Both the position numbers and the translations under genes were made by a program. Shown here piece after piece: positions 1 through 64,000 of a stretch of 64,000 bases of DNA. The DNA lies in assembly GCF_029892045.1 (NCBI RefSeq), contig NZ_CP120368.1, positions 1,858,001 through 1,922,000 on the forward strand. Direction: 5' to 3'. The notes beneath the pieces were generated by a model. It worked only from the letters and a program-made list of their open reading frames with translations, was not told the DNA's origin and did not search any database. Source of the DNA: Sinorhizobium numidicum. Its GTDB lineage: Bacteria; Pseudomonadota; Alphaproteobacteria; Rhizobiales; Rhizobiaceae. Position 1 is the first letter of the stretch; each line of letters opens with the position of its first letter.

Positions 1-945
1 CGACAGGATCGAGGTAATGTTGAAGAATGAATGCGCCAAGGCCAGATCAAATTCGACGCCGTTTACGAGCCGGTGATAGATGGCAACCGAGACCGAAAAT
101 GCCGTGAGATAGCCCAGAAAAACAATGATCTGCGGATCGCGCAATGCATCGAGCCGACCGCGGACGACGAGCACGATCAGGATCGAGAAAGGCAAGCTGC
201 ACACCGTCATGAAGAACGTGCTCGTCCACAAAAGAGGAATGCTGCCGAAATAGCCGAAAGATGCGTCATGGGTCGAGAAGCCGCCCGTCGCAACGGTCGA
301 CATTGCGTGGTTGATCGCGTCGAAGCGGTTCATCCCGGTCATGTTGTAGCCGATCGCGCAGAGGAGGGTGATCGTCACATACACGACGAGAAAGGCGCGG
401 CTGAAGCTTGCGATGCGGGCAAACGGCTTGTCGCTGATGTCGGAGGATTCCATTTTGAAAAACGACATGCCGCCGACGCGCAGGTAAGGAATGATGAAGA
501 GGCCGAGAACGACGATCCCGATGCCACCGAGCCAGCAAAGAAGCGAGCGCCAGAGCAGAATGCCGGGTGGCGCATCGTCCAGGCCGACGATGACGGTGGA
601 GCCGGTCGTCGTCGCCGCAGAAACAGACTCGAAGAGGGCCTGCGCGAAATCAAGATTGAGCGAGGAAAGCCACAACGGGATTGCGCCGACGACTGAAAAG
701 ACGAGCCACAGCACGTTAACGAGCAGGAAGCCGAATTTCTTGGAGAATGGCGGAGGGCCGGAGCGTGTCGCCATGAAAGTCGTCGCCGACAGGCCGCCGA
801 TCATGAAGGCCGTCACGCCGAAAACCTGCCAATCCGCATGGCCATAGTAAAGGTCGATCAATGCCGGGATCAGCATCGCGCCGGAAAGATAAAAACCGAG
901 AATCGCCGCGATATGGACAGCGTGCCGGATCAGGGTTGCATTCAA
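1..945 (-). CDS. trkH: Trk-type potassium uptake protein TrkH, 3' end outside window
   Basis: This is the membrane-embedded, ion-conducting subunit of a Trk/Ktr potassium uptake system. Reading the reverse strand gives 315 hydrophobic residues with the repeated pore signatures of the SKT family: TTTGST at about residues 112-117 in the first pore loop and ATGGFS at about 219-224 in the second. The frame stays open to the window edge, so the last pore repeats are missing here. No in-frame ATG lies at the N-terminus. I chose the TTG at 945 because the protein then begins MNATLIRHAVHIAAILG and runs straight into the first transmembrane helix. No strong Shine-Dalgarno precedes it. A TrkA-type NAD-binding partner is not in the window. 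Family is certain; the exact start is less so. Confidence 0.92.
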   Translation of the reverse strand, partial: MNATLIRHAVHIAAILGFYLSGAMLIPALIDLYYGHADWQVFGVTAFMIGGLSATTFMATRSGPPPFSKKFGFLLVNVLWLVFSVVGAIPLWLSSLNLDFAQALFESVSAATTTGSTVIVGLDDAPPGILLWRSLLCWLGGIGIVVLGLFIIPYLRVGGMSFFKMESSDISDKPFARIASFSRAFLVVYVTITLLCAIGYNMTGMNRFDAINHAMSTVATGGFSTHDASFGYFGSIPLLWTSTFFMTVCSLPFSILIVLVVRGRLDALRDPQIIVFLGYLTAFSVSVAIYHRLVNGVEFDLALAHSFFNITSILS

Positions 946-1104
946 GCTGGGATTTCCCGGGAACAGTTGTCTTAGAACTCAGTGATCGCTCGGTGCTCAA
1001 GCAATAGTGGCTTGCGCGATCGATTCGTGTCAAATCGATGGCCTAGGGCGCAACAATATGCAATAGCGGCGACCATCGGCAAACCCAGTGGATGATGTCA
1101 CGTG

Positions 1105-2352
1105 ATGAAGCAGCATGTTGAAAAAGCAATGGCGGCGCTGCGCGAAATCTTTCCGCCGACGCCGTTGCAACTCAACGACCACCTGAGCGCCCGCTACGGC
1201 GCCACAGTCTTTTTGAAGCGCGAGGATCTTTCGCCGGTGCGCTCCTACAAGATTCGTGGCGCTTTCAATTTCTTCCGCAAGGCGCTTGCCGCCGGTGCTG
1301 GGGGAAAAACCTTCGTCTGCGCTTCCGCGGGAAACCATGCCCAAGGATTCGCCTTTGTTTGCCGGCACTTCGGTGTTCCGGGCGTGGTCTTCATGCCGGT
1401 GACGACGCCGCAGCAGAAGATCGACAAGACGCGAGTATTCGGCGGCGAGTTCATCACGATCCGCCTCGTGGGCGACATTTTTGACCAGTGCTATCACGCG
1501 GCACGCGACCATGTTGAGGCGATCGGGGGTGTCATGGTGCCGCCCTTCGACCATGCGGACATCATCGAGGGGCAGGCGACGGTTGCGGCTGAGATTGCCG
1601 AGCAACTGCCGTCCGGTATCATCCCCGATCTCGTCGTCCTGCCGGTTGGCGGCGGCGGATTGGCGGCCGGTGTTACCGGCTATTTTGGTCGCGGCCTATC
1701 CGCCGATTGCTTCCGGTTTTGCGAGCCGGCGGGAGCGCCGAGCTTGCGGCGGAGTCTCGAGGCCGGCAGCGTGATCACGCTCGATCAGGTGGACAATTTC
1801 GTCGATGGTGCGGCGGTCGCCCGCATTGGCGATCTTAACTTCGCGGCACTCAAGGCTTTTGCGCCCGAACAGGTGATGCTGCTGGCCGAGAACGCAATCT
1901 GCCTGACGATCATCGACATGCTGAATGTCGAGGGCGTGGTTCTTGAGCCGGCCGGTGCGCTTTCCATTACGGCACTGGAGGCGTTCGGTCGCGAGGGACT
2001 CGAAGGAAAGACCGTGGTTGCCGTCGTATCGGGAGGCAATTTCGACTTCGAGCGCCTGCCCGACGTGAAGGAGCGGGCGATGCGGCATGCCGGACTGAAG
2101 AAATACTTCATATTGCGCATGGCGCAACGGCCCGGCGCGCTCCGCGACTTTCTCAATCTGCTCGGTGACGAAGATGACATTGCCCGGTTCGAATATCTGA
2201 AAAAATCGGCACGCAATTTCGGTTCTATCCTGATCGGCATTGAGACCAGGCACGCGGAAAATTTCCCGATTCTCAAACAGCGCTTCGACGCGGCAGGATT
2301 GCGCTACCAGGACATTACCGAGAACGAGATTCTTGCCAATCTCATCATTTGA
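1105..2352 (+). CDS. ilvA: threonine ammonia-lyase (threonine dehydratase)
   Basis: A PLP-dependent enzyme that deaminates L-threonine to 2-oxobutyrate, the entry step of isoleucine synthesis in the cytoplasm. The 415-residue protein has the PLP lysine in SYKIRGAFNF (K49), a SAGNHAQG substrate loop and the PLP-phosphate loop GGGGLAAG. The last ~85 residues, from FILRMAQRPGALRDFL, form an ACT-like regulatory domain, so feedback by isoleucine is plausible (family knowledge). Only one ACT-like unit is present, as in the shorter biosynthetic forms. A GTG three bases upstream (1102) could also start translation. It is divergent from trkH across about 160 bp. Confidence 0.95.
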   Translation: MKQHVEKAMAALREIFPPTPLQLNDHLSARYGATVFLKREDLSPVRSYKIRGAFNFFRKALAAGAGGKTFVCASAGNHAQGFAFVCRHFGVPGVVFMPVTTPQQKIDKTRVFGGEFITIRLVGDIFDQCYHAARDHVEAIGGVMVPPFDHADIIEGQATVAAEIAEQLPSGIIPDLVVLPVGGGGLAAGVTGYFGRGLSADCFRFCEPAGAPSLRRSLEAGSVITLDQVDNFVDGAAVARIGDLNFAALKAFAPEQVMLLAENAICLTIIDMLNVEGVVLEPAGALSITALEAFGREGLEGKTVVAVVSGGNFDFERLPDVKERAMRHAGLKKYFILRMAQRPGALRDFLNLLGDEDDIARFEYLKKSARNFGSILIGIETRHAENFPILKQRFDAAGLRYQDITENEILANLII

Positions 2353-2428
2353 TCGCGCAGGCTGACTACTGGATGTTTCCTTAAATCGGAGCCGATTCAA
2401 GGATAAAAACATGCAGCAATTCAAAGTG

Positions 2429-2472
2429 CTACAGCGGCCTTTGTGCGTCTGAAAAGACGCACGGCGCTGTAG
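2429..2472. repeat. nested palindromic intergenic repeat (Sinorhizobium type)
   Basis: An outer stem CTACAGCG/CGCTGTAG encloses an inner perfect stem GTGCGTCT/AGACGCAC with a two-base loop. The element lies between ilvA and the HlyU-family gene. From memory, palindromes of this wording (CTACAGCG...GCGTCTgaaaAGACGC...CGCTGTAG) are abundant in Sinorhizobium intergenic regions. It could act as a transcript-end structure after ilvA. The repeat identity is recalled rather than searched. Confidence 0.75.
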
Positions 2473-2531
2473 TCGCTGCCGGCGTCAACTTTGGCTTTGA
2501 CAGCGCCGCCTGCCACGGCTAACCATGACGC

Positions 2532-2852
2532 ATGGCATCGTTTTTCTCGAAATTATTCGGCTTCTCCGGTGGCTCCGAAAAGCACGCCCCGCCTGTTGCG
2601 GGCAAAACGGAAACCTATGCGGATTGCTTGATCCGCGCGACGCCGATGCGCGAGGGCGCGCAATACCGGTTGGCCGGCAGCATCGAAAAGAAAATGCTCG
2701 ATGGCACGACGAAAGTGCGCAGCTTCATTCGCGCCGACCTCTTCACATCCGAACAGGACGCGATCGACTCGGCCCTGCGCAAGGGCCGACAGATCATCGA
2801 CGAGCAGCGCTCCAATCTTTTTTCCGACGATTCGCCATCTCGCTCGGTGTGA
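2532..2852 (+). CDS. HlyU family protein
   Basis: A 106-residue protein resembling the short HlyU family (Pfam HlyU), named after a Vibrio haemolysin activator but mostly uncharacterised in alphaproteobacteria. After a variable N-terminus (MASFFSKLFGF), the conserved part runs from YADCLIRATPM through QYRLAGSI and VRSFIRADLFTS to ALRKGRQIIDEQ, the usual pattern for the family. No helix-turn-helix or membrane segment is obvious. It follows ilvA by about 180 bp containing a palindromic repeat, so it is probably transcribed independently. Family assignment rests on my recollection of the conserved pattern; a regulatory role here is not demonstrated. Confidence 0.75.
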   Translation: MASFFSKLFGFSGGSEKHAPPVAGKTETYADCLIRATPMREGAQYRLAGSIEKKMLDGTTKVRSFIRADLFTSEQDAIDSALRKGRQIIDEQRSNLFSDDSPSRSV

Positions 2853-2949
2853 CTTGAGCAGTAGCCGTATCATTTGACGACAACAGGTTACGGCTCTTTT
2901 CTCAGACTCGACATTTACCGTGATGGCTTTGAAGCGCCCTCCGCGCGCC

Positions 2950-4932
2950 TCAAAGCCTGATGCGGAATCGTGCAAAGCCCTCTACGCCGTCACCCGCTTC
3001 TTCGATGGCGATGGCTTTGACCTGCGTCAGAAACGGCCGCGCCTTCGGGCTAGTGTCGAAAACCACGCTGGTGTTCTTGAGCGGCGCGAATTTCCAGTTC
3101 GTATCCGCGGAGGGATTGATCGTTCCTTGCTCGACGATGTAGCGGACGATGACGTCGCGATTGGTGTCGGGCGCGACGAACACCACCTTGTCGGCGGCGA
3201 TCTCCGGGAAGTGGCCCCCACCGCCGGCGCGGTAATTGTTGGTCGCCACCACGAATTTCTGTGCGGGATCGATCGCCTTGCCATCGAACAGCAGGTCGCG
3301 GATACGGTTCGCTTCGGGGTTTACGAGATTGCCGTCCTTGTCGAACTTCGCCGGCTGCGACAGATCGATCTGATAGGTGACGCCGTCGATCACATCGAAA
3401 TTGTAGGATGGGAAGTCGCCATTGATGAGGGCTGCGTCGACCGCTCCGGGCGGAATCTGATTGAAGATGCCGGCGGACATCTCGAGCCAGTTGCGCACCT
3501 GCTCGCCGGTGACAACGACCGCCTGCACGGTGTTCGGATAGAGATAGAGATCGGCGACATTCTTGATGGCGATATCGCCCGCCGGGACATCGGTATAGTA
3601 GTCGGCGCCGCCGCGGCCGCCGGCCTTGAATGGGGCAGCCGCAGAGAGCACCGGCAGGTCCTTGTGCTCGGTGTCCTTGAGCATGTCTCGGATGTACCAG
3701 GTCTGCGCCTGACTGACGATTTGCACGGAAGGATCGTCGGCAACGAGCGCGAAATAGGAATAGAGTGGCGCCGAAGTCTTGCCCACCGGGGTGCGAATAT
3801 AGGCGAGTGTCGCCTCGTGATCCTTCTGTGCAGCGGCCAAGACCTCCGGCTTGTCGCCGACTTCGGCGATTACCTTTTTCTCTTCACGCCGGTAAATAGG
3901 CCGCGCCTCACTCGTTGAATCGACCACGCGCCAGACTCCCGCTTCGCGTTCGAGCAGGAGATCGATCAGGCCGAGATGCGAGCCCCAGAAGCCGCCCATC
4001 ACACCGGGCTTGCCGGAGATGAGCCCCTTCGCATTATCAACGCCACGCAAGCCGGCGAATTTCGGTCCGGGAAAATCGAGATGGCTGTGGCCGGTCACGA
4101 TGGCGTCGATGCCGTCGAGCGCGGCCAAAGGCACCGAGGCATTTTCGAGGTTTTCGGTATAAGCCTGCTGCCCTATGCCGGAGTGGGATAGCGCGATGAC
4201 GATGTCGGCGCCTTCCTCCCGCATCTGCGGGACCCAGGCTGCTGCCGCTTTAACGATGTCGCGCGCGTTCGCCTTGCCTTCAAGATTCTTTGCGTCCCAG
4301 GTCATGATCTGAGGCGGCACGAACCCGATCAGGCCGACGCGAATGGCGTGCGCCTGGCCCGCGCCATCCTTAACCTCCCGGTCAATGATGACGTAAGGTT
4401 TGAGGAAAAGCGCATCCTGCCGCGGGTCGGCGGCGAGCGCGCCCTTCGTCAGATTTGCGCAGACGACCGGAAAATTGGCGCCGTTGAGCACATTGAACAT
4501 GAAGTCCAGGCCGTAGTTGAACTCGTGATTGCCAAGCGTGCCGCAGTCATAGCCGAGCACGTTCATCGCGGAGATGATCGGATGTGTGTCGCCTTCCTTC
4601 ATGCCGCGCTTGTAGGCGATGTAATCGCCCATCGGATTGCCCTGCAGGAAGTCGCCGTTGTCGACGAGGATCGTGTTGGTGGCCTCGGCGCGGATTGTGT
4701 CGATGATTGAAGCGGTGCGCCCAAGACCGAGCGTGTCGTTCGGTTTGTCGGCGTAGTAATCGTAGGGGAAAACGTGGACGTGCAGGTCCGTCGTCTCCAT
4801 GATCCGAAGATGCGCCTGGTTCGTAGCCGCCAGCACGGAAAAGGGGTGCAGCACTGCGAGAGCGGAAGAAGCAGCAAGACCGCCGAGGAGGCTCCGGCGG
4901 GAAATCGGATTGAGAATGGTCGTCGTTGGCAT
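2950..4932 (-). CDS. cpdB: bifunctional 2',3'-cyclic-nucleotide 2'-phosphodiesterase / 3'-nucleotidase, Tat-exported
   Basis: A periplasmic phosphatase of the CpdB/UshA 5'-nucleotidase superfamily, which hydrolyses 2',3'-cyclic nucleotides and 3'-nucleotides for salvage. The 660-residue protein starts with a twin-arginine signal (SRRSLLGG, residues 11-18, then a hydrophobic stretch). The metallophosphoesterase motifs follow in order: TTDLHVHV, DNGDF, GNHEFNYG and GHSHLDFPG. A 5'-nucleotidase C-terminal domain occupies the rest. The open frame extends far upstream, but the ATG at 4932 has a good GGAG and places the Tat signal at the N-terminus. The cpdB name is by similarity; UshA-like substrate use cannot be excluded. 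Confidence 0.9.
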   Translation of the reverse strand: MPTTTILNPISRRSLLGGLAASSALAVLHPFSVLAATNQAHLRIMETTDLHVHVFPYDYYADKPNDTLGLGRTASIIDTIRAEATNTILVDNGDFLQGNPMGDYIAYKRGMKEGDTHPIISAMNVLGYDCGTLGNHEFNYGLDFMFNVLNGANFPVVCANLTKGALAADPRQDALFLKPYVIIDREVKDGAGQAHAIRVGLIGFVPPQIMTWDAKNLEGKANARDIVKAAAAWVPQMREEGADIVIALSHSGIGQQAYTENLENASVPLAALDGIDAIVTGHSHLDFPGPKFAGLRGVDNAKGLISGKPGVMGGFWGSHLGLIDLLLEREAGVWRVVDSTSEARPIYRREEKKVIAEVGDKPEVLAAAQKDHEATLAYIRTPVGKTSAPLYSYFALVADDPSVQIVSQAQTWYIRDMLKDTEHKDLPVLSAAAPFKAGGRGGADYYTDVPAGDIAIKNVADLYLYPNTVQAVVVTGEQVRNWLEMSAGIFNQIPPGAVDAALINGDFPSYNFDVIDGVTYQIDLSQPAKFDKDGNLVNPEANRIRDLLFDGKAIDPAQKFVVATNNYRAGGGGHFPEIAADKVVFVAPDTNRDVIVRYIVEQGTINPSADTNWKFAPLKNTSVVFDTSPKARPFLTQVKAIAIEEAGDGVEGFARFRIRL

Positions 4933-5148
4933 CGCGGTCTCCGTGGTGAGCACTCTTCCGAGTGCATATGCTGCAAGCGCCCGCCAGGGTCGTGGCACGC
5001 GACTGAACGTGCCGACTATGGCCGACTGCGCCCGCGTGGCAAAGCGGTGGTTTCTTGCATGGTCGCGCTCTGCACCCGCGCAGGTAAAGTTTTCTTCAAA
5101 ATTTAACCCTAAGTAACAACTGAGTAAAAAACGGAAGCCTCGCCGCGC

Positions 5149-6396
5149 ATGCCAAACGCCAATCTCATACTCTTTCTCGGCGAGGCGCTGGTCTATGTCG
5201 CGGTGATGATCTGCCTTCTGCACCTGCGCGCCCGCCTGGGGCTTGGCGTCTTCGTGGCGGCGCTGGGCGTCATGCACTTCATCGAGACTTATCTTGCCGC
5301 GGTGTTCTACGTTGCACTGCCGTTTGGAGTTATCTCTCCGGGCTCCGCGGTGCTCTTTTCCGGTAAGCTGATGATGATCCTGCTCCTTTACGTGAAGGAG
5401 GACGCGGCAACGGTCCGCCAGCCGATCTACGGCCTGCTTGCCGGCAACTTCCTGACCGTTGCCTTGAGCTTGCTGCTGAGGCGGCACGATACGGTTGCGA
5501 TCGTGCCGAACCGTGTCGCTGACCTCGCCTTCATCGATGAAATGGGATGGCTGATGGTCTGGGGCACGACGCTTCTCTATTTCGACTCGCTGATCATAAT
5601 CCTGCTTTACGAGAGACTCGGGCGGTGGTTGCGCAGCTTTGTTACATTGCGATTCCTGATCTGCGGCGTGGCCGTATTGACGTTTGACCAACTCGGCTTC
5701 TATGCCGCACTTCGCTTCGTGAACGGTGCGCCCGCCGACGTGTTTTGGGGCGGATGGATGGCCAAGATGCTGGCGGCGCCCTTCTACGCAATTGCCATCG
5801 GCCTGTACCTCAACGCATCGCGTCACCCGTTCCTGGCGATCTCGGACCGGCCGCTGGGGGATATCTTCAACGATCTGACGTTCCGCGAACGCTACGAGGA
5901 CCTGCTTTCGCGCTCCGGTCAAGATACCTTGACGGGAGCACTCGATCGTGGGCGTTTCGAAGCTGAAGGCCAGCAGATGTTGCGCGACGCCGCGACGAGG
6001 AATTCTTCCGTGAGCTTGATGATCATCGATGTCGATCATTTCAAGGGCGTCAATGACCGGTTCGGCCACATCGAAGGCGACCGGGTGCTGCAAAAACTGG
6101 TTGAAACGGTAAAGGCGAAGCTGAGGCCCACGGATCGCCTGTTTCGCTACGGCGGCGAGGAATTCGTCGTGCTTTGTCCGGGGCTTGCCTATGCGGATGC
6201 GCTGTCGCGGGCCGAGGACATACGGCTTGCAGTCTCCGCTCAGGTCGCCACGCCGAACGGCCACCCGGTCACCGCCAGCATCGGCATTTCCTCGACGCTC
6301 GCCGACGGCTCGGGGATTCGTGATCTGCTGTCGCAGGCTGATATTCGCCTCTATGCGGCAAAAAGCGGTGGCCGAGATCGGGTCGTCGGGCGTTGA
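5149..6396 (+). CDS. membrane-bound diguanylate cyclase (GGDEF)
   Basis: Synthesises the second messenger c-di-GMP from two GTP. The 415-residue protein has about seven hydrophobic segments in residues 1-225, an unnamed integral-membrane sensor region, followed by a C-terminal GGDEF domain. The active-site signature reads GGEEF (RYGGEEFVV), a permitted active variant. An RxxD motif (RPTD) sits five residues upstream, the spacing of the inhibitory I-site, so product feedback is predicted. There is no EAL domain. It is divergent from cpdB and ends 12 bp from the convergent Lrp-type gene. The signal sensed is unknown. Confidence 0.93.
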   Translation: MPNANLILFLGEALVYVAVMICLLHLRARLGLGVFVAALGVMHFIETYLAAVFYVALPFGVISPGSAVLFSGKLMMILLLYVKEDAATVRQPIYGLLAGNFLTVALSLLLRRHDTVAIVPNRVADLAFIDEMGWLMVWGTTLLYFDSLIIILLYERLGRWLRSFVTLRFLICGVAVLTFDQLGFYAALRFVNGAPADVFWGGWMAKMLAAPFYAIAIGLYLNASRHPFLAISDRPLGDIFNDLTFRERYEDLLSRSGQDTLTGALDRGRFEAEGQQMLRDAATRNSSVSLMIIDVDHFKGVNDRFGHIEGDRVLQKLVETVKAKLRPTDRLFRYGGEEFVVLCPGLAYADALSRAEDIRLAVSAQVATPNGHPVTASIGISSTLADGSGIRDLLSQADIRLYAAKSGGRDRVVGR

Positions 6397-6408
6397 CCCG
6401 CCGGCGTT

Positions 6409-6870
6409 TCAGATTCCGACGTTCGGTCGGTCGATGATCTCGCGAAGCGAGAAGCTCGAATTGATCTTCACCACATGCGGCAGGGCCGACAACCAGTCCC
6501 GATGGATACGCTCATAGTCCTCCAGATCCTTTGCCGCGACTCGCAGGATATAGTCGTATTCGCCGGACATCAGGTAGCAAACGAGCACGTTGGGGCAGAG
6601 CTTCACCGCCGCTTCGAACTCCGAGAGCGTCTTGGCGAACTGGCCGGAAAGCGAAATATGCACGATGACCATGATCTTGTAGTCGAGCGCCTTATGGGCG
6701 ATGCGGGCGTGATAGCCGCTGATGGTCCCGGATTTTTCCAGAATGTCGACGCGCCGTGAGCAGGCGGAGGGCGAAAGGCCGACTTTCGTCGCGAGGTCGG
6801 CGTTGGATATTCTTCCATTCTGCTGGAGTATACGCAGAATCGCATGATCGATAGTGTCCAGCCCGTGCAT
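6409..6870 (-). CDS. Lrp/AsnC-family regulator, probable activator of ald
   Basis: A 153-residue feast/famine regulator: an N-terminal helix-turn-helix (ADLATKVGLSPSACSRRVDILE) and a C-terminal RAM/AsnC ligand-binding domain with the usual GEYDYILRV segment. It is divergent from alanine dehydrogenase across about 155 bp, the classical arrangement for an AldR-like regulator that switches ald in response to alanine. The intergenic region is AT-rich near 6905-6960 and should hold both promoters; I could not define a binding site by eye. Family is certain, and the target is inferred from position. Confidence 0.9.
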   Translation of the reverse strand: MHGLDTIDHAILRILQQNGRISNADLATKVGLSPSACSRRVDILEKSGTISGYHARIAHKALDYKIMVIVHISLSGQFAKTLSEFEAAVKLCPNVLVCYLMSGEYDYILRVAAKDLEDYERIHRDWLSALPHVVKINSSFSLREIIDRPNVGI

Positions 6871-7026
6871 TCGCGTTTTCCTTCAAAACATCCGCGAGTG
6901 GCGCAATAATATACGAAACGAGTGCGCCATTACGAGCTTATTTGCAAGGACATTCGCAGTATCATCTGTTTTGCTTGGCTCCTCACAATGCGGTGGAAAG
7001 CCCCCAGATAGGAGAGGAACGCAAAA

Positions 7027-8145
7027 ATGCGTGTCGGTTGCCCGAAGGAAATCAAAAACCATGAATACCGTGTCGGCCTGACGCCCGGATCGGTCCGGGA
7101 ATATATCGCCCATGGCCACGAAGTGATCGTGGAAACCAAGGCCGGGGCAGGGATCGGAGCGGATGATGACGCCTATCGCGCCGCCGGCGCGAAGATCGTG
7201 CAGACGGCAAAGGAAGTGTTCGAAAAATCGGACATGGTCGTCAAGGTCAAGGAACCGCAGCCTTCCGAATGGACCCAGCTGCACGAAGGACAAATTCTCT
7301 ACACATATCTGCATCTGGCACCGGACCCCGAACAGACAGGAGGGCTTCTCAATTCGGGTGTGACGGCGATCGCCTATGAGACGGTAACGGATGACCGCGG
7401 AGGATTGCCGCTGCTTGCTCCTATGTCGGAAGTAGCGGGCAGGCTCGCCATCCAGGCTGGCGCCACCTCGCTTCAAAAGGCCAATGGCGGCCGCGGCATT
7501 CTGCTTGGCGGTGTTCCCGGGGTGCTTCCCGCAAAGGTCGCGATCATCGGCGGTGGTGTCGTCGGCCTGCACGCGGCCAAAATGGCCGTCGGCCTCGGCG
7601 CCGATGTTTCGATCGTCGACCGCTCGATCCCCCGCCTGCGTCAGCTCGACGACATTTTCAACGGCCGCGTTCACACGCGCTACTCGACGATCGACGCACT
7701 GGAGGAGGAAGTCTTTTCTGCCGATCTGGTGATCGGTGCGGTGCTCATTCCTGGCGCCGCCGCCCCGAAACTCGTCACCCGCGAAATGCTGTCGGGCATG
7801 AAGAAAGGCGCCGTCATCGTCGACGTCGCAATCGACCAGGGAGGTTGCTTCGAGACCTCGCATGCGACGACGCATTCCGACCCCACTTTCGTGGTCGATA
7901 GCGTGGTGCATTATTGTGTCGCGAACATGCCGGGCGCCGTGCCGATCACCTCGACCCATGCCCTCAACAACGCGACGCTTCACTACGGGCTGCAACTTGC
8001 CGACCGCGGCCTCAAGGCGATTGCCGAAGACCGGCACCTTCGTGCGGGTCTCAACGTGCACAGGGGCCGCGTGACGAATGCAGCGGTTGCCGAAGCGCTC
8101 GGTTACGATGCCTATTCACCCGAGGCAGTCCTCAACGTCGCCTGA
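7027..8145 (+). CDS. ald: alanine dehydrogenase
   Basis: Catalyses reversible NAD-dependent oxidative deamination of L-alanine to pyruvate and ammonium; in rhizobia it supports alanine catabolism and ammonium/alanine exchange. The 372-residue length is standard. The N-terminus [16 protein letters not shown] is the family signature, VKVKEP carries the substrate-binding lysine, and [13 protein letters not shown] near residues 173-185 is the NAD-binding Rossmann loop. ATG at 7027 is preceded by GGAGAGGAA at slightly longer than usual spacing. Transcription is probably controlled by the divergent Lrp-type gene, and a strong hairpin follows the stop codon. Confidence 0.97.
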
Positions 8146-8159
8146 CGTGATCGTAGTCA

Positions 8160-8189
8160 TCCGGCCCGAATCTCCTGATTCGGGCCGGA
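8160..8189. terminator. bidirectional hairpin between ald and a DUF1203 gene
   Basis: A 13-bp perfect stem (TCCGGCCCGAATC and its complement) with loop TCCT lies between two convergent genes. There is no clear T-run on either side, so it is a probable bidirectional terminator or transcript-end stabiliser. Confidence 0.75.
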
Positions 8190-8191
8190 AT

Positions 8192-8659
8192 TCAGGCCGT
8201 CTCGATGCGGCACTGATAACAGTTGTTCTTGGCGGAACGCACATGCACATAGGCGACATCGGGTCGCTCCAGCAATTCTTCGGCGCGCTGCTCAAGCTTC
8301 TCCGCCGCGATGACACCACCGGTCCCGTAGACGATGCGCTCATCGGCGCTGTACCCACGAAGCAGATAGTCCTTGCTGGACGAAAGAATGGGCGGGAACG
8401 AATGTGCATCCGGCGGGCCGCATTCCTCGGCATGCATGAAAATCGGCCCGGTCTCAGCATAAGGCTGAACGGAGGAAAACGGCCGATAGGCGAGAATCAG
8501 ATAGGGTTCACCCGCATCGACGTTGCGAAGGCAATGTCTGCACGGCACGCCTTCGCCATCCGAGATGCGCCGCTCGGGGCGATTGCCATAGGCGTCGCGA
8601 CCACCCTGCCATAGCCGTCGAGCCTCTTCGTCGGGCATTGGAATGTAACGTAAGTTCAT
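8192..8659 (-). CDS. DUF1203 family protein
   Basis: A 155-residue cytoplasmic protein with no signal peptide or membrane segment. It matches my memory of the DUF1203 family: a conserved CRHCL cysteine pair, a LAYRPFSSVQPYAETGPIF core, and a C-terminal region ending NNCYQCRI. The cysteine pairs (CRHC and CYQC) could bind metal, which is inference. The start at 8659 has GGGAGA seven bases upstream; the open frame extends further upstream but without a better site. It is convergent with ald across a hairpin. Function is unknown. Confidence 0.75.
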   Translation of the reverse strand: MNLRYIPMPDEEARRLWQGGRDAYGNRPERRISDGEGVPCRHCLRNVDAGEPYLILAYRPFSSVQPYAETGPIFMHAEECGPPDAHSFPPILSSSKDYLLRGYSADERIVYGTGGVIAAEKLEQRAEELLERPDVAYVHVRSAKNNCYQCRIETA

Positions 8660-8749
8660 TGTGCATCTCCCGATCAGGATGGATCCTTCAAGGAGAAGAT
8701 GCAGCCTCGGAGATCGCGTCGACACCCGAAACTTGCCGCCCGGCTTTGC

Positions 8750-9310
8750 TCAGAGTTTTTTTGCGAAAGCGAGAAGCTCATCGTCGCTCAACGGTTCTAT
8801 AAGCACTTCGCGTGTAGCGACCGGCGAAAATCCGAACTGCTGATAGAGCTGCAAGGCGCGGGGGTGATCAAGGTTGTTCGTGGTTACCTTGACCTTGAGC
8901 GGGTTCATCGCCCATGCCGCAAGCAGCGTCTGCAGCAGGAACCACTTGCCCAAGCCAAGACCGAGTGCATGCTCCATCAGCCCGAAATGGGTGAGTTCGA
9001 CAACGTCCTCCAGTTGATGCAGCTCGAAGAACCCGGCCGGTGCGCCGTTGACGTAGAGCACCGTGACGGAGGTACTTTTGTCGTGAAGCACGGCGGCAAG
9101 GTCTTCGTCGCTCATGCGCAGGCGCTCGGCCCAGTGCCAGCGTTTCCCGACACGGAGATAAAGGAAGCGGTAATAGGGGAGCGGAATGTCCGAAACGCGC
9201 AGGACTGCCGTCTGTATGTTGACCGGCATCGGCAGGCTCTGTTTCGGCGGTGCCGTCATTTCGAGTTCGGTTACGTGCGCCGTGATCGCGGCGGGCTTGG
9301 ACCCTTGCAT
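8750..9310 (-). CDS. GNAT-family N-acetyltransferase
   Basis: Probable acetyl-CoA-dependent acyltransferase of 186 residues. The central motif ALGLGLGKWFLLQTL corresponds to the pyrophosphate-binding motif A of GNAT enzymes, preceded by a LTHFGLMEHA strand and followed by NLDHPRALQLYQQFGFSP, the typical motif B. It is the last gene of a tight reverse-strand series (cysteine synthase, alaX, sseA, this gene), starting 8 bp after the sseA stop, so it is likely co-transcribed. The substrate is unknown; its operon suggests a sulfur amino acid or aminoacyl compound, but this is inference. Confidence 0.85.
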   Translation of the reverse strand: MQGSKPAAITAHVTELEMTAPPKQSLPMPVNIQTAVLRVSDIPLPYYRFLYLRVGKRWHWAERLRMSDEDLAAVLHDKSTSVTVLYVNGAPAGFFELHQLEDVVELTHFGLMEHALGLGLGKWFLLQTLLAAWAMNPLKVKVTTNNLDHPRALQLYQQFGFSPVATREVLIEPLSDDELLAFAKKL

Positions 9311-9318
9311 GGCGACGC

Positions 9319-10182
9319 TCACTCTCTGCCGGTAACGACCGGCGTGTCGGTCCTTCCGCCCCATTCCGACCAGGAACCGTCATAGAGCGTGTTGTCCGAA
9401 TGTCCCAACGATTGAAGCGCCAGGGTTATGATCGCGGCGGTAACGCCGGATCCGCAGGTGGTGACAACCGGCTTCGTCAGGTCGATGCCGGCGTCCCCGA
9501 AGGTCTGGTGCAAAGCCTCCAGGCTTTTGAGCGTGCCGTTCTCCGAGAAGACACCGGAGGGCAGGCTCTTTGCGCCGGGCATATGGCCCGATCGCATTCC
9601 AGGTCGCGGTTCCGGCTCCTCGCCCGTGAAGCGGCCGGCGCCGCGCGCATCGGCAATCTGAGCGAGTTGCTTTTCGACGATGTCCTGCATGCGCTCGAAG
9701 GAGGTGACGGCTTTTAGATTGAACGTGGGATTGAAAACGCGCGGTTCGGGCCTGGGCACTTCCGTGGTCGTCGGCCGCCCTTCCGCCCTCCAGCCGTCCA
9801 TGCCGCCGTCGAGAACGAGGACATTCTTGGCGCCCATGATGCGGAACATCCACCAGACCCGCGGCGCAGTGAAAATGCCCGGTCCGTCGTAGACGACGAT
9901 CGTATCGTTCTCGCTGATGCCCATTGCACCGACCGCTCGGGCGAAGACCTCGGGCGAGGGCAGGGTGTGCGGTAGACTGCTTGTCTGGTCGGCAATCGCA
10001 TCCTGGTCGAAGAAGACCGCTCCGGGAATATGCGCCGCCTCGTATTCGGCCTTCTGATTGCGGTTTTGCGCGGGCAGGTACCAAGCAGCGTCGAGGATCT
10101 TTACCGTCGGATCTCCGAGCCTCTGCTCGAGCCAATCTGCAGAAACGACAAAGGCGCTCTTGTTATCGTTCTTGTTGTTCAT
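9319..10182 (-). CDS. sseA: 3-mercaptopyruvate sulfurtransferase
   Basis: Transfers sulfur from 3-mercaptopyruvate to thiophilic acceptors. The 287-residue protein has two rhodanese domains; the second contains the active-site loop CGSGVTAA, whose CG[ST]GVT wording marks mercaptopyruvate sulfurtransferases rather than thiosulfate rhodaneses. The C-terminus has the usual YDGSWSEWG segment. The start at 10182 follows GGAG at good spacing. It lies 18 bp downstream of alaX and 8 bp upstream of the GNAT gene, in a four-gene operon with cysteine synthase, which fits a role in cysteine breakdown or sulfur trafficking. Confidence 0.95.
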   Translation of the reverse strand: MNNKNDNKSAFVVSADWLEQRLGDPTVKILDAAWYLPAQNRNQKAEYEAAHIPGAVFFDQDAIADQTSSLPHTLPSPEVFARAVGAMGISENDTIVVYDGPGIFTAPRVWWMFRIMGAKNVLVLDGGMDGWRAEGRPTTTEVPRPEPRVFNPTFNLKAVTSFERMQDIVEKQLAQIADARGAGRFTGEEPEPRPGMRSGHMPGAKSLPSGVFSENGTLKSLEALHQTFGDAGIDLTKPVVTTCGSGVTAAIITLALQSLGHSDNTLYDGSWSEWGGRTDTPVVTGRE

Positions 10183-10200
10183 TGTCGTCACTCCACGCAC

Positions 10201-10950
10201 TCAAACGGCTGTGCGATCTTCGGGTGCTCCGAAGCGTATCCGAAAACGCCGGTTTTCCTTACCTTTCTTTTCGATTTTTGCGATGTGGATCGCGCCCACT
10301 TCCTGGGTTTCCGAAACATGGGTGCCTCCGCACGGCTGACTGTCGATGGCCGAGTTTTCGCCGATGCAGACGAGGCTCACCCGACCGAGGCCGATCGGCG
10401 GGCGGACATTCTTCGACTTGACGATGCCAGGATTGGCGGCGAGGTCCTCATCGGTGATCCATTGCAGGTAGACGGGATGGTTCTCCTCTACGAGCTTCAT
10501 CAGCGCCGCCGTCACCTGGTCCTTGTCGATGGTCTCGCTCATGTCGAAATCGACACGGCTTTCCTCTTCGCCGACGGCGGCACCCGTGATCGGGAAGGGG
10601 CAGACGACGGAAAGCAGGTGGCAGGCCGTATGCATGCGCATCAGCCGGTAGCGACGCGGCCAGTCGATGTGCAAGACCAGCTTCTCGCCGACTGACGGTG
10701 ATGCCTGTCCCTCGGTGGGCACGTGTACGATGACCTCCTTCGTCTCACCGTGCCGGGTGCCGACTATGGTGATGCGGCTGCCGTCCTCGCGCTCGAAGAA
10801 GCCCGTATCGCCGGGCTGCCCGCCGGACGTGGCGTAAAAGCAGGTCTGGTCAAGCTCGATGCCGCCGTCCTCCAGAATCCCCGTCACGCTTGCTTCGCAA
10901 GTCGAGAGGTAAAAATCTTCACGGAAGAGGGCGGTCACGGTCCTTGTCAT
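10201..10950 (-). CDS. alaX: alanyl-tRNA editing protein AlaX
   Basis: A free-standing homologue of the AlaRS editing domain that hydrolyses mischarged Ser-tRNA(Ala) or Gly-tRNA(Ala). The 249-residue protein carries SGGQPGDTG near the N-terminus and the zinc motifs HTACH (HxxxH) and CGGTH (CxxxH), all intact. It lies between cysteine synthase (7 bp upstream) and sseA (18 bp downstream), so it is most likely part of the same transcript. Linkage of an editing factor to cysteine metabolism is noteworthy. Family assignment is firm; the precise substrate preference is not visible. Confidence 0.93.
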   Translation of the reverse strand: MTRTVTALFREDFYLSTCEASVTGILEDGGIELDQTCFYATSGGQPGDTGFFEREDGSRITIVGTRHGETKEVIVHVPTEGQASPSVGEKLVLHIDWPRRYRLMRMHTACHLLSVVCPFPITGAAVGEEESRVDFDMSETIDKDQVTAALMKLVEENHPVYLQWITDEDLAANPGIVKSKNVRPPIGLGRVSLVCIGENSAIDSQPCGGTHVSETQEVGAIHIAKIEKKGKENRRFRIRFGAPEDRTAV

Positions 10951-10957
10951 CGCAAAT

Positions 10958-11998
10958 CTATCCGACTGGTTCGTATGGCACTGTGATGGTCGAAGTCGTC
11001 GTCATCCAAGCCGGAACAGGCAGGCCCTTCGAGACCAGGAAGTCCGGGTTGAAAAGCTTCGATTGATAGCGGTTACCATAGTCGCAGAGGATCGTCACGA
11101 TCGTATGTCCAGGGCCGAGTTCCCTGGCGAGCCGTACAGCGCCGGCAATGTTGATGCCCGTGGAGCCGCCGACGCAGATGCCCTCCTTTTCGATCAGATC
11201 GAACACGTAGGGCACGGCCTCCGAATCGGGAATCTGATAGGCGAAATCCGGCGTGAAGCCTTCAAGATTGGCCGTGATTCGGCCCTGGCCGATGCCTTCC
11301 GTGATCGAGCTCCCGCTCGCCTTGAGCTCGCCATGGGCGTAGTAATTGTAAAGCGCTGCCCCTTCGGGATCCGCAAGGCCGATCTTGATCGAAGAGTTCC
11401 TGGCCCGCAGCCCTTGCGCCACTCCCGCCAGCGTCCCCCCAGAGCCCACCGCGCAGATGAAGCCGTCGACCTTGCCACCCGTATCGTTCCAGATTTCCGG
11501 AGCCGTCGTCTCCACGTGTGCGTCGCGGTTGGCGACATTGTCGAACTGGTTCGCCCAGATGGCGCCGTTCGGCTCGGTCTTGGCAAGCTCGGAAGCCAAC
11601 CGACCGGAAATCTTCACGTAATTGTTGGGATTTTTATAGGGCACCGCCGGAACTTCGACCATTTCGGCGCCGAGCAGGCGGAGCGCATCTTTCTTTTCCT
11701 GGCTTTGTGTCTCTGGAATGACGATCACCGTTCGATAGCCGAGCGCGCTGCCGACCACGGCAAGACCGATTCCGGTGTTGCCGGCAGTGCCTTCGACGAT
11801 GACGCCGCCCGGCCGCAGCTGCCCGGCTTTTTCCGCCTGGCGAATGATCCATAGCGCCGCCCGATCCTTCACCGATTGGCCGGGATTGAGAAATTCCGCT
11901 TTGCCAAGGATGGTGCAGCCGGTGGCTTCGGATACAGCCTTGAGGCGGATCAACGGCGTGTTGCCGATTGCTTCGAGCACGGACGGAAGAACGGGCAT
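10958..11998 (-). CDS. cysteine synthase-family PLP enzyme (CysK-like)
   Basis: A beta-family PLP enzyme of 346 residues, expected to make cysteine from O-acetylserine and sulfide, or to run the reverse desulfhydrase reaction as some homologues do. The N-terminus contains IGNTPLIRL, the PLP lysine is K44 in NPGQSVKDRAA, and the phosphate loop is GGSTGIN. The substrate loop reads TAGNTG instead of the TSGNTG of classical CysK, and the protein has a C-terminal extension (FNPDFLVSKGLPVPAW). These features place it in a distinct subgroup. It is first in the operon with alaX, sseA and a GNAT gene. Synthesis versus degradation cannot be decided from sequence. Confidence 0.88.
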   Translation of the reverse strand: MPVLPSVLEAIGNTPLIRLKAVSEATGCTILGKAEFLNPGQSVKDRAALWIIRQAEKAGQLRPGGVIVEGTAGNTGIGLAVVGSALGYRTVIVIPETQSQEKKDALRLLGAEMVEVPAVPYKNPNNYVKISGRLASELAKTEPNGAIWANQFDNVANRDAHVETTAPEIWNDTGGKVDGFICAVGSGGTLAGVAQGLRARNSSIKIGLADPEGAALYNYYAHGELKASGSSITEGIGQGRITANLEGFTPDFAYQIPDSEAVPYVFDLIEKEGICVGGSTGINIAGAVRLARELGPGHTIVTILCDYGNRYQSKLFNPDFLVSKGLPVPAWMTTTSTITVPYEPVG

Positions 11999-12324
11999 TT
12001 TGAAAACCTCACGCTGGACGTAACAGACGCCGGGCTTAAGCCAAGCATTAACCTCGATGAACGGCAAGCCGATAAACATTTGGTTTATGGGAAGGATCGC
12101 CGAAATATTGGCGTGTTTTCGGCTCAGCGTGTTCAGCAGGCAAGAAATAGCGTTTCGCAGCTTTCCTGTCCCGGACAAAAATCGTCCCCGTCGCCAGACC
12201 GACGGCGGGAAAGCGGATGGTGCGGGCCCGCATTTGCCATGGGAGAGACAACAGGTTTCGGCAGGGGAGTAGATGCCGGCCTTTTGCGGAAGAGGAACTC
12301 TTCCCGATGAATGCGGAGGACGAA
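11999..12324. other. divergent intergenic region without a recognised gene
   Basis: About 325 bp between the cysteine synthase operon and the forward SDR. It should contain both promoters. The open frames here are overlapping shadows with no recognisable family, and I see no clear palindromic operator. Confidence 0.5.
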
Positions 12325-13164
12325 ATGACAACTGCTTTCATAGCCCGACCCGAGCATGGATTGGCGTGGATAACCGGTGCGAGTTCCGGCATCGGGCGCG
12401 CCGTGGCGCTCCGGCTGGTAGAGGAGGGGTATTCGGTCGTCGTTACCGCGCGCAGCCATGACAAGCTGGTGGCGCTTCAACATGAAGCAACCGGCGCCGG
12501 CAAAATCATCGTTCTCGATGGGGATGTCAGCGATCCGCGTGACATGGAGCGGCTGCTGGCGGCAATCGAGTACGAGCATGGACGGGTGGCGCTCGCCATC
12601 CTCAATGCCGGTGTGGTCATTCCGGTTCGCGGCGACGACCTGCATCGTGAAGCTTTCGACAAGAGTTTCGCCGTTAATCTGCATGGCGTCGTCAATTGCC
12701 TCGTGCCAGTCGTCGAGCACATGAAGGCAAGAGGTCATGGCCAGATCGCGATTATGTCCTCGGTTGCCGGCTATGGCGGACTGCCTATGGGGGCCGCTTA
12801 CGGCGCAACCGAGGCTGCCCTGATCAATATGGCGGAAAGCCTGAAGTTCGACCTTGATCGCATAGGCATCCGCCTTCAGCTGATCTGCCCAGGCTTCGTC
12901 GATACCCAAGGGTCGGCCGGGCGCGGTTTTCCGAGGCCGGCGCTGGTAAGCGCTACCAAGGCAGCGGACTGGATATGCGCGGGGCTGAAGTCCAGGCGCT
13001 TCGAGATCACCTTTCCGAAACGCTTCACCTATGTCGTGAAGTTGCTGCAGTGCTTGCCCTACGGCGCCTATTTCGCGCTTCTCAACTGGCTCATTCCTTG
13101 GCGGCCGCCCACCGTAGCGAAGAAGCAGTCCAATTCGGACGAACAGCCGCGTCAGGCCGTATGA
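12325..13164 (+). CDS. short-chain dehydrogenase/reductase with altered YxxxK motif
   Basis: A 279-residue SDR with an intact nucleotide loop TGASSGIG, an NAG motif (LNAGVVIP) and an active-site serine in MSSVAGYGG. The catalytic tyrosine is Y159, but the following motif reads YGATE, so the normally invariant lysine is glutamate (E163, codon GAG at 12811). A single base change from AAG would explain it. The C-terminus (FPKRFTYVVKLLQCLPYG) is amphipathic and may contact membrane. The ATG at 12325 has GGAGG at ideal spacing; 12307 is an alternative. Either the enzyme is inactive or it has a non-redox role. Substrate is unknown. Confidence 0.85.
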   Translation: MTTAFIARPEHGLAWITGASSGIGRAVALRLVEEGYSVVVTARSHDKLVALQHEATGAGKIIVLDGDVSDPRDMERLLAAIEYEHGRVALAILNAGVVIPVRGDDLHREAFDKSFAVNLHGVVNCLVPVVEHMKARGHGQIAIMSSVAGYGGLPMGAAYGATEAALINMAESLKFDLDRIGIRLQLICPGFVDTQGSAGRGFPRPALVSATKAADWICAGLKSRRFEITFPKRFTYVVKLLQCLPYGAYFALLNWLIPWRPPTVAKKQSNSDEQPRQAV

Positions 13165-13478
13165 AGGACGAGGACTGCGCCGAAGACCAGTGAAAGGCCG
13201 ACCCAGCCGATCGGCTTCAGCTTTTGACCGAAAAGGAGACGGCCGCAGATGGCCGTCCCGAAGACGCCGGTGGCACCGAGCACGGCATAGGCGATCGCAA
13301 GCTCCATGCCTCTGACCGCTTCCGCGAGCAGCGCGAAAGCGGCAAGCACGAGCACAATCGAGAGAGCGCCCCAACCGCGGTGGGCAAAGCCGTTCGATTT
13401 AGTGGAAGCGAGGTTTGCGGCGACATCGACGAGGCCGGCCAGAACCGCAAGGGCGAAATGGAGATTAGAGGGGGTCAC
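13152..13478 (-). CDS. SMR/EamA-type small multidrug transporter subunit
   Basis: A 108-residue, four-helix membrane protein of the small multidrug resistance type, here probably one half of a heterodimeric pair with the upstream gene. The helices are visible in LAVLAGLVDVAAN, LSIVLVLAAFALLAEA, ELAIAYAVLGATGVFGTAI and IGWVGLSLVFGAVLVL. I preferred the GTG at 13478, preceded by GAGGA at good spacing, because it gives the usual SMR length; the upstream ATG would add a charged leader. It overlaps the upstream subunit by 14 bp, so translation is coupled. Substrates could be cationic drugs or polyamines (family knowledge only). Confidence 0.82.
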   Translation of the reverse strand: MTPSNLHFALAVLAGLVDVAANLASTKSNGFAHRGWGALSIVLVLAAFALLAEAVRGMELAIAYAVLGATGVFGTAICGRLLFGQKLKPIGWVGLSLVFGAVLVLHTA

Positions 13479-13821
13479 CGGTTGCTTCCTCCGTTTCCTC
13501 TTCGCCGCTTTCACCGGCGTTGACGAGGAGAATTCCGGCAACCGCCATCGACAGGCCGACCACCTCGCGCGCGGTCAGCACATGGCCGAAGACGAATATC
13601 GAGACGAGCGTAATGAGGGCGACACCCGCCCCCTCCCAGATCGCATAGGCGACGCCGACCGAAATCGTCTTCACCGCCCGTGACAGGAACACATAGGAAA
13701 GCGCGATCGAGGCATACATGACCGCGTGGCCGAGATATGCGCCGGGGGCCGCCCTCATCGCCGTGAGGCCAGCGACCTCGGTCGCGATCGCGAGTGTCAG
13801 GAAAAGCCATGCAGGACGCAT
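13465..13821 (-). CDS. SMR family transporter subunit (MdtJ/EmrE-like)
   Basis: A 118-residue small multidrug resistance protein. It carries the conserved membrane glutamate of helix 1 (LAIATEVAGLTAM, the E14 position of EmrE) and the helix-3 signature VGVAYAIWEGAGVALIT. A charged tail rich in glutamate follows helix 4. It is first of a coupled pair with the overlapping downstream SMR gene, an arrangement typical of paired SMR transporters. The start at 13821 has AAGG upstream. Proton-driven cation or polyamine export is the family role; the substrate is not predictable. Confidence 0.9.
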   Translation of the reverse strand: MRPAWLFLTLAIATEVAGLTAMRAAPGAYLGHAVMYASIALSYVFLSRAVKTISVGVAYAIWEGAGVALITLVSIFVFGHVLTAREVVGLSMAVAGILLVNAGESGEEETEEATGDPL

Positions 13822-13860
13822 GAGGAGCCTTCATGAAAGATCTTGCTACACGACAAACGA

Positions 13861-13897
13861 AAAGAGCCATTCGGGCCTTTGCCGCGAATGGCTCTTT
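13861..13897 (-). terminator. intrinsic terminator downstream of tRNA-Asn
   Basis: A 13-bp perfect inverted repeat AAAGAGCCATTCG/CGAATGGCTCTTT with a short loop. Read on the reverse strand it follows the tRNA-Asn gene, and the stem runs into CTTTTCGTTTG, a T-rich tail typical of Rho-independent termination. Confidence 0.85.
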
Positions 13898-13902
13898 GAA
13901 AC

Positions 13903-13977
13903 TGGCTCCCCGGGCCGGATTCGAACCGGCGACCTATCGATTAACAGTCGAGTGCTCTACCGCTGAGCTACCAGGGA
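13903..13977 (-). tRNA. tRNA-Asn (GTT)
   Basis: A complete cloverleaf on the reverse strand. The acceptor stem TCCCTGG pairs with CCGGGGA (one T-G pair), the D-arm has AGCTCAGCGGTAGAGC, the anticodon loop CTGTTAA gives GTT, and the T-arm contains GGTTCGAATCC. The CCA end is encoded. An intrinsic terminator follows. Confidence 0.97.
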
Positions 13978-14115
13978 TCATCTGCGCCGCAGAAGTGAGG
14001 CTGCTAATACAAATGCTTTCTCGATTTGCCAAGCGCTTTTTCAAAAAAAATCACCGGACCGGTTGCGAGACTGTGGAGAAAGACCCAACTCTGGGGGACC
14101 AGTCGTGAAAGAGGA

Positions 14116-14412
14116 ATGATGACGAAGGGTAGAAAAAAAATACATTTCGGCATCGATCCGCAGACGCATGAGATCGTGCTGGGCAAATGGCGCCTCAAAC
14201 TGCCGGAATCACCGGCAGTGCGGGTTTTGATCGGCTCGCTCCTTATCGTCGGCGGCGTGCTGGGCTTCCTGCCGGTTCTTGGCTTCTGGATGATTCCTTT
14301 GGGCCTGCTCGTGCTTTCGCACGACATACCCTTTGTCCGGCGCCGACGCCGTAAACTTGCAGTGTGGTGGGCGCGCTGGCGCGGTACGCAGAATTCCTCC
14401 AGCAAATCCTGA
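14116..14412 (+). CDS. small membrane protein, PGPGW-type
   Basis: A 98-residue protein with two adjacent hydrophobic segments (VRVLIGSLLIVGGVLGFLP and FWMIPLGLLVLSHDIP) followed by a strongly basic tail (FVRRRRRKL). The GFLPVLGFWMIPLGLLVLS stretch resembles the PGPGW family of putative two-helix membrane proteins, though the PGPGW residues themselves are not conserved. Start is uncertain between the two adjacent ATGs at 14116 and 14119; GAGGA is very close to both. Function is unknown. It is the only gene between tRNA-Asn and the cytochrome c gene. Confidence 0.7.
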   Translation: MMTKGRKKIHFGIDPQTHEIVLGKWRLKLPESPAVRVLIGSLLIVGGVLGFLPVLGFWMIPLGLLVLSHDIPFVRRRRRKLAVWWARWRGTQNSSSKS

Positions 14413-14896
14413 GAATCGATCAATCCAGTTGCTGTGTCCGCAAGCTACACACATTGGCGCCAAGCAACTAATCGTCGGCTAGATAGGCACGACGGCGGTG
14501 ATCTATGCCGCGTTCCGGGTCGATAGCGGGCCTGCCGTAGATCATCTCAATTCGGCCACTGCCCCTCATGGCGGATTTCCATTCATTCATTTCCATTCCA
14601 GGCGGCGCTCGAAACAGACCAATTCGGCTTGACTTGCCGATCCGGAAATCCAATCCGCCGCAATTCTTGCGGCCTGCACGCCCGCAGTAGTGGACATACG
14701 GGACAGCCTTGCAATGCAGTTCCGCGCCCTGTTCATCACTCGCACTTCAGGATCATAAGAGTATGGAGTATATCTATTAGATAACTCTGAATTAGGTGCG
14801 TGGATACGCGCCGCTTATTAACGAAAATAGACAAGGACGCGCCATGGCACGACGTCTCGTCGGTCCGTCAGCGTTCCAATATATAAAGGGAGGGTA
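14413..14896. other. intergenic region, no gene seen
   Basis: About 480 bp with only short ORFs lacking family features, including a 61-codon reverse frame at 14468-14653. The stretch around 14755-14815 is AT-rich and probably holds the promoter of the cytochrome c gene. No repeats or RNA genes were recognised. Confidence 0.5.
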
Positions 14897-15427
14897 ATGA
14901 TGTTTCCGTCATCCGTTCGGTTCGTTTTTGTTGCCGCCTCTGCTTTGGGATTGCAGCCTTTCACGGCACAGGCCGATGACACGCAGATTGCGCGAGGGGA
15001 ATATCTCGTCACGATCGGCGGCTGCAACGACTGCCACACACCAGGGTATTTCTTCGGAAAGCCGGACACCTCGCGTTTTCTCGGTGGTTCAGATGTTGGT
15101 TTCGAAATTCCAGGGCAGGGTGTTTTTGTCGGCCGCAACATAACGCCCGACAAGGAGACTGGAATTGGCAGCTGGACCAAGGAGCAGATCGTGACTGCGA
15201 TACAGACCGGAGAGCGGCCCGACGGCCGTATTCTCGCGCCGATCATGCCGTGGCACGCATTCGCGCAGCTCACCGCTGAAGACGCCGCGGCAATCGCTGC
15301 TTTCCTTCAAAGCCTGAAACCGGTCAGCCATGAGGTGCCGGGTCCGTTCAAGCCGGACGAGAAGGTATCGACCTTTATGTTCCGGATCTTGCCGCCGGGC
15401 GAAACCGCAGCCGCAGCGCCAAGATAG
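14897..15427 (+). CDS. secreted class I c-type cytochrome
   Basis: A 176-residue periplasmic electron carrier. It has a cleavable signal peptide (hydrophobic residues 5-22, ending AQADD) and one covalent haem site, CNDCH, in GGCNDCHTPG. The methionine ligand is probably in PIMPWHAFAQLT. Wording such as GRNITPDKETGIGSWT and the AFAQLTAEDAAAIAAFLQSL helix resembles cytochrome subunits of membrane alcohol/aldehyde dehydrogenases, but only one haem motif is present and no dehydrogenase lies nearby. GGAGGG precedes the start. The partner enzyme is unknown. Confidence 0.88.
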   Translation: MMFPSSVRFVFVAASALGLQPFTAQADDTQIARGEYLVTIGGCNDCHTPGYFFGKPDTSRFLGGSDVGFEIPGQGVFVGRNITPDKETGIGSWTKEQIVTAIQTGERPDGRILAPIMPWHAFAQLTAEDAAAIAAFLQSLKPVSHEVPGPFKPDEKVSTFMFRILPPGETAAAAPR

Positions 15428-15673
15428 CCTTACGCATGCCGGGGGGAAGGCCGGCCGGAGGCTGAGACGGAAGAACGCCGTCTTACCAGACGGTGCTGAC
15501 GCCTGAGATCGATTACCTGGACGGAGGAGGGCAAGCTGCGGCAGCCTTCGTTCAGGAGCGTTGTGGAAACCTCATATCGGAAATCACCGAGGACAAATTT
15601 CCGAAATTGCCTCTTGCGGTTTCCAGCCAATCATTCTAAATCCGCGCCACGACTTGAGAATTCAAGTCAGAGA

Positions 15674-15747
15674 GGCCTCGTGGCGGAGTGGTGACGCAGA
15701 GGACTGCAAATCCTTGTACCCCGGTTCAATTCCGGGCGAGGCCTCCA
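15674..15747 (+). tRNA. tRNA-Cys (GCA)
   Basis: A complete cloverleaf: acceptor stem GGCCTCG pairs with CGAGGCC, the anticodon loop CTGCAAA gives GCA, and the T-arm contains GGTTCAATTCC. CCA is encoded at the 3' end. Confidence 0.97.
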
Positions 15748-16059
15748 AGATTCCCCCTAATGAAATCAACGACCTAAGCTTCTAACACCGATGCGGTGAG
15801 GTGATCAGCCAAATCGGTTGCGCGGAATTGGCAACGCCGCTCTTAACAGAGGCGAGCCAGCAACGAAGTTCTGATTTTATGCCGCGGAGAAGGTCGGTTC
15901 GGCGACTGGGGTTGGAACGAAATATGGACAGCCGCGGGGCGTTAGTATCCATTAGCGTCGGTTGTGGCTTCTGTCCGAACGAGGCTGTCAAAGCATCGTC
16001 GTCTCGCAACGAGCAGCGGCAGATCTTGTTGCGTCAGACCAGTGCTGCCGTCCATCAAG
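15748..16059. other. intergenic region, no gene seen
   Basis: About 310 bp between tRNA-Cys and the 3' end of lexA. Short frames on both strands show no family features, and no clear hairpin terminator or repeat was found. Confidence 0.5.
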
Positions 16060-16776
16060 CTAATGATAACGGCGGATGAGCCCGACGAGCTTACCCTGAA
16101 TCTTGACCCGATCCGGCCCGAATATTCGTGTTTCATAAGCCGGGTTAGCCGCCTCGAGTGCGATCGAAGCACCCTTGCGGCGGAATCGCTTCAAAGTCGC
16201 TTCCTCGTCGTCGACCAGAGCAACGACGATGTCCCCGGGATTGGCCGTACTCGTGTTTCGGATGATTACCGTATCACCGTCGAAGATGCCCGCCTCGATC
16301 ATCGAGTCGCCCTTGATTTCAAGCGCGTAGTGCTCGCCGCTGCCGATCATTTCAAGCGGCACGGTAATGTCGTGCGTGTTGTTCTGGATTGCCGAGATCG
16401 GAACGCCCGCTGCGATTCGTCCCATCACAGGCACAGTTACGGATGCAGTCTCTACCGGCGGTGCCGACCTCGCCGTCGGCGGCGTTGCGGGCGGTTTGCC
16501 TAAGCTCCCCTCGATGACGCTAGGCGAGAAGCCACGCCGGGGTTGAGCTGTTCCCGAATAGGCTTCCGGCAGCTTGATGACCTCCAGCGCGCGGGCCCGA
16601 TTGGGCAGCCGGCGAATGAAGCCGCGCTCCTCAAGCGCGGTGATCAAGCGGTGAATGCCGGATTTCGATGCGAGATCGAGAGCGTCTTTCATCTCGTCGA
16701 AGGAGGGCGGCACCCCGGTTTCCTTCATTCGTTCATGAATGAAAAGAAGCAATTCCTGTTGCTTGCGGGTCAGCAT
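16060..16776 (-). CDS. lexA: LexA repressor
   Basis: Repressor of the SOS DNA-damage response; RecA-stimulated self-cleavage derepresses the regulon. The 238-residue protein has a wHTH domain (residues 1-65, [17 protein letters not shown]), a long linker typical of rhizobial LexA, and an S24 peptidase domain. The cleavage site is A123-G124 (RIAAGVP), with nucleophile S158 (GDSMIEAG) and general base K196 (EATLKRF), all present. A perfect GTTC-N7-GTTC box lies about 50 bp upstream, indicating autoregulation. The start at 16776 fits the conserved N-terminus. Confidence 0.98.
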
Positions 16777-16824
16777 GGCGCGTCACTCCAGAATCGCGAA
16801 ACAAATCAAGAACAGACACTATCT

Positions 16825-16839
16825 GTTCCATATGTGTTC
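16825..16839. promoter_or_regulatory. LexA-binding SOS box upstream of lexA
   Basis: GTTC-CATATGT-GTTC is the direct-repeat LexA site known for alphaproteobacteria. It overlaps the right half of a second symmetric sequence, GAAC-N11-GTTC. Its place just upstream of lexA indicates autoregulation. Confidence 0.9.
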
Positions 16840-17067
16840 CGCAAGTACCTAAAATTCCGTGAATTTCGCCGACTATTTAAGTTTCGAGGTCAGTGGAGTG
16901 GTTTGGGCAGCATACCGACGGACCATTACCGGAAGCCTCGGGGCCGGCGGCGAGGAATGGTCATATTGGCTGCGGCCGAAAACAACGGTTACCCGGCTCG
17001 TTCTAAGCGCCTGCGCGCAATACCGGTGCTGGTGACGTGGATCCGAAGGCCCAGGGAAATATTCGTA

Positions 17068-17265
17068 TCAAGACCGTTTGGGCTCGGCGTGAGGTGGTTC
17101 TTCCTTTTCGTCAGGTTTCTTGCCGGGTTCCTCTTCGGGAAGCTTGTCAGGCTGTGGTTCTTTGGTCGGGGGATCGGGCACCTCGAGCGGAGGCACAGGG
17201 TTCGGAGGGATAACTCCTGGCCCTGGCCCAGGGCCGATCGGATCAGGTACTGCATAGGACGCCAT
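17068..17265 (-). CDS. small proline-rich protein
   Basis: A 65-residue product, about one third proline, with an acidic-basic tail (KLPEEEPGKKPDEKEEP). It begins MASYAVPDPIGPGPGPG and has no signal peptide or membrane segment. A near-perfect Shine-Dalgarno AAAGGAGGT precedes the ATG codons at 17268 and 17265; spacing favours 17265. Low complexity and lack of known domains mean it is probably disordered. The strong ribosome-binding site supports expression; function is unknown. Confidence 0.6.
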   Translation of the reverse strand: MASYAVPDPIGPGPGPGVIPPNPVPPLEVPDPPTKEPQPDKLPEEEPGKKPDEKEEPPHAEPKRS

Positions 17266-17531
17266 CATCAACCTCCTTTCGGTGTGATGCTGAACCCCCT
17301 GCAGTCGCAAATGTTCCTGTGGAAGTGGCCCGGGCTTACCCTGTACAGTGAGCATTCCCGCGGTTGTTGGTCAGGCGCCAGAAAGCGTCGGGCGCGGCAC
17401 TCGCGCAGCATGATCGCCCGCAAGCTCCGGCGACCCCTACGCTTATAGTTTGCAGACGTTCCGCCGGAGTACCGCACGTCACGTGCGGCTCGATGCCGCC
17501 CCATTGCATGTCGCCTGATCGAGTTCCGATC

Positions 17532-17696
17532 CTAGTAGGCCAAGCGCAGACCGCCCGGGGTCAGAACGTCGAAATCGGGTTCAGGATATGGTCCGTACCA
17601 TTGAGTGTATGTCGTGTTGCCTGCTCCAGTGCTTGCACATCCAGAGAGTGTGAAAAGTGCAATTGCCGCGGCTGCCATCAGAAATTTAACAGGCAT
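17532..17696 (-). CDS. short lipoprotein
   Basis: A 54-residue protein with a lipoprotein signal: MPVKFLMAAAAIALFTLSGC, where LSGC is a standard lipobox, followed by a 35-residue mature part rich in aromatic residues and proline (YTQWYGPYPEPDF). Membrane anchoring is predicted. The frame continues far upstream through a tRNA gene, so the ATG at 17696 is the only sensible start. No conserved domain is recognised. Confidence 0.72.
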   Translation of the reverse strand: MPVKFLMAAAAIALFTLSGCASTGAGNTTYTQWYGPYPEPDFDVLTPGGLRLAY

Positions 17697-17888
17697 GGTT
17701 TTTCGCCACCTAGTTGCCCAGGCCTCAAGGGCCAGACTGTAACTTTCCCTCAGATCATCTTCCTTGGCAAGCGCACCGCGAGGGTCGGGGCGCGTGTCGG
17801 ATATCGAGACGAAGCTATTCCTGTCCGACCTTCGCGTCTCTATCGATCGGAAGAATAAATGGCATGGAGTCAAACAGTTAAAAGCCAA

Positions 17889-17978
17889 TGGCGGAGGAGG
17901 TGGGATTCGAACCCACGGTACGCTTTCGCGCACGCCGGTTTTCAAGACCGGTGCCTTAAACCGCTCGGCCACTCCTCC
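17889..17978 (-). tRNA. tRNA-Ser (TGA)
   Basis: A 90-nt class II tRNA on the reverse strand. The acceptor GGAGGAG pairs with CTCCTCC, the anticodon loop CTTGAAA gives TGA, and a long variable arm (GTGCGCGAAAGCGTAC) is present. The T-arm contains GGTTCGAATCC and CCA is encoded. Confidence 0.97.
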
Positions 17979-18116
17979 GGGCAGCGCGTTATTGCGCGAA
18001 GCGAGCCACGTTTGCAAGTTTTAACCGGCGAGGCCGCGCGATTTTCTTGACGCGCAATAAACGGGTGGCCGGCGCGCCTGTCGTACCGTCTTGTCGAGGA
18101 CCGACTCGGTATTTGC

Positions 18117-18965
18117 CTACCGCAGACGGCGCTCCGGTCGACCATGATCTGTGGTTGCTTTGCTCCCGTGCGCCTTCGGCGTCATCTTGGCGGTGGCGTA
18201 TGAGGCCATGGCTGTGGACTTGCCGGACCACGAATTGTGGGCCTGCTGCGCGACGTAGAAAACGAGTGCGAAGGCGGCGTTTAACTCGAGCATTTCCTCT
18301 ACGGCTGAAAGAGCCCTGGAGTCGGTGGCGACGTCGATGACCTGCGCGAGGCCGATGAATCCTATGTGGAGAAAGATGAGGATGTGATCCGTCAACCACG
18401 AGCCTGCGCCCCTCAGCCCGTTCCCCAACTGCCTGGCGGCAAACAGCATCGCGCCCGCAGACACGGCAAGCATCAGCCCCACCCACAGCCAGGCGAGGAT
18501 CGAGCTGATGCCGTTCAACAACCGGTAAGCCAGTATCAACAGGTCGTGGAAACCGTCCAATTCGCCGCCGCCATAGAGCTCCGGTGGCTCAAATCCGAAA
18601 ACCCTGGAGCCGAAGCTGGTTTCGTCCAATAACTCGGCGAGTCCGATCAGCCCTGCCACTACGAGCGGCGTGCGCAAGCCCCATATTGCCGATGCCGCTC
18701 CCGCTCCGAACGCGGCTATCGCCAGGCACACGACGCTCGCCATCTCGATGATGCCGTCCTCCTGCAGGAGCAGGGGACGGACGTGCGGAACGAGAACCGC
18801 CGCGGAGGCAGCAGCAAGGGTGCAGAACCCTATTGCGGCCAACGCGCAGACCAGCAGCCGGGATTGGTCGGTCGACCGGGCCAGCCGCGGATCCGCCAAA
18901 GCAATGGCCGCGGCTTCACTTGCGGTTTCGGCATGGCGGCCTCTTTCCTGCGTGATCTGTGCCAA
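18117..18965 (-). CDS. polytopic membrane protein of unknown function
   Basis: A 282-residue integral membrane protein with about seven hydrophobic segments, starting with LLVCALAAIGFCTLAAASAAV and ending in a basic cytoplasmic tail (KMTPKAHGSKATTDHGRPERR). The central part has conserved-looking polar residues in TSFGSRVFGFEPPEL and GGGELDGFHDLLILAYRLLNG. I chose the TTG at 18965 because GAGGGAAG lies six bases upstream; the longer frame starts at a TTG at 18995 with no such site. No family is recognised. It is isolated between tRNA-Ser and rlpA. Confidence 0.75.
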   Translation of the reverse strand: MAQITQERGRHAETASEAAAIALADPRLARSTDQSRLLVCALAAIGFCTLAAASAAVLVPHVRPLLLQEDGIIEMASVVCLAIAAFGAGAASAIWGLRTPLVVAGLIGLAELLDETSFGSRVFGFEPPELYGGGELDGFHDLLILAYRLLNGISSILAWLWVGLMLAVSAGAMLFAARQLGNGLRGAGSWLTDHILIFLHIGFIGLAQVIDVATDSRALSAVEEMLELNAAFALVFYVAQQAHNSWSGKSTAMASYATAKMTPKAHGSKATTDHGRPERRLR

Positions 18966-18995
18966 GGTGTCTTCCCTCTGTAACAAAACTGCCAA

Positions 18996-19344
18996 GAAAA
19001 CGTCACATAAGGCCGCTTTCCGGCGAGGGAAGGGCGAGGCGGCAAATGACCTAAAGCCGCGCTCATGCCTTTATAGGCGACCCCCTGGCGGACCGCCGCA
19101 GGACCGCAATGGTGAGGCGCACACCGCGCCGCCACCTTCATCGCCAGGCTTTGTGCGGCTGCCTTGCCTTTACCTTTCGTAAACCATAAGGCGAGGTTTC
19201 AGGCACACCTTCGTCTCTTGGTTCGCAATTTCGCCTTGTTGTTGTCATGATTAGCCGACTGTCTCGTTTCGAGACGCCGAGATTTCCGCGGGGGCTAGAG
19301 CGGAATGTTTCGGGTACGGCTTTGCGAATCACCTTGTGGGACAG
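18996..19344. other. divergent intergenic region
   Basis: About 350 bp between the membrane protein gene and rlpA. It probably holds both promoters. I see no RNA gene, repeat or strong palindrome. Confidence 0.5.
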
Positions 19345-20388
19345 ATGACATCCAGTAGAAATGCGGCATATCTTGTGAGGGGATTACGTCTCGCAGCAGT
19401 TCCTCTGCTTTGTGCGGCGCTTGCCGCGTGCGGCTCGACGTCCAGCATCAAGAAGACCAAATCGCGCAGCAAGGAATACTTCGCCGAATCTGTTTACGGC
19501 GTCAAAGCGAGCCCGCGTGTCGCCACCGGACGCAACATCCCGAAGGGCGGCGGTCGCTACCAACTCGGCGGGCCCTATCAGGTCAAGGGCAAGTGGTACC
19601 AGCCGAAAGAGGATTTCGGTTACAGCAAGACCGGCATGGCTTCGTGGTATGGATCCGCCTTTCATGGGCGGCTGACTGCGAATGGCGAAGTCTACGACAA
19701 ATACCATCTTTCGGCCGCGCACCCGACCTTTCCGCTGCCGAGCTATGCCCGCGTCACGAATCTTGAGAATGGCACTTCGGTCATCGTGCGTGTCAATGAT
19801 CGCGGTCCCTATGAATATGGGCGGATAATCGACGTTTCCTCGAAGACCGCCGATCTTCTGGACATAAAGGGCAAAGGCAGCGCCAAGGTTCGCGTGCAGT
19901 ATGCCGGCCGCGCGCCGCTCGAAGGCAACGATATGCCCTATCTTATGGCTTCCTATGTCAAGAAGGGCGATCGCAGTCCGGGCGTTATGCCGGAGGGGCA
20001 GATTGCGACCGGCGTCATGGTCGCCTCCAACGAGCCGTTGCGCAACCAGGTTCAGGATCTCGGTACCGTGACGATCCCTCGGAAATCGACGGTTGATACT
20101 GGCGTGCCGGTGACCGCCCTTGCGGAGCCGACGCAGGGCTCTGGGACGCCGCGGGCACTCACGGATTTCGTGATGCTGCCGGAGATCGGACCGATTCCGA
20201 CGGAACGGCCGGAATTGATCCCACTGCCGAACGGTAACATGGCCTATGCTGCTGCGGCTTACGTCGAAGTTCGCGTCAGCGACAAGGCCTCGCCGTTCGA
20301 GGCGATCATGGTCGATCCAAATCCGTTGACGCCCGATTCCATTCTTGCCTATGCGAGACGGCAGAATAGGAGCACTTCCGCGAATTGA
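19345..20388 (+). CDS. rlpA: RlpA-family lipoprotein, septal lytic transglycosylase type
   Basis: A 347-residue outer-membrane lipoprotein acting on denuded glycan strands during cell separation (family knowledge). The signal peptide ends at the lipobox LAAC (CAALAACGS). The RlpA double-psi beta-barrel lies at about residues 95-185, with the signatures GMASWYG, GRLTANGEVYDKY, HPTFPLPS and VRVNDRGPY. The C-terminal ~150 residues lack a recognisable SPOR repeat. ATG at 19345 is preferred over a GTG three codons upstream. It opens a forward cell-envelope and replication gene series followed by a carboxypeptidase homologue. Confidence 0.92.
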   Translation: MTSSRNAAYLVRGLRLAAVPLLCAALAACGSTSSIKKTKSRSKEYFAESVYGVKASPRVATGRNIPKGGGRYQLGGPYQVKGKWYQPKEDFGYSKTGMASWYGSAFHGRLTANGEVYDKYHLSAAHPTFPLPSYARVTNLENGTSVIVRVNDRGPYEYGRIIDVSSKTADLLDIKGKGSAKVRVQYAGRAPLEGNDMPYLMASYVKKGDRSPGVMPEGQIATGVMVASNEPLRNQVQDLGTVTIPRKSTVDTGVPVTALAEPTQGSGTPRALTDFVMLPEIGPIPTERPELIPLPNGNMAYAAAAYVEVRVSDKASPFEAIMVDPNPLTPDSILAYARRQNRSTSAN

Positions 20389-20445
20389 CGCCGGTTGAAC
20401 CGGGCGCAGCGCGCTGCTATGCCCGTGAAGAAACCGGAGTTTCTC

Positions 20446-21600
20446 ATGTGCATGAAGTTGCTAGCGGTTGCAGCCCTTCTGGCGGCGATCGTTTTTGGGG
20501 AAGCCGCAGCGCAAACGGCTGCGTTCGACACCAAGGCGAAGCAGATCTATCTCGTCGATGCCGAAACGGGAACGGTGCTTTTCGCACGCGGCGAGGACGA
20601 ACCGGTGCCGCCCGCCTCGCTCGCCAAACTGATGGCGATGGAGGTTGTTTTTGAGGCGTTGGACAAGGGCGAGTTGACGCCCGAGACGACTTTCGAAGTC
20701 TCCGAGCATGCGTGGCGGACGGGCGGCGCTCCCTCCGGTACATCCACGATGTTTGCTGCGATCAAGTCCAAAATCCGCGTCGCGGATCTCATCCTGGGCG
20801 CCACGGTGCAGTTCGCGAACGACGCCTGCATTATTCTGGCCGAGGGAATGACCGGGAGTGAAGCAGCCTTTGCCAAGCGCATGACCGCGCGTGCGCGCGA
20901 ACTCGGGATGCCGGTCGCGAACTTCAATAACGCTACCGGCCTGCCGGACCCCGCAAACAGCATAACGGCGCGGGAGGTGGTTACGCTGATACGACATCTG
21001 CATGAGGCCCATCCGAATTTCTACCGTCTCTATTCCCAGCCCGAATTCGAGTGGAACAAGATCCTTCAGCGCAACCGCAATCCGCTGATTGCTGCCAATG
21101 TCGGCGTAGATGGCCTGGCGACGGGATTTGCCGAAGGGTACGGCTTCTCGGTCGCGGCGTCGATGCGGCGCGGCGACCGCCGGGTATATCTCGCCATGGG
21201 CGGGCTCGAGAGCGACAAGGAACGCACCGAGGAAAGCCGCCGCGTGCTCGATTGGGCGATGACCGCTTTCGAGAAACGGCGCATCTTTGCTGAAGGCGAG
21301 ACGATCGGCGAGGCGAGCGTCTATGGCGGGGCGGCGTCCCGTGTGCCTCTCGTCGCCGGTGGGCCGGTCGATGTGTTGCTCCCCGTCAACAATCCTGAGC
21401 GGCTGACGGCCCGCATCGTTTATAAATGGCCGCTCTCGGCGCCGGTCGCAGCCGGCCGGCAAGTGGGAGTGGTCAGGCTCTGGAATGGCGACAAGCTGTT
21501 GCGGGAAGTTCCGGTCAGAACGGCCAACGCCGTCGAGGTCGGTACGCTCACCAGTCGCTCGATCGACGCGCTGCAGGAACTGCTTTTCTTCTGGCTGTAA
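20446..21600 (+). CDS. D-alanyl-D-alanine carboxypeptidase homologue with two altered motifs
   Basis: A 384-residue periplasmic protein of the PBP5/DacA class, which trims terminal D-Ala from peptidoglycan stems. It has a signal peptide ([20 protein letters not shown]), an intact SxxK motif S58-K61 (PASLAKLM), and a C-terminal domain resembling PBP5. The SxN motif reads F123-A-N (VQFANDACI) and the KTG motif reads A225-T-G ([10 protein letters not shown]); spacings match PBP5, so these are the equivalent positions. Loss of the second serine and the KTG lysine suggests weak or no catalytic activity. GGAG precedes ATG 20446; a longer frame begins at 20395. It is 57 bp after rlpA. Confidence 0.9.
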
Positions 21601-21680
21601 CAAATGCAAGCTGCGGCGGTTTCTTCCGCCGGACCATTCGGTTAAACAGGGCCGATACGCACGTCGATCTGGGAAAACAT

Positions 21681-22361
21681 GTGTCGTTGACAAAGGGTTT
21701 GTTTGTAACGTTCGAAGGCGGGGAAGGGGCGGGAAAATCGACCCAGATGCGCCTCCTTGCCGATTCGCTGAGCGCGCGTGGCTACCGCGTGCTCACGACC
21801 CGTGAACCTGGAGGCTCCGTCGGAGCGGAGGCGGTTCGCCACGTGTTGCTGTCCGGTGCGGCCGAGCCCTTCGGCGTTCGCATGGAGGCGATACTTTTCG
21901 CGGCAGCGCGCAGCGACCATGTCGAGGAGGTGATCCGCCCGGCACTTCGGAAGGGGATCATCGTCCTTTGCGATCGCTTCATGGATTCATCCCGTGTCTA
22001 CCAGGGTGTAACCGGCAATCTCGAGCCGGCTTTCGTCGAGACCCTGGAGCGCGTCGCCGTCAATGGCGTCGTTCCCGATTGCACGATCATCTTCGATCTT
22101 CCCGCTGCCGTCGGGCTCGAGCGTGCGCGCCGCCGCGCCGCCAATGACAGCCCCGACCGTTTCGAGAAGGAGCAACTAGAGACGCACGAGAAACGGCGCG
22201 AAGCCTTTCTCGATATTGCCGAAGCAGATCCTGAGCGTTGCCGCGTCGTCGACGCGACACGACCGCCCGACGTCATCGCAGCGGAAGTCCGGGAGCTTAT
22301 CGAAGCGTTGTTGCCACGTCTTGGCGAGCCGGGACCGCCGAATGCGGAAGCGGCATCATGA
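21681..22361 (+). CDS. tmk: thymidylate kinase
   Basis: Phosphorylates dTMP to dTDP for DNA synthesis. The 226-residue protein has the P-loop GEGAGKST (residues 14-21), the DR motif in [14 protein letters not shown] and a LID region around [13 protein letters not shown]. The GTG at 21681, with GGGAAA upstream, starts the conserved [14 protein letters not shown] region; the open frame upstream overlaps the previous gene. The stop overlaps the holB start as ATGA, so the two are coupled, as is common in alphaproteobacteria. Confidence 0.96.
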
Positions 22362-23389
22362 CGACGGAGCGTGCGGGCGTGCTGGAGGGTGCGATAGCAC
22401 CGGCAGAAAACAACAAGCTCTTTGGCCACCTCCAGGCCGAAGCCTTCCTTGCTCAGAGCTACAAATCCGGCAAGGGGCATCACGCGGTCCTGATCGAGGG
22501 ACCTGAAGGCATCGGCAAGGCGACGCTCGCCTTCCGATTTGCCAATCACGTGTTGAGCCATCCGGAGCCTGCGGAGGCGCCTGACAGCCTCGTCGATCCC
22601 GATCCGGCTTCGATCATTACCCGGCAGCTTGCGTCCGGCGCCTCGCACAACCTGCTGCATCTTACACGACCGCTGGACGAAAAGACGGGCAGGGCGAAGG
22701 GTGCGATCACCGTCGACGAGGTGCGCCGCGCCGGCAAGTTTTTTGGGCAGACATCCGGCACCGGAAACTGGCGCATCGTCATCATTGATACGGCCGACGA
22801 CCTCAATCGGAATGCGGCCAATGCGATTCTGAAGATCCTGGAGGAGCCGCCGCGCCGTTCGCTGTTCCTCGTGCTGACCCATGCGCCCGGCAAGCTGCTG
22901 CCGACCATTCGCTCGCGCTGCCTGCCTTTGAGGCTGAAGCCGCTGGATAAGGAGCCTATGCGCCAGGCGCTTGCGCATCTAGGTTTCGATCTGACGGGCC
23001 CAAATGCCGATCGGATTCTCTCTGCGGCGAACGGCAGCGTCTCCGAGGCGCTGAAGCTGCTGAACTACGGTGGCCTGGATATCGCCGCGGCTTTCGAAGA
23101 AATTCTTTCGGGACAGGGCCCCGCCGTTCGCAAACAGATGCACAAGCTCGCCGACATTCTCGCGGCGAAGGACAGCGAAACGATTTTCGACTTTTTCTCC
23201 TCACTGCTTATGGGGCGCGTCATGCAGCTTGCACGGGATGCTGCAACCGCCGGCGATCTCGAAAGGGCCGAGCGGCTCGCGAGGCTCTCCAGCGGCTTTG
23301 CGGAGCGCCTGACGGTGAGCGACGCTTATAATCTTGATCGCAAGCAGACGATCCTGGCGTTGCTGGATGACCTGAAGAACGCGTTATAG
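22358..23389 (+). CDS. holB: DNA polymerase III subunit delta'
   Basis: Clamp-loader subunit that stabilises the delta/gamma assembly during beta-clamp loading. The 343-residue protein shows an AAA+ fold: a P-loop-like [14 protein letters not shown], a Walker-B region [20 protein letters not shown], the sensor/SRC motif IRSRC, and KILEEPP. The start overlaps the tmk stop by ATGA. The 3' end overlaps the convergent MazG-like gene by a few bases. Confidence 0.95.
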
Positions 23390-23688
23390 GAAGGGGCTGA
23401 ATTTCCACTTCCGCTCGATCGCTGCGGCGAGGTCGATATCGTTGCGGTATGCGAAGAGCAGGATATGGCCGAGCAGGTCCGCTGTTTCGTCGGCAAGCGA
23501 TCGGCGCAGTTCCTCCGGCGATTTTCCGCCGATGCGTCCCCGTCCGCTGAGTTTGTTCCAAGCCTGTGTCAGTTCGCCCATTTCTTCCTGCAGTTTCAGG
23601 ATGTACCAGTCTCATCGCACAGGACGCCGTGCTCGGCCGCATAGGCAGCCGACGCTTCCTCGAATTTGCGCTTAAGCTCGCTGAGCAC
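23384..23688 (-). pseudogene. MazG-like pyrophosphohydrolase gene with a frameshift
   Basis: Two overlapping reverse-strand frames together encode one MazG-like (all-alpha NTP pyrophosphohydrolase) protein of about 100 residues. The first frame starts at GTG 23688 after GGGGGAG and reads [26 protein letters not shown] before running into a stop. The second continues DWYILKLQEEMGELTQAWNKL, which contains the EExxE-type metal-binding motif, through ADETADLLGHILLFA to the stop. The join is near 23606-23615, consistent with loss of one base between GAG and ACTGG. It may be a genuine pseudogene, a sequencing error or, less likely, programmed shifting. Confidence 0.75.
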
Positions 23689-23867
23689 GGCACTCCCCCT
23701 TTTTGTTTGTTTCTGTTTTGTTCTTGTTTGTCGTGTGTGTGTCAACAGGCTGCCGCTCGTGCTGCGCCATTCTCCAAGGAGGTTTTTCTAGCACCGGCGG
23801 TTCCCTACCTGAAGGCGATGCGCTAATAGCTGCGGTAGTTCCTGACCCGAGATATATCGAAGCCATC

Positions 23868-25418
23868 ATGAGAGATACGTCCCCCTTCTACATCACGACC
23901 GCGATTTCCTATCCGAACGGCAAGCCGCATATCGGCCACGCCTATGAGTTGATCGCGACGGATGCGATGGCGCGCTTTCAGCGATTGGACGGGCGCGAGG
24001 TCTTCTTTCTGACCGGAACGGATGAGCATGGTCAGAAGATGCAGCAGACGGCGAAAAAGGAAGGCATTTCACCGCGGGAGCTCGCCGATCGCAACTCGGC
24101 CGAATTCCAGAAGATGACGCGGCTGTTGAACGCGTCGAACGATGATTTCATTCGCACCACCGAAAAGCGCCACCACGAAGCCTCGCAGGATATCTGGATC
24201 CGCATGAGCAATGCGGGCGACCTTTACAAGGACTCCTATGCGGGCTGGTACTCCGTCCGCGACGAAGCCTATTACCAGGAGAACGAGACCGAGTTGCGCG
24301 GCGATGGCGTGCGCTACGGACCGCAGGGTACGCCGGTCGAATGGGTGGAAGAGGAAAGTTATTTCTTCCGCCTGTCCGCCTATCAGGAAAAACTCCTCAA
24401 GCACTATGAGGAAAACCCGGATTTCATCGGTCCGGCCGAGCGGAGAAACGAGGTCATCTCCTTCGTCAAATCGGGTCTCAAGGATCTTTCTGTCTCGCGC
24501 ACGACCTTCGACTGGGGCATCAGGGTTCCGGACGACCCTGCCCATGTCATGTACGTCTGGGTGGACGCGCTGACCAACTACATCACCGCGACGGGTTATT
24601 TGACGGATCCGGCGGGGCCACGTGCAAAATTCTGGCCGGCGGACATCCACGTCATCGGCAAGGACATAATCCGCTTCCACGCCGTCTACTGGCCGGCCTT
24701 CCTGATGTCGGCCGGACTGCCGCTGCCGAAGCGTGTCTTTGCCCACGGCTTTCTGCTCAACAAGGGCGAGAAGATGTCAAAGTCGCTCGGCAACGTGGTC
24801 GATCCGTTCAACCTTGTCGAGCATTTCGGTCTCGACCAGATCCGCTATTTCTTCCTGCGCGAAGTGTCGTTCGGCCAGGACGGCAGTTACAGCGAGGAGG
24901 GGATCGCGACACGCATCAATTCCGATCTTGCCAATGGCATCGGCAATCTCGCCAGCCGCTCGCTGTCGATGATCGTCAAGAACTGCAATGGTCAGATCCC
25001 TGTCTGCGGACCGCTGACGGATGAAGACAAGGCAATGCTCGCCGCCGCAGATTCGTTGATTGGGACTACGCGCGACGAGATGGGCAAGCAGATGATCCAT
25101 CGTGCACTCGCCGCAATCATCGCGGTCGTTTCCGAAGCCGATCGTTATTTTGCCGGTCAGGAGCCGTGGGCGCTGAAGAAGACGGATCCGGAACGGATGG
25201 CAACGGTGCTCTACGTCACCGCCGAAGTCGTGCGCCAAATCGCGATTCTCTTGCAGCCCTTCATGCCGGAATCGGCGGGAAAGCTGTTGGACCTCGTAGC
25301 CGTTCCGGCCAGCAAGCGTGACTTCGCCGAGCTCGGCGAATCGGGTCGGTTGGTCTCTGGAGCGCCGCTCGAAGCGCCGAAGCCCGTCTTCCCGCGCTAT
25401 GTCGCGCCGGAAACTTAA
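23868..25418 (+). CDS. metG: methionyl-tRNA synthetase
   Basis: Charges tRNA-Met with methionine in the cytoplasm. The 516-residue class I synthetase contains the HIGH motif in KPHIGHAYE, the KMSKS motif in [10 protein letters not shown] and an anticodon-binding alpha-helical domain at the C-terminus. It lacks the C-terminal tRNA-binding (EMAP-like) extension and the CxxC zinc knuckles of longer forms, matching the short bacterial type. The frame stays open for 165 bp upstream through a T-rich stretch, but the conserved protein starts at ATG 23868 ([18 protein letters not shown]). tatD follows after 14 bp. Confidence 0.97.
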
Positions 25419-25432
25419 GTGAGCGCCAACGC

Positions 25433-26212
25433 ATGCTGATCGACACCCATTGTCATCTGGATTTTCCCGATTTCGAAGCTGAGCGCGATTCAATCGTGGA
25501 ACGCGCCCGTGACGCTGGCGTGACCCAGATAGTGACGATTTCCACGCGCGTGAAGCGGTTCGACAGTATTCTCGCGATCGCCGAGGCCTATTCGAACGTC
25601 TTCTGCTCCGTCGGTACCCATCCGCACAACGCCGATGAGGAGATCGACGTGACAACCGAGGATCTCGTTCGCCTCTCGGCGCATCCGAAGGTGGTTGCGA
25701 TCGGCGAGGCGGGACTTGATTATTACTACGACAATGCGCCGCGCCATGCGCAGGCCGACGGGCTTCGCCGGCATATAGCGGCGGCGCGGGAGACCGGGCT
25801 GCCGCTCGTCATCCACAGCCGCTCGGCGGATGACGATATGGCCGCCATCCTGACCGAGGAAACGGGGAAGGGCGCCTTCCCTTTTCTTCTCCATTGCTTT
25901 TCCTCCGGCCCGAAGCTTGCTCGCGTCGGCGTCGAACTCGGCGGTTACGTTTCGTTCTCGGGCATTTTGACGTTCCCGAAATCGGCAGAATTGAGGGATA
26001 TCGCCAGGACGGTCCCGCGCGACCGAATGCTCGTGGAGACGGACGCACCTTATCTGGCGCCGAAGCCTTTCCGCGGTAAGCGCAACGAGCCGGCTTACGT
26101 TGCGCATACGGCGGAGGTGCTAGCGGAGACGATCGGCGTATCGAAGGTGGAGATAGCGGAAATTACCACGGAAAACGCCTTCCGCATCTTCTCGAAAATG
26201 CCGAGACTCTGA
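25433..26212 (+). CDS. tatD: TatD family metal-dependent DNase
   Basis: A 259-residue TIM-barrel metallohydrolase of the TatD/YcfH family, with 3'-5' exonuclease activity in characterised members. Metal ligands are visible in DTHCHLD (residues 4-10), GEAGLDYYYD, VIHSRSADDD, LHCFSSG and ETDAPYLAPKP. It lies between metG and a metallo-beta-lactamase gene, a conserved alphaproteobacterial arrangement, with 14 bp and 1 bp spacing, so it is probably in one transcript with metG. The precise cellular substrate is unknown. Confidence 0.95.
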   Translation: MLIDTHCHLDFPDFEAERDSIVERARDAGVTQIVTISTRVKRFDSILAIAEAYSNVFCSVGTHPHNADEEIDVTTEDLVRLSAHPKVVAIGEAGLDYYYDNAPRHAQADGLRRHIAAARETGLPLVIHSRSADDDMAAILTEETGKGAFPFLLHCFSSGPKLARVGVELGGYVSFSGILTFPKSAELRDIARTVPRDRMLVETDAPYLAPKPFRGKRNEPAYVAHTAEVLAETIGVSKVEIAEITTENAFRIFSKMPRL

Positions 26213-26213
26213 G

Positions 26214-27050
26214 GTGGCGTTCCGGCGGGTCTTCACCATTCTCGGGTGCGGTTCTTCGCCGGGTGTGCCGCGCATTACCGGCGATTGGGGCGCATGCGAT
26301 TCGTCTAATCCGCGCAACCGCCGTATGCGTGCGGCGCTTCTTATAGAACAATTTGCGCCCGACGGCAGCAAGACAACCGTCGTTATCGACACGGGCCCGG
26401 ACTTCCGTGCCCAGATGATCGCGGCCAATGTGCGCCATATCGATGCGGTGCTCTATAGCCACGCGCATGCCGATCATCTGCACGGTATCGACGATCTTCG
26501 CGGTTTCGTCATCGAGAATCGCAGGCGCGTGCCGATCTGGGCAGATACGCTTGCAATGGCCCGAATCCGTGAAGGCTTTCATTACTGTTTGGAATCGCCG
26601 CCCGCGAGCGGCTATCCGCCGATCGTGGAGCCTCACATCATTGCGGACGACCTGCCGCTGATCACAGTGCACGGCGCCGGCGGCCCGATCTCGTTCGAGC
26701 CGTTGATGCAGTTTCACGGCAACGTTCATTCGCTGGGTTTCCGCGTCGGTGATTTTGCCTATTGCACCGATGTCAGCGATTTTCCGCCGGAAACCGTCGG
26801 CAAGCTCGGTGATCTCGATCTGCTGGTAATCGACACGTTGCAGTACAAGTTTCATCCGAGCCATCTGTCGCTGGTGCAGTCGCTTGGCTGGATCGCGAGG
26901 CTTCGGCCGAAGCGCGCAGTGCTGACCCATATGCATGTGCCGCTGGACTACGAGACGGTCTGCAACGAAACGCCCGATCATGTCGAGCCGGCTTATGACA
27001 TGATGCGACTGGAGTTCGAGATCGACATGCCGTCCGCTGATGAGGCGTGA
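26214..27050 (+). CDS. MBL-fold metallohydrolase, PhnP-like
   Basis: A 278-residue metallo-beta-lactamase-fold hydrolase. The metal motif is SHAHADHLHGIDDLR; downstream ligands are FHGNVHSLGFR, YCTDVSDFP and LTHMHVPLDY. This wording matches the PhnP branch (cyclic phosphodiesterases acting on ribosyl phosphates), but no phn genes are nearby, so the substrate is open. The GTG start follows the tatD stop by one base, pointing to coupled translation at the end of the metG-tatD series. The accessory region starts just after this gene. Confidence 0.88.
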   Translation: MAFRRVFTILGCGSSPGVPRITGDWGACDSSNPRNRRMRAALLIEQFAPDGSKTTVVIDTGPDFRAQMIAANVRHIDAVLYSHAHADHLHGIDDLRGFVIENRRRVPIWADTLAMARIREGFHYCLESPPASGYPPIVEPHIIADDLPLITVHGAGGPISFEPLMQFHGNVHSLGFRVGDFAYCTDVSDFPPETVGKLGDLDLLVIDTLQYKFHPSHLSLVQSLGWIARLRPKRAVLTHMHVPLDYETVCNETPDHVEPAYDMMRLEFEIDMPSADEA

Positions 27051-27236
27051 GCTGGTATTGAGAATTCAAGCGCTAAGCCGTTGATTTCGCATACTTGTAT
27101 CCGTCGACGTAAGTATCTGTGAGTTCCATAATCTATCTTATGCGACTTCGCCCTGTAGCCGCAAAGTTAAAGTGTCCTGTTCCTGCAAAGTAAGAATGTC
27201 ACTCTCCCCGCGTTTTGATGACGTGGGAGATTGCGG

Positions 27237-28646
27237 ATGGGATTGATTGCGATGAGCGAGCGCGACCTGCAGCGGATTGAGGTTTTGTCGAAGGTGGTCG
27301 ACGGCCGCATGACGCTGGTGTCGGCGGCGCATGTCCTGGGCTTGAGCACGCGTCAGGTTCGCCGGCTCCTGGAGCGGATCCGGACGGATGGTGCGGCATC
27401 GATCCGGCACAGAGCGATCGGCCGCCCATCGAACAACCGGATTTGCGACGGCGTGCGCGATTATGCCATGGCGATCGTGCGCGAGCGCTATGCGGACTTT
27501 GGTCCGACACTGGCGGCCGAGAAGCTTGCCGAGCGCGACGGGCTGACGGTGTCGCGCGAGACCTTGCGCCAATGGATGGCGGCGGCCGGTCTGTGGCTGT
27601 CGCGCAAGCAGCGCCGCACCTTTCACCAGCCGCGGCCGCGGCGCGAGGCCTATGGTGAACTGGTGCAGATCGACGGTTCCGAGCATCGCTGGTTCGAAGA
27701 TCGCGGTGCCCCATGTTCGCTGCTGGTGTTCATCGATGATGCGACCGGCAAGCTGATGCAGTTGCGCTTCGTACGATCGGAAAGCGCGTTTACGTATTTC
27801 GAGGCGCTGGAGCTCTATCTGAAGGCGCATGGTGCTCCGGTCGCCTTCTATTCCGACAAGCATTCGGTGTTCCGGGTGGCGAAGAAAGACGCCAAGGGCG
27901 GCCAGGGCATGACGCAGTTCGGGCGTGCGCTTTCAGAGCTAAACATCGAGATTCTTTGCGCAAACTCGAGCCAGGCGAAGGGCCGGGTCGAGCGGATGAA
28001 CCGGACGCTACAGGATCGGTTGATCAAGGATCTGCGTCTGGAGGGCATCTGCGGGATGGACGACGGCAACGCTTTCCTGCCTCGGTTCATGGAGCGCTAT
28101 AACCGGCAGTTTGCCATTTCCCCTGCCCGGCCTGATGACCTGCACCGGCCGATGAACCTTGCCCCGGATCGGCTGCGCGAGGTCCTGTGCAAACGTGAGC
28201 AGCGTTATGTCGGTGCGCAACTGACGTTCTCCTACGAGCGCCAGCGGATCATGCTGGAAGAGAACGAGGTGACGCGTGGGTTGGTCGGACGCTATGTCGA
28301 GACCTACGCTTTCGCCGATGGCCGGCTGGATGTGCGCTGGAAGGGGCATTCCCTGCCCTGCCGGGTGTTCGACAAGGACCAGCGGGTGACGCATGCGGCG
28401 ATCACCGAGAACAAGCGGCTTTCCGATGTGCTGGCCTATATCAAGGAGCGCCAGGACGAGCGGCCGGCGCCGAAGGTGAAGACCAACAGCGAGAAGATTG
28501 GCTACACGCCGCGCGGTCGCAAGCCGGGCAAGCGGACGGATTTCATGAACGATCCCGCGATCATTGCTCGGCGGCGGCAGGCGCTTTCCCAGCAAAGTGC
28601 GGTGGAGCAAGGGCAACCCTACCCGGCACAGTTCAATGGAGAATAA
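27237..28646 (+). CDS. ISNCY-family DDE transposase, copy 1
   Basis: A 469-residue transposase. Residues 1-60 form a helix-turn-helix (LVSAAHVLGLSTRQVRRLLERI). An rve/RNase H-like catalytic core follows, with probable DDE residues in VQIDGSEH, YSDKHSVFR and KGRVERMNR. The C-terminal third contains a basic region (GYTPRGRKPGKRTD). The ATG at 27237 has GGGAG at good spacing; a TTG two codons upstream is possible. The protein is identical to the transposase of the second copy, so both look intact. Family naming (ISNCY, IS1202 group) is from memory of this transposase type. Confidence 0.9.
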   Translation: MGLIAMSERDLQRIEVLSKVVDGRMTLVSAAHVLGLSTRQVRRLLERIRTDGAASIRHRAIGRPSNNRICDGVRDYAMAIVRERYADFGPTLAAEKLAERDGLTVSRETLRQWMAAAGLWLSRKQRRTFHQPRPRREAYGELVQIDGSEHRWFEDRGAPCSLLVFIDDATGKLMQLRFVRSESAFTYFEALELYLKAHGAPVAFYSDKHSVFRVAKKDAKGGQGMTQFGRALSELNIEILCANSSQAKGRVERMNRTLQDRLIKDLRLEGICGMDDGNAFLPRFMERYNRQFAISPARPDDLHRPMNLAPDRLREVLCKREQRYVGAQLTFSYERQRIMLEENEVTRGLVGRYVETYAFADGRLDVRWKGHSLPCRVFDKDQRVTHAAITENKRLSDVLAYIKERQDERPAPKVKTNSEKIGYTPRGRKPGKRTDFMNDPAIIARRRQALSQQSAVEQGQPYPAQFNGE

Positions 28647-29370
28647 ACTCGGAATGCATGTTTGATTCCAGCTTTAAACAGGCAGGCCACAAGGGTGTCT
28701 TGTGGTAGGTTCCGTGCTGCCAAATAGTCAGCCCCTCGCGTTCTTCGTGCAGCAATCCCAGCCAGCACAGCGGGCGAATGATATCGTAGCGGAGCGCCGA
28801 CCTTTCCGCCCAGGTTTCGACAGTCATTTCTGCTGGCTCCGGGTACGATTCGCTCGGGTATAGCTCGTTCGCCAGTTCGTCCAACGAACAGCCCGTTTCT
28901 GCTTTCATATTGATAAGATTGAGAAAGACGTGCCACCAACGCATCCGATTGCGGACAGCCTCCTGCGTCTGCCCGTGGTGGATATAAGCATAAAGGTAAT
29001 CCGTCGCGATCAGATCGAAGAAGGCCTGCGGTCTCGCCAAAAAGTCCTGGCCACGTTTTGTGGGCAGCAGGACGTCTTTTTTCCGGCGAAGAAGCTTTAG
29101 ATGTCGGACCATATCCCGTACCACCCAGAGCGGCGGCATGTCGGCTTCATTGAGGACCTTATTCATCCTGTACAGGTCTTCGAATGTGTACCCGGGCCAA
29201 TCGAAATGAACGGCGGCCCAGTGCACGAACTTGCGATTCATGGCGCCCGTCGCTGTTAATCCAATGCCATTGTGAGTGTCGGCATAGGATATCGTCACGA
29301 TCATCCCGCGAAGCAGCGGCGACAGCGCGGCTACATCGACATCACCCATCAGCCTGATTTCCGGAAGCAT
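28633..29370 (-). CDS. passenger protein of the ISNCY element, copy 1
   Basis: A 245-residue protein of unknown function encoded convergently to the transposase, with its 3' end overlapping the transposase stop by 14 bp. No transmembrane segment is seen. Two stretches look like winged-helix wings: LKLLRRKKDVLLPTKRGQDF and REGLTIWQHGTYHKTPLW. A distinctive central block is YADTHNGIGLTATGAM. I chose the ATG at 29370, preceded by AGGA; a GTG at 29391 would add seven residues. Being inside the terminal repeats, it travels with the element. It could regulate transposition or be cargo; neither is shown. Confidence 0.75.
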   Translation of the reverse strand: MLPEIRLMGDVDVAALSPLLRGMIVTISYADTHNGIGLTATGAMNRKFVHWAAVHFDWPGYTFEDLYRMNKVLNEADMPPLWVVRDMVRHLKLLRRKKDVLLPTKRGQDFLARPQAFFDLIATDYLYAYIHHGQTQEAVRNRMRWWHVFLNLINMKAETGCSLDELANELYPSESYPEPAEMTVETWAERSALRYDIIRPLCWLGLLHEEREGLTIWQHGTYHKTPLWPACLKLESNMHSEFILH

Positions 29371-29719
29371 CGCGAGATCCTGGCCCAGCACATACAGCTG
29401 CCTGCAACATCTACCAGGAACGCAATAAATGAAACTGAGAAAGCTAAAGCCGAAGGGGTGCCCTTCAGCCGCCCCCTCCCTTCCCTTGCAACCCGGCCCA
29501 GCCGGTCCGGTCGGGGGCTTGCCTCAGCGCAAGTGGAGATGCCGAGTGTCGTATTTCTAAATGGCTGAAGACGTATCCAAAGTGACATTTCTACTTTGCG
29601 CCACAGCGGACATTTCAACATGGCCGCCACACGCCCTGTAGCCGCAAAGTTAAAGTGTCCTGTTCCTGCAAAGTAAGAATGTCACTCTCCCCGCGTTTTG
29701 ATGACGTGGGAGATTGCGG

Positions 29720-31129
29720 ATGGGATTGATTGCGATGAGCGAGCGCGACCTGCAGCGGATTGAGGTTTTGTCGAAGGTGGTCGACGGCCGCATGACGCTG
29801 GTGTCGGCGGCGCATGTCCTGGGCTTGAGCACGCGTCAGGTTCGCCGGCTCCTGGAGCGGATCCGGACGGATGGTGCGGCATCGATCCGGCACAGAGCGA
29901 TCGGCCGCCCATCGAACAACCGGATTTGCGACGGCGTGCGCGATTATGCCATGGCGATCGTGCGCGAGCGCTATGCGGACTTTGGTCCGACACTGGCGGC
30001 CGAGAAGCTTGCCGAGCGCGACGGGCTGACGGTGTCGCGCGAGACCTTGCGCCAATGGATGGCGGCGGCCGGTCTGTGGCTGTCGCGCAAGCAGCGCCGC
30101 ACCTTTCACCAGCCGCGGCCGCGGCGCGAGGCCTATGGTGAACTGGTGCAGATCGACGGTTCCGAGCATCGCTGGTTCGAAGATCGCGGTGCCCCATGTT
30201 CGCTGCTGGTGTTCATCGATGATGCGACCGGCAAGCTGATGCAGTTGCGCTTCGTACGATCGGAAAGCGCGTTTACGTATTTCGAGGCGCTGGAGCTCTA
30301 TCTGAAGGCGCATGGTGCTCCGGTCGCCTTCTATTCCGACAAGCATTCGGTGTTCCGGGTGGCGAAGAAAGACGCCAAGGGCGGCCAGGGCATGACGCAG
30401 TTCGGGCGTGCGCTTTCAGAGCTAAACATCGAGATTCTTTGCGCAAACTCGAGCCAGGCGAAGGGCCGGGTCGAGCGGATGAACCGGACGCTACAGGATC
30501 GGTTGATCAAGGATCTGCGTCTGGAGGGCATCTGCGGGATGGACGACGGCAACGCTTTCCTGCCTCGGTTCATGGAGCGCTATAACCGGCAGTTTGCCAT
30601 TTCCCCTGCCCGGCCTGATGACCTGCACCGGCCGATGAACCTTGCCCCGGATCGGCTGCGCGAGGTCCTGTGCAAACGTGAGCAGCGTTATGTCGGTGCG
30701 CAACTGACGTTCTCCTACGAGCGCCAGCGGATCATGCTGGAAGAGAACGAGGTGACGCGTGGGTTGGTCGGACGCTATGTCGAGACCTACGCTTTCGCCG
30801 ATGGCCGGCTGGATGTGCGCTGGAAGGGGCATTCCCTGCCCTGCCGGGTGTTCGACAAGGACCAGCGGGTGACGCATGCGGCGATCACCGAGAACAAGCG
30901 GCTTTCCGATGTGCTGGCCTATATCAAGGAGCGCCAGGACGAGCGGCCGGCGCCGAAGGTGAAGACCAACAGCGAGAAGATTGGCTACACGCCGCGCGGT
31001 CGCAAGCCGGGCAAGCGGACGGATTTCATGAACGATCCCGCGATCATTGCTCGGCGGCGGCAGGCGCTTTCCCAGCAAAGTGCGGTGGAGCAAGGGCAAC
31101 CCTACCCGGCACAGTTCAATGGAGAATAA
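29720..31129 (+). CDS. ISNCY-family DDE transposase, copy 2
   Basis: Identical in predicted protein sequence to the 469-residue transposase of copy 1, with the same start context, HTH and DDE motifs. Since both copies keep an uninterrupted gene, the array was probably formed recently. The upstream end of this gene lies just inside the IS-IS junction, where the right end of copy 1 could contribute a hybrid promoter (known for other IS dimers; not demonstrated here). Confidence 0.9.
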   Translation: MGLIAMSERDLQRIEVLSKVVDGRMTLVSAAHVLGLSTRQVRRLLERIRTDGAASIRHRAIGRPSNNRICDGVRDYAMAIVRERYADFGPTLAAEKLAERDGLTVSRETLRQWMAAAGLWLSRKQRRTFHQPRPRREAYGELVQIDGSEHRWFEDRGAPCSLLVFIDDATGKLMQLRFVRSESAFTYFEALELYLKAHGAPVAFYSDKHSVFRVAKKDAKGGQGMTQFGRALSELNIEILCANSSQAKGRVERMNRTLQDRLIKDLRLEGICGMDDGNAFLPRFMERYNRQFAISPARPDDLHRPMNLAPDRLREVLCKREQRYVGAQLTFSYERQRIMLEENEVTRGLVGRYVETYAFADGRLDVRWKGHSLPCRVFDKDQRVTHAAITENKRLSDVLAYIKERQDERPAPKVKTNSEKIGYTPRGRKPGKRTDFMNDPAIIARRRQALSQQSAVEQGQPYPAQFNGE

Positions 31130-31853
31130 ACTCGGAATGCATGTTTGATTCCAGCTTTAAACAGGCAGGCCACAAGGGTGTCTTGTGGTAGGTTCCGTGC
31201 TGCCAAATAGTCAGCCCCTCGCGTTCTTCGTGCAGCAATCCCAGCCAGCACAGCGGGCGAATGATATCGTAGCGGAGCGCCGACCTTTCCGCCCAGGTTT
31301 CGACAGTCATTTCTGCTGGCTCCGGGTACGATTCGCTCGGGTATAGCTCGTTCGCCAGTTCGTCCAACGAACAGCCCGTTTCTGCTTTCATATTGATAAG
31401 ATTGAGAAAGACGTGCCACCAACGCATCCGATTGCGGACAGCCTCCTGCGTCTGCCCGTGGTGGATATAAGCATAAAGGTAATCCGTCGCGATCAGATCG
31501 AAGAAGGCCTGCGGTCTCGCCAAAAAGTCCTGGCCACGTTTTGTGGGCAGCAGGACGTCTTTTTTCCGGCGAAGAAGCTTTAGATGTCGGACCATATCCC
31601 GTACCACCCAGAGCGGCGGCATGTCGGCTTCATTGAGGACCTTATTCATCCTGTACAGGTCTTCGAATGTGTACCCGGGCCAATCGAAATGAACGGCGGC
31701 CCAGTGCACGAACTTGCGATTCATGGCGCCCGTCGCTGTTAATCCAATGCCATTGTGAGTGTCGGCATAGGATATCGTCACGATCATCCCGCGAAGCAGC
31801 GGCGACAGCGCGGCTACATCGACATCACCCATCAGCCTGATTTCCGGAAGCAT
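31116..31853 (-). CDS. passenger protein of the ISNCY element, copy 2
   Basis: Identical in predicted sequence to the passenger protein of copy 1 (245 residues, possible winged-helix segments, no known domain recognised with confidence). Its full conservation in both copies shows it has not decayed since duplication, but says little about selection because the duplication looks recent. Confidence 0.75.
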   Translation of the reverse strand: MLPEIRLMGDVDVAALSPLLRGMIVTISYADTHNGIGLTATGAMNRKFVHWAAVHFDWPGYTFEDLYRMNKVLNEADMPPLWVVRDMVRHLKLLRRKKDVLLPTKRGQDFLARPQAFFDLIATDYLYAYIHHGQTQEAVRNRMRWWHVFLNLINMKAETGCSLDELANELYPSESYPEPAEMTVETWAERSALRYDIIRPLCWLGLLHEEREGLTIWQHGTYHKTPLWPACLKLESNMHSEFILH

Positions 31854-32124
31854 CGCGAGATCCTGGCCCAGCACATACAGCTGCCTGCAACATCTACCAG
31901 GAACGCAATAAATGAAACTGAGAAAGCTAAAGCCGAAGGGGTGCCCTTCAGCCGCCCCCTCCCTTCCCTTGCAACCCGGCCCAGCCGGTCCGGTCGGGGG
32001 CTTGCCTCAGCGCAAGTGGAGATGCCGAGTGTCGTATTTCTAAATGGCTGAAGACGTATCCAAAGTGACATTTCTACTTTGCGCCACAGCGGACATTTCA
32101 ACATGGCCGCCACACGCCATGTAG

Positions 32125-33248
32125 CCGGGTGGGTTCAAGGATGAAGTGCGACTTGCGATAGATACCAATGGGTTATCGCTCGCAAGGAATGTTCATGAGA
32201 CGCACCTACTCCCAGATCGATATGGATGAACGTCGTAGGATCGCTCGCTGGCGAGCAGCCGGCCTGAGCGTCACCGTCATCGCCGAGAAGCTCGGACGGC
32301 ATCGTTCGACGATTTTCCGCGAGCTCAAGCGCAATGCTTTTGAGGATCCGCAAATGCCGGATCTGAGCGGCTACTATTGCGTGACCGCCAACGAGATGGC
32401 ACGTGAGCGCAGAGCCAAGCTGCGCAAGCTCGCCCGGTTCTCCCATGTGCGCCAATCGGTGATCGAGCGGATCATCCATGGCTGGTCGCCGCAGCAGATC
32501 GCCGGCCGCATGCGGCTGGAGCGCCATCCGATTTGCGTCAGTTACGAGACGATCTATAAGTTCGCCTATTCCGCAGACGGCCAGGCGATCAAGCTGTGGC
32601 GGCACCTGCCGGAGCGTCGTGCGAGACGTCGGCCGCGGCATGCCCGACGGCGTCACGGTCGCCGCTTCAGCCCGGAACTCAACATTCTTCATCGTCCTGA
32701 GACTGTCGCCGAACGCAAGCAGTTCGGGCACTGGGAGTGCGATCTCATTCAGTTTCGCAAGAAGTTCGGCAAGGCCAACGTGACGTCACTGGTCGAGCGG
32801 GTCAGCCGGTTTGCGGTCTTCCTGCGCAACAACGACAGGCAATCGAAACCGATCATGGACGGGCTGATCGAGGTGCTCCAACCCCTGCCCCACGCTGCTC
32901 GACGCTCCATCACCTTCGACCGTGGCACTGAGTTCAGCGAATGGCCCTATCTGCAGGCTGGCATCGGAACGCAGACATGGTTCTGCGACCCGCAGTCGCC
33001 CTGGCAGAAAGGCACGGTCGAGAACACCAATGGCCGGGTTCGCAAATGGCTTTCGAGAGAAGTGGATCCCCTGTCGATCACCGACGGCGAGCTGAAGGAC
33101 ATCTGCGACCGGCTCAACTCGACACCGCGGAAGTGCTTAGGCTACCGAACGCCCGCGGAAGTCTTCCGCAAGAAACTGCTCGCGCAAATGCGACGTGTCG
33201 GCTAGCGTCACACGCGCAAGTCGCAATTCGGCATGAACTTACACCGGG
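32125..33248 (+). mobile_element. IS30-family element (complete copy)
   Basis: The ends share the inner terminal-repeat sequence TGCGACTTGCG: CCGGGTGGGTTCAAGG leads into the left repeat, and CCCGGTGTAAGTTCATG into the right one when read inward. The alignment needs one gap, so the edges are uncertain by about 5-15 bp. The 16-base CCGGGTGGGTTCAAGG occurs again at 33244-33259, as either a neighbouring IS end or a duplicated target. It carries one intact transposase. Confidence 0.7.
32195..33205 (+). CDS. IS30-family transposase
   Basis: A 336-residue DDE transposase. The N-terminal HTH (VTVIAEKLGRHRSTIFRELK) is the IS30 signature, and the catalytic core has GHWECDLIQF, FDRGTEF and KGTVENTNGRVR carrying the D, D and E residues. 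It ends RTPAEVFRKKL, typical of the family. ATG 32195 follows AAGGA at six-base spacing. The gene appears intact. It sits immediately right of the ISNCY pair and left of a broken relative. Confidence 0.93.
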   Translation: MRRTYSQIDMDERRRIARWRAAGLSVTVIAEKLGRHRSTIFRELKRNAFEDPQMPDLSGYYCVTANEMARERRAKLRKLARFSHVRQSVIERIIHGWSPQQIAGRMRLERHPICVSYETIYKFAYSADGQAIKLWRHLPERRARRRPRHARRRHGRRFSPELNILHRPETVAERKQFGHWECDLIQFRKKFGKANVTSLVERVSRFAVFLRNNDRQSKPIMDGLIEVLQPLPHAARRSITFDRGTEFSEWPYLQAGIGTQTWFCDPQSPWQKGTVENTNGRVRKWLSREVDPLSITDGELKDICDRLNSTPRKCLGYRTPAEVFRKKLLAQMRRVG

Positions 33249-33258
33249 TGGGTTCAAG

Positions 33259-33792
33259 GTGATCGATCGACTGAAGGCGCATTGGTCGCCGGAGCAGATT
33301 GCCGGCCGGCTGCTCGCTGACGGAGTGAGTGCCGTTCGCGTCTGACCGGAGACGATCTATCGCTTCATCTACGGCAAGGAGAACTATGCAGTCGGGCTCT
33401 ATCGGCATCTGCCGGAAGGCCGTCGCAAGCGCCGCCGACGCGGATCACGCAAGCCATGCGACGGCTTGATCCCATTTGATAATCGAATCGCGCAACGTCC
33501 TGATTTCATTGGTGCTCGCTTGCAGTTCGGCCACTGGGAAGGCGACCTGCTGATCTTCCGCCGCGAGCTCGGCGAGGCCAATGTCACCTCGCTCGTCGAG
33601 CGCAAGAGCCGTTATACCGTAATGATCAAGAATGGCAGTCGGCACTCGCGGCCGATCATGGACAAGATCGTTGATGCCTTCGCACCGCTGCCGGCCTTTG
33701 CCCGCCAGAGCTTTCACCTTCGACCGCGGCACCGAGTTTCGCGGCTTCAGGGCTTTGGAAGATGGCATCGGTGCCCGGAGCTGGTTGTCTGA
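33259..33792 (+). pseudogene. IS30-family transposase remnant, 5' part
   Basis: A decayed IS30-type transposase lacking its N-terminal HTH. The readable protein starts VIDRLKAHWSPEQIAGRLL, meets an in-frame TGA near 33343 where ETIYRFIYGKENY continues, then runs through GHWEGDLLIFRRELGEANVTSL. A frameshift near 33708 moves TFDRGTEFRGF into another frame, and homology ends at about 33790 (GARSWL). The remaining catalytic part lies at about 35283, beyond the IS110 element, so later insertion split this copy. It is not functional. Confidence 0.85.
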
Positions 33793-34123
33793 TCGCGGCT
33801 CACGAGTCAATCGCGTTTGAGTATGCGCGATGAGCTCCGAATGCCAGCGCGGCACGGATTCGGCAACGTCATATGGCGCATTCATGTTCTTAGTCGTCGC
33901 CCAGCGCTCCATTTTGACGTGAGAGCAATCGTATGTCGGGAACAGGGTTGTCTTCGCGGTCGGTACAAGCCCGCCGCATGATGGTCTTCGCAGGCAAGGT
34001 CTTCCTATGTTCTGCGCGCAGTCTCTGGGAGCTGCCGCCAACTTCACGGAATGGCCAGACCTACGTCCACGACAGGGACGCCTTGTCGCGCCAGAAAGGT
34101 GATGCGCGGAGAGTAATCGGCTG
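33793..34123. other. unassigned fragment between IS remnants
   Basis: About 330 bp between the IS30 remnant and the IS110 transposase. A reverse frame reads KTTLFPTYDCSHVKMERW followed by NAPYDVAESVPRWHSELI, which looks protein-like but is open-ended into the remnant; I do not recognise it. The part nearest 34123 probably belongs to the IS110 end. Confidence 0.4.
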
Positions 34124-35167
34124 TCAGACCTTCATTAATGCGTTGGTGCCGGCTGAAGGATTGAAGGTTTCTCCCGTCTTGAGCATGGTATGCATGATAA
34201 CCGCGAGTTTGCGGGCGACGGCCACAGCCGCCCGCTTAAAGCCAAGCCGCTCGCGCAGCTTAAGTCCCCAATTCTTGAGACTGCTCTCAGTTCTGGCACT
34301 GGTTCTCGTCAGCAGCGTTGTCGCCGCTTCGTAAAGCAGCCCGCGCAGCCGGTTGTCGCCTCTGCGTGAGATATGGCCGTCATAATCGACTTCGCCCGAC
34401 TGATAGCGGCGGGTGGTCAGCCCGAGCCAGGCGCCAACCGAGCGCGAAGTTCGGAAGTTTTCCGGATCCTCGATGGCGGCGATGTAAGAGACCGCCGTAA
34501 TGGCGCCGATACCTGGAACTGTCATCAACAACTTCGTAGCCGGGCTCTGCCGCGCCGCTGCAATGAGCTGACGGTCAAGAATGGCCGCACGCTTGCGAAT
34601 ATTGTGCCACGCATCAAGCAAGGGCAAAATGATCTGCGCCAGAGAAGTTTGCCTCTCCAGGAGCTCTCGAACATGGGTATCAAAAACCCGACCTGTGCCT
34701 TTGGGTACGATAAGGCCGAAGGTCTTCATGACACCGCGGATCTGATTGCCGAGTTGGGTTGAGAGATTCAGGAGCTGATTGCGGGCCGCCACCAACGCGC
34801 GGGTCAGCATAGCGTCAAACGACTTGACCCGAACCGCTTTGTAGAAGCCGGCTTCTGCGAGCTGCGCCAGACCATCGGCATCATTGGCATCGGTCTTGTT
34901 GAGTGTCTCGTTCAATACCTTTTGCGCGTGCCGCGCTTCAATGCAGATCGCCGGAGCCCCTTCGGCCGTCAGGGCATGATAGAACCACGTCGACAGCGGC
35001 CCCGTTTCGAAGACGACGCGCCTGGCGTGCGGCGCGTGCTTGCGGATAAGCTCGGCCAGAAGCGTTGGGTCCGAAGGGCACTTTCCCCGCCAGATCCGCT
35101 TGCCGTCCTCCCGAACCGAGATTGCTGTGTCTTTCAATGAAACATCAAGCCCAATATACTGGTCCAT
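34124..35167 (-). CDS. IS110-family transposase
   Basis: A 347-residue DEDD transposase. The N-terminal RuvC-like domain starts MDQYIGLDVSLKDTAISV with further acidic residues in VVFETGPLS and NKTDANDADGLAQL. The C-terminal Transposase_20 domain contains LMTVPGIGAITA, with GAWLGLTTRRYQSGEVDYDG and ISRRGDNRLRGLL. The gene is intact. IS110 elements have no terminal inverted repeats, and I could not fix the element boundaries. It separates the two parts of an IS30 remnant. Confidence 0.94.
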   Translation of the reverse strand: MDQYIGLDVSLKDTAISVREDGKRIWRGKCPSDPTLLAELIRKHAPHARRVVFETGPLSTWFYHALTAEGAPAICIEARHAQKVLNETLNKTDANDADGLAQLAEAGFYKAVRVKSFDAMLTRALVAARNQLLNLSTQLGNQIRGVMKTFGLIVPKGTGRVFDTHVRELLERQTSLAQIILPLLDAWHNIRKRAAILDRQLIAAARQSPATKLLMTVPGIGAITAVSYIAAIEDPENFRTSRSVGAWLGLTTRRYQSGEVDYDGHISRRGDNRLRGLLYEAATTLLTRTSARTESSLKNWGLKLRERLGFKRAAVAVARKLAVIMHTMLKTGETFNPSAGTNALMKV

Positions 35168-35264
35168 GGTTGCTCTCCATCTGATGTTGGGCCCGGTTTC
35201 CCATCGTGAGCCCGTTTCACCATCTTATCGGGAGCAACCACCCCCGGTAGCATCTGCTTGGGGC

Positions 35265-35510
35265 GGTCGCGCCGCGATTACCCCATGTTCTGCGATCCGA
35301 ACTCACCGTGGCAGAAAGGCGCGGTCGAGAACACCAACAAGCGCATCCGCCGCTTCGTGCCGAGCGATACCGGCCTATCGACCGTCCGCGAGCAGCAGCT
35401 GGTCGCCCTCGCCCACCATCTCAATTCGCTACCCAGGAAGTGCCTTGGCTATCGGACACCAGCCGAGGTGTTCATGTGCATTTGCGTGATTGCGGGCAAT
35501 CCCCTACCCT
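35265..35510 (+). pseudogene. IS30-family transposase remnant, 3' part
   Basis: The continuation of the remnant at 33259-33792. The frame reads MFCDPNSPWQKGAVENTN, including the catalytic glutamate, then LPRKCLGYRTPAEVF, the standard IS30 C-terminal wording, before losing homology. Together with the 5' part it accounts for most of a transposase interrupted by about 1.5 kb containing the IS110 gene. Confidence 0.85.
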
Positions 35511-35621
35511 TCACACGCCCATGTTGCACCTGGCGTAGATCCCCACGGCAATTTAGCAATGCGACAGTTGAGCAAATTAGAGATGCGACATTTGCCGCAG
35601 CTCTGGCAGCCCTGCCCGCCA

Positions 35622-36110
35622 CTATTCCAGAATGACGACGGCTTCCACCTCGAAGAGCATGGGGTCAATTGCAAGCTTGGGGACGGGAATCAGAGTCTGC
35701 GCCGGCAGCGCCTCGCCGAACATTTCCTTGACGTTCTTGGTCAACACCTCAAGCTTGGACATATCGTGATCGACCACGAAGATCGTGAGCTTGGCGACCT
35801 GATCCGGCCTGGCACCGAGCGCATCGAGGGCGGTGCGCAGATTTGCGTAGGCCTGCTCGACCTGGATAGCGAAGTCGGGCGACAAGTCTCCCGTGCTGTC
35901 TTGGCCGCCCTGTCCGGAGATGTAGGCCAACCGTGCTTGGCGGGGCACAATCACCGCCGTGCTGTAGCCATTCGGCGTCGGGTCGTAGAGGTTTTGTGGA
36001 TTGACGATGGTCAGCTTGAGATCATTCTCATTCGCTGTCGTCGCATTGGGAACTCCCATGGTCATGATGATTAGCCCTCCGATAAGCAGATGCTTAATTG
36101 CGCGTGACAT
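35622..36110 (-). CDS. exported RidA-family protein
   Basis: A 162-residue protein: an N-terminal signal peptide (HLLIGGLIIMTMGVPNATTA, residues 7-26), then a RidA/YjgF domain with AYISGQGGQDSTGDLSPDF and an ALGARPDQVAKLTIFVVD segment. Cytoplasmic RidA deaminates reactive enamines and imines; this one is predicted to be periplasmic. The conserved catalytic arginine of the PxR segment appears replaced by Q138 (LPAQTLIPV), so classical RidA activity is doubtful. It is divergent from a TetR regulator with a 50-bp palindrome between, implying inducible expression. Ligand unknown. Confidence 0.85.
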   Translation of the reverse strand: MSRAIKHLLIGGLIIMTMGVPNATTANENDLKLTIVNPQNLYDPTPNGYSTAVIVPRQARLAYISGQGGQDSTGDLSPDFAIQVEQAYANLRTALDALGARPDQVAKLTIFVVDHDMSKLEVLTKNVKEMFGEALPAQTLIPVPKLAIDPMLFEVEAVVILE

Positions 36111-36191
36111 GATTTTCTCTTGGCTCTGAGGACTGCGAGCAACGTACCCTCGTGGCCTGCAGGATTGAACTTTAACTCATCGCCCACATAA

Positions 36192-36241
36192 TTGACTCGT
36201 ACGGCGTACGATTCAATTGCATCGTGCGCTGTACGAGTCAA
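36192..36241. promoter_or_regulatory. 50-bp near-perfect palindrome, probable TetR double operator
   Basis: A left arm TTGACTCGTACGGCGTACGA and its complement on the right (two mismatches in 21 bases) are separated by eight bases. Each arm is itself dyad-like around TCGTACGGCGTACGA. The element lies between the divergent exported RidA gene and the TetR gene, so it is the obvious operator for both promoters. TTGACT at both outer edges could be opposing -35 boxes. Confidence 0.85.
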
Positions 36242-36307
36242 CCGTTCAGGATCGACATTCGTCGCATTGTCGGCTTAAATCGACGTTCTGATCAGCAAGG
36301 AAGACGG

Positions 36308-37006
36308 ATGGCAGCCAAACGTAGCGGCGCTCAGAGCAAACGGTCTCAACGGGTGGGTGTGTCACTCCAGTCCGTGCAGGAGCCGCGCAGTGAACCGCCT
36401 CTCTCTCTGGAACGGATCGTAGCGGCCGCAATAGAACTGCTGGACGCCCAGGGAATCGATGGATTGAAGATGCGTCGGCTGGCCGATCGCCTCGGCTCGG
36501 GCGTGATGAGCCTATATTGGCACGTCAACAACAAAGAGGATGTCTTTGATCTGGCGCTCGACTCGGTGCTCGAATACCGCGGACCGCCGCAAATAGTTGA
36601 GTCTCAAGACTGGCGCGGAGAAGTCGTTCATATGCTCGAAGACTGGCGCGCCAGCATGCTGCGCCATCCTTGGTCGGCATTGCTGTTGCCGCGCCGGGCG
36701 CTCGGCCCGAACATCCTCAGTCGCCTAGAACTGCTGAGCAAGACCTTGTCCAGAGCCGGTGTAGCGGACGCAGATTTGAACGTTGCGATATGGTCGCTCT
36801 GGAACTATGTGATGGGCGCCACCATCACCCGGGCGAGCTTCGACCTCTCGGACGACGACAGGGCCGCCGCGCAGCAGCACCTTACACGTTGCAGCGAACG
36901 CTACCCGACAATCGAACGCTCTCGTCTGCTGTTGGATAACGATTGGGACGGCGCTTTCAGGAAAGGCCTCGACTTTCTGCTTGATGGCCTCGCTCCGAGA
37001 CAATGA
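36308..37006 (+). CDS. TetR-family transcriptional regulator
   Basis: A 232-residue repressor-type regulator. The HTH is at about residues 45-90 (LERIVAAAIELLDAQGIDGL, then MRRLADRLGSGVMSLYWHV), the wording typical of the tetracycline-repressor branch with a TetR_C-like ligand domain. A short basic N-terminal extension (MAAKRSGAQSKRSQR) may add DNA contacts. ATG 36308 follows AAGGAAG. It is divergent from the exported RidA gene across a 50-bp palindrome and probably represses itself and that gene. The ligand cannot be predicted. Confidence 0.9.
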   Translation: MAAKRSGAQSKRSQRVGVSLQSVQEPRSEPPLSLERIVAAAIELLDAQGIDGLKMRRLADRLGSGVMSLYWHVNNKEDVFDLALDSVLEYRGPPQIVESQDWRGEVVHMLEDWRASMLRHPWSALLLPRRALGPNILSRLELLSKTLSRAGVADADLNVAIWSLWNYVMGATITRASFDLSDDDRAAAQQHLTRCSERYPTIERSRLLLDNDWDGAFRKGLDFLLDGLAPRQ

Positions 37007-37214
37007 ACACTCCTGCAACCTTCGACTTTGGCCCTAGATCGCCTCGCCCGATCGGGCGGAAGGAAGCCTGGTGGCTTGAAGAAGCGTGGCTGAGGCCATG
37101 AGCGTTCGGAGTCGCCATGTCTTGTTTGATCACCATGTCGCAGAAGGCTGGCGCATCTTTCATGGACGCCCGACGGGGTTCGTTATAAACATTCCATTTT
37201 AGAGGAGACGCAGC

Positions 37215-37607
37215 ATGGACCGATTCACGGGCGGTTGCCTGTGCGGCAACGTCCGAATTGTGGCGTCGGGTCTCCCATACCGGGTCGGCCTTTGTCACTG
37301 TCTCGACTGCCGCAAGCATCATGGGGCCCTTTTTCACGCTTCCGCAGTGTTCCCTCAGAATGCGGTGACGATCGAGGGCGAAACACGCGACTACGCCGGG
37401 CGATTTTTCTGTCCCCGCTGCGGTTCGTCCATTTTCGCACGCACCGCGGACGAAATCGAAGTGAACCTAGGATCCTTGGATGCCCCTGACCAACTGATGC
37501 CAACCTACGAAAGCTGGATCATCCGTCGCGAGTCCTGGTTGCCGCCGTTTCCGCTCACGAGACGTTACGACCGCGATCGTGACGCCACGGGCCGCTTTGA
37601 GGAGTAG
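37215..37607 (+). CDS. GFA-family zinc protein
   Basis: A 130-residue protein of the GFA (glutathione-dependent formaldehyde-activating enzyme-like) / CENP-V fold. The zinc-binding cysteines are in GGCLCGNVR, GLCHCLDCRKHHG and RFFCPRCGSS, the full set for two zinc sites. The start has GAGGAGA upstream at a longer-than-usual spacing. The family name reflects one member; most homologues, including this one, have no proven formaldehyde role. It stands alone in forward orientation, 208 bp after the TetR gene. Confidence 0.9.
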   Translation: MDRFTGGCLCGNVRIVASGLPYRVGLCHCLDCRKHHGALFHASAVFPQNAVTIEGETRDYAGRFFCPRCGSSIFARTADEIEVNLGSLDAPDQLMPTYESWIIRRESWLPPFPLTRRYDRDRDATGRFEE

Positions 37608-37697
37608 GTCGCACGAACGGTGCGCAGGCGCCCGTTACGAGTGACCGAGATGTATGGCTTGATCGCTCGAGGACAGCGCCTTCGATCACGCGGCGCG

Positions 37698-39212
37698 TCA
37701 CTCCGGAAGACCGGCCTTGCGGTAGCCATCAACGAAATGCTCAAGCGTCGCAGCGTCGCGGAATGGCTCCGTCGCGGCCCAGTGGCGGGTTGTGAAATGC
37801 GGGTTGCCGACGAGGAACAATTCGACCTCTGCGCGCGCCTCGTCGAGCCGGCCGAGTTGGGCAAGGCTTGCCGCCAGGAAACGGCGTGAGCTTGTACGAT
37901 AAGTCTCGTCCCTGCGCAGCGTCTCGACGGCGGCTTCGTACTCGCCGGCCGCATATTGCGCCTGGCCGAGCGTTAGATAGTACCAACTTGCCGGAAACGG
38001 GTTCAGCCGGAACGCCTTGCGAATGTGCTCAAGGCCCTCCTCGACCCGCCCGGCCAAGACGGCGATGTCGGATAGTGCCGCCCAGGCGTCGGCCTCGTTC
38101 GGGTCGAGCTCGATCGCCTTGGTGAATTCCGCATCCGCCTCGGCGAAGCTGCGTTCATATGCAAGCAGGTAAGCCAGGACCCAGCGGCAGCCGGCATCGT
38201 TGGGGTCGATCGCTACGGCTTTGCGCGCCGATTCCAAAGCAACGCTACGGGAAGATTCAGTTGGTCCGCCGGAATGCACCCATCCCATCCAGTGGTTTAT
38301 GGCAAGCCAACGATAGGCCTCGGCGTATTCCGGATCGAGCGTAACCGCGCGCGTGAGCATCAGATGCGCTTCCCGCGCCGTCTGCGGTGAATCATCCATC
38401 AGCTTGCGCGCCCGCACGCAGAGATCGTAAGCCTCGAGATTCCTGGGCCGATTGCGCGGCGGCGATGGTGCGCGCAGCCGGCCGAGTAACGCCTCCACGA
38501 TCTTGCCGGTGACTTCGTCCTGAACGGCAAAGATATCTTCCAGACTGCGATCGAAGCGTTCCGCCCATAGATGATCGCCACTCACCGCGTCGACCAGTTG
38601 GGCGTTGACGCGCACGCGCCCTGCTGCGCGTCTTGCGCTACCCTCCAGCAGGTAGCGCACGCCAAGGTCCTGTGCGATCTCGCGCACGTCCATCGCCTTT
38701 CCTTTGTAGGCAAAGGCCGAGTTGCGTGCGATGACGAAGAGGCTGGAGATCCTGGACAGGTCGGTGATCAGGTCTTCGGTCAACCCATCCGCGAAGGATT
38801 CCTGCTCGGGATCGTTGCTGAAACTAACGAAAGGCAGCACGGCTATCGACGGTTTGTTAGGCAGCGGCAATGGTTTTCGCTTCGCGCCACCGACGTGTTC
38901 GACAGGCCCCGTGAAGCGGTAGCCGACCCGCGGAACCGTGGCGATCCATTCGCCGCCGTCGGCGGCCGCACCAAGCAACTTCCGCAGCTGCGCGATCTGG
39001 ACGGTGAGGTTGCCTTCCTCGACGGCCCTGCCCGGCCATGCCGCGTCCATCAACTCGGCTTTTCCCAGGATTTCGCCGGGCCGTCCGACGAGTGCCGCAA
39101 GCAGCTTCAGCCCGCGGTAACCGATGGCAACGGGATCATCGTTCCGAACGAGCGTTCCCGCACCCGGATCAAGCACGAACGGACCAAAAACAAAGCGCGA
39201 CATACGGCGCAT
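37698..39212 (-). CDS. wHTH-TPR transcriptional regulator (CadC/adenylate cyclase-like)
   Basis: A 504-residue cytoplasmic protein with an OmpR-type winged helix at residues 1-105 (LVGRPGEILGKAELMDAAW, VGYRFTGPV), then the domain found after it in CadC- and adenylate-cyclase-like proteins (KPSIAVLPFVSFSNDPEQE, FADGLTEDLITDLSR). Several TPR repeats (EYAEAYRWLAINHW, NEADAWAALSDIAVLAG, AGEYEAAVETLR) follow. No transmembrane segment separates the parts. Such proteins are common in rhizobia and mostly uncharacterised. ATG 39212 is chosen; 39203 is possible. Targets unknown; the divergent DUF1127 gene is a candidate. Confidence 0.85.
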   Translation of the reverse strand: MRRMSRFVFGPFVLDPGAGTLVRNDDPVAIGYRGLKLLAALVGRPGEILGKAELMDAAWPGRAVEEGNLTVQIAQLRKLLGAAADGGEWIATVPRVGYRFTGPVEHVGGAKRKPLPLPNKPSIAVLPFVSFSNDPEQESFADGLTEDLITDLSRISSLFVIARNSAFAYKGKAMDVREIAQDLGVRYLLEGSARRAAGRVRVNAQLVDAVSGDHLWAERFDRSLEDIFAVQDEVTGKIVEALLGRLRAPSPPRNRPRNLEAYDLCVRARKLMDDSPQTAREAHLMLTRAVTLDPEYAEAYRWLAINHWMGWVHSGGPTESSRSVALESARKAVAIDPNDAGCRWVLAYLLAYERSFAEADAEFTKAIELDPNEADAWAALSDIAVLAGRVEEGLEHIRKAFRLNPFPASWYYLTLGQAQYAAGEYEAAVETLRRDETYRTSSRRFLAASLAQLGRLDEARAEVELFLVGNPHFTTRHWAATEPFRDAATLEHFVDGYRKAGLPE

Positions 39213-39340
39213 CTATAGTCCGTTTGGAAGTTTTTGAGAACTTTTTGGAAGAGCTTAATTACGACGCTGTTCGCATCCTGCAGAATTCGTCCTCTTTCAG
39301 GTCGAAGGCCCCCGGACCTTCAAACCATATGGAGGTTGCT

Positions 39341-39598
39341 ATGAACGATACTCCCATCCTTGCATCGGCCCCGCATCAGGCAGCGCGGCCGGGAACGCCC
39401 GTGGGGCGGGCGGAACTGTCGCGTCGGCACTACAGCCCGGCGACCTTGCGAAGCATCATCGCGACCTGGGGCGAGCGGATACGCTTTCGCTGGGAACTTG
39501 AGCAAAAGTTGAAGGACGATCCCCATTTGATCGACGATATCGGCCTGACGAGACGGCAGTTCGAGGCAGAGATCGCCAAGCCCTTCTGGCAAGTATAA
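39341..39598 (+). CDS. DUF1127 family protein
   Basis: An 85-residue protein whose C-terminal half matches DUF1127: IIATWGERIRFRWELEQKL, then a DPHLIDDIGLTRRQFEAEIAKPFW ending. The family consists of small, often arginine-rich proteins; some members in alphaproteobacteria act as regulators or RNA-binding proteins in stress and phosphate physiology. The start has GGAGG at good spacing. It is divergent from the wHTH-TPR regulator and precedes an MFS exporter by about 100 bp, so it may share a transcript with it. Confidence 0.85.
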   Translation: MNDTPILASAPHQAARPGTPVGRAELSRRHYSPATLRSIIATWGERIRFRWELEQKLKDDPHLIDDIGLTRRQFEAEIAKPFWQV

Positions 39599-39700
39599 GG
39601 CGAATGTTGCAATGACACCGGGTCGCCAGTTTCCATGTGCCGCAGTGGTTCGCCTGCACATGCACTTGCCGGAATTTGCCGGTTCTGCTTCGAAATCTGT

Positions 39701-40867
39701 ATGACTGCCGAAAGCACGACATCACCGCGAGAGGCTCGGATCCCATGGGCCGCGATGGCGGGCATCATCGCCACCGTCACGGTGTTCGCCATGGCACAGG
39801 GGCTGAGCTATCCGCTGTTCAGCTTCATCCTGGAGCGGCAGGGGACGACGCCCGGCCTGATCGGCTTGTCGGCGGCGATGACGCCGCTGGGTTTCATTGT
39901 ATCCGCGCCCTTCATTCCGGCGCTGGCGCGGCGCGTGGGCGGGGCGCGGCTTGCGATCCTGTGTTCGATCCTCGCCGCGCTCGCTCTGATCGCGATCGCC
40001 TGGAGGCAGGAAGTCTGGGCCTGGATGCCGCTGCGCTTCCTGCTCGGCTTCTTCGCCAATCCGCTTTACGTGATCAGCGAAACCTGGCTGATCTCGATCA
40101 CGCCCGCGCCACGCCGGGGCCGCATCATGGGCCTCTATTCATCGATCGTTTCGGGTGGCTTCGCCATCGGCCCGCTGTCGCTCGGCTTGGTCGGCACGCA
40201 GGGGTGGCCGCCCTTCATGATCGGTATCGTGGCCTTCCTTCTCTGCGGCCTGATCGTGCTTGCGGTCGTGCCGCGCCTGCCGAAGGTCCCGCACGAAGGC
40301 GAGGCAACATCGGTCGGCAGCTTCTTCGCACTGGCGCCGCTTCTATTGTTCGCGGTTTTCGCCGCAGCCGCCTTCGAGCAGATCCTGCTTTCCTTGTTCG
40401 CGGTCTATGGCACCGCGCTCGGCAGCGCCGAGGAGCGCATCGCTTCGCTCATCACCTGCTTCATCGCAGGCAATGCCGTGCTGCAGATTTTGCTCGGGCG
40501 CGTGGCCGAACAGTTTGGCTCGACGCGGACCATGTTATTCTGTGCCCTGGTTTCGCTGGCCGGCTGCCTGCTGCTGCCGCCGATCTTCAACTCGTGGCTC
40601 ATCTGGCCGCTCGTTTTCGTCTGGGGCGGGGTCTCGTTCGGGATCTACACCATGTCGCTGATCCAACTCGGCGAGCGTTTCACCGGTCAAGCCTTGATCG
40701 CCGGTAACGCGGCCTTCGCGTTCGTATGGGGCATCGGCGGCATCGTGGGCTCGCCCGCGACAGGACTGGCGATGCAACTGATCGGACATCAGGGGCTGCC
40801 ATCGTCCCTTGGCCTGCTGTGCTGTCTGCTGGCGGTGTTTCTGATGGCGGAGAGACGGCGGGTCTGA
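39701..40867 (+). CDS. MFS transporter (YfcJ/UMF-like exporter)
   Basis: A 388-residue major facilitator with 12 predicted helices, visible as alternating hydrophobic blocks from MAGIIATVTVFAMAQGLSYP to SLGLLCCLLAVFLMAE. The loop between helices 2 and 3 has IPALARRVGGARLAI, a divergent motif A. Helix 5 contains SSIVSGGFAIGPLSLGLVG, typical of drug-exporter-like MFS proteins. The start at 39701 is chosen because it gives a short cytoplasmic leader; the ribosome-binding site is weak. It follows the DUF1127 gene. Substrate unknown. Confidence 0.85.
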   Translation: MTAESTTSPREARIPWAAMAGIIATVTVFAMAQGLSYPLFSFILERQGTTPGLIGLSAAMTPLGFIVSAPFIPALARRVGGARLAILCSILAALALIAIAWRQEVWAWMPLRFLLGFFANPLYVISETWLISITPAPRRGRIMGLYSSIVSGGFAIGPLSLGLVGTQGWPPFMIGIVAFLLCGLIVLAVVPRLPKVPHEGEATSVGSFFALAPLLLFAVFAAAAFEQILLSLFAVYGTALGSAEERIASLITCFIAGNAVLQILLGRVAEQFGSTRTMLFCALVSLAGCLLLPPIFNSWLIWPLVFVWGGVSFGIYTMSLIQLGERFTGQALIAGNAAFAFVWGIGGIVGSPATGLAMQLIGHQGLPSSLGLLCCLLAVFLMAERRRV

Positions 40868-41494
40868 TCGAGCACTTGCCTCGTGCCGCGTCGATTGTAT
40901 GCCGGCTTCCACCAATAGGGAGCCAGCATGACCGCCGAAGATCTCCCAATTCGAAAAGCGTGCGGCCGCGCCTGCTTCCATCGGGACCGCCGTTGCTGGC
41001 GGCACACCAACTCGCCGCTGCAGACAGAGGACGAATGACGCTATCGATCTTCGACACAGGTGCCAGGTGAAAGCGCAAGGATTTCCGCGACGGTGGAGGA
41101 CGCCGTCGGCCGAGTGGGGTCGAATTCAACACAATCGGTCGGAGAGTTCATGGAGGCATACGAGGCGATAAGGTTGGATCTGGCCCGCTGCGCCTCATGG
41201 ACATGCGCTTGGTGCAGCGTCTAGCCGCAGCAACAAACGTCAATGTTTGCGACCTCGGCGAAATTCTCGATTGCGAAGGAGAGGTAGGCCGAACTTTTGA
41301 AGTCAAGCGCCGGGTGGCCAGTGCCGTGTCCAAAACAGTGGGTTCGGGCCGCTTTCCCTTGTTCTAGCTTGGAATTGCAACGCCGACGGCAATATTGCCT
41401 GCTTCGGCGCAGAGCGCCGCTAACTTGATCGATGCGCCGCGCCAGGCTGCCGTCGTCAAATGTCAACGATGGTGAAGCAGGAGAAAGCGCTTAA
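40868..41494. other. region with no recognised gene
   Basis: About 630 bp between the MFS gene and the end of the membrane-protein gene. Short frames on both strands exist, for example a 56-codon forward ORF from ATG 41197 and an 81-codon reverse one at 41221-41466, but none shows a family feature or good start context. It may be decayed sequence of the accessory region. Confidence 0.5.
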
Positions 41495-42823
41495 TCATCT
41501 AACAAAAGTAGCACGCGGCCGTGATGGAGAGGCAGGCTCTGCAGATCGGCTGGGGCCGCAATAAGCTGACGGATCGGTTGAACGAGGATCCATAAGCGGG
41601 GGATAGTTGATGATGGCCAAGATGACGAAACAGGCTGCGAAGAGTGGTCCCGAGAAGCGGCGCCCGACGTAGCCGGGAGCAGCGGCTGCGAAAAGGAGCA
41701 AAATCCATTGGCTGCTGTAGAGCATCGCCTCGGCAGGATTGAAGTAGAGGTAGAATATGAACAAGCTACCAACTGCCATCAAAGTCCACAGTGTTATCGA
41801 GCGCCGTCGACGGTCGCGCAATGCACTGAAGGCGCCGAAGCTGAGCGCGAACATGACCACGATATAGCCGGCGAGCCTCAATCCAGAACTGCCAAGGGCG
41901 ACAGTCGCCTGCGACGTATACCGGTATTGCACCATGTCGAGCGGCGATACCAAAGCGAAGACCCAGAAGCTTGACAAGTAATCGGCGAGCACATCGGGCG
42001 ATACGAAATTGGCAATGCTCGCTAAACTATCAAGATAATGCCTTTGCCATGCGAAGGCTGCCGCCAAATCCGTATAAAGCATTGGCACCGAGGAGAGAGC
42101 GGTTGCAATGGCTACCGGTAGTGCGAGCACCAAGATGAATCTCTGCCATGGGTTGTCGGATGCAGAAGCTTTGGCCAGTCCAGCGTATAGAAGCACGCAC
42201 GCTAATGCCGGCAGGTTGGCCGTACCAGGAATTGCCCCCGCTATGCCAGCGGATATGGAGCAAAGCACCGGGTGGTTTTTTGAATGTCGCGCAATGACGA
42301 TGAAGGCGAGCATGGCGACAGCCATTGCGCTGAATGTGAAGCCGTAGGTCTCAACGACGCTGAAAATCGTTAAGGAACCAAACGCGAAGATTGCCGCAAG
42401 CACCATGAAAAATGTGGCGCCACATCCTAACCCAAGCAGGCGCAAGTAGAGAAAAAACGCTAGTGATCCGATCGCGACAAAAGCGGCAAGAGCAATAATA
42501 GCCGCGGTCGCAGCTGAAACACCCATCTGCGTGAGTGGCCAGCCAATAGCCGCGATAGACGCGACGGCCAAGGCGTGCTTGCGGATGCGAAAAACGCCCC
42601 AGTGACCACTGGATAGTCCCCGGAAGTAATCACCTACGTCAGCGCCTAGAATACAGTTGTTTACCCGGATTGCTTCGGAGGTGACGCCAAGCCTAATCAG
42701 AAAGTAGCCAAAGACGAGGGCAGTCAGCAGGCCGGCCGACGCCCAGGTTCGGACACCGAACATTCGCAAGCCACCCAAGCCGACCTGATCCTCGGCTATT
42801 CCTGCGATCGTCAATGCGCCCAT
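41495..42823 (-). CDS. polytopic membrane protein, possibly GT-C-type glycosyltransferase
   Basis: A 442-residue protein with about 10-12 hydrophobic segments (for example FGVRTWASAGLLTALVFGYF, AATAAIIALAAFVAIGSLAF, SITLWTLMAVGSLFIFYLY). The long non-membrane loop after the first helix (ILGADVGDYFRGLSSGHWG) contains acidic residues reminiscent of GT-C lipid-linked glycosyltransferases, but no definite motif is present. It overlaps the end of the UbiA gene by about 13 bp, so the two are co-translated. ATG 42823 is chosen; the frame extends to 42853. A partner role in polyprenyl-linked sugar transfer is inference. Confidence 0.65.
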   Translation of the reverse strand: MGALTIAGIAEDQVGLGGLRMFGVRTWASAGLLTALVFGYFLIRLGVTSEAIRVNNCILGADVGDYFRGLSSGHWGVFRIRKHALAVASIAAIGWPLTQMGVSAATAAIIALAAFVAIGSLAFFLYLRLLGLGCGATFFMVLAAIFAFGSLTIFSVVETYGFTFSAMAVAMLAFIVIARHSKNHPVLCSISAGIAGAIPGTANLPALACVLLYAGLAKASASDNPWQRFILVLALPVAIATALSSVPMLYTDLAAAFAWQRHYLDSLASIANFVSPDVLADYLSSFWVFALVSPLDMVQYRYTSQATVALGSSGLRLAGYIVVMFALSFGAFSALRDRRRRSITLWTLMAVGSLFIFYLYFNPAEAMLYSSQWILLLFAAAAPGYVGRRFSGPLFAACFVILAIINYPPLMDPRSTDPSAYCGPSRSAEPASPSRPRATFVR

Positions 42824-44187
42824 TGGAGGATCCCAAAAACGACTGCTCCGCAAAGGAGGCTCTTGGCGTCGGTGGCGGCGAACACAATGGGGTCCTCAAG
42901 CATGTCACCGCGGTGTGTCAACAGAACCATGCGGCCCAGCCAGTATACCAGCACGGGAATAGCGAACCAAAGTGCGCGTGGCGTGCTGTAGACCTCAGTT
43001 TGCACTTCAGACCAAACGAATACGGCATAGATCGTGACCGCACTGAACGCCGCCGACGAGGCGAGCGCGGCTACTACAGAGAAATCCTCGGTTCTGTAGG
43101 AACGGTTGCCAGCTCTTTTCCGTCCGATCTTCATCATGGTGGCAAGTTCAGCCTGTCGCTTAATAAGTGCCAGCGCCAGGAAGAAGAGCGCCGAGAATGC
43201 GATCAGCCACTCGGACAGTCGGATCCCAGTCGCTTCCCCCCCGGCGGCAATTCGGATCGCATAGAGGCAGCCGAGGACGACGACATCGATCATCAGCATG
43301 CGCTTCAGATAAATCGAATAGAGGCAGGTCAGTACGAAATAGACTACCAGCGTAATTTGAAAGCTGATGGCGAGCGGGAGCGCGGCAAAGCAAGCGGCAA
43401 TCAGCAGGGTCGGTATAAGGAAGAGCGCGCTTGCGACCGGCAGCGCGCCGCTTGCAAACGGGCGCAACTTTTTGGTCGGGTGGGCTCTGTCAGCCTGCAG
43501 GTCGAGAAGGTCGTTACAGACGTAGCTGATCGAGGCGACCAGAGAAAATGCCAAAAAGGCAAGTATCGATTGATACCAGTTCTCGGTGGTTGAGACTGGC
43601 GACACCATCACGGGCACGAAGACCAGTACATTCTTGGACCAATGGCGTACTCGGATCGCCGAAATGATCGCGAGGACAGTCGGCCAGACGGGAGCCGCAC
43701 TTTGTCCCGTGTCCGGAAGTTCAACTTTCAAAACGTGAAAATCCGCTGGCGAAGAAATGAGTTCGAAATCGCCGCTAGATAATCCAAGCTCCCGGGCTAC
43801 GCACTTACGGCAGAGGTCCTGATCGTTTTGGCTAGTAGCATCCAGGACCAAACACCTCGAGAATATGCCGTGATACTCACAAACTGCTTTTACAACAGAG
43901 AACGGAAGCGCCGAATATAAAACTAGCTTCCGCCCGTTTTTACGCTCATTTTTCAGGGCGGCTAGAAGATCTTGATTGTACAGGAGGACTCTTGGATCCG
44001 GAGAGCTCTTCTTTTTAGTGTTCCATTGACGGCTTACAAGAAACCCTTTTATACTCGCAGGGAGAGTGAATATCTCTTCTCTTACGAAAATTATTGCGCC
44101 CTCGTGATGAATGTTGCTCCTTAAAAGAGCATGCTCAAGATTGATCACCAAGGGCGGACTTAGCGCGTTTGTGCCGGAATTCTGCAT
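42811..44187 (-). CDS. UbiA-family prenyltransferase with degenerate HAD-like N-terminus
   Basis: A 458-residue two-part protein. The C-terminal ~280 residues are a UbiA-superfamily membrane prenyltransferase with the first Asp-rich motif NDLLDLQAD (225-233) and a second region YLKRMLMIDVVVLG; this branch includes the decaprenyl-phosphate phosphoribosyltransferases. The N-terminal ~160 residues resemble HAD hydrolases found fused to such enzymes, but the nucleophile motif expected as DxDxT reads NLEHA (N16, E18), so phosphatase activity is unlikely. ATG 44187 is preferred; a TTG lies upstream. G+C is lower than the neighbours, especially at the 5' end, suggesting transfer. It is coupled to the membrane gene downstream. 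Confidence 0.85.
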   Translation of the reverse strand: MQNSGTNALSPPLVINLEHALLRSNIHHEGAIIFVREEIFTLPASIKGFLVSRQWNTKKKSSPDPRVLLYNQDLLAALKNERKNGRKLVLYSALPFSVVKAVCEYHGIFSRCLVLDATSQNDQDLCRKCVARELGLSSGDFELISSPADFHVLKVELPDTGQSAAPVWPTVLAIISAIRVRHWSKNVLVFVPVMVSPVSTTENWYQSILAFLAFSLVASISYVCNDLLDLQADRAHPTKKLRPFASGALPVASALFLIPTLLIAACFAALPLAISFQITLVVYFVLTCLYSIYLKRMLMIDVVVLGCLYAIRIAAGGEATGIRLSEWLIAFSALFFLALALIKRQAELATMMKIGRKRAGNRSYRTEDFSVVAALASSAAFSAVTIYAVFVWSEVQTEVYSTPRALWFAIPVLVYWLGRMVLLTHRGDMLEDPIVFAATDAKSLLCGAVVFGILQWAH

Positions 44188-44874
44188 TCGCCGGATCCCA
44201 TAAAACAAACTTAAATAAGGATTAATTTCATCGATTTTTCTTGGAATGTTTTACAGCATACTACATTTCTGCGTTAGCTTATCACTAGCGGTGGCGTTAA
44301 GGCTGCGAAGCGGCTGTAGCTCCTAAAAGATCGCGGCGGTCCTCCTCGCTGCCCGTTGAAGGGTCTTTCGGCATCTCCGAGTGCATCATCACGCAGACCT
44401 CCTGAGCGTCATTACGGGTAATGCGAAGATGAACGCCACAAATATACTGGCATTGCCGAGGGTTCCTGAAAATATAGGGAACTCTATAGGTGCGGAGCGC
44501 ACCGTAGGTTGAGAGCAGCACTGTTACGGCGGGTGGTGTCACGACTGCCAAGCGGCCGCAACTTTTCAAAATTCGCGTCGATCCTCCGGCACGGGCCCGT
44601 CGTGCTCTCAGGCTCGATGATCTGTTCTACGCGTGGCGATGCGTTGGCAAATGGACGCGATTTCGACGAGGTCCGTCCGGCTCTTGCCGTTTGCCCGTTA
44701 TGATCGCCTCAGACCTTTCCTGGGCGGGCATCGAGGAGGTCTCGTGAACGTCATTGTCGAGATGCTCCGGCGGCCCGGCTTTGGCGAGCTCAAAAGCGCA
44801 ACAGTTTTCTCGATCAGCAGATATGGAGATCAAAAGCTACACAGCCGCCAGGACGAGCGGTGAAGCGCATCCGG
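44188..44874. other. AT-rich upstream region and unassigned sequence
   Basis: About 690 bp upstream of the UbiA gene. The part at 44200-44290 is strongly AT-rich and probably contains its promoter. The remainder holds one possible small reverse gene (listed separately) and a 76-codon forward frame at 44633-44863 without recognisable features. Confidence 0.5.
44297..44569 (-). CDS. hypothetical small protein, doubtful
   Basis: A 90-codon reverse frame beginning with TTG at 44569. The predicted protein has a hydrophobic N-terminal third (LAVVTPPAVTVLLSTYGALR) and a polar rest (YIFRNPRQCQYICGVHLRIT, EMPKDPSTGSEEDRRDLLG). Composition is compatible with coding, but there is no convincing ribosome-binding site or recognised family. 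It could be a remnant. Confidence 0.3.
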   Translation of the reverse strand: MKSCGRLAVVTPPAVTVLLSTYGALRTYRVPYIFRNPRQCQYICGVHLRITRNDAQEVCVMMHSEMPKDPSTGSEEDRRDLLGATAASQP

Positions 44875-45639
44875 CTAATGCGCTGTGTAAGCGCCGTCGA
44901 CGAGATGGTAGCTGCCCGTGATGAAACTTGCCTCGTCTGACAGGAGAAAAGACACAAGCGCCGCCACCTCTTCCGGCGTGCCGCGCCTGCCCATTGGCTG
45001 AAGCGCGTCCAAGCGCCGGCTGTTCATTACCTCCCGATGTTCTGACAGAAGCGGTGTCTCGATCCAGCCGGGACCGACTGCGTTGATACGGACGCCAATT
45101 CTTGCGTATTCGATCGCGGCGGCCTTGGTCAGTCCGACGACTCCGTGTTTCGCTGCGGCGTATGCCGAAGCAGTCGGCACAGCAACGGAACCAAGAATGG
45201 AGGACATGTTGACGATGGCGCCTCCGCCCTGCGCGAGTATGGCGGCGATCTCGTATTTCATGCAGTAGAAGACGCCGTTCAGGTTCACGTCAATGATTCT
45301 CTGCCAGTTATCGAGGGGGTAATCCGCAGTCGCCTTCCGCGCGCCTTCGGTTCCGGCGTTGTTGACCGCCAGATGCAACCCGCCGCACTCTCGAACGGCG
45401 AAGTTGACCAACTGCTCCACAGTGCCCGCGTCGGCAACGTCGACCGCAAAATCGCGGGCCCTGCCTCCGGCCGAGCGTATTTCGGCCGCAACCGCAGCGG
45501 CCGCGTCGGCATTGAGATCGGCAACAACGACCTGGGCCCCCTCGTCGCCGAGTCGCCGCGATACGGCCGCGCCGATTCCGGAGCCTGCGCCGGTTACGAT
45601 GGCGACCTTTCCTTCGAAGCGAAGTTTCATCACATCCAT
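44875..45639 (-). CDS. short-chain dehydrogenase/reductase (FabG-like)
   Basis: A 254-residue classical SDR: cofactor loop TGAGSGIG, NNAG motif (AVNNAGTEGA), active-site serine in VNMSSILGSV and an intact YAAAK motif. The C-terminus (FITGSYHLVDGAYTAH) is standard for FabG-like dehydrogenases. D in VVVADLN after the second strand suggests NAD rather than NADP preference. Starts at 45639 and 45630 are both possible. No neighbouring pathway gene defines a substrate; it sits alone at the right edge of the accessory region. Confidence 0.9.
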   Translation of the reverse strand: MDVMKLRFEGKVAIVTGAGSGIGAAVSRRLGDEGAQVVVADLNADAAAAVAAEIRSAGGRARDFAVDVADAGTVEQLVNFAVRECGGLHLAVNNAGTEGARKATADYPLDNWQRIIDVNLNGVFYCMKYEIAAILAQGGGAIVNMSSILGSVAVPTASAYAAAKHGVVGLTKAAAIEYARIGVRINAVGPGWIETPLLSEHREVMNSRRLDALQPMGRRGTPEEVAALVSFLLSDEASFITGSYHLVDGAYTAH

Positions 45640-45950
45640 TCCTGCTTCTATTCCCGGCCTAGTCGAGCAGACGCGGACGGTTGCCGCAACAAGTTTCGTT
45701 CGGTCACAAAAATTGACCCCGGCGCTCGCGCTTTTCTGCGGCACCCGATCCTGGCAGAAATCTCCTGCGCATAGCCACGAAAATGCGAGTTCGGCATGAC
45801 TGCGCGCGGTCCCCCGGGGGATTTTCTGAGGCGTCGCAGTGCTCGTTCTCTGCGCCTCCCTTCCCATCTGCCCGTGCAAGGCTTGGCCGGCACGCGCAGT
45901 GGTGTTAAACACGATTCACGTAGGGAGTCGCAATTGCTTAGCAGGTGAAG
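45640..45950. other. divergent intergenic region, no gene seen
   Basis: About 310 bp between the SDR and the L,D-transpeptidase. It probably contains both promoters. The SDR frame stays open upstream through it, but without a plausible longer protein start. No repeat was recognised. Confidence 0.45.
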
Positions 45951-46535
45951 ATGGACAAGAACCGCGTGACGCGCCGGGTGCTCCTATTGGGCAGTCTGGC
46001 TTTGTTGGGCTCCGGATGCAGTTCGACGTGGGGACCCACGATAAGCCCCATAGCAGCCAAGCCGCGGGTGGACCCGCGGTACCGAAGGCGGGAAGTGCCC
46101 TACAATGGAAGCGAGCCGCCGGGAACGATCGTCGTCGATACAGTGGAGCGCTACCTCTATTACGTCGAGGGCGGCGGCTCGGCGATTCGCTATGGCATCG
46201 GCGTCGGAGAGGAAGGGCGCACTCTTAAGGGCAGAGTGAGGGTCGGCCGCAAGGCGGAATGGCCCTCATGGACGCCGACGGAAAACATGATGCGCCGCAA
46301 GCCGCACCTGCGGCAGTATGCTGGCGGCGTCTCGGGCGGCCTTCACAACCCATTGGGCGCCTCTGCGCTCTATCTCTATCGCGGCGCGGAAGACACCATG
46401 TTCCGGCTGCACGGGACGAACGAGCCGTGGACGATTGGTCAGGCGGTATCGAGCGGTTGCATCCGTCTTACAAACGAGGATATCGTTGATCTTTACGACC
46501 GTGCGCCCGTGGGGACGACGGTATTAATCGTCTGA
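45951..46535 (+). CDS. L,D-transpeptidase (YkuD) lipoprotein
   Basis: A 194-residue envelope enzyme that forms 3-3 cross-links in peptidoglycan or anchors proteins to it. The N-terminus combines arginines (RVTRRVLLLGSLALLGSG) with a lipobox ending in LGSGC. The YkuD catalytic site is complete: HGTNEPW followed by SSGCIRLTNEDI, with the nucleophilic cysteine. The length is typical of short rhizobial YkuD proteins, which occur in many paralogues. ATG 45951 follows AGGTGA; a GTG at 45945 is possible. Confidence 0.93.
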   Translation: MDKNRVTRRVLLLGSLALLGSGCSSTWGPTISPIAAKPRVDPRYRRREVPYNGSEPPGTIVVDTVERYLYYVEGGGSAIRYGIGVGEEGRTLKGRVRVGRKAEWPSWTPTENMMRRKPHLRQYAGGVSGGLHNPLGASALYLYRGAEDTMFRLHGTNEPWTIGQAVSSGCIRLTNEDIVDLYDRAPVGTTVLIV

Positions 46536-46725
46536 TGGTGTTTCTGCTTGTATTTGGGTATAAATAGATGAGCCATGTGTGTTTAGGCCCCGTTGAACGG
46601 TCCCGCAACGACAAACCCGATGCCAACTGTGTCCTTCTTGCACTAGGCTAAGGCCAGAATCGCCATTATTACTTGAAGTGTTGCCTTCGATAACCCATTC
46701 CCACTATTGAGGAAAGGACTTCTTG

Positions 46726-46866
46726 ATGAGCAGAATTCTAGTCGTGATGATTGCGTTGCTTTCTGTTGCCGGTCTTAGCGCCTGCGGTACGATTGGCAAA
46801 GGTAAAGGGAAGGCCCCGCCGCCTGCTGCAGAGGTAGCAGCAGAACCGGCTCCAGTATTTAAATAG
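46726..46866 (+). CDS. tiny lipoprotein
   Basis: A 46-residue predicted lipoprotein. Its signal MSRILVVMIALLSVAGLSAC ends in the lipobox LSAC, and the mature part is short and lysine/proline/alanine-rich (GKGKGKAPPPAAEVAAEPA). GAGGAAAGG lies upstream at acceptable spacing, and a long perfect hairpin follows the stop, so it looks like a complete small transcription unit. No family recognised; similar tiny lipoproteins occur in rhizobia. Confidence 0.78.
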   Translation: MSRILVVMIALLSVAGLSACGTIGKGKGKAPPPAAEVAAEPAPVFK

Positions 46867-46873
46867 CATCTAA

Positions 46874-46914
46874 CATTCCGTGGGGAAGGTTAGGCAGCCC
46901 TTCCCCACGGAATG
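46874..46914. terminator. strong hairpin after the tiny lipoprotein gene
   Basis: A perfect 16-bp stem (CATTCCGTGGGGAAGG and complement) with a short loop begins eight bases after the stop codon. It lacks a T-run on the forward side. A transcript-end or stability structure is likely. Confidence 0.75.
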
Positions 46915-47016
46915 CAAAATCAGGGCCGAGCCGGCTTTGAGATCGACGGCGTTCCGACGCCAGTAAAGGTAGGCTTAGGCCTGCGCTCATCTGACTTAAG
47001 GATCTAGAGCGTAGTG

Positions 47017-47601
47017 ATGACGCTTGTGCGAAGCCGTATATTCCCAATGATCTTGCTTGTATTCGCGGCAGCAGGATGTCAGTCGCAAGACAAGACGCCC
47101 GAACCGCGTTTCGTGTCGAGCAGCCCGGGCGCCCCGGCCAAACTTTTATCCGAAAGCCGGGAAGAAGGTTATTTCATCGAGTTTCGCTCGCGCTACGCAC
47201 TGAGCTACGGGCACACCTATGTCGTTTTCGGGCGCGCGACCAAGTCCGGCGCGATGATCAACCCAGAGGTTGCAGGGCTTGCCCCCGCTTCGAACGATCC
47301 CACGCCGTATGTTTTCGGGCATTTCGTGCCGGTCCCAGCGGAAACGGGCTTGAGCGATGGCGACTTGGAAGAAGAATACAGGTCGGCGAGCTGGCGTGTC
47401 ATGCTTACCGAGCCGGAATACAGGAAGGTCGTTGCGGACATTCGCAAGCTGAAGGAGAAGTCTCGCTTTTGGCATGCGACCTTCTATAACTGCAACGCCT
47501 TCGTGGCGGACATCGCGCGCTCTATGGGATATAAGACTCCCGGCATCTGGCTCAGGCCGCAAGAATTCATTACAAAGCTTCGGGAAATGAACGGGGGGTG
47601 A
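47017..47601 (+). CDS. lipoprotein of unknown function
   Basis: A 194-residue protein with a lipoprotein signal (FPMILLVFAAAGC). The mature region contains LSYGHTYVVFGRA and FWHATFYNCNAFVADIARSMG. The pairing of a conserved-looking His with a Cys in YNCNAFVADIA resembles the arrangement in papain-like/NlpC-type folds (circularly permuted forms), but this is a tentative reading. Start: ATG 47017 or the adjacent GTG 47014. It precedes the ICMT-like gene by about 140 bp. Confidence 0.72.
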   Translation: MTLVRSRIFPMILLVFAAAGCQSQDKTPEPRFVSSSPGAPAKLLSESREEGYFIEFRSRYALSYGHTYVVFGRATKSGAMINPEVAGLAPASNDPTPYVFGHFVPVPAETGLSDGDLEEEYRSASWRVMLTEPEYRKVVADIRKLKEKSRFWHATFYNCNAFVADIARSMGYKTPGIWLRPQEFITKLREMNGG

Positions 47602-47740
47602 ATGCGATCAGGTGGGACCCTCTCCGTCTAATTGGCAGAAAAACAGGCGTGGATACCGGCACGTTGTCGGTCGGAATGAGGCGGTGACACCTTTGGCAGG
47701 AGAGCAGCAATCCTCGATCGCAGAAGCTCTGGTGAGCTAA

Positions 47741-48334
47741 GTGAGCATGTCGGTAGCTTCCGTCGGTGAGATTTTTTGGGTACTCGGGATCATCGCCTGG
47801 TACTTCATCCGGCGTCCTTACGAGCGCCGCGCCAAGCGCGTGCGGGTGGTCAGCCACCGCCGCTCACCTTCCGAGATAGCCGGGCTTGCGGCCGCCCTGC
47901 TTGGCCTTGCCATCATACCCGGGTTTTACGTTGCCAGCGGCATGCCGGAAGCGGCCGACTACCCTGCCCGCCCATGGGCCGTGGCTGTCGGGGCGATGAT
48001 CTTCTTCGCCGCAATGTGGGTCTTTCGCAGAACCCACAAGGAGCTCGGCCGGAATTGGTCCGTCACGCTGGAGATTCGCGACCAGCATGAACTGGTTTGC
48101 GGGGGGCCTTACGTCCTCGTCCGCCATCCCATGTACACTTCTTTCCTGCTCATGGGGCTTGGCCAGGCCTTTCTATTGTCGAACTGGGTCGCCGGGCTCT
48201 CGGGCTTGATCGGCTTCGCTGTGCTTTTTCTTCTAAGGGTGGACGAGGAGGAGCGTATGATGTTGGAAATATTCGGCTCGCGTTATCGCTCCTATATGGA
48301 GAGAACCAAGCGAATTATCCCTTATCTGTACTAG
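47741..48334 (+). CDS. isoprenylcysteine carboxyl methyltransferase-like membrane protein
   Basis: A 197-residue integral membrane methyltransferase of the ICMT/PEMT type. Four to five hydrophobic segments are followed by the SAM-binding signature GGPYVLVRHPMYTSFLLMG and the C-terminal EERMMLEIFGSRYRSYMERT, both standard for the family. Bacterial members methylate lipids or small hydrophobic acids; protein isoprenylcysteine is not expected in bacteria. Start 47741 (GTG) or 47747 (ATG). It is followed after 7 bp by an E2-like acyltransferase and then an SDR, suggesting a small lipid-modifying operon (inference). Confidence 0.88.
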   Translation: MSMSVASVGEIFWVLGIIAWYFIRRPYERRAKRVRVVSHRRSPSEIAGLAAALLGLAIIPGFYVASGMPEAADYPARPWAVAVGAMIFFAAMWVFRRTHKELGRNWSVTLEIRDQHELVCGGPYVLVRHPMYTSFLLMGLGQAFLLSNWVAGLSGLIGFAVLFLLRVDEEERMMLEIFGSRYRSYMERTKRIIPYLY

Positions 48335-48341
48335 AGGTGGC

Positions 48342-49127
48342 ATGATGCGCGGCCGAGCTCTCAAGCTTTCGGCGCCACGGCGCCTCGTTTGTGATCTGAT
48401 GAGGTTCTCGATCGGGGTGCCGCGGGTCACCGTGCAGCGGCAGATGAATCTCGGTCCGCTCCAAGAGAGCAGGGTGGCTCAGCAAAGCAGACCGTCCTGG
48501 ACGGTGCTTTTCCTGAAGGGTTACGCGCTTCTTGCCCTGGAGACGCCGGAGTTGCGGCGCGCTTATGTCAAGCTGCCAAGGCCGCAGCTCTATGAATATC
48601 CTGCAAACGTCGCCTCCATTGCCCACGAGCGCGAGCATCACGGCGAACGGGTTGTGCTGCTGAGTACTATCAAAAGTCCCGAGCGCCGATCGATCGGCGA
48701 ATTGGGAGCATTGATTCACGCGGCCCGAACACGTCCCGTGCTTGAGATCAAGGAGTTCCGGCGCGCCTTGAAGGTTGCCCGCATGCCGGGGCCCATCAGA
48801 TGGCTGCTGATGTGGCTTGGGCTGAATATCGGGCGGCAGCGGGCGCGCCATTTCGGCACGTTTCAACTGTCGGTCTATTCCGGCCTCGGGGCAGAGTCCC
48901 TCAACCCGCTCACGCCCTTGACCACCCTCCTCAATTACGGCCCGATCGACGAGGATGGATCGGTGAGTGTCCGCATCCACTACGATCACCGGGTCATGGA
49001 TGGCGCCAACGTGGCGCGAGCCCTGGAGCGGTTCGAAGAAATCCTGAACGGCGAAATCACCGCTGAAGTGCAAGGCCTTGCTCAAAGCGAAAGCGTTCCG
49101 GCCGCCGCGTCAAGGGTCGCAACATGA
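48342..49127 (+). CDS. stand-alone 2-oxoacid dehydrogenase E2-type acyltransferase domain
   Basis: A 261-residue protein with the chloramphenicol acetyltransferase-like fold of E2 catalytic domains. The signature YDHRVMDGANVARAL near residues 212-226 contains the DHRxxDG active-site motif with its histidine. No lipoyl or subunit-binding domain is present, so it is not a normal dehydrogenase-complex component. The N-terminal part (VPRVTVQRQMNLG) resembles the start of E2 catalytic cores. It overlaps the downstream SDR by ATGA and follows the ICMT-like gene closely, so all three are probably co-expressed. The acyl donor and acceptor are unknown. Confidence 0.83.
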   Translation: MMRGRALKLSAPRRLVCDLMRFSIGVPRVTVQRQMNLGPLQESRVAQQSRPSWTVLFLKGYALLALETPELRRAYVKLPRPQLYEYPANVASIAHEREHHGERVVLLSTIKSPERRSIGELGALIHAARTRPVLEIKEFRRALKVARMPGPIRWLLMWLGLNIGRQRARHFGTFQLSVYSGLGAESLNPLTPLTTLLNYGPIDEDGSVSVRIHYDHRVMDGANVARALERFEEILNGEITAEVQGLAQSESVPAAASRVAT

Positions 49128-49984
49128 CCCTGCACAGCCTGGTCCGGCCGGCCGTCGTCGTGGTCGGCGCGTCACGCGGCATTGGGAAGGCCATTGCCGA
49201 AGTCGCTGCGAAGGAGGGAGCTACCGTCGTTTTGGTGGCACGTTCGCCTGAGGGGCTTGCCGCGGCCGCAACCGACATCCGGAAGGCGGGCGGCGAGGCA
49301 ATCACGTTGGCGTTGGATCTCATGGCCGAGGACGCAGCGGCGCGCCTGGAGGACTTCCTTTCCGCAAACAGCTTGATGTGCGATGTCCTCGTCAACAGTG
49401 CCGGCTATGGCTTGCGCGGCGGCGCGACGGTGCTCCCTGTCGATGATCAGCTTGGGATCATTGATCTCAACATACGCGCCCTTACCCATCTTACTTTGCA
49501 CTTTCTGCCAGGCATGGTGGCGCGCGGGCGTGGCGGCGTCATCAATCTCGGTTCCGTCGCCAGCTTCACTCCCGGTCCCTATATGGCGTTGTACTATGCC
49601 AGCAAGGGCTTCGTGCGCTCCTTTTCGGAAGCGCTTCATCAAGAACTGCGCGGCACCAGCGTGACCGTCACCTGTGTCGCCCCCGGCCCGGTATCAACAG
49701 AATTTCTTGAAAAGTCCGGCGCCAATCGGGCGGCATTGTTCAAGATCTTGCCGAAGCTCGATTCCGAGTACGTGGCCGAACGCGCGTGGCACGGATTCAA
49801 ATCCGGTCGTCGCCTCGTCGTGCCAGGCATCTCCGCCAAGTTGACCGCTTTTGTGGCGGCGTTGTTACCCTCCGCAGTCATGCTGCCGCTGATCGGCCGC
49901 TTGCAGCGCAGGAGCAATGACCCGTGCCCATGCGGTTCGGGTAAGAAGTTCAAGGCATGCTGCGGTGCCCGCAGCAACTCTTAG
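49124..49984 (+). CDS. short-chain dehydrogenase with C-terminal SEC-C zinc motif
   Basis: A 286-residue SDR with an intact fold: cofactor loop GASRGIG, NSAG motif, serine in LGSVASFTPG and the YASKG active site. After a hydrophobic stretch (LTAFVAALLPSAVMLPLIG) the protein ends with DPCPCGSGKKFKACCG, a complete SEC-C motif (C268, C270, C279, C280) like the zinc tail of SecA. SDRs normally end before such a motif, so this is a fusion. The start overlaps the E2-like gene by ATGA. It may target the enzyme to ribosomes, SecB or membranes by analogy with SecA, which is inference. Confidence 0.92.
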   Translation: MTLHSLVRPAVVVVGASRGIGKAIAEVAAKEGATVVLVARSPEGLAAAATDIRKAGGEAITLALDLMAEDAAARLEDFLSANSLMCDVLVNSAGYGLRGGATVLPVDDQLGIIDLNIRALTHLTLHFLPGMVARGRGGVINLGSVASFTPGPYMALYYASKGFVRSFSEALHQELRGTSVTVTCVAPGPVSTEFLEKSGANRAALFKILPKLDSEYVAERAWHGFKSGRRLVVPGISAKLTAFVAALLPSAVMLPLIGRLQRRSNDPCPCGSGKKFKACCGARSNS

Positions 49985-50262
49985 CGGATCATAGCCAAAA
50001 GTTGGTGACCGGAAGGGTCGTTCGCCAATCGGGCTCTTGGGACTCGATGCGAGATGACGAATGCGTCTCTCACAAGCCCTGCCATGCAATCACGCAATTA
50101 TGATTGCTGAGCCGATGGTTTAAGCGATTTCCGCACTCCATTGAAAACACGCGAATATCCCAGAATATCTGTCGGGCGCGCCAATTGCAGAGGAAAAGCA
50201 GCGCTTATCAGAGTAATCGGCAAGCCTATCCTTCTGACGATGACGTCCTGATGGAGGCCGAC

Positions 50263-50673
50263 ATGACAAGAGTGGTCGCTATCGCGCTGTATCTCGGGCT
50301 CGCGGGAGCCGCCTTCGCGGACGAACCGGTGGATACGGCAAAGTTCGTCATTCGTGCCCAGATCCAGGCTTTTCTCGACGACGACGCGGATACCGCCTAT
50401 TCCCTCGCCTCGCCGGCGATCCGGGCAAGGTTTCCGGACAAGATGCTTTTCCTCGACATGGTAAAGCGAAACTATCAGCACCTCTACCGGCCGGGCAGTT
50501 TCGCCTTCGGCCGCTCGAAGGTCGTCGGCGATGAAGTGATCCAGGAGGTACTGATCTCCGGATCGGACGGCAAGGACTGGACGGCGATCTACGCCTTGGT
50601 CAAGCAGCCGGACGGCAACTATAAGGTCAATGGCGTGATGATGATTCAGACCGCGCCTGGTCCAGAGCTTTGA
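50263..50673 (+). CDS. DUF4864 family secreted protein
   Basis: A 136-residue protein with a signal peptide (VVAIALYLGLAGAAFADEP) and a cystatin/NTF2-like single domain matching DUF4864: QIQAFLDDDADTAYSLASPAIRARF, MVKRNYQHLYRPGSFAFG and VNGVMM near the end. Function is unknown; members are predicted periplasmic. GGAGG at ideal spacing decides the ATG at 50263. It is convergent with tgt, with 20 bp between. Confidence 0.85.
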   Translation: MTRVVAIALYLGLAGAAFADEPVDTAKFVIRAQIQAFLDDDADTAYSLASPAIRARFPDKMLFLDMVKRNYQHLYRPGSFAFGRSKVVGDEVIQEVLISGSDGKDWTAIYALVKQPDGNYKVNGVMMIQTAPGPEL

Positions 50674-50693
50674 TCATAGATCAGCGGTGAGCC

Positions 50694-51824
50694 TTAGACC
50701 GGGGGGAGATCCCCGCGTTGCCAACCTTCCTGGGTCTCCGCCATGAAATCGGCATAGCGCCCCTCCTCGATTGCCTTGCGGATGCCGGCCATCAAGTCCT
50801 GGTAATAGGCAAGATTGTTCCAGCTAAGCAGCATGCCGCCAAGCGATTCATTTGATCGAATCAGGTGGTGTAGGTAGGCGCGCGAATAATCGCGGGTGGC
50901 CGGGCATGACGACTGCTCGTCAAGCGGCCGCGCGTCTTCAGCGTGCCGCGCATTGCGCAGGTTGATCCGGCCGTAGCGGGTGAAAGCCAAGCCATGGCGG
51001 CCGGAACGGGTCGGCATGACGCAGTCGAACATATCGATCCCATGCGCGACCGATTTCAGGATATCGTCGGGCGTGCCGACGCCCATCAGATAACGCGGCT
51101 TTTCCTCCGGCAATGCCGGGCAGGTGACATCGAGCATGTCAAGCATGACCTCCTGCGGTTCTCCAACGGCGAGGCCGCCGACGGCATAGCCCTTGAGGTC
51201 GAGATCTTTGAGCGCCAGTGCCGAGCGCTCTCGCAGCTTCGCGGTGTCGCCGCCCTGGACGATGCCGAACATCGCCTTGCCTGGCTGATCGCCGAAGGCA
51301 ACTTTGCATCGCTCCGCCCAACGCAGCGACATCTCCATTGCCCGCTCGACGTCGTTTGGCTCGGCCGGCAGCGCGACGCACTCGTCGAGCTGCATCTGGA
51401 TATCGCTGTCGAGGAGGCCTTGGATCTCTATCGAGCGCTCGGGCGACATATGGTAGAGGGCGCCATCGATGTGGCTCTTGAAGGTTACGCCCTGCTCATC
51501 GAGCTTGCGCAATCCGGAGAGCGACATGACTTGGAAGCCGCCGCTGTCCGTCAGAATAGGCCCCTCCCAGCGGATGAAGTTGTGGAGGCCCCCGAGCCGC
51601 GCGACGCGCTCGGCACCGGGACGCAGCATCAGATGGTAGGTGTTTCCGAGAATGATATCGGCGCCGACGTCGCGTACCTGCTCCAGGTACATCGCCTTGA
51701 CCGTGCCGACTGTTCCGACCGGCATGAAGGCCGGGGTGCGGATCGTCCCGCGGGGCATGGAAACCTCGCCGCGGCGCGCCTTGCCGTCGGTCGCAAGCAA
51801 CTTGAATTGGAACGTCTCGGTCAT
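50694..51824 (-). CDS. tgt: queuine tRNA-ribosyltransferase
   Basis: Exchanges guanine-34 of GUN-anticodon tRNAs for preQ1, the key base-swap of queuosine synthesis. The 376-residue enzyme has [11 protein letters not shown] (nucleophilic/catalytic Asp region), [12 protein letters not shown] and the zinc-binding ligands in the C-terminal half ([16 protein letters not shown] region). Length is standard. It starts at 51824, immediately next to the queA stop, so queA-tgt are one unit transcribed in reverse. Confidence 0.97.
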
Positions 51825-52907
51825 CTAGTCTTTCCGGAAAAGCAGGCTCGAATCGCCATAGGAATAGAAGCGGTAGCCGGTGGCGATGGCATGGGCATAG
51901 GCGGCACGCATGGTCTCGAGCCCGGCAAAGGCCGAAACCAGCATGAACAGCGTCGATTTCGGCAGGTGGAAATTGGTCATCAGCATGTCAACGGTGCGGA
52001 AACGATAGCCCGGCGTGATGAAGATGCCGGTCGGGCCCGACCAGGGGCGGATCGTGCCTTCCTTCGTTGCAGCGCTCTCGATCAACCGCAGCGACGTTGT
52101 GCCAACACAGACGATGCGCCCACCCCTCTCCCGAACCGCATTCAGCTTTTCCGCCGTTGCCGCGTCCACGTGGCCGATTTCCTCGTGCATCACGTGATCG
52201 TCGGTATCGTCGGTCTTGACCGGCAGGAAGGTCCCAGCGCCCACATGCAAGGTCACGAAATGCCGCTCGACGCCGGCCTCATCGAGCTTGGCGAAAAGGC
52301 GGTCGGTGAAATGCAGGCCGGCGGTCGGTGCGGCTACCGCCCCCTCCTCCCGAGCATAGACGGTCTGATAGTCGGCCCAATCACGCGCGTCTTCGGCCCG
52401 CTTGGAAGCAATATAGGGCGGCAGCGGGATATGTCCTACAGCCGTGATCGCCTCGTCGAGAACCGGTCCGGAAAGCTCGAAACGAAGGGTCACCTCGCCA
52501 GCATCGGCCTTTTCTTCGACCGTCGCGTCCAGTGTGCCGAGCAGGCAACTGCTTCCGCCATGACCGAAACTGATCCGGTCCCCCAGCTTCAGTCGGCGCG
52601 CCGGCCGTGCGAATGCCTTCCAGCGATCGGGTGCAACGCGCATGTGAAGCGTCAGCGAAACCGGTGTGGTGATCTCTTCACCGCGCCTGCGGATGCCTTC
52701 GAGCTGTGCCGGTATGACCTTGGTGTCATTGAAGACCAGCGCGTCGCCAGGCTTCAGGAAGGAGGGCAAGTCGAGAACGCCGCAATCGCTGAGAACCGGT
52801 TCGCCCTCCGGCCGCACAACGAGCATGCGGGCGCTGTCGCGCGGGCTCGCGGGCCGCAGCGCGATAGAAGTTTCCGGCAGGTCGAAATCGAACAGGTCTA
52901 CGCGCAT
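51825..52907 (-). CDS. queA: S-adenosylmethionine:tRNA ribosyltransferase-isomerase
   Basis: Transfers and rearranges the ribosyl part of SAM onto preQ1-tRNA to give epoxyqueuosine. The 360-residue length and the motifs [39 protein letters not shown] and [19 protein letters not shown] are diagnostic. The start at 52907 gives the conserved N-terminus; a longer frame begins 12 bases upstream. It is the first gene of queA-tgt. A terminator just upstream separates it from the cyclophilin genes. Confidence 0.97.
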
Positions 52908-52929
52908 CGAAGGTGCCAAACAAAAGCAA

Positions 52930-52966
52930 ACCCGCCCCGGCGCCTTTCGGCGCGACCGGGGCGGGT
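52930..52966 (-). terminator. intrinsic terminator after the cyclophilin genes
   Basis: A GC-rich stem ACCCGCCCCGG/CCGGGGCGGGT, followed on the reverse strand by TTTGCTTTTG, lies right after the cytoplasmic cyclophilin stop and before queA. It is a classical Rho-independent terminator. Confidence 0.88.
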
Positions 52967-52983
52967 CTGTGCATTAGCGCAAA

Positions 52984-53493
52984 TCAGGCGTCGGCGGCAA
53001 CCCGCATCGACACGATCGTATCGGGATCGCGCACCGGCTCGCCGCGTTTGATCTTGTCCACGTTCTCCATGCCTTCGATCACCTGGCCCCAGACGGAATA
53101 TTGCTTGTTGAGCCAGGGAGCGTCGGTGAAGCAGATGAAGAACTGCGAATTGGCCGAGTTCGGCATCTGGCTGCGGGCCATGGAGCAGGTGCCGCGGACA
53201 TGGCTGACATTGGAGAACTCGGCCTTCAGGTCAGGCTTGGACGAGCCGCCCATGCCGGCACGTGCCGGGTTGAAGTCATCACTGCCGGTCTTGCCGTACT
53301 GCACGTCGCCTGTCTGCGCCATGAAATCCTCGATCACGCGATGGAAGACGACGCCGTCATAGGCGCCCTCCCGTGTCAGTTCCTTGACACGAGCAACATG
53401 ACCGGGAGCCACATCCGGCAGCAGTTCGATCACGACCTTGCCCTTGGTGGTTTCCATGATGATCGTGTTTTCCGGATCCTTGATCTCGGCCAT
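52984..53493 (-). CDS. cytoplasmic peptidyl-prolyl isomerase (cyclophilin)
   Basis: A 169-residue cyclophilin that speeds prolyl cis-trans isomerisation. It has no signal peptide (MAEIKDPENTIIMETTKGKV) and shows the core motifs FHRVIEDFMAQTGD, MARSQMPNSANSQFFI and VWGQVIEGMENVDKI. It is the second of two cyclophilin genes in tandem, 23 bp after the secreted paralogue. The two clearly arose by duplication and serve different compartments. An intrinsic terminator follows. Confidence 0.95.
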   Translation of the reverse strand: MAEIKDPENTIIMETTKGKVVIELLPDVAPGHVARVKELTREGAYDGVVFHRVIEDFMAQTGDVQYGKTGSDDFNPARAGMGGSSKPDLKAEFSNVSHVRGTCSMARSQMPNSANSQFFICFTDAPWLNKQYSVWGQVIEGMENVDKIKRGEPVRDPDTIVSMRVAADA

Positions 53494-53516
53494 GGTTCTT
53501 CTCCTTCTGTTTAAAC

Positions 53517-54089
53517 TTACTTGCCGACCTTCACACTGATCATGCGGTCTGGATCGTTGACGGCACCGTTGCCGGCCTCGTCGCCAAGCTTGATCTTGTC
53601 GACATTTTCCATGCCTTCGATAACCTTTCCGACGACAGTGTATTGTCCGTTGAGGAAATCGCCGGGCGCGAACATGATGAAGAACTGCGAGTTGGCGCTG
53701 TCCGGGCTCTGCGCGCGCGCCATGCCCACCGTACCACGTTCAAAGGGAACATCGGAGAATTCTGCCGGCAGATCGGGCTTGGACGACCCGCCTGTACCGG
53801 CAAGCTCAGCCTGAAAACCGTCCTTCATGTCGCCATATTGCACGTCGCCGGTCTGCGCCATGAACCCTTTGATCACCCGGTGGAAGGCGACATTGTCGTA
53901 TTCGCCTGCCGCCGCGAGTTCCTTGATCTGCTGGACGTGCTTCGGCGCAACGTCTGGACGGAGTTCGATCACAACCGGGCCATCCTTGAGCTGGATCGTG
54001 AGGAGGTTTTCGCTCGACTGCGCGAAGGCGCCTCCGGTCAGGGTGGCGAGCGCCAAGGCGCCTGAGAAAGCGAGTTGGAGGATTTTCAT
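53517..54089 (-). CDS. periplasmic peptidyl-prolyl isomerase (cyclophilin)
   Basis: A 190-residue cyclophilin with an N-terminal signal peptide (ILQLAFSGALALATLTGGAFAQ) and the same core as its downstream neighbour: FHRVIKGFMAQTGD, MARAQSPDSANSQFFI, VVGKVIEGMENVDKI. It is predicted to assist folding of exported proteins. ATG 54089 follows AGGGAG and is preferred over the longer frame that would overlap coaD. It lies 34 bp after coaD. Confidence 0.95.
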   Translation of the reverse strand: MKILQLAFSGALALATLTGGAFAQSSENLLTIQLKDGPVVIELRPDVAPKHVQQIKELAAAGEYDNVAFHRVIKGFMAQTGDVQYGDMKDGFQAELAGTGGSSKPDLPAEFSDVPFERGTVGMARAQSPDSANSQFFIMFAPGDFLNGQYTVVGKVIEGMENVDKIKLGDEAGNGAVNDPDRMISVKVGK

Positions 54090-54123
54090 GGTTTCTCCCT
54101 GCGTGGTGAAAACTTCTGCCGCT

Positions 54124-54618
54124 TCAGGCTTTGCGTTTCGCCTGTAGCGCCTGATAGACCGCCGATGGTACGAAGGCGCTGACATCTCCCCCCATGGCCG
54201 CGATCTGGCGGACCAATGTGGCCGTAATGGGCCGGGATGCGGTGCCCGCCGGCAAAAACAGTGTCTGAATGTCCGGAGCCATCTGCCGATTCATCCCGGC
54301 CATCTGCATCTCGTAGTCGAGGTCCGTTCCGTCGCGCAGGCCACGGACGAGGAGGCTTGCGCCGTGCTCGCGGGCAGCATCGACCACCAGATTATCGAAC
54401 GAGACGACGGCGATGTCCCCCGCTCTTTCCGGCAGCAATTCGCTTAGCGACTGTCGGATCAGGTCCGCCCGCTCATCGAAGGAAAAAAGCGGTGTCTTTC
54501 CCGGATGGACGCCGATTGCCACGATTACCTTGGCCGCGACGTTTAGTGCCTGCACGAGCACGTCGAGATGCCCGTTCGTCATCGGATCGAAGGAACCGGG
54601 ATAGAAAGCGGTGGTCAT
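54124..54618 (-). CDS. coaD: phosphopantetheine adenylyltransferase
   Basis: Catalyses the penultimate step of coenzyme A synthesis (4'-phosphopantetheine + ATP to dephospho-CoA). The 164-residue protein has the nucleotidyltransferase motif [13 protein letters not shown] (T/HxGH region), [13 protein letters not shown] and the SSS/ISST-equivalent near the C-terminus. ATG 54618 gives the standard length; the frame continues 87 bp upstream without a good start. It precedes the two cyclophilin genes on the same strand. Confidence 0.96.
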
Positions 54619-54847
54619 CGTGCCTGTTTCCGTTTGGTGAAGCCTTTTGTCACGGACAGGCGCGAACCGCAAGGGTTGCACGATCCGGCGCTCGCCTGTT
54701 CCCATGGAAACAGCGTCACGGAAAAAATGAATGCTACATGAATGCAGCGTTCAAGATGGTTTCACACCGGAAGTTGTAATGTCGCACAAGCAATGAGTGG
54801 AACTTTTTCGAGTACATGCCGTTTTAAGAGCTGAAAGGATCACGGTC

Positions 54848-54979
54848 ATGGAACTTGTTCTGTTTTCGATGACGATGTTTCTCGCAATGCTCTTTGCGAC
54901 GATCCATGCGCTTCGGGCGGAGGCCCGTGACAGTTCGACGACTCTGTCGGCAGTGAGCGACAGGCTGAGGAGAAAATGA
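54848..54979 (+). CDS. 43-residue membrane peptide
   Basis: A very short ORF encoding one hydrophobic helix (LVLFSMTMFLAMLFATIHAL) followed by a polar tail (RAEARDSSTTLSAVSDRLRRK). AAAGGA lies upstream of ATG 54848 at good spacing. Its stop overlaps the start of the next tiny ORF as ATGA, and a terminator follows that ORF. The layout (RBS, coupling, terminator) supports expression. No family recognised. Confidence 0.6.
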   Translation: MELVLFSMTMFLAMLFATIHALRAEARDSSTTLSAVSDRLRRK

Positions 54980-55101
54980 TGGCGACCACGATGATGATGT
55001 CAGCGGCGCTCGCCGTCGTTTTCTTGCTCGATTATTCCAGGGTCATGCTTGCTCTGCAGCCTTATGGGCTACCGGCCAGAGTCGCGGCGCCTGATATGTG
55101 A
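54976..55101 (+). CDS. 41-residue membrane peptide, coupled to the preceding one
   Basis: A tiny ORF beginning MMATTMMMSAALAVVFLLDY with one hydrophobic helix and a short tail. GAGGAGA immediately upstream is a strong ribosome-binding site, and the ATG overlaps the preceding stop (ATGA). An intrinsic terminator lies about 75 bp downstream. Such coupled membrane peptides can be toxin/modulator pairs or transporter accessory peptides; no assignment is possible. Confidence 0.55.
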   Translation: MMATTMMMSAALAVVFLLDYSRVMLALQPYGLPARVAAPDM

Positions 55102-55174
55102 ATGCCTCCAGAACTTCTTGCGAGAAGTTCACAACAGCGGCCCCATTTCTTCCCCTGATGCGGCCGCATTTATA

Positions 55175-55210
55175 AGCCGGACGGCGTCCCCTGCCCGTCC
55201 GGCTTTTTCT
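55175..55210 (+). terminator. intrinsic terminator after the coupled small ORFs
   Basis: A perfect 10-bp stem AGCCGGACGG/CCGTCCGGCT with a 10-base loop, followed by TTTTTCTTG on the forward strand. It closes the tiny-ORF transcript before the convergent MATE gene. Confidence 0.9.
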
Positions 55211-55241
55211 TGTTTATTCGAAATTGTCGCAACCGACGCGC

Positions 55242-56666
55242 CTAAGCGGTTTCCGATTTAAGGAGTTGTGCGTTTGGCATTGCATGCATAGAGCGAAGCA
55301 GGCGGAAGAAGCGCCAGTTGAGCAGCAATGCGGCTGCCGCCAAACCGAGCACAAAGCCGAACCAGACGCCGATGCCGCCGAAGTTCAGCGGGAAAGCGAA
55401 GGTCCAGGCACAGAAGAAGCCGATTGGCCAGTACGAGATCATTGCCAGGATCATCGGTATCTTGGTGTCCTTGAGGCCCCGCAGCATCCCTGCGGCAATT
55501 GCCTGCAGACCGTCAACAAGCTGGAAGGCGCCGGCGATGACGATCAGCGGACCGGCGAAGGCAAGAACCTCCGCGGCATCGGGCCTGCTCGTGTCGAGAT
55601 AAAGCGCAGCAAGATGACGGGGAAATAGCGCGAAGATCGTGCTGCCGACGGCCGCGAAGCCGCAGCCGAGGACGAGAACGGCGATCGCGGCCCGCCGGAC
55701 GCCGAGCATATCGCCTCTGCCATAGGCAAAACCGACACGCACCGTTCCGGCTTGAGCCAGACCGAGCGGAATCATGAAGGCGATGGAAGCAAACTGAAGC
55801 GCGATGCCGTGCGCCGCCAATTCGATTGTGCCGATCGTTCCCATGAGCAGTGATGCGACAGTGAACAAGCTAACTTCTGCGAGGATCGTCAACGAGATCG
55901 GAATGCCGAGATGGATAACCTCGCGGAAGGCCGGCCAGTCCGGACGCCAGAAGCGCGCAAACAGCTCATACTGGTTGAGCTCCGGGCGGCCGCGGATGTA
56001 GGCGATCGTCAGGATGGCGCCGAGGAGCGCCACGCCGAGTGCTGCGATGGCGGCGCCGAATATACCCAGCGCCGGAAAACCGAAATGGCCGTAAATCAGC
56101 AGGTAACACAGCACTGCGTTCAGGACGAGCGTGGCCAATGTCACGTAAAGAATCACCCCTGCCCGCTCAAGGCCACTCAGAAACGCCCTCAAGACCATGA
56201 AAATGAGGCTCGGAAAAATCGCCCACTGCGCTATGCGCAGATATTCTCCGGCGAGTGCTGCGACTTCCGGCTTCTGGCCGGCGAAAAGCAGGATCGGTTC
56301 GGCCATCCAGAGGATTGGTGCGGTCAGCACGCCATAAAGCAGAACCACCCACATGCCCATGCGCACCGAGCGCCGGACGGAGATCCTGTCCCCACGGCCC
56401 TGCGCTTGCGCGGCCATCGGCACGACCGCATTGGCAAAGCCGCTGCCAAAAATGAAGATCATGAAGAAGGTCTGCGTCGCAAGGATGATCGCTGCGAGCT
56501 GCGTCGCTCCCAACTTGCCGACCATCAGCACATCGGTCGTGTTGATCGCCAACTGCGCGAGTTGAGCGCCGATGAAGGGAACGCCAAGATAGAAGCTTGC
56601 GCGATAGTGATTGCCCCACGAATTGTCGGTTTGCGGAAGCACCTGGTCTTTATTCGCGGTTAGCAT
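55242..56666 (-). CDS. MATE-family efflux transporter (NorM-like)
   Basis: A 474-residue multidrug and toxin extrusion protein, 12 predicted helices. Family wording is clear in AINTTDVLMVGKLGATQLAA, GFANAVVPMAAQAQGRGD, LGIPISLTILAEVSLFTVAS and VDGLQAIAAGMLRGLKDTKIP. It exports cationic compounds using a sodium or proton gradient. ATG 56666 is chosen because MLTANKDQ gives a short leader. It lies next to a TetA-like MFS exporter on the same strand, about 175 bp apart, so independent promoters are likely. Confidence 0.93.
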   Translation of the reverse strand: MLTANKDQVLPQTDNSWGNHYRASFYLGVPFIGAQLAQLAINTTDVLMVGKLGATQLAAIILATQTFFMIFIFGSGFANAVVPMAAQAQGRGDRISVRRSVRMGMWVVLLYGVLTAPILWMAEPILLFAGQKPEVAALAGEYLRIAQWAIFPSLIFMVLRAFLSGLERAGVILYVTLATLVLNAVLCYLLIYGHFGFPALGIFGAAIAALGVALLGAILTIAYIRGRPELNQYELFARFWRPDWPAFREVIHLGIPISLTILAEVSLFTVASLLMGTIGTIELAAHGIALQFASIAFMIPLGLAQAGTVRVGFAYGRGDMLGVRRAAIAVLVLGCGFAAVGSTIFALFPRHLAALYLDTSRPDAAEVLAFAGPLIVIAGAFQLVDGLQAIAAGMLRGLKDTKIPMILAMISYWPIGFFCAWTFAFPLNFGGIGVWFGFVLGLAAAALLLNWRFFRLLRSMHAMPNAQLLKSETA

Positions 56667-56842
56667 AGGAAATCCTGGCTCTTGCGGCGGGCAGAAAATC
56701 ACATCGAAGAAGACCTGTGCGAATTAAAGCACCACCACGGCGAGCGCCAGCGACAAAGGACACTCTGCTCAATTTTTCATCGGACGATCAAAAATATTGA
56801 TCAATCCGAAGGCGCTCGTTTCGCGAGAAAACCGGACCGCGT

Positions 56843-58102
56843 CTATGCCTCGGTCGGTTCCGGCGCGGCATTCCGAAACGTGCCATTGGGAATTGACCGC
56901 ACTTTCGAGACGAAAACCGCAAGAGCCGCGACGATCAGGCAACCAGCCAACGCGTAAGGCGCTCCGGAGAACGGATAGCCTGCGGCCGGGCTCGTGAAAT
57001 ATCCGAAGACTTGCGTGAAGACGAGCGGTCCGAGGATCGTCGTTATGCTCGAAATGCTGGTCAGCGCTCCCTGCAATTCGCCCTGTGCCGATGGCGGAAC
57101 GTGGGCGGATGCGATGCTGCGCAGAGGAGGATCGGCGAGGCTTTCGAGCGCTGTCGCGACGATCACCACATAGATCATCCAGCCTTCCCAAGCGGCTGCG
57201 TAACCCGCCATGCCGAGTGCAGTGAAGGCGAGACCGAGCGTAGCCGTCCGCCTTTCCCCGAAGCTTGACACGACACGCGGCAGCACAACCGCCATCACCA
57301 ACGCGCCACCGACGCCGAAGATGCCGAGCGACAGGCCGATCTGCCCTTCGCTCCACCCATAGCGGTAGGACGAAACGAACGACCACACCGCCGGATAGAC
57401 GGCATGGGCGAGCCAATAAAGGAAGAAGACCAGGCCTATCCAGCCGATTCCAGGATAGTTGCGCATCTGTTTGAGCGCTCCGAGCGGATTGGCCCGACGC
57501 CATTCAAAGCGCCGCCTGTTTGCCCTCTCAAGCGTTTCGGGCAGCAGAAACAGTCCGATGACGAAATTGAGGAAGGACAAGGCGGCGGCACCGTAGAATG
57601 GTACGCGAGGCCCCAACTCGCCGAGGAAGCCGCCGATGACCGGGCCGAGAGCGAAGCCGGTGCCGAACGCAATACCGATCAGCCCGAAATTCTTGGCGCG
57701 ATTTCCGTCGTCGCTGACGTCGGCGATATAGGCGGATGCGGTTCCGAAGCTCGCGCCGCTGATGCCCGCGAGAATGCGTCCGATGAACAGCATCCAATAG
57801 CTGGTGGCAAGCGCACAGATCAGATTGTCGATCGCGAAGGTGAGTACGGAAGCAAGCAGGATCGGCCGCCGTCCGAACCTATCGCTCAAATTGCCAATCA
57901 GCGGCGCAAAGAGAAACTGCATCGCCGAGTAGGCGAGCAGCAGCCAGCCGCCGTCGATCGCCGCTTCGCTGACGTTCGCACCGGTCAGTTCCTCGAGGTA
58001 GGTCGGCAGCACTGGCACGATGATGGCGATGCCCATGATGTCGAGAAAAAGAATGAGAAAGACGAGGAACAGGCCGCGTCGTACGAATTTCCTGTCGAGC
58101 AT
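56843..58102 (-). CDS. MFS exporter, TetA-like (TCR/Tet family)
   Basis: A 419-residue proton-driven exporter with 12 helices. It carries motif A in GNLSDRFGRRPILLAS after helix 2 and motif C-like sequence in GIAFGTGFALGPVIGGFLG, with PVLPTYLEELTG near the N-terminus as in tetracycline efflux proteins. Homology to TetA indicates fold, not proven tetracycline resistance. ATG 58102 follows a GAG-rich stretch. It is upstream of the MATE gene; no TetR lies adjacent. Confidence 0.9.
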   Translation of the reverse strand: MLDRKFVRRGLFLVFLILFLDIMGIAIIVPVLPTYLEELTGANVSEAAIDGGWLLLAYSAMQFLFAPLIGNLSDRFGRRPILLASVLTFAIDNLICALATSYWMLFIGRILAGISGASFGTASAYIADVSDDGNRAKNFGLIGIAFGTGFALGPVIGGFLGELGPRVPFYGAAALSFLNFVIGLFLLPETLERANRRRFEWRRANPLGALKQMRNYPGIGWIGLVFFLYWLAHAVYPAVWSFVSSYRYGWSEGQIGLSLGIFGVGGALVMAVVLPRVVSSFGERRTATLGLAFTALGMAGYAAAWEGWMIYVVIVATALESLADPPLRSIASAHVPPSAQGELQGALTSISSITTILGPLVFTQVFGYFTSPAAGYPFSGAPYALAGCLIVAALAVFVSKVRSIPNGTFRNAAPEPTEA

Positions 58103-58259
58103 CAAGCCCCTCTCCGCTATCCGCCGGAGCGGAGACAGAACGTGAACGACGTCACCAAATAAGGTGTATCGCATCGCCGGAACCGAAACAATGCGTGAAC
58201 ATTTCAAAGTTTATGATCGAAGGCATCGCTTCCGCTGATCGTTTCGGTGCAAGCGCCTC

Positions 58260-59168
58260 TTACCGTTCCGCGCGGCGCTGTTCCGATTTCAGGAAATCGA
58301 CGAAGGCCCGCAGCGGAGCGGGCATGTGCCGCCGGCTGGCGTAATACAGAAACGGCCCGGGAAAGCTCGTCACCCAGGCGTCGAGTATCGGCACGAGCCG
58401 CCCTGCTTTGATTTCCGGCATCAGAAATTCCTCGAATGTCCGGATCACCCCTAGCCCGTCGACCGCTGCGCCAATCTCGAGGTCTATTGTATTGGCGACG
58501 ACGGCCGCCGGCGGCGCTATGGTGAGCGCCTCCTCGCCCTCCCCGAATTCCCAAGCCAATGCTATCCCGTTCAGGAAACGGTGACGGATGGTGGCGTGTT
58601 CCAGAAGATCGCGCGGATGTTGCGGTATGCCGCGCTTCACAAGATAGTTCGGCGCAGCCGCGGTGATGTAACGCTGCACCCGCGGCCCGATTGGAATCGC
58701 GATCATGTCGCGCTCTACCCGTTCCTCATAACGCACGCCGGCATCGAAGCCCGCAGCGAGCACGTCAATAAGGCCATCTTCGGCGGTAACCTCCAACACG
58801 ATGGCCGGATTGGCATTCAGAAAACGACCGACGAGCGGCGGCAGGATTTCGCGGGCGACGACGGTAGGCACGTTCAGCCGCAGCGTGCCTGCGGGACTGT
58901 CGCGGAGGCTGCCCACCTGATCGAGAGCCCCCGCGATCTCGCCCAACGCCGGCGACAGCCGCTCGAACAGGCGCGTGCCTGCTTCTGTTAGCGTAACGCT
59001 GCGGGTCGTGCGGTTGAGCAGCCTTACGCCAAGCTTGGTCTCCAGTCGTCGCAAAGCTTCGCTGAGAGCCGAGGCCGAAACACCGCGTTTGCGCGCGGCG
59101 GTCCGAAAACTGCGTTCGCGCGCGACGGCTGCAAAAGCATCGAGATCTGCGAGAGGGAGCTCATTCAT
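58260..59168 (-). CDS. LysR-family transcriptional regulator
   Basis: A 302-residue LTTR: N-terminal HTH (LDAFAAVARERSFRTAARKRG, SASALSEALRRLETKLGVRL) and a C-terminal effector-binding domain of periplasmic-binding fold (RLNVPTVVAREILPPLVGRF). It is divergent from the aldo/keto reductase gene with 120 bp between, the standard layout for regulator and target. It probably controls that gene and itself. The inducer is unknown. Confidence 0.93.
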   Translation of the reverse strand: MNELPLADLDAFAAVARERSFRTAARKRGVSASALSEALRRLETKLGVRLLNRTTRSVTLTEAGTRLFERLSPALGEIAGALDQVGSLRDSPAGTLRLNVPTVVAREILPPLVGRFLNANPAIVLEVTAEDGLIDVLAAGFDAGVRYEERVERDMIAIPIGPRVQRYITAAAPNYLVKRGIPQHPRDLLEHATIRHRFLNGIALAWEFGEGEEALTIAPPAAVVANTIDLEIGAAVDGLGVIRTFEEFLMPEIKAGRLVPILDAWVTSFPGPFLYYASRRHMPAPLRAFVDFLKSEQRRAER

Positions 59169-59288
59169 TGTGCAAAAATCAGGACAGCTCGTTTGGCTAA
59201 TGCACAATTATCGCACAGTAACATCTGAAGTAAATATCGCGGCGAAGGAAAACGGCCGAGCGACGGCCATCATCGATGGAGAAGTGAG

Positions 59289-60287
59289 ATGCACAAGGTT
59301 TCTCTTGGAAAATCCGGCCCGCTGATCTCTGCACTCGGACTTGGCTGCATGGGCATGTCGGGCATGTACGGTCCTTCCGACCGCAGAGAGAGCATAGCCA
59401 CCATCCATGCCGCTCTCGATGCGGGTATTACCTTGCTCGACACCGGCGATTTTTATGGGATGGGCCATAACGAGATGCTGATCGGCGAGGCGCTTAAGGG
59501 TCGCGATCGCGATCAAATACAGCTGAGCGTCAAGTTCGGCGCTTTGCGCGATCCAGCCGGCGGCTGGTCCGGTTACGATGCCCGGCCGAAGGTGGTGCGC
59601 AACTTTCTCGCCTGTACGCTGCAGCGTCTTGGCGTCGACTACATCGACATCTACCGGCCCTCTCGCCTCGACCCGGATGTGCCGATCGAAGAAACGGTCG
59701 GCGCAATAGCCGATATGGTCAAGGCCGGTTATGTGCGTCATATCGGTCTTTCAGAGGTTGGTCCCGAGACGATCAGGCGCGCGGCAGCCGTCCATCCGAT
59801 TTGCGATCTGCAGATCGAGTATTCGCTGGTTTCGCGTGGAATAGAGGACGAGATCCTGCCGACGTGCCGTGACCTCGGGATCGGCATCACCGCCTATGGC
59901 GTTCTCTCGCGCGGCCTGATCAGCGGGCACTGGCGCAAGGATGCGGTCGGTGCCGGTGACTTCCGCGCCTTGAGCCCGCGCTTCCAGGAAGGCAACGTCG
60001 ATCGTAACCTTGCCCTGGTAGAGGCGCTGGGACGCGTTGCCGCAGCAAAAGGCGTAAGTGTCGCCCAGATCGCTATCGCCTGGGTTGCGGCTCAAGGGGC
60101 CGACATTGTGCCGCTTGTGGGCGCCCGCCGGCGGGGCCGGCTTTCCGAGGCGCTCGGCTCGCAGGCGGTTCACCTCGATGCGGATGATCTGGCGGCGATC
60201 GAACACGCCGTCCCGAAGGGGGCGGCCGCCGGCGCGCGCTATCCGGAAGCGCAACTCGTGCACATGGACAGCGAACGTCACGGTTGA
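59289..60287 (+). CDS. aldo/keto reductase
   Basis: A 332-residue NAD(P)H-dependent oxidoreductase with a TIM barrel. The catalytic Asp, Tyr and Lys are present in LLDTGDFYGMGHNE and LSVKFG. At the usual histidine position the sequence is IYRPSRLDP, a variant known in some AKR groups. The C-terminal cofactor region VPLVGARRRGRLSEALG is intact. GGAGAAG precedes the start. It is divergent from a LysR regulator that likely controls it. Substrate unknown. Confidence 0.92.
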   Translation: MHKVSLGKSGPLISALGLGCMGMSGMYGPSDRRESIATIHAALDAGITLLDTGDFYGMGHNEMLIGEALKGRDRDQIQLSVKFGALRDPAGGWSGYDARPKVVRNFLACTLQRLGVDYIDIYRPSRLDPDVPIEETVGAIADMVKAGYVRHIGLSEVGPETIRRAAAVHPICDLQIEYSLVSRGIEDEILPTCRDLGIGITAYGVLSRGLISGHWRKDAVGAGDFRALSPRFQEGNVDRNLALVEALGRVAAAKGVSVAQIAIAWVAAQGADIVPLVGARRRGRLSEALGSQAVHLDADDLAAIEHAVPKGAAAGARYPEAQLVHMDSERHG

Positions 60288-60295
60288 CCGAGCAA

Positions 60296-60324
60296 TCTGG
60301 ACCGGGGTTCGGCTCCGGTCCAGA
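60296..60324. terminator. hairpin between convergent genes
   Basis: A perfect 10-bp stem TCTGGACCGG/CCGGTCCAGA with a 9-base loop lies between the aldo/keto reductase and metallopeptidase stops. There is no strong T-run. A bidirectional terminator is likely. Confidence 0.72.
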
Positions 60325-60332
60325 CGAAGCAA

Positions 60333-61265
60333 TCAGACCGAGCCGGAGAAGGTGTCGCAGTCTGACATCTTGCCGCTGTTGAAGCCGCGCTGGAACCACT
60401 TCATCCGCTGCTCGGACGTGCCATGATTGAAGCTTTCCGGAACGACATAGCCTTGCATACGCTTCTGCAGCGTGTCGTCGCCGATCTGGGTGGCGGCATT
60501 CAGCGCCTCCTCGAGATCGCCGCGCTCAAGCAGACCTTTCTGTTCGGTATACTTGCCCCAGATACCGGCGAAGCAATCGGCCTGCAGCTCGACGCGGATC
60601 GACATCTGGTTCGCCTCGGCCTCGTTCATGCGCTGGCGCATCTGGTTGAATTTCGGCAGGACGCCGATCAGGTTCTGTACATGGTGACCGACCTCATGCG
60701 CCAGCACATAGGCTTGCGCAAAGTCGCCGGCGGCATCGAATTTTTGGGCGAGCTCGTCGAAGAAGCTCATGTCGAGATACACCTTGCGGTCGCCGGGGCA
60801 ATAGAACGGACCGGAGGCGGCCGAAGCGAAGCCGCAGGCTGAGCGAACCGAGTCACTGAACAGCACCAGTTTCGGTTCCTCATATTGTTCGCCGCTTGCC
60901 TGAAATATGCCGTTCCAGGTATCTTCTGTCTCCGCCAGCACCGTCGCCATGAAGGCCTTCATCTCCTCCTCCTCGGCCGTGCCGCGCGGGACCTGCGAAC
61001 CGTCAGTCTGCTCGAAGCCCGGCGTGTTCACCGGACCGCCGCCTTCGAGGATCTGCAGCATGTCGATGCCCATTGCTCTCAAGACGAAATAGAGAATGAC
61101 GAGAAAGACGATCGTCCCGAAGCTCATGCCGCCGCCGGCGCGGCGCATGCCTCCCCCGCCGGTCGGGATGCGAAACCCTCCGCCGCGGCCGAAAGGGCCA
61201 CCCCCGGGGCTCGCCCCGCGCTGATCCTCGACGTTTCCGGATTGCCGGCGGCCCTTCCATTCCAT
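60333..61265 (-). CDS. YpfJ-type neutral zinc metallopeptidase
   Basis: A 310-residue putative zinc peptidase (Pfam Zn_peptidase, YpfJ). A cytoplasmic glycine/arginine-rich N-terminus (SPGGGPFGRGGGFRIPTGGG) precedes one transmembrane helix (IVFLVILYFVLRAMGIDML), then the catalytic domain with HEVGHH and the downstream EANQMSIRVELQADC segment, where a glutamate probably completes the zinc site. Substrates are unknown for the family. It is convergent with the aldo/keto reductase and divergent from the alcohol dehydrogenase. Confidence 0.93.
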   Translation of the reverse strand: MEWKGRRQSGNVEDQRGASPGGGPFGRGGGFRIPTGGGGMRRAGGGMSFGTIVFLVILYFVLRAMGIDMLQILEGGGPVNTPGFEQTDGSQVPRGTAEEEEMKAFMATVLAETEDTWNGIFQASGEQYEEPKLVLFSDSVRSACGFASAASGPFYCPGDRKVYLDMSFFDELAQKFDAAGDFAQAYVLAHEVGHHVQNLIGVLPKFNQMRQRMNEAEANQMSIRVELQADCFAGIWGKYTEQKGLLERGDLEEALNAATQIGDDTLQKRMQGYVVPESFNHGTSEQRMKWFQRGFNSGKMSDCDTFSGSV

Positions 61266-61470
61266 GATCTGTCCTCCCGGCTCGCAAGGTTAATGAATTG
61301 AATGATGTATATGCCCTAGCGACAATCGTTGTAAACGCAACCGCGGCCGCACGGTTTCATCGCGCCGTTCTTTTCTCCGGGGCCTTGGATCAGGGACATC
61401 GGCAGCATGGAGCGGATTGACCTCCCATCCCTTTCCGGGTCCTATGGCACGGGTGGAGGAGTGAACATAG

Positions 61471-62499
61471 ATGAAAGCGGTGCGTCTGGAATCGATAGGC
61501 AAGATCTTCCTTCGGCAGATCGAGGTACCTGAGCCGGGGCCGGACGATCTGCTCGTGAAGGTGGAAGCCTGCGGCGTCTGTGGGACTGACCGTCACCTGC
61601 TCCATGGCGAATTTCCTTCCAGCCCGCCGGTCACTCTCGGGCACGAATTCTGCGGGATCGTCGTAGAGGCCGGCAGCGCCGTCCGGGGCATCGCTCCAGG
61701 GGCGAGGGTCACTGGCGACCCGAATATTTCCTGTGGCCGCTGCGCCCAGTGCCGGGCGGGCCGGGTCAATCTCTGCCGCAACCTCCGCGCCATCGGCATT
61801 CACCGCGACGGCGGTTTCGCCGAGTACGTTATCGTTCCTCAGAAACAGGCCTTCGAAATTCCGCTCAGCCTCGATCCGGTGCACGGTGCCTTTTGCGAAC
61901 CTCTCGCCTGCTGCCTTCACGGCATCGACATGGCAGGGATTCGTGCGGGGTCCACAGTGGTGATCCTCGGCGGCGGTGTGATCGGTCTGCTGACGGTGCA
62001 ACTAGCAAGACTGGCGGGGGCGACGACGGTAGTCCTTTCCACCCGGCAGGCATCGAAGCGCCGCCTGGCCGAAGAGGTCGGCGCCACTGCGACGATCGAT
62101 CCGGCGGCCACCGACATCATCGAGGCGATTGCCGGCCCCTCCGGCCTCGTTCCCGGCGGCGCGGATGTGGTGATCGAATGCGCCGGCGTGGCGGAAACCG
62201 TGAGGCAGTCGACGCGACTCGCCAAGGCGGGCGGCACTGTCGTCGTCCTTGGCGTGCTGCCGCAGGATGAGAAGGTCGAGATCGAGCCCTTCGACCTTCT
62301 CTTCCGCGAACTGCGCGTGCTCGGGTCCTTCATCAATCCCTTCACCCATCGCCGCGCTGCCGATCTGGTCGCCTCCGGCGCAATTGAGATCGACAAGCTG
62401 ATTTCACGGCGCGTATCGCTCGACGAGGCGCCGGGCATTATCGCAAATCCGCCTGCCGCCGGAGAGGTAAAGGTATTGGTGATCCCATCCATCGAATAG
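61471..62499 (+). CDS. zinc-dependent alcohol/polyol dehydrogenase (MDR family)
   Basis: A 342-residue medium-chain dehydrogenase oxidising a secondary alcohol, polyol or amino-alcohol with NAD(P). Catalytic zinc ligands are in CGVCGTDRH and GHEF, structural-zinc cysteines in CGRCAQCRAGRVNLC, and the Rossmann loop is GGGVIGLL. The length and wording fit sorbitol/threonine dehydrogenase relatives. No sugar transporter or kinase is adjacent, so substrate remains open. carB follows about 230 bp downstream after a terminator-like hairpin. Confidence 0.92.
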   Translation: MKAVRLESIGKIFLRQIEVPEPGPDDLLVKVEACGVCGTDRHLLHGEFPSSPPVTLGHEFCGIVVEAGSAVRGIAPGARVTGDPNISCGRCAQCRAGRVNLCRNLRAIGIHRDGGFAEYVIVPQKQAFEIPLSLDPVHGAFCEPLACCLHGIDMAGIRAGSTVVILGGGVIGLLTVQLARLAGATTVVLSTRQASKRRLAEEVGATATIDPAATDIIEAIAGPSGLVPGGADVVIECAGVAETVRQSTRLAKAGGTVVVLGVLPQDEKVEIEPFDLLFRELRVLGSFINPFTHRRAADLVASGAIEIDKLISRRVSLDEAPGIIANPPAAGEVKVLVIPSIE

Positions 62500-62671
62500 A
62501 TCAGGCAGGGACCATCGAAGAGAACTACCGATTTTCCCCCGAAGCAGCCATTTTGTCCCCGCGCGCAAATATGTCGACCTTTCTTGTCGATTCCGGAACT
62601 TTCGGGGTTTCGCTTGCAGAAACATTTGCCTATAAGCCGCTTCTAGCCTGAAAAGACTATCAATGCGCGCC

Positions 62672-62704
62672 CCGGCCGGTGACCTCCCACCCTGGCCGGT
62701 TTTT
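62672..62704 (+). terminator. terminator-like hairpin in the carB leader
   Basis: CCGGCC and GGCCGG form a stem around a 16-base loop, followed by TTTTT, 27 bp before the carB start. It may end the upstream dehydrogenase transcript or act as a conditional (attenuator) structure for carB. No leader peptide was recognised. Confidence 0.7.
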
Positions 62705-62731
62705 CGCGCAGCTAGAAACGGATGAGAGCCC

Positions 62732-64000
62732 ATGCCGAAGCGCCAAGACATCAAATCGATCCTCATCATCGGCGCGGGGCCGATCGTCATTGGTCAGGCA
62801 TGCGAATTCGACTATTCCGGCACCCAGGCCTGCAAGGCGCTGAAGGAAGAAGGCTACCGGGTCATCCTGGTGAATTCCAACCCGGCGACGATCATGACCG
62901 ATCCGGGACTGGCGGACGCGACCTATGTCGAGCCGATCACACCCGAAGTGGTTGCGAAGATCATTGCTAAGGAACGGCCGGACGCGCTGCTGCCGACGAT
63001 GGGCGGCCAGACGGCGCTGAACACCGCCCTCTCGCTTCGCCGCATGGGCGTGCTCGACCGCTACAATGTCGAGATGATCGGCGCCAAGCCGGAGGCAATC
63101 GACAAGGCGGAGGACCGTGCGCTATTCCGCGAGGCGATGGCGAAGATCGGCCTCGAGACGCCGAAGTCGCGGCTCGCCAACGCCACCGATATCAAGGATC
63201 ACGATCGCAAGGTGCACGAAGCTGAGCGTGCCGCGCTCAAGGCGAAGCTTTCCGGACCCGAGCTCGACACGGCGCTCGACGAACTCGAAAATCAGTGGAA
63301 TCTCGGCGAAGGCGATCGCAAGCAGCGCTACCTGAACCACGCCATGGCGATCGCAGCACAGGCGCTCGACGATGTCGGCCTTCCGGCGATCATTCGCCCC
63401 TCCTTCACGCTCGGCGGCACCGGTGGCGGCATCGCTTACAACCGTTCGGAATTCTTCGAGATCGTCGGCAGCGGTCTCGACGCCTCGCCGACGACGGAAG
63501 TGCTGATCGAGGAGTCGGTGCTCGGCTGGAAAGAGTATGAGATGGAGGTCGTCCGCGACAAGGCGGACAACTGCATCATCATCTGCTCGATCGAGAACAT
63601 CGATCCGATGGGCGTGCACACGGGTGATTCGATCACCGTCGCGCCGGCTCTGACCTTGACCGACAAGGAATACCAGATCATGCGCAACGCCTCGATAGCG
63701 GTGCTGCGCGAGATCGGCGTCGAAACCGGCGGGTCGAACGTGCAGTTCGCCGTCAACCCGGAAAATGGCCGCCTCGTCGTCATCGAAATGAACCCGCGCG
63801 TCTCGCGTTCCTCAGCGCTGGCATCCAAAGCGACCGGCTTCCCGATCGCCAAGATCGCCGCCAAGCTCGCTATCGGTTACACGCTCGACGAACTGGAGAA
63901 CGACATTACCGGCGGTGCGACCCCGGCGTCCTTCGAGCCGTCGATCGATTATGTCGTTACCAAGATCCCGCGCTTCGCCTTCGAAAAGTTCCCGGGCGCT
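62732..64000 (+). CDS. carB: carbamoyl-phosphate synthase large subunit, 5' part
   Basis: The ATP-grasp subunit that makes carbamoyl phosphate for arginine and pyrimidine synthesis. The visible 423 residues cover the first carboxyphosphate domain: [43 protein letters not shown] and [20 protein letters not shown]. Between about residues 148 and 208 there is an extra segment, mostly charged and helical ([28 protein letters not shown]), absent from the E. coli enzyme and, from memory, usual in Rhizobiales. The gene runs off the window. A hairpin with a T-run lies in its leader. Confidence 0.97.

Follow-up and report, generated by a model that had tools for sequence, protein, structure and literature searches.

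A conserved seven-gene cassette of rhizobia and its possible role in the cell envelope

What might a membrane methyltransferase, a free-standing acyltransferase domain and a short-chain dehydrogenase (SDR) do together? The question is raised by three adjacent genes in a 64,000-nucleotide stretch of Sinorhizobium numidicum DNA, here called the window (genome of 3 contigs, 6.72 Mb in all, with Sinorhizobium/Ensifer as the closest named protein and plasmid matches). A preliminary description had taken this trio for an operon whose products could act on lipids or hydrophobic acids, possibly together with a nearby lipoprotein. Its arrangement is as described, with all open reading frames on the + strand: ICMT is followed after a 7-bp gap by the E2-like gene, which overlaps SDR1 at an ATGA. 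Profile scores also agree with the family calls (ICMT/PEMT, a PF00198 match, and SDR with SEC-C). The earlier reading is nevertheless only partly supported; the trio is real, but it forms the 3′ end of a block of seven genes. Overlooked were a 46-aa lipoprotein (46726-46866) and the link to an upstream L,D-transpeptidase and a divergent SDR. The features are as follows:

44875..45630, − strand: SDR2, divergent short-chain dehydrogenase, 251 aa (PF13561, 215.3 bits)
45945..46535, + strand: LDT, YkuD L,D-transpeptidase with a lipoprotein-type signal (PF03734, 86.4 bits)
46635..46725, + strand: conserved non-coding block 5′ of sLP (TGCACTAGGC ... GTTGCCTTCGATAACC)
46726..46866, + strand: sLP, 46-aa lipoprotein with lipobox Cys20, a GKGKGK-APPP motif and Lys at the C-terminus
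47014..47601, + strand: LP, lipoprotein with a predicted permuted papain-like domain and the conserved residues His67 and Cys160
47741..48334, + strand: ICMT, ICMT/PEMT-family membrane methyltransferase (NF040696, PF04140, 4a2n)
48342..49127, + strand: E2-like free acyltransferase domain without a lipoyl domain, His216/Asp220
49124..49984, + strand: SDR1, short-chain dehydrogenase with a SEC-C tail (tail 49916-49966)

The true start of SDR2 gives 251 aa, the longer ORF reaching to 45912 being an over-extension; the gene is annotated as an SDR or glucose 1-dehydrogenase in three relatives (L183-L185). A UbiA-family prenyltransferase is encoded elsewhere in the window (42811-44208, − strand; NF006088, 394 bits, cut-off 351).

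Within the genus, the E2-like protein was found in 31 of 32 other genomes, the single miss being a 70% complete genome, and in 0 of 27 genomes beyond the genus in the same sample. The co-occurrence proposed as a check holds in close relatives: LP, ICMT, E2-like and SDR1 lie together in 30/30 same-genus loci (covering 30 of the 32 matches, one of which is the window's own). A search of named genomes by E2-like similarity gave 116 relatives, and the analysis went on with the best 80 (identity at least 74%); having been chosen by E2 similarity, these cannot tell how common the envelope genes are away from the trio. Among the best 80 of 116, the full seven-gene set is recognizable by similarity in 73 (a count that includes L080, whose LDT match spans 37 aa only). 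ICMT and E2-like are present in 80/80, as is LP, the lipoprotein at 47014/47017 that had been suggested as a partner of the trio; sLP is present in 79, LDT in 78, SDR1 in 77 and SDR2 in 74 (at ≥45% identity), and one ICMT reads 110 aa only. Spacing within the same best 80 of 116 loci is also retained, with an ICMT-E2 gap of 7 bp in 37/80 and 10 bp in 19/80, and a 4-bp E2-SDR1 overlap in 71 of the 77 loci with SDR1. The outer neighbours are not kept (UbiA 0/80, DUF4864 5/80), and single-linkage clustering of the flanks yields 28 upstream contexts (71 loci) and 28 downstream contexts (75 loci). In some strains the cassette sits on records deposited as plasmids; a further record carrying it is called pSymB but measures 3.7 Mb. 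Across all seven genes, dN/dS is 0.058-0.176 (five pairwise comparisons per gene). Judged from sequence, it is nearly certain that the seven genes form a unit that is kept together at many genomic positions. One Mesorhizobium prunaredense genome carries two loci (L142, L126); SDR1, SDR2 and the L,D-transpeptidase of L142 fall below the thresholds used.

The 5′ half of the block resembles known machinery for tethering the outer membrane to the wall. The mature sLP has 27 residues in the window and about 20-29 across orthologs; it is Gly- and Pro-rich, with a lipobox Cys, the GKGKGK-APPP stretch and a Pro/Ala/Glu linker of variable length. A terminal Lys occurs in 79/79 cassette orthologs (69 distinct; from the best 80 of 116 loci), and the distinct sequences encode it by AAG (51) or AAA (18); all 69 have the lipobox Cys. 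In LDT orthologs drawn from the best 80 of 116 loci, the HG..SxGCxR motif is retained in 78/79 and a lipobox-like pattern in 66/79. This pairing of a small Lys-ending lipoprotein with a YkuD enzyme is similar to Braun Lpp and LdtA/B/C of E. coli. The mature part of Lpp is longer and helical, whereas sLP is short, has the GKGK-PPP stretch and lacks a long helix; the likeness comes without a shown sequence relation. In E. coli, L,D-transpeptidases are reported to link the epsilon-amino group of the C-terminal Lys of Lpp (PMC8263019), a precedent that the invariant terminal Lys of sLP fits as an LDT acceptor. According to a review and a research paper (PMC10787603, PMC11527210), Brucella, Agrobacterium and related Rhizobiales lack Lpp and use OMPs to tether the outer membrane. 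These LDT-made wall tethers belong to the same order; the OMPs are reportedly linked by their N-terminal residues (PMC10787603, PMC8263019), whereas the C-terminus is proposed for sLP. LDT would join the terminal Lys of sLP to peptidoglycan, making sLP a short outer membrane-to-wall tether; that LDT performs this linkage is a tentative proposal, quite possible if short of probable.

A terminal Lys is not universal among sLP homologs, a candidate rule excluded by 13 loci outside the cassette, where the C-terminus is Lys in 2, VTKG in 6, SKY in 2 and ADG/TNG in 3. One paper describes attachment of LimB through an internal Lys, so the Lys, VTKG and SKY classes may still be acceptors. In the three sLPs ending in ADG/TNG, neither of the last two residues is Lys, and a YkuD gene lies near each.

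For the trio, family membership is clearer than substrate. ICMT scores 251.5 bits with NF040696 (cut-off 160) and 51.3 bits with PF04140, and matches the Methanosarcina ICMT orthologue 4a2n over residues 10-195 (112.5 bits), a near full-length match; RHPMY is conserved in 79/80 orthologs (best 80 of 116 loci). The NF040696 name, protein-S-isoprenylcysteine O-methyltransferase, is an annotation, however, and a prenylated-Cys substrate is putative only here. SDR1 matches PF00106 (adh_short, 150.6 bits) and, at residues 265-281, PF02810 (SEC-C, 37.0 bits); its score with the mycolate reductase SDR family NF040690, 168.9 bits, is below the cut-off of 380, and that identity was rejected. The SEC-C pattern is present in 73/77 SDR1 orthologs from the best 80 of 116 loci. 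In L112, L123, L138 and L145, SDR1 stops ahead of the motif, and the zinc-type tail looks dispensable in these four.

The E2-like protein (261 aa) matches PF00198 at residues 207-236 only (24.2 bits, cut-off 23), a segment that contains DHRVMDG, which is found in 80/80 orthologs (best 80 of 116 loci). No lipoyl domain appears among its Pfam matches at E up to 1, and when the genome was searched with PF00198, three other loci came up but this gene did not. Structure prediction agrees with the acyltransferase fold suggested earlier: a confident model has the E2 catalytic (CAT-like) fold with the predicted catalytic His/Asp. The CAT-like catalytic domain with DHRxxDG is common to this protein and to the E2 components of 2-oxoacid dehydrogenase complexes; it differs from them in lacking a lipoyl domain, in having an extra helical stretch (~137-170) and in its low identity, 14-22% in the comparisons shown. 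Chloramphenicol acetyltransferase, which carries HHxxxDG, was rejected as an identity, as the E2-like protein does not have that motif.

Gene content, order and conservation of the unit are thus established by comparison, and folds and active-site residues as far as alignments and predicted models carry. What joins the two halves is more tentative. The reading preferred here, quite possible and held with considerable reserve, is that the trio is the 3′ half of a rhizobial seven-gene cell-envelope cassette combining a tether with lipid tailoring. Three enzymes would tailor a hydrophobic substrate, acyl or lipid, for the same envelope function in the cytosol or inner membrane: ICMT as a membrane enzyme using SAM, the E2-like protein as an acyltransferase and SDR1 as a keto reductase. 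This lipid-tailoring step is conceivable but doubtful.

No description of the cassette as such was found in the literature searched; of the locus tags looked for, occurrences came only from PMC2396165 and PMC2573895, plus PMC3568095 for tgt. Two unannotated genes of S. meliloti 1021 were reported in 2008 as confirmed by RT-PCR (PMC2396165): one of 141 nt that shares a transcript with SMc01200 and SMc01202, and one of 789 nt that shares a transcript with the downstream SMc01204. For the 789-nt gene no upstream partner is listed in the text available, so two transcripts are possible. From length, strand, spacing and the position of tgt (SMc01206; PMC3568095), we assign the 141-nt gene to sLP and the 789-nt gene to E2-like. 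In L183, an S. meliloti strain, the sLP gene measures 141 nt and E2-like 789 nt if read from 9001 (annotated 786), with a start-to-start spacing of 1616 as against 1614 in strain 1021. A predicted sRNA candidate, sm6 (1021 chromosome, 1728021-1728269), is reported at a position that spans the 141-nt gene (PMC2573895) and may simply be the sLP message.

The conserved block at 46635-46725 may hold a promoter or leader; among LDT-sLP spacers, GCACTAGGC occurs in 49/78 and TGCCTTCGA in 45/78. A heat-shock (RpoH-like) promoter 5′ of sLP, visible by eye in the window, was rejected: 4/78 spacers carry the stricter pattern, against a mean of 0.25 and a maximum of 2 in shuffles, and 3/78 carry the looser one, against a mean of 1.2. 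In the SDR2-LDT spacer, an RpoE2-type motif on one strand is found in 6/73 against a shuffled mean of 1.8, and a sigma-70-like pattern in 7/73 against 0.8 shuffled. A TGTC-N4-8-GACA palindrome is present in 10/78 LP-ICMT spacers (0.2 shuffled).

The wider distribution bears on whether the halves belong together. At the order level, the E2-like protein occurs in 18/297 genomes, the window's own included. Among the 17 further regions (L056-L072), the full cassette is present in L056 and L057; L059, a 3.4-kb contig from another family, has E2, SDR (29%) and ICMT (46%) in a new gene order; L069 and L070 (genus taken as Bradyrhizobium) have an SDR1 relative nearby (46-48%) without SEC-C; and in the remaining 12 neither ICMT nor LP nor an SDR1 relative was seen, although L058 and L060 carry distant SDRs. 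Outside the cassette type, ICMT is absent from 14/15 order-level E2 loci, and both ICMT and an SDR1 relative from 12, which counts against the preferred reading. ICMT lies within 3 kb of a non-cassette E2-like gene in 2/16 cases (L059, L246; expected 0.0045, P 0.002), a P value that is optimistic, as the rate comes from one genome and the L246 gene passes the PEMT cut-off, not that of ICMT, with a reverse gene between. At the class level, 93/387 genomes match the E2 profile, full length in G000, G069 and G525 only among the matches listed; the remaining matches, except G412 (92-225), begin no earlier than profile position 150, as ordinary E2 proteins would, and were left uncounted. G525 is the sole full-length case outside the order in that search, with a PEMT-family gene ~1.4 kb away.

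Among 199 family genomes, the full-length E2-like protein is found in 21 and an sLP match in 41. Since all 21 fall within the 41, the range of sLP is wider than that of the trio. (G810, at 26% identity to E2-like a would-be 22nd genome, and L283, a 177-aa ORF, were dropped as untrue members; sLP places numbered 46, with 30 loci covered.) LP adjoins sLP in 12 of the 13 non-cassette sLP loci (exception L257), and no ICMT or E2 was seen within their 1.5-kb flanks; L267 has an SDR at 30% identity, and the longer stretch of L282, L235, carries ICMT 1.3 kb past LP. On R. leguminosarum-group plasmids, L249 retains SDR2, LDT, sLP, LP, ICMT and a fragment of E2; in L247 and L250 all that is left besides sLP and LP is YkuD residues 141-183, with no trio in 10 kb; and in L248 only sLP and LP remain (10-kb stretch). 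The sLP-LP pair is the part that persists longest in this decay series.

These patterns bring in the main rival, that linkage alone keeps two modules at one address: LDT-sLP-LP for the envelope, and ICMT-E2-SDR1 for a small molecule, either a metabolite that is O-methylated and acylated or a derivative of a fatty acid. Somewhat unlikely in our estimation, it draws on the sLP-LP pairs without ICMT or E2 in the flank (12/13 non-cassette loci), their survival on the plasmids after trio loss, the E2-SDR-ICMT group of L059 without sLP or LP, and the S. meliloti transcripts, reported as separate (PMC2396165). It also draws on the distant E2-like gene of L060, whose preceding genes encode a histone-deacetylase-family protein, an SDR, an enoyl-CoA hydratase and an acyl-CoA dehydrogenase (L060:7600-12766). 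Against mere linkage, gene order is held through 28 contexts per side, and in two other families LP is again found with ICMT: LP, present in 13/199 order genomes, adjoins ICMT in L236, where the start of an E2-like gene then reaches the contig end, and lies near it in L235 with one ORF between. That ORF (L235:7114-8331, 406 aa) has no Pfam match at E≤0.01.

LP has an invariant His and Cys and no Pfam family above cut-off. Its model is permuted papain-like, with His before Asn-Cys, which would place it in the NlpC/P60-LRAT superfamily. In model and in His-before-Cys order it resembles 6v98 (TseH), 6r99 (CLN5) and 3kw0, which, like Lnb_N, we take to belong to one superfamily, at ≤15% identity in those comparisons with permuted papain-like structures; the model matches listed include no Lnb structure. 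LP would act on sLP or its lipid by acyl transfer, trimming or release. A further alternative makes LP an Lnb/LRAT-like acyltransferase of sLP, modifying its N-terminus or the GKGKGK lysines with an unusual acyl group supplied by the trio, wall linkage being secondary. This is distinctly unlikely: membership in Lnb_N (PF13387) was rejected at 16.8 bits against a cut-off of 22.2, with matches in 5/28 LP sequences at E≤0.1; the best fold match, 6v98, is a cysteine hydrolase; and no acyl donor is known.

The least probable rival is drift, in which the trio would be no more than a generic ICMT-like protein, a degenerate E2 domain and a generic SDR that share no pathway. In its favour, the families are large (5 ICMT and 71 SDR matches in the genome), PF00198 similarity is confined to the last third of E2-like and ICMT is split across two frames in one S. 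meliloti strain (L183). Against it, the dN/dS values indicate purifying selection, spacing and overlap are conserved, catalytic residues are invariant, and the genes stay together in many contexts.

Within the favoured reading of a single cell-envelope cassette, a more specific version, in which a miniature Braun-type lipoprotein and its own LDT travel on a relocating cassette and LP loads a trio-made acyl group to give a tuned tether, appears quite improbable. The Lys-ending lipoprotein beside an LDT makes an Lpp-like tether testable in an order said to lack Lpp. The cassette also gives the three enzymes of the trio a concrete cellular setting, and one of its members is an E2 catalytic domain on its own, for which the predicted structure is confident.
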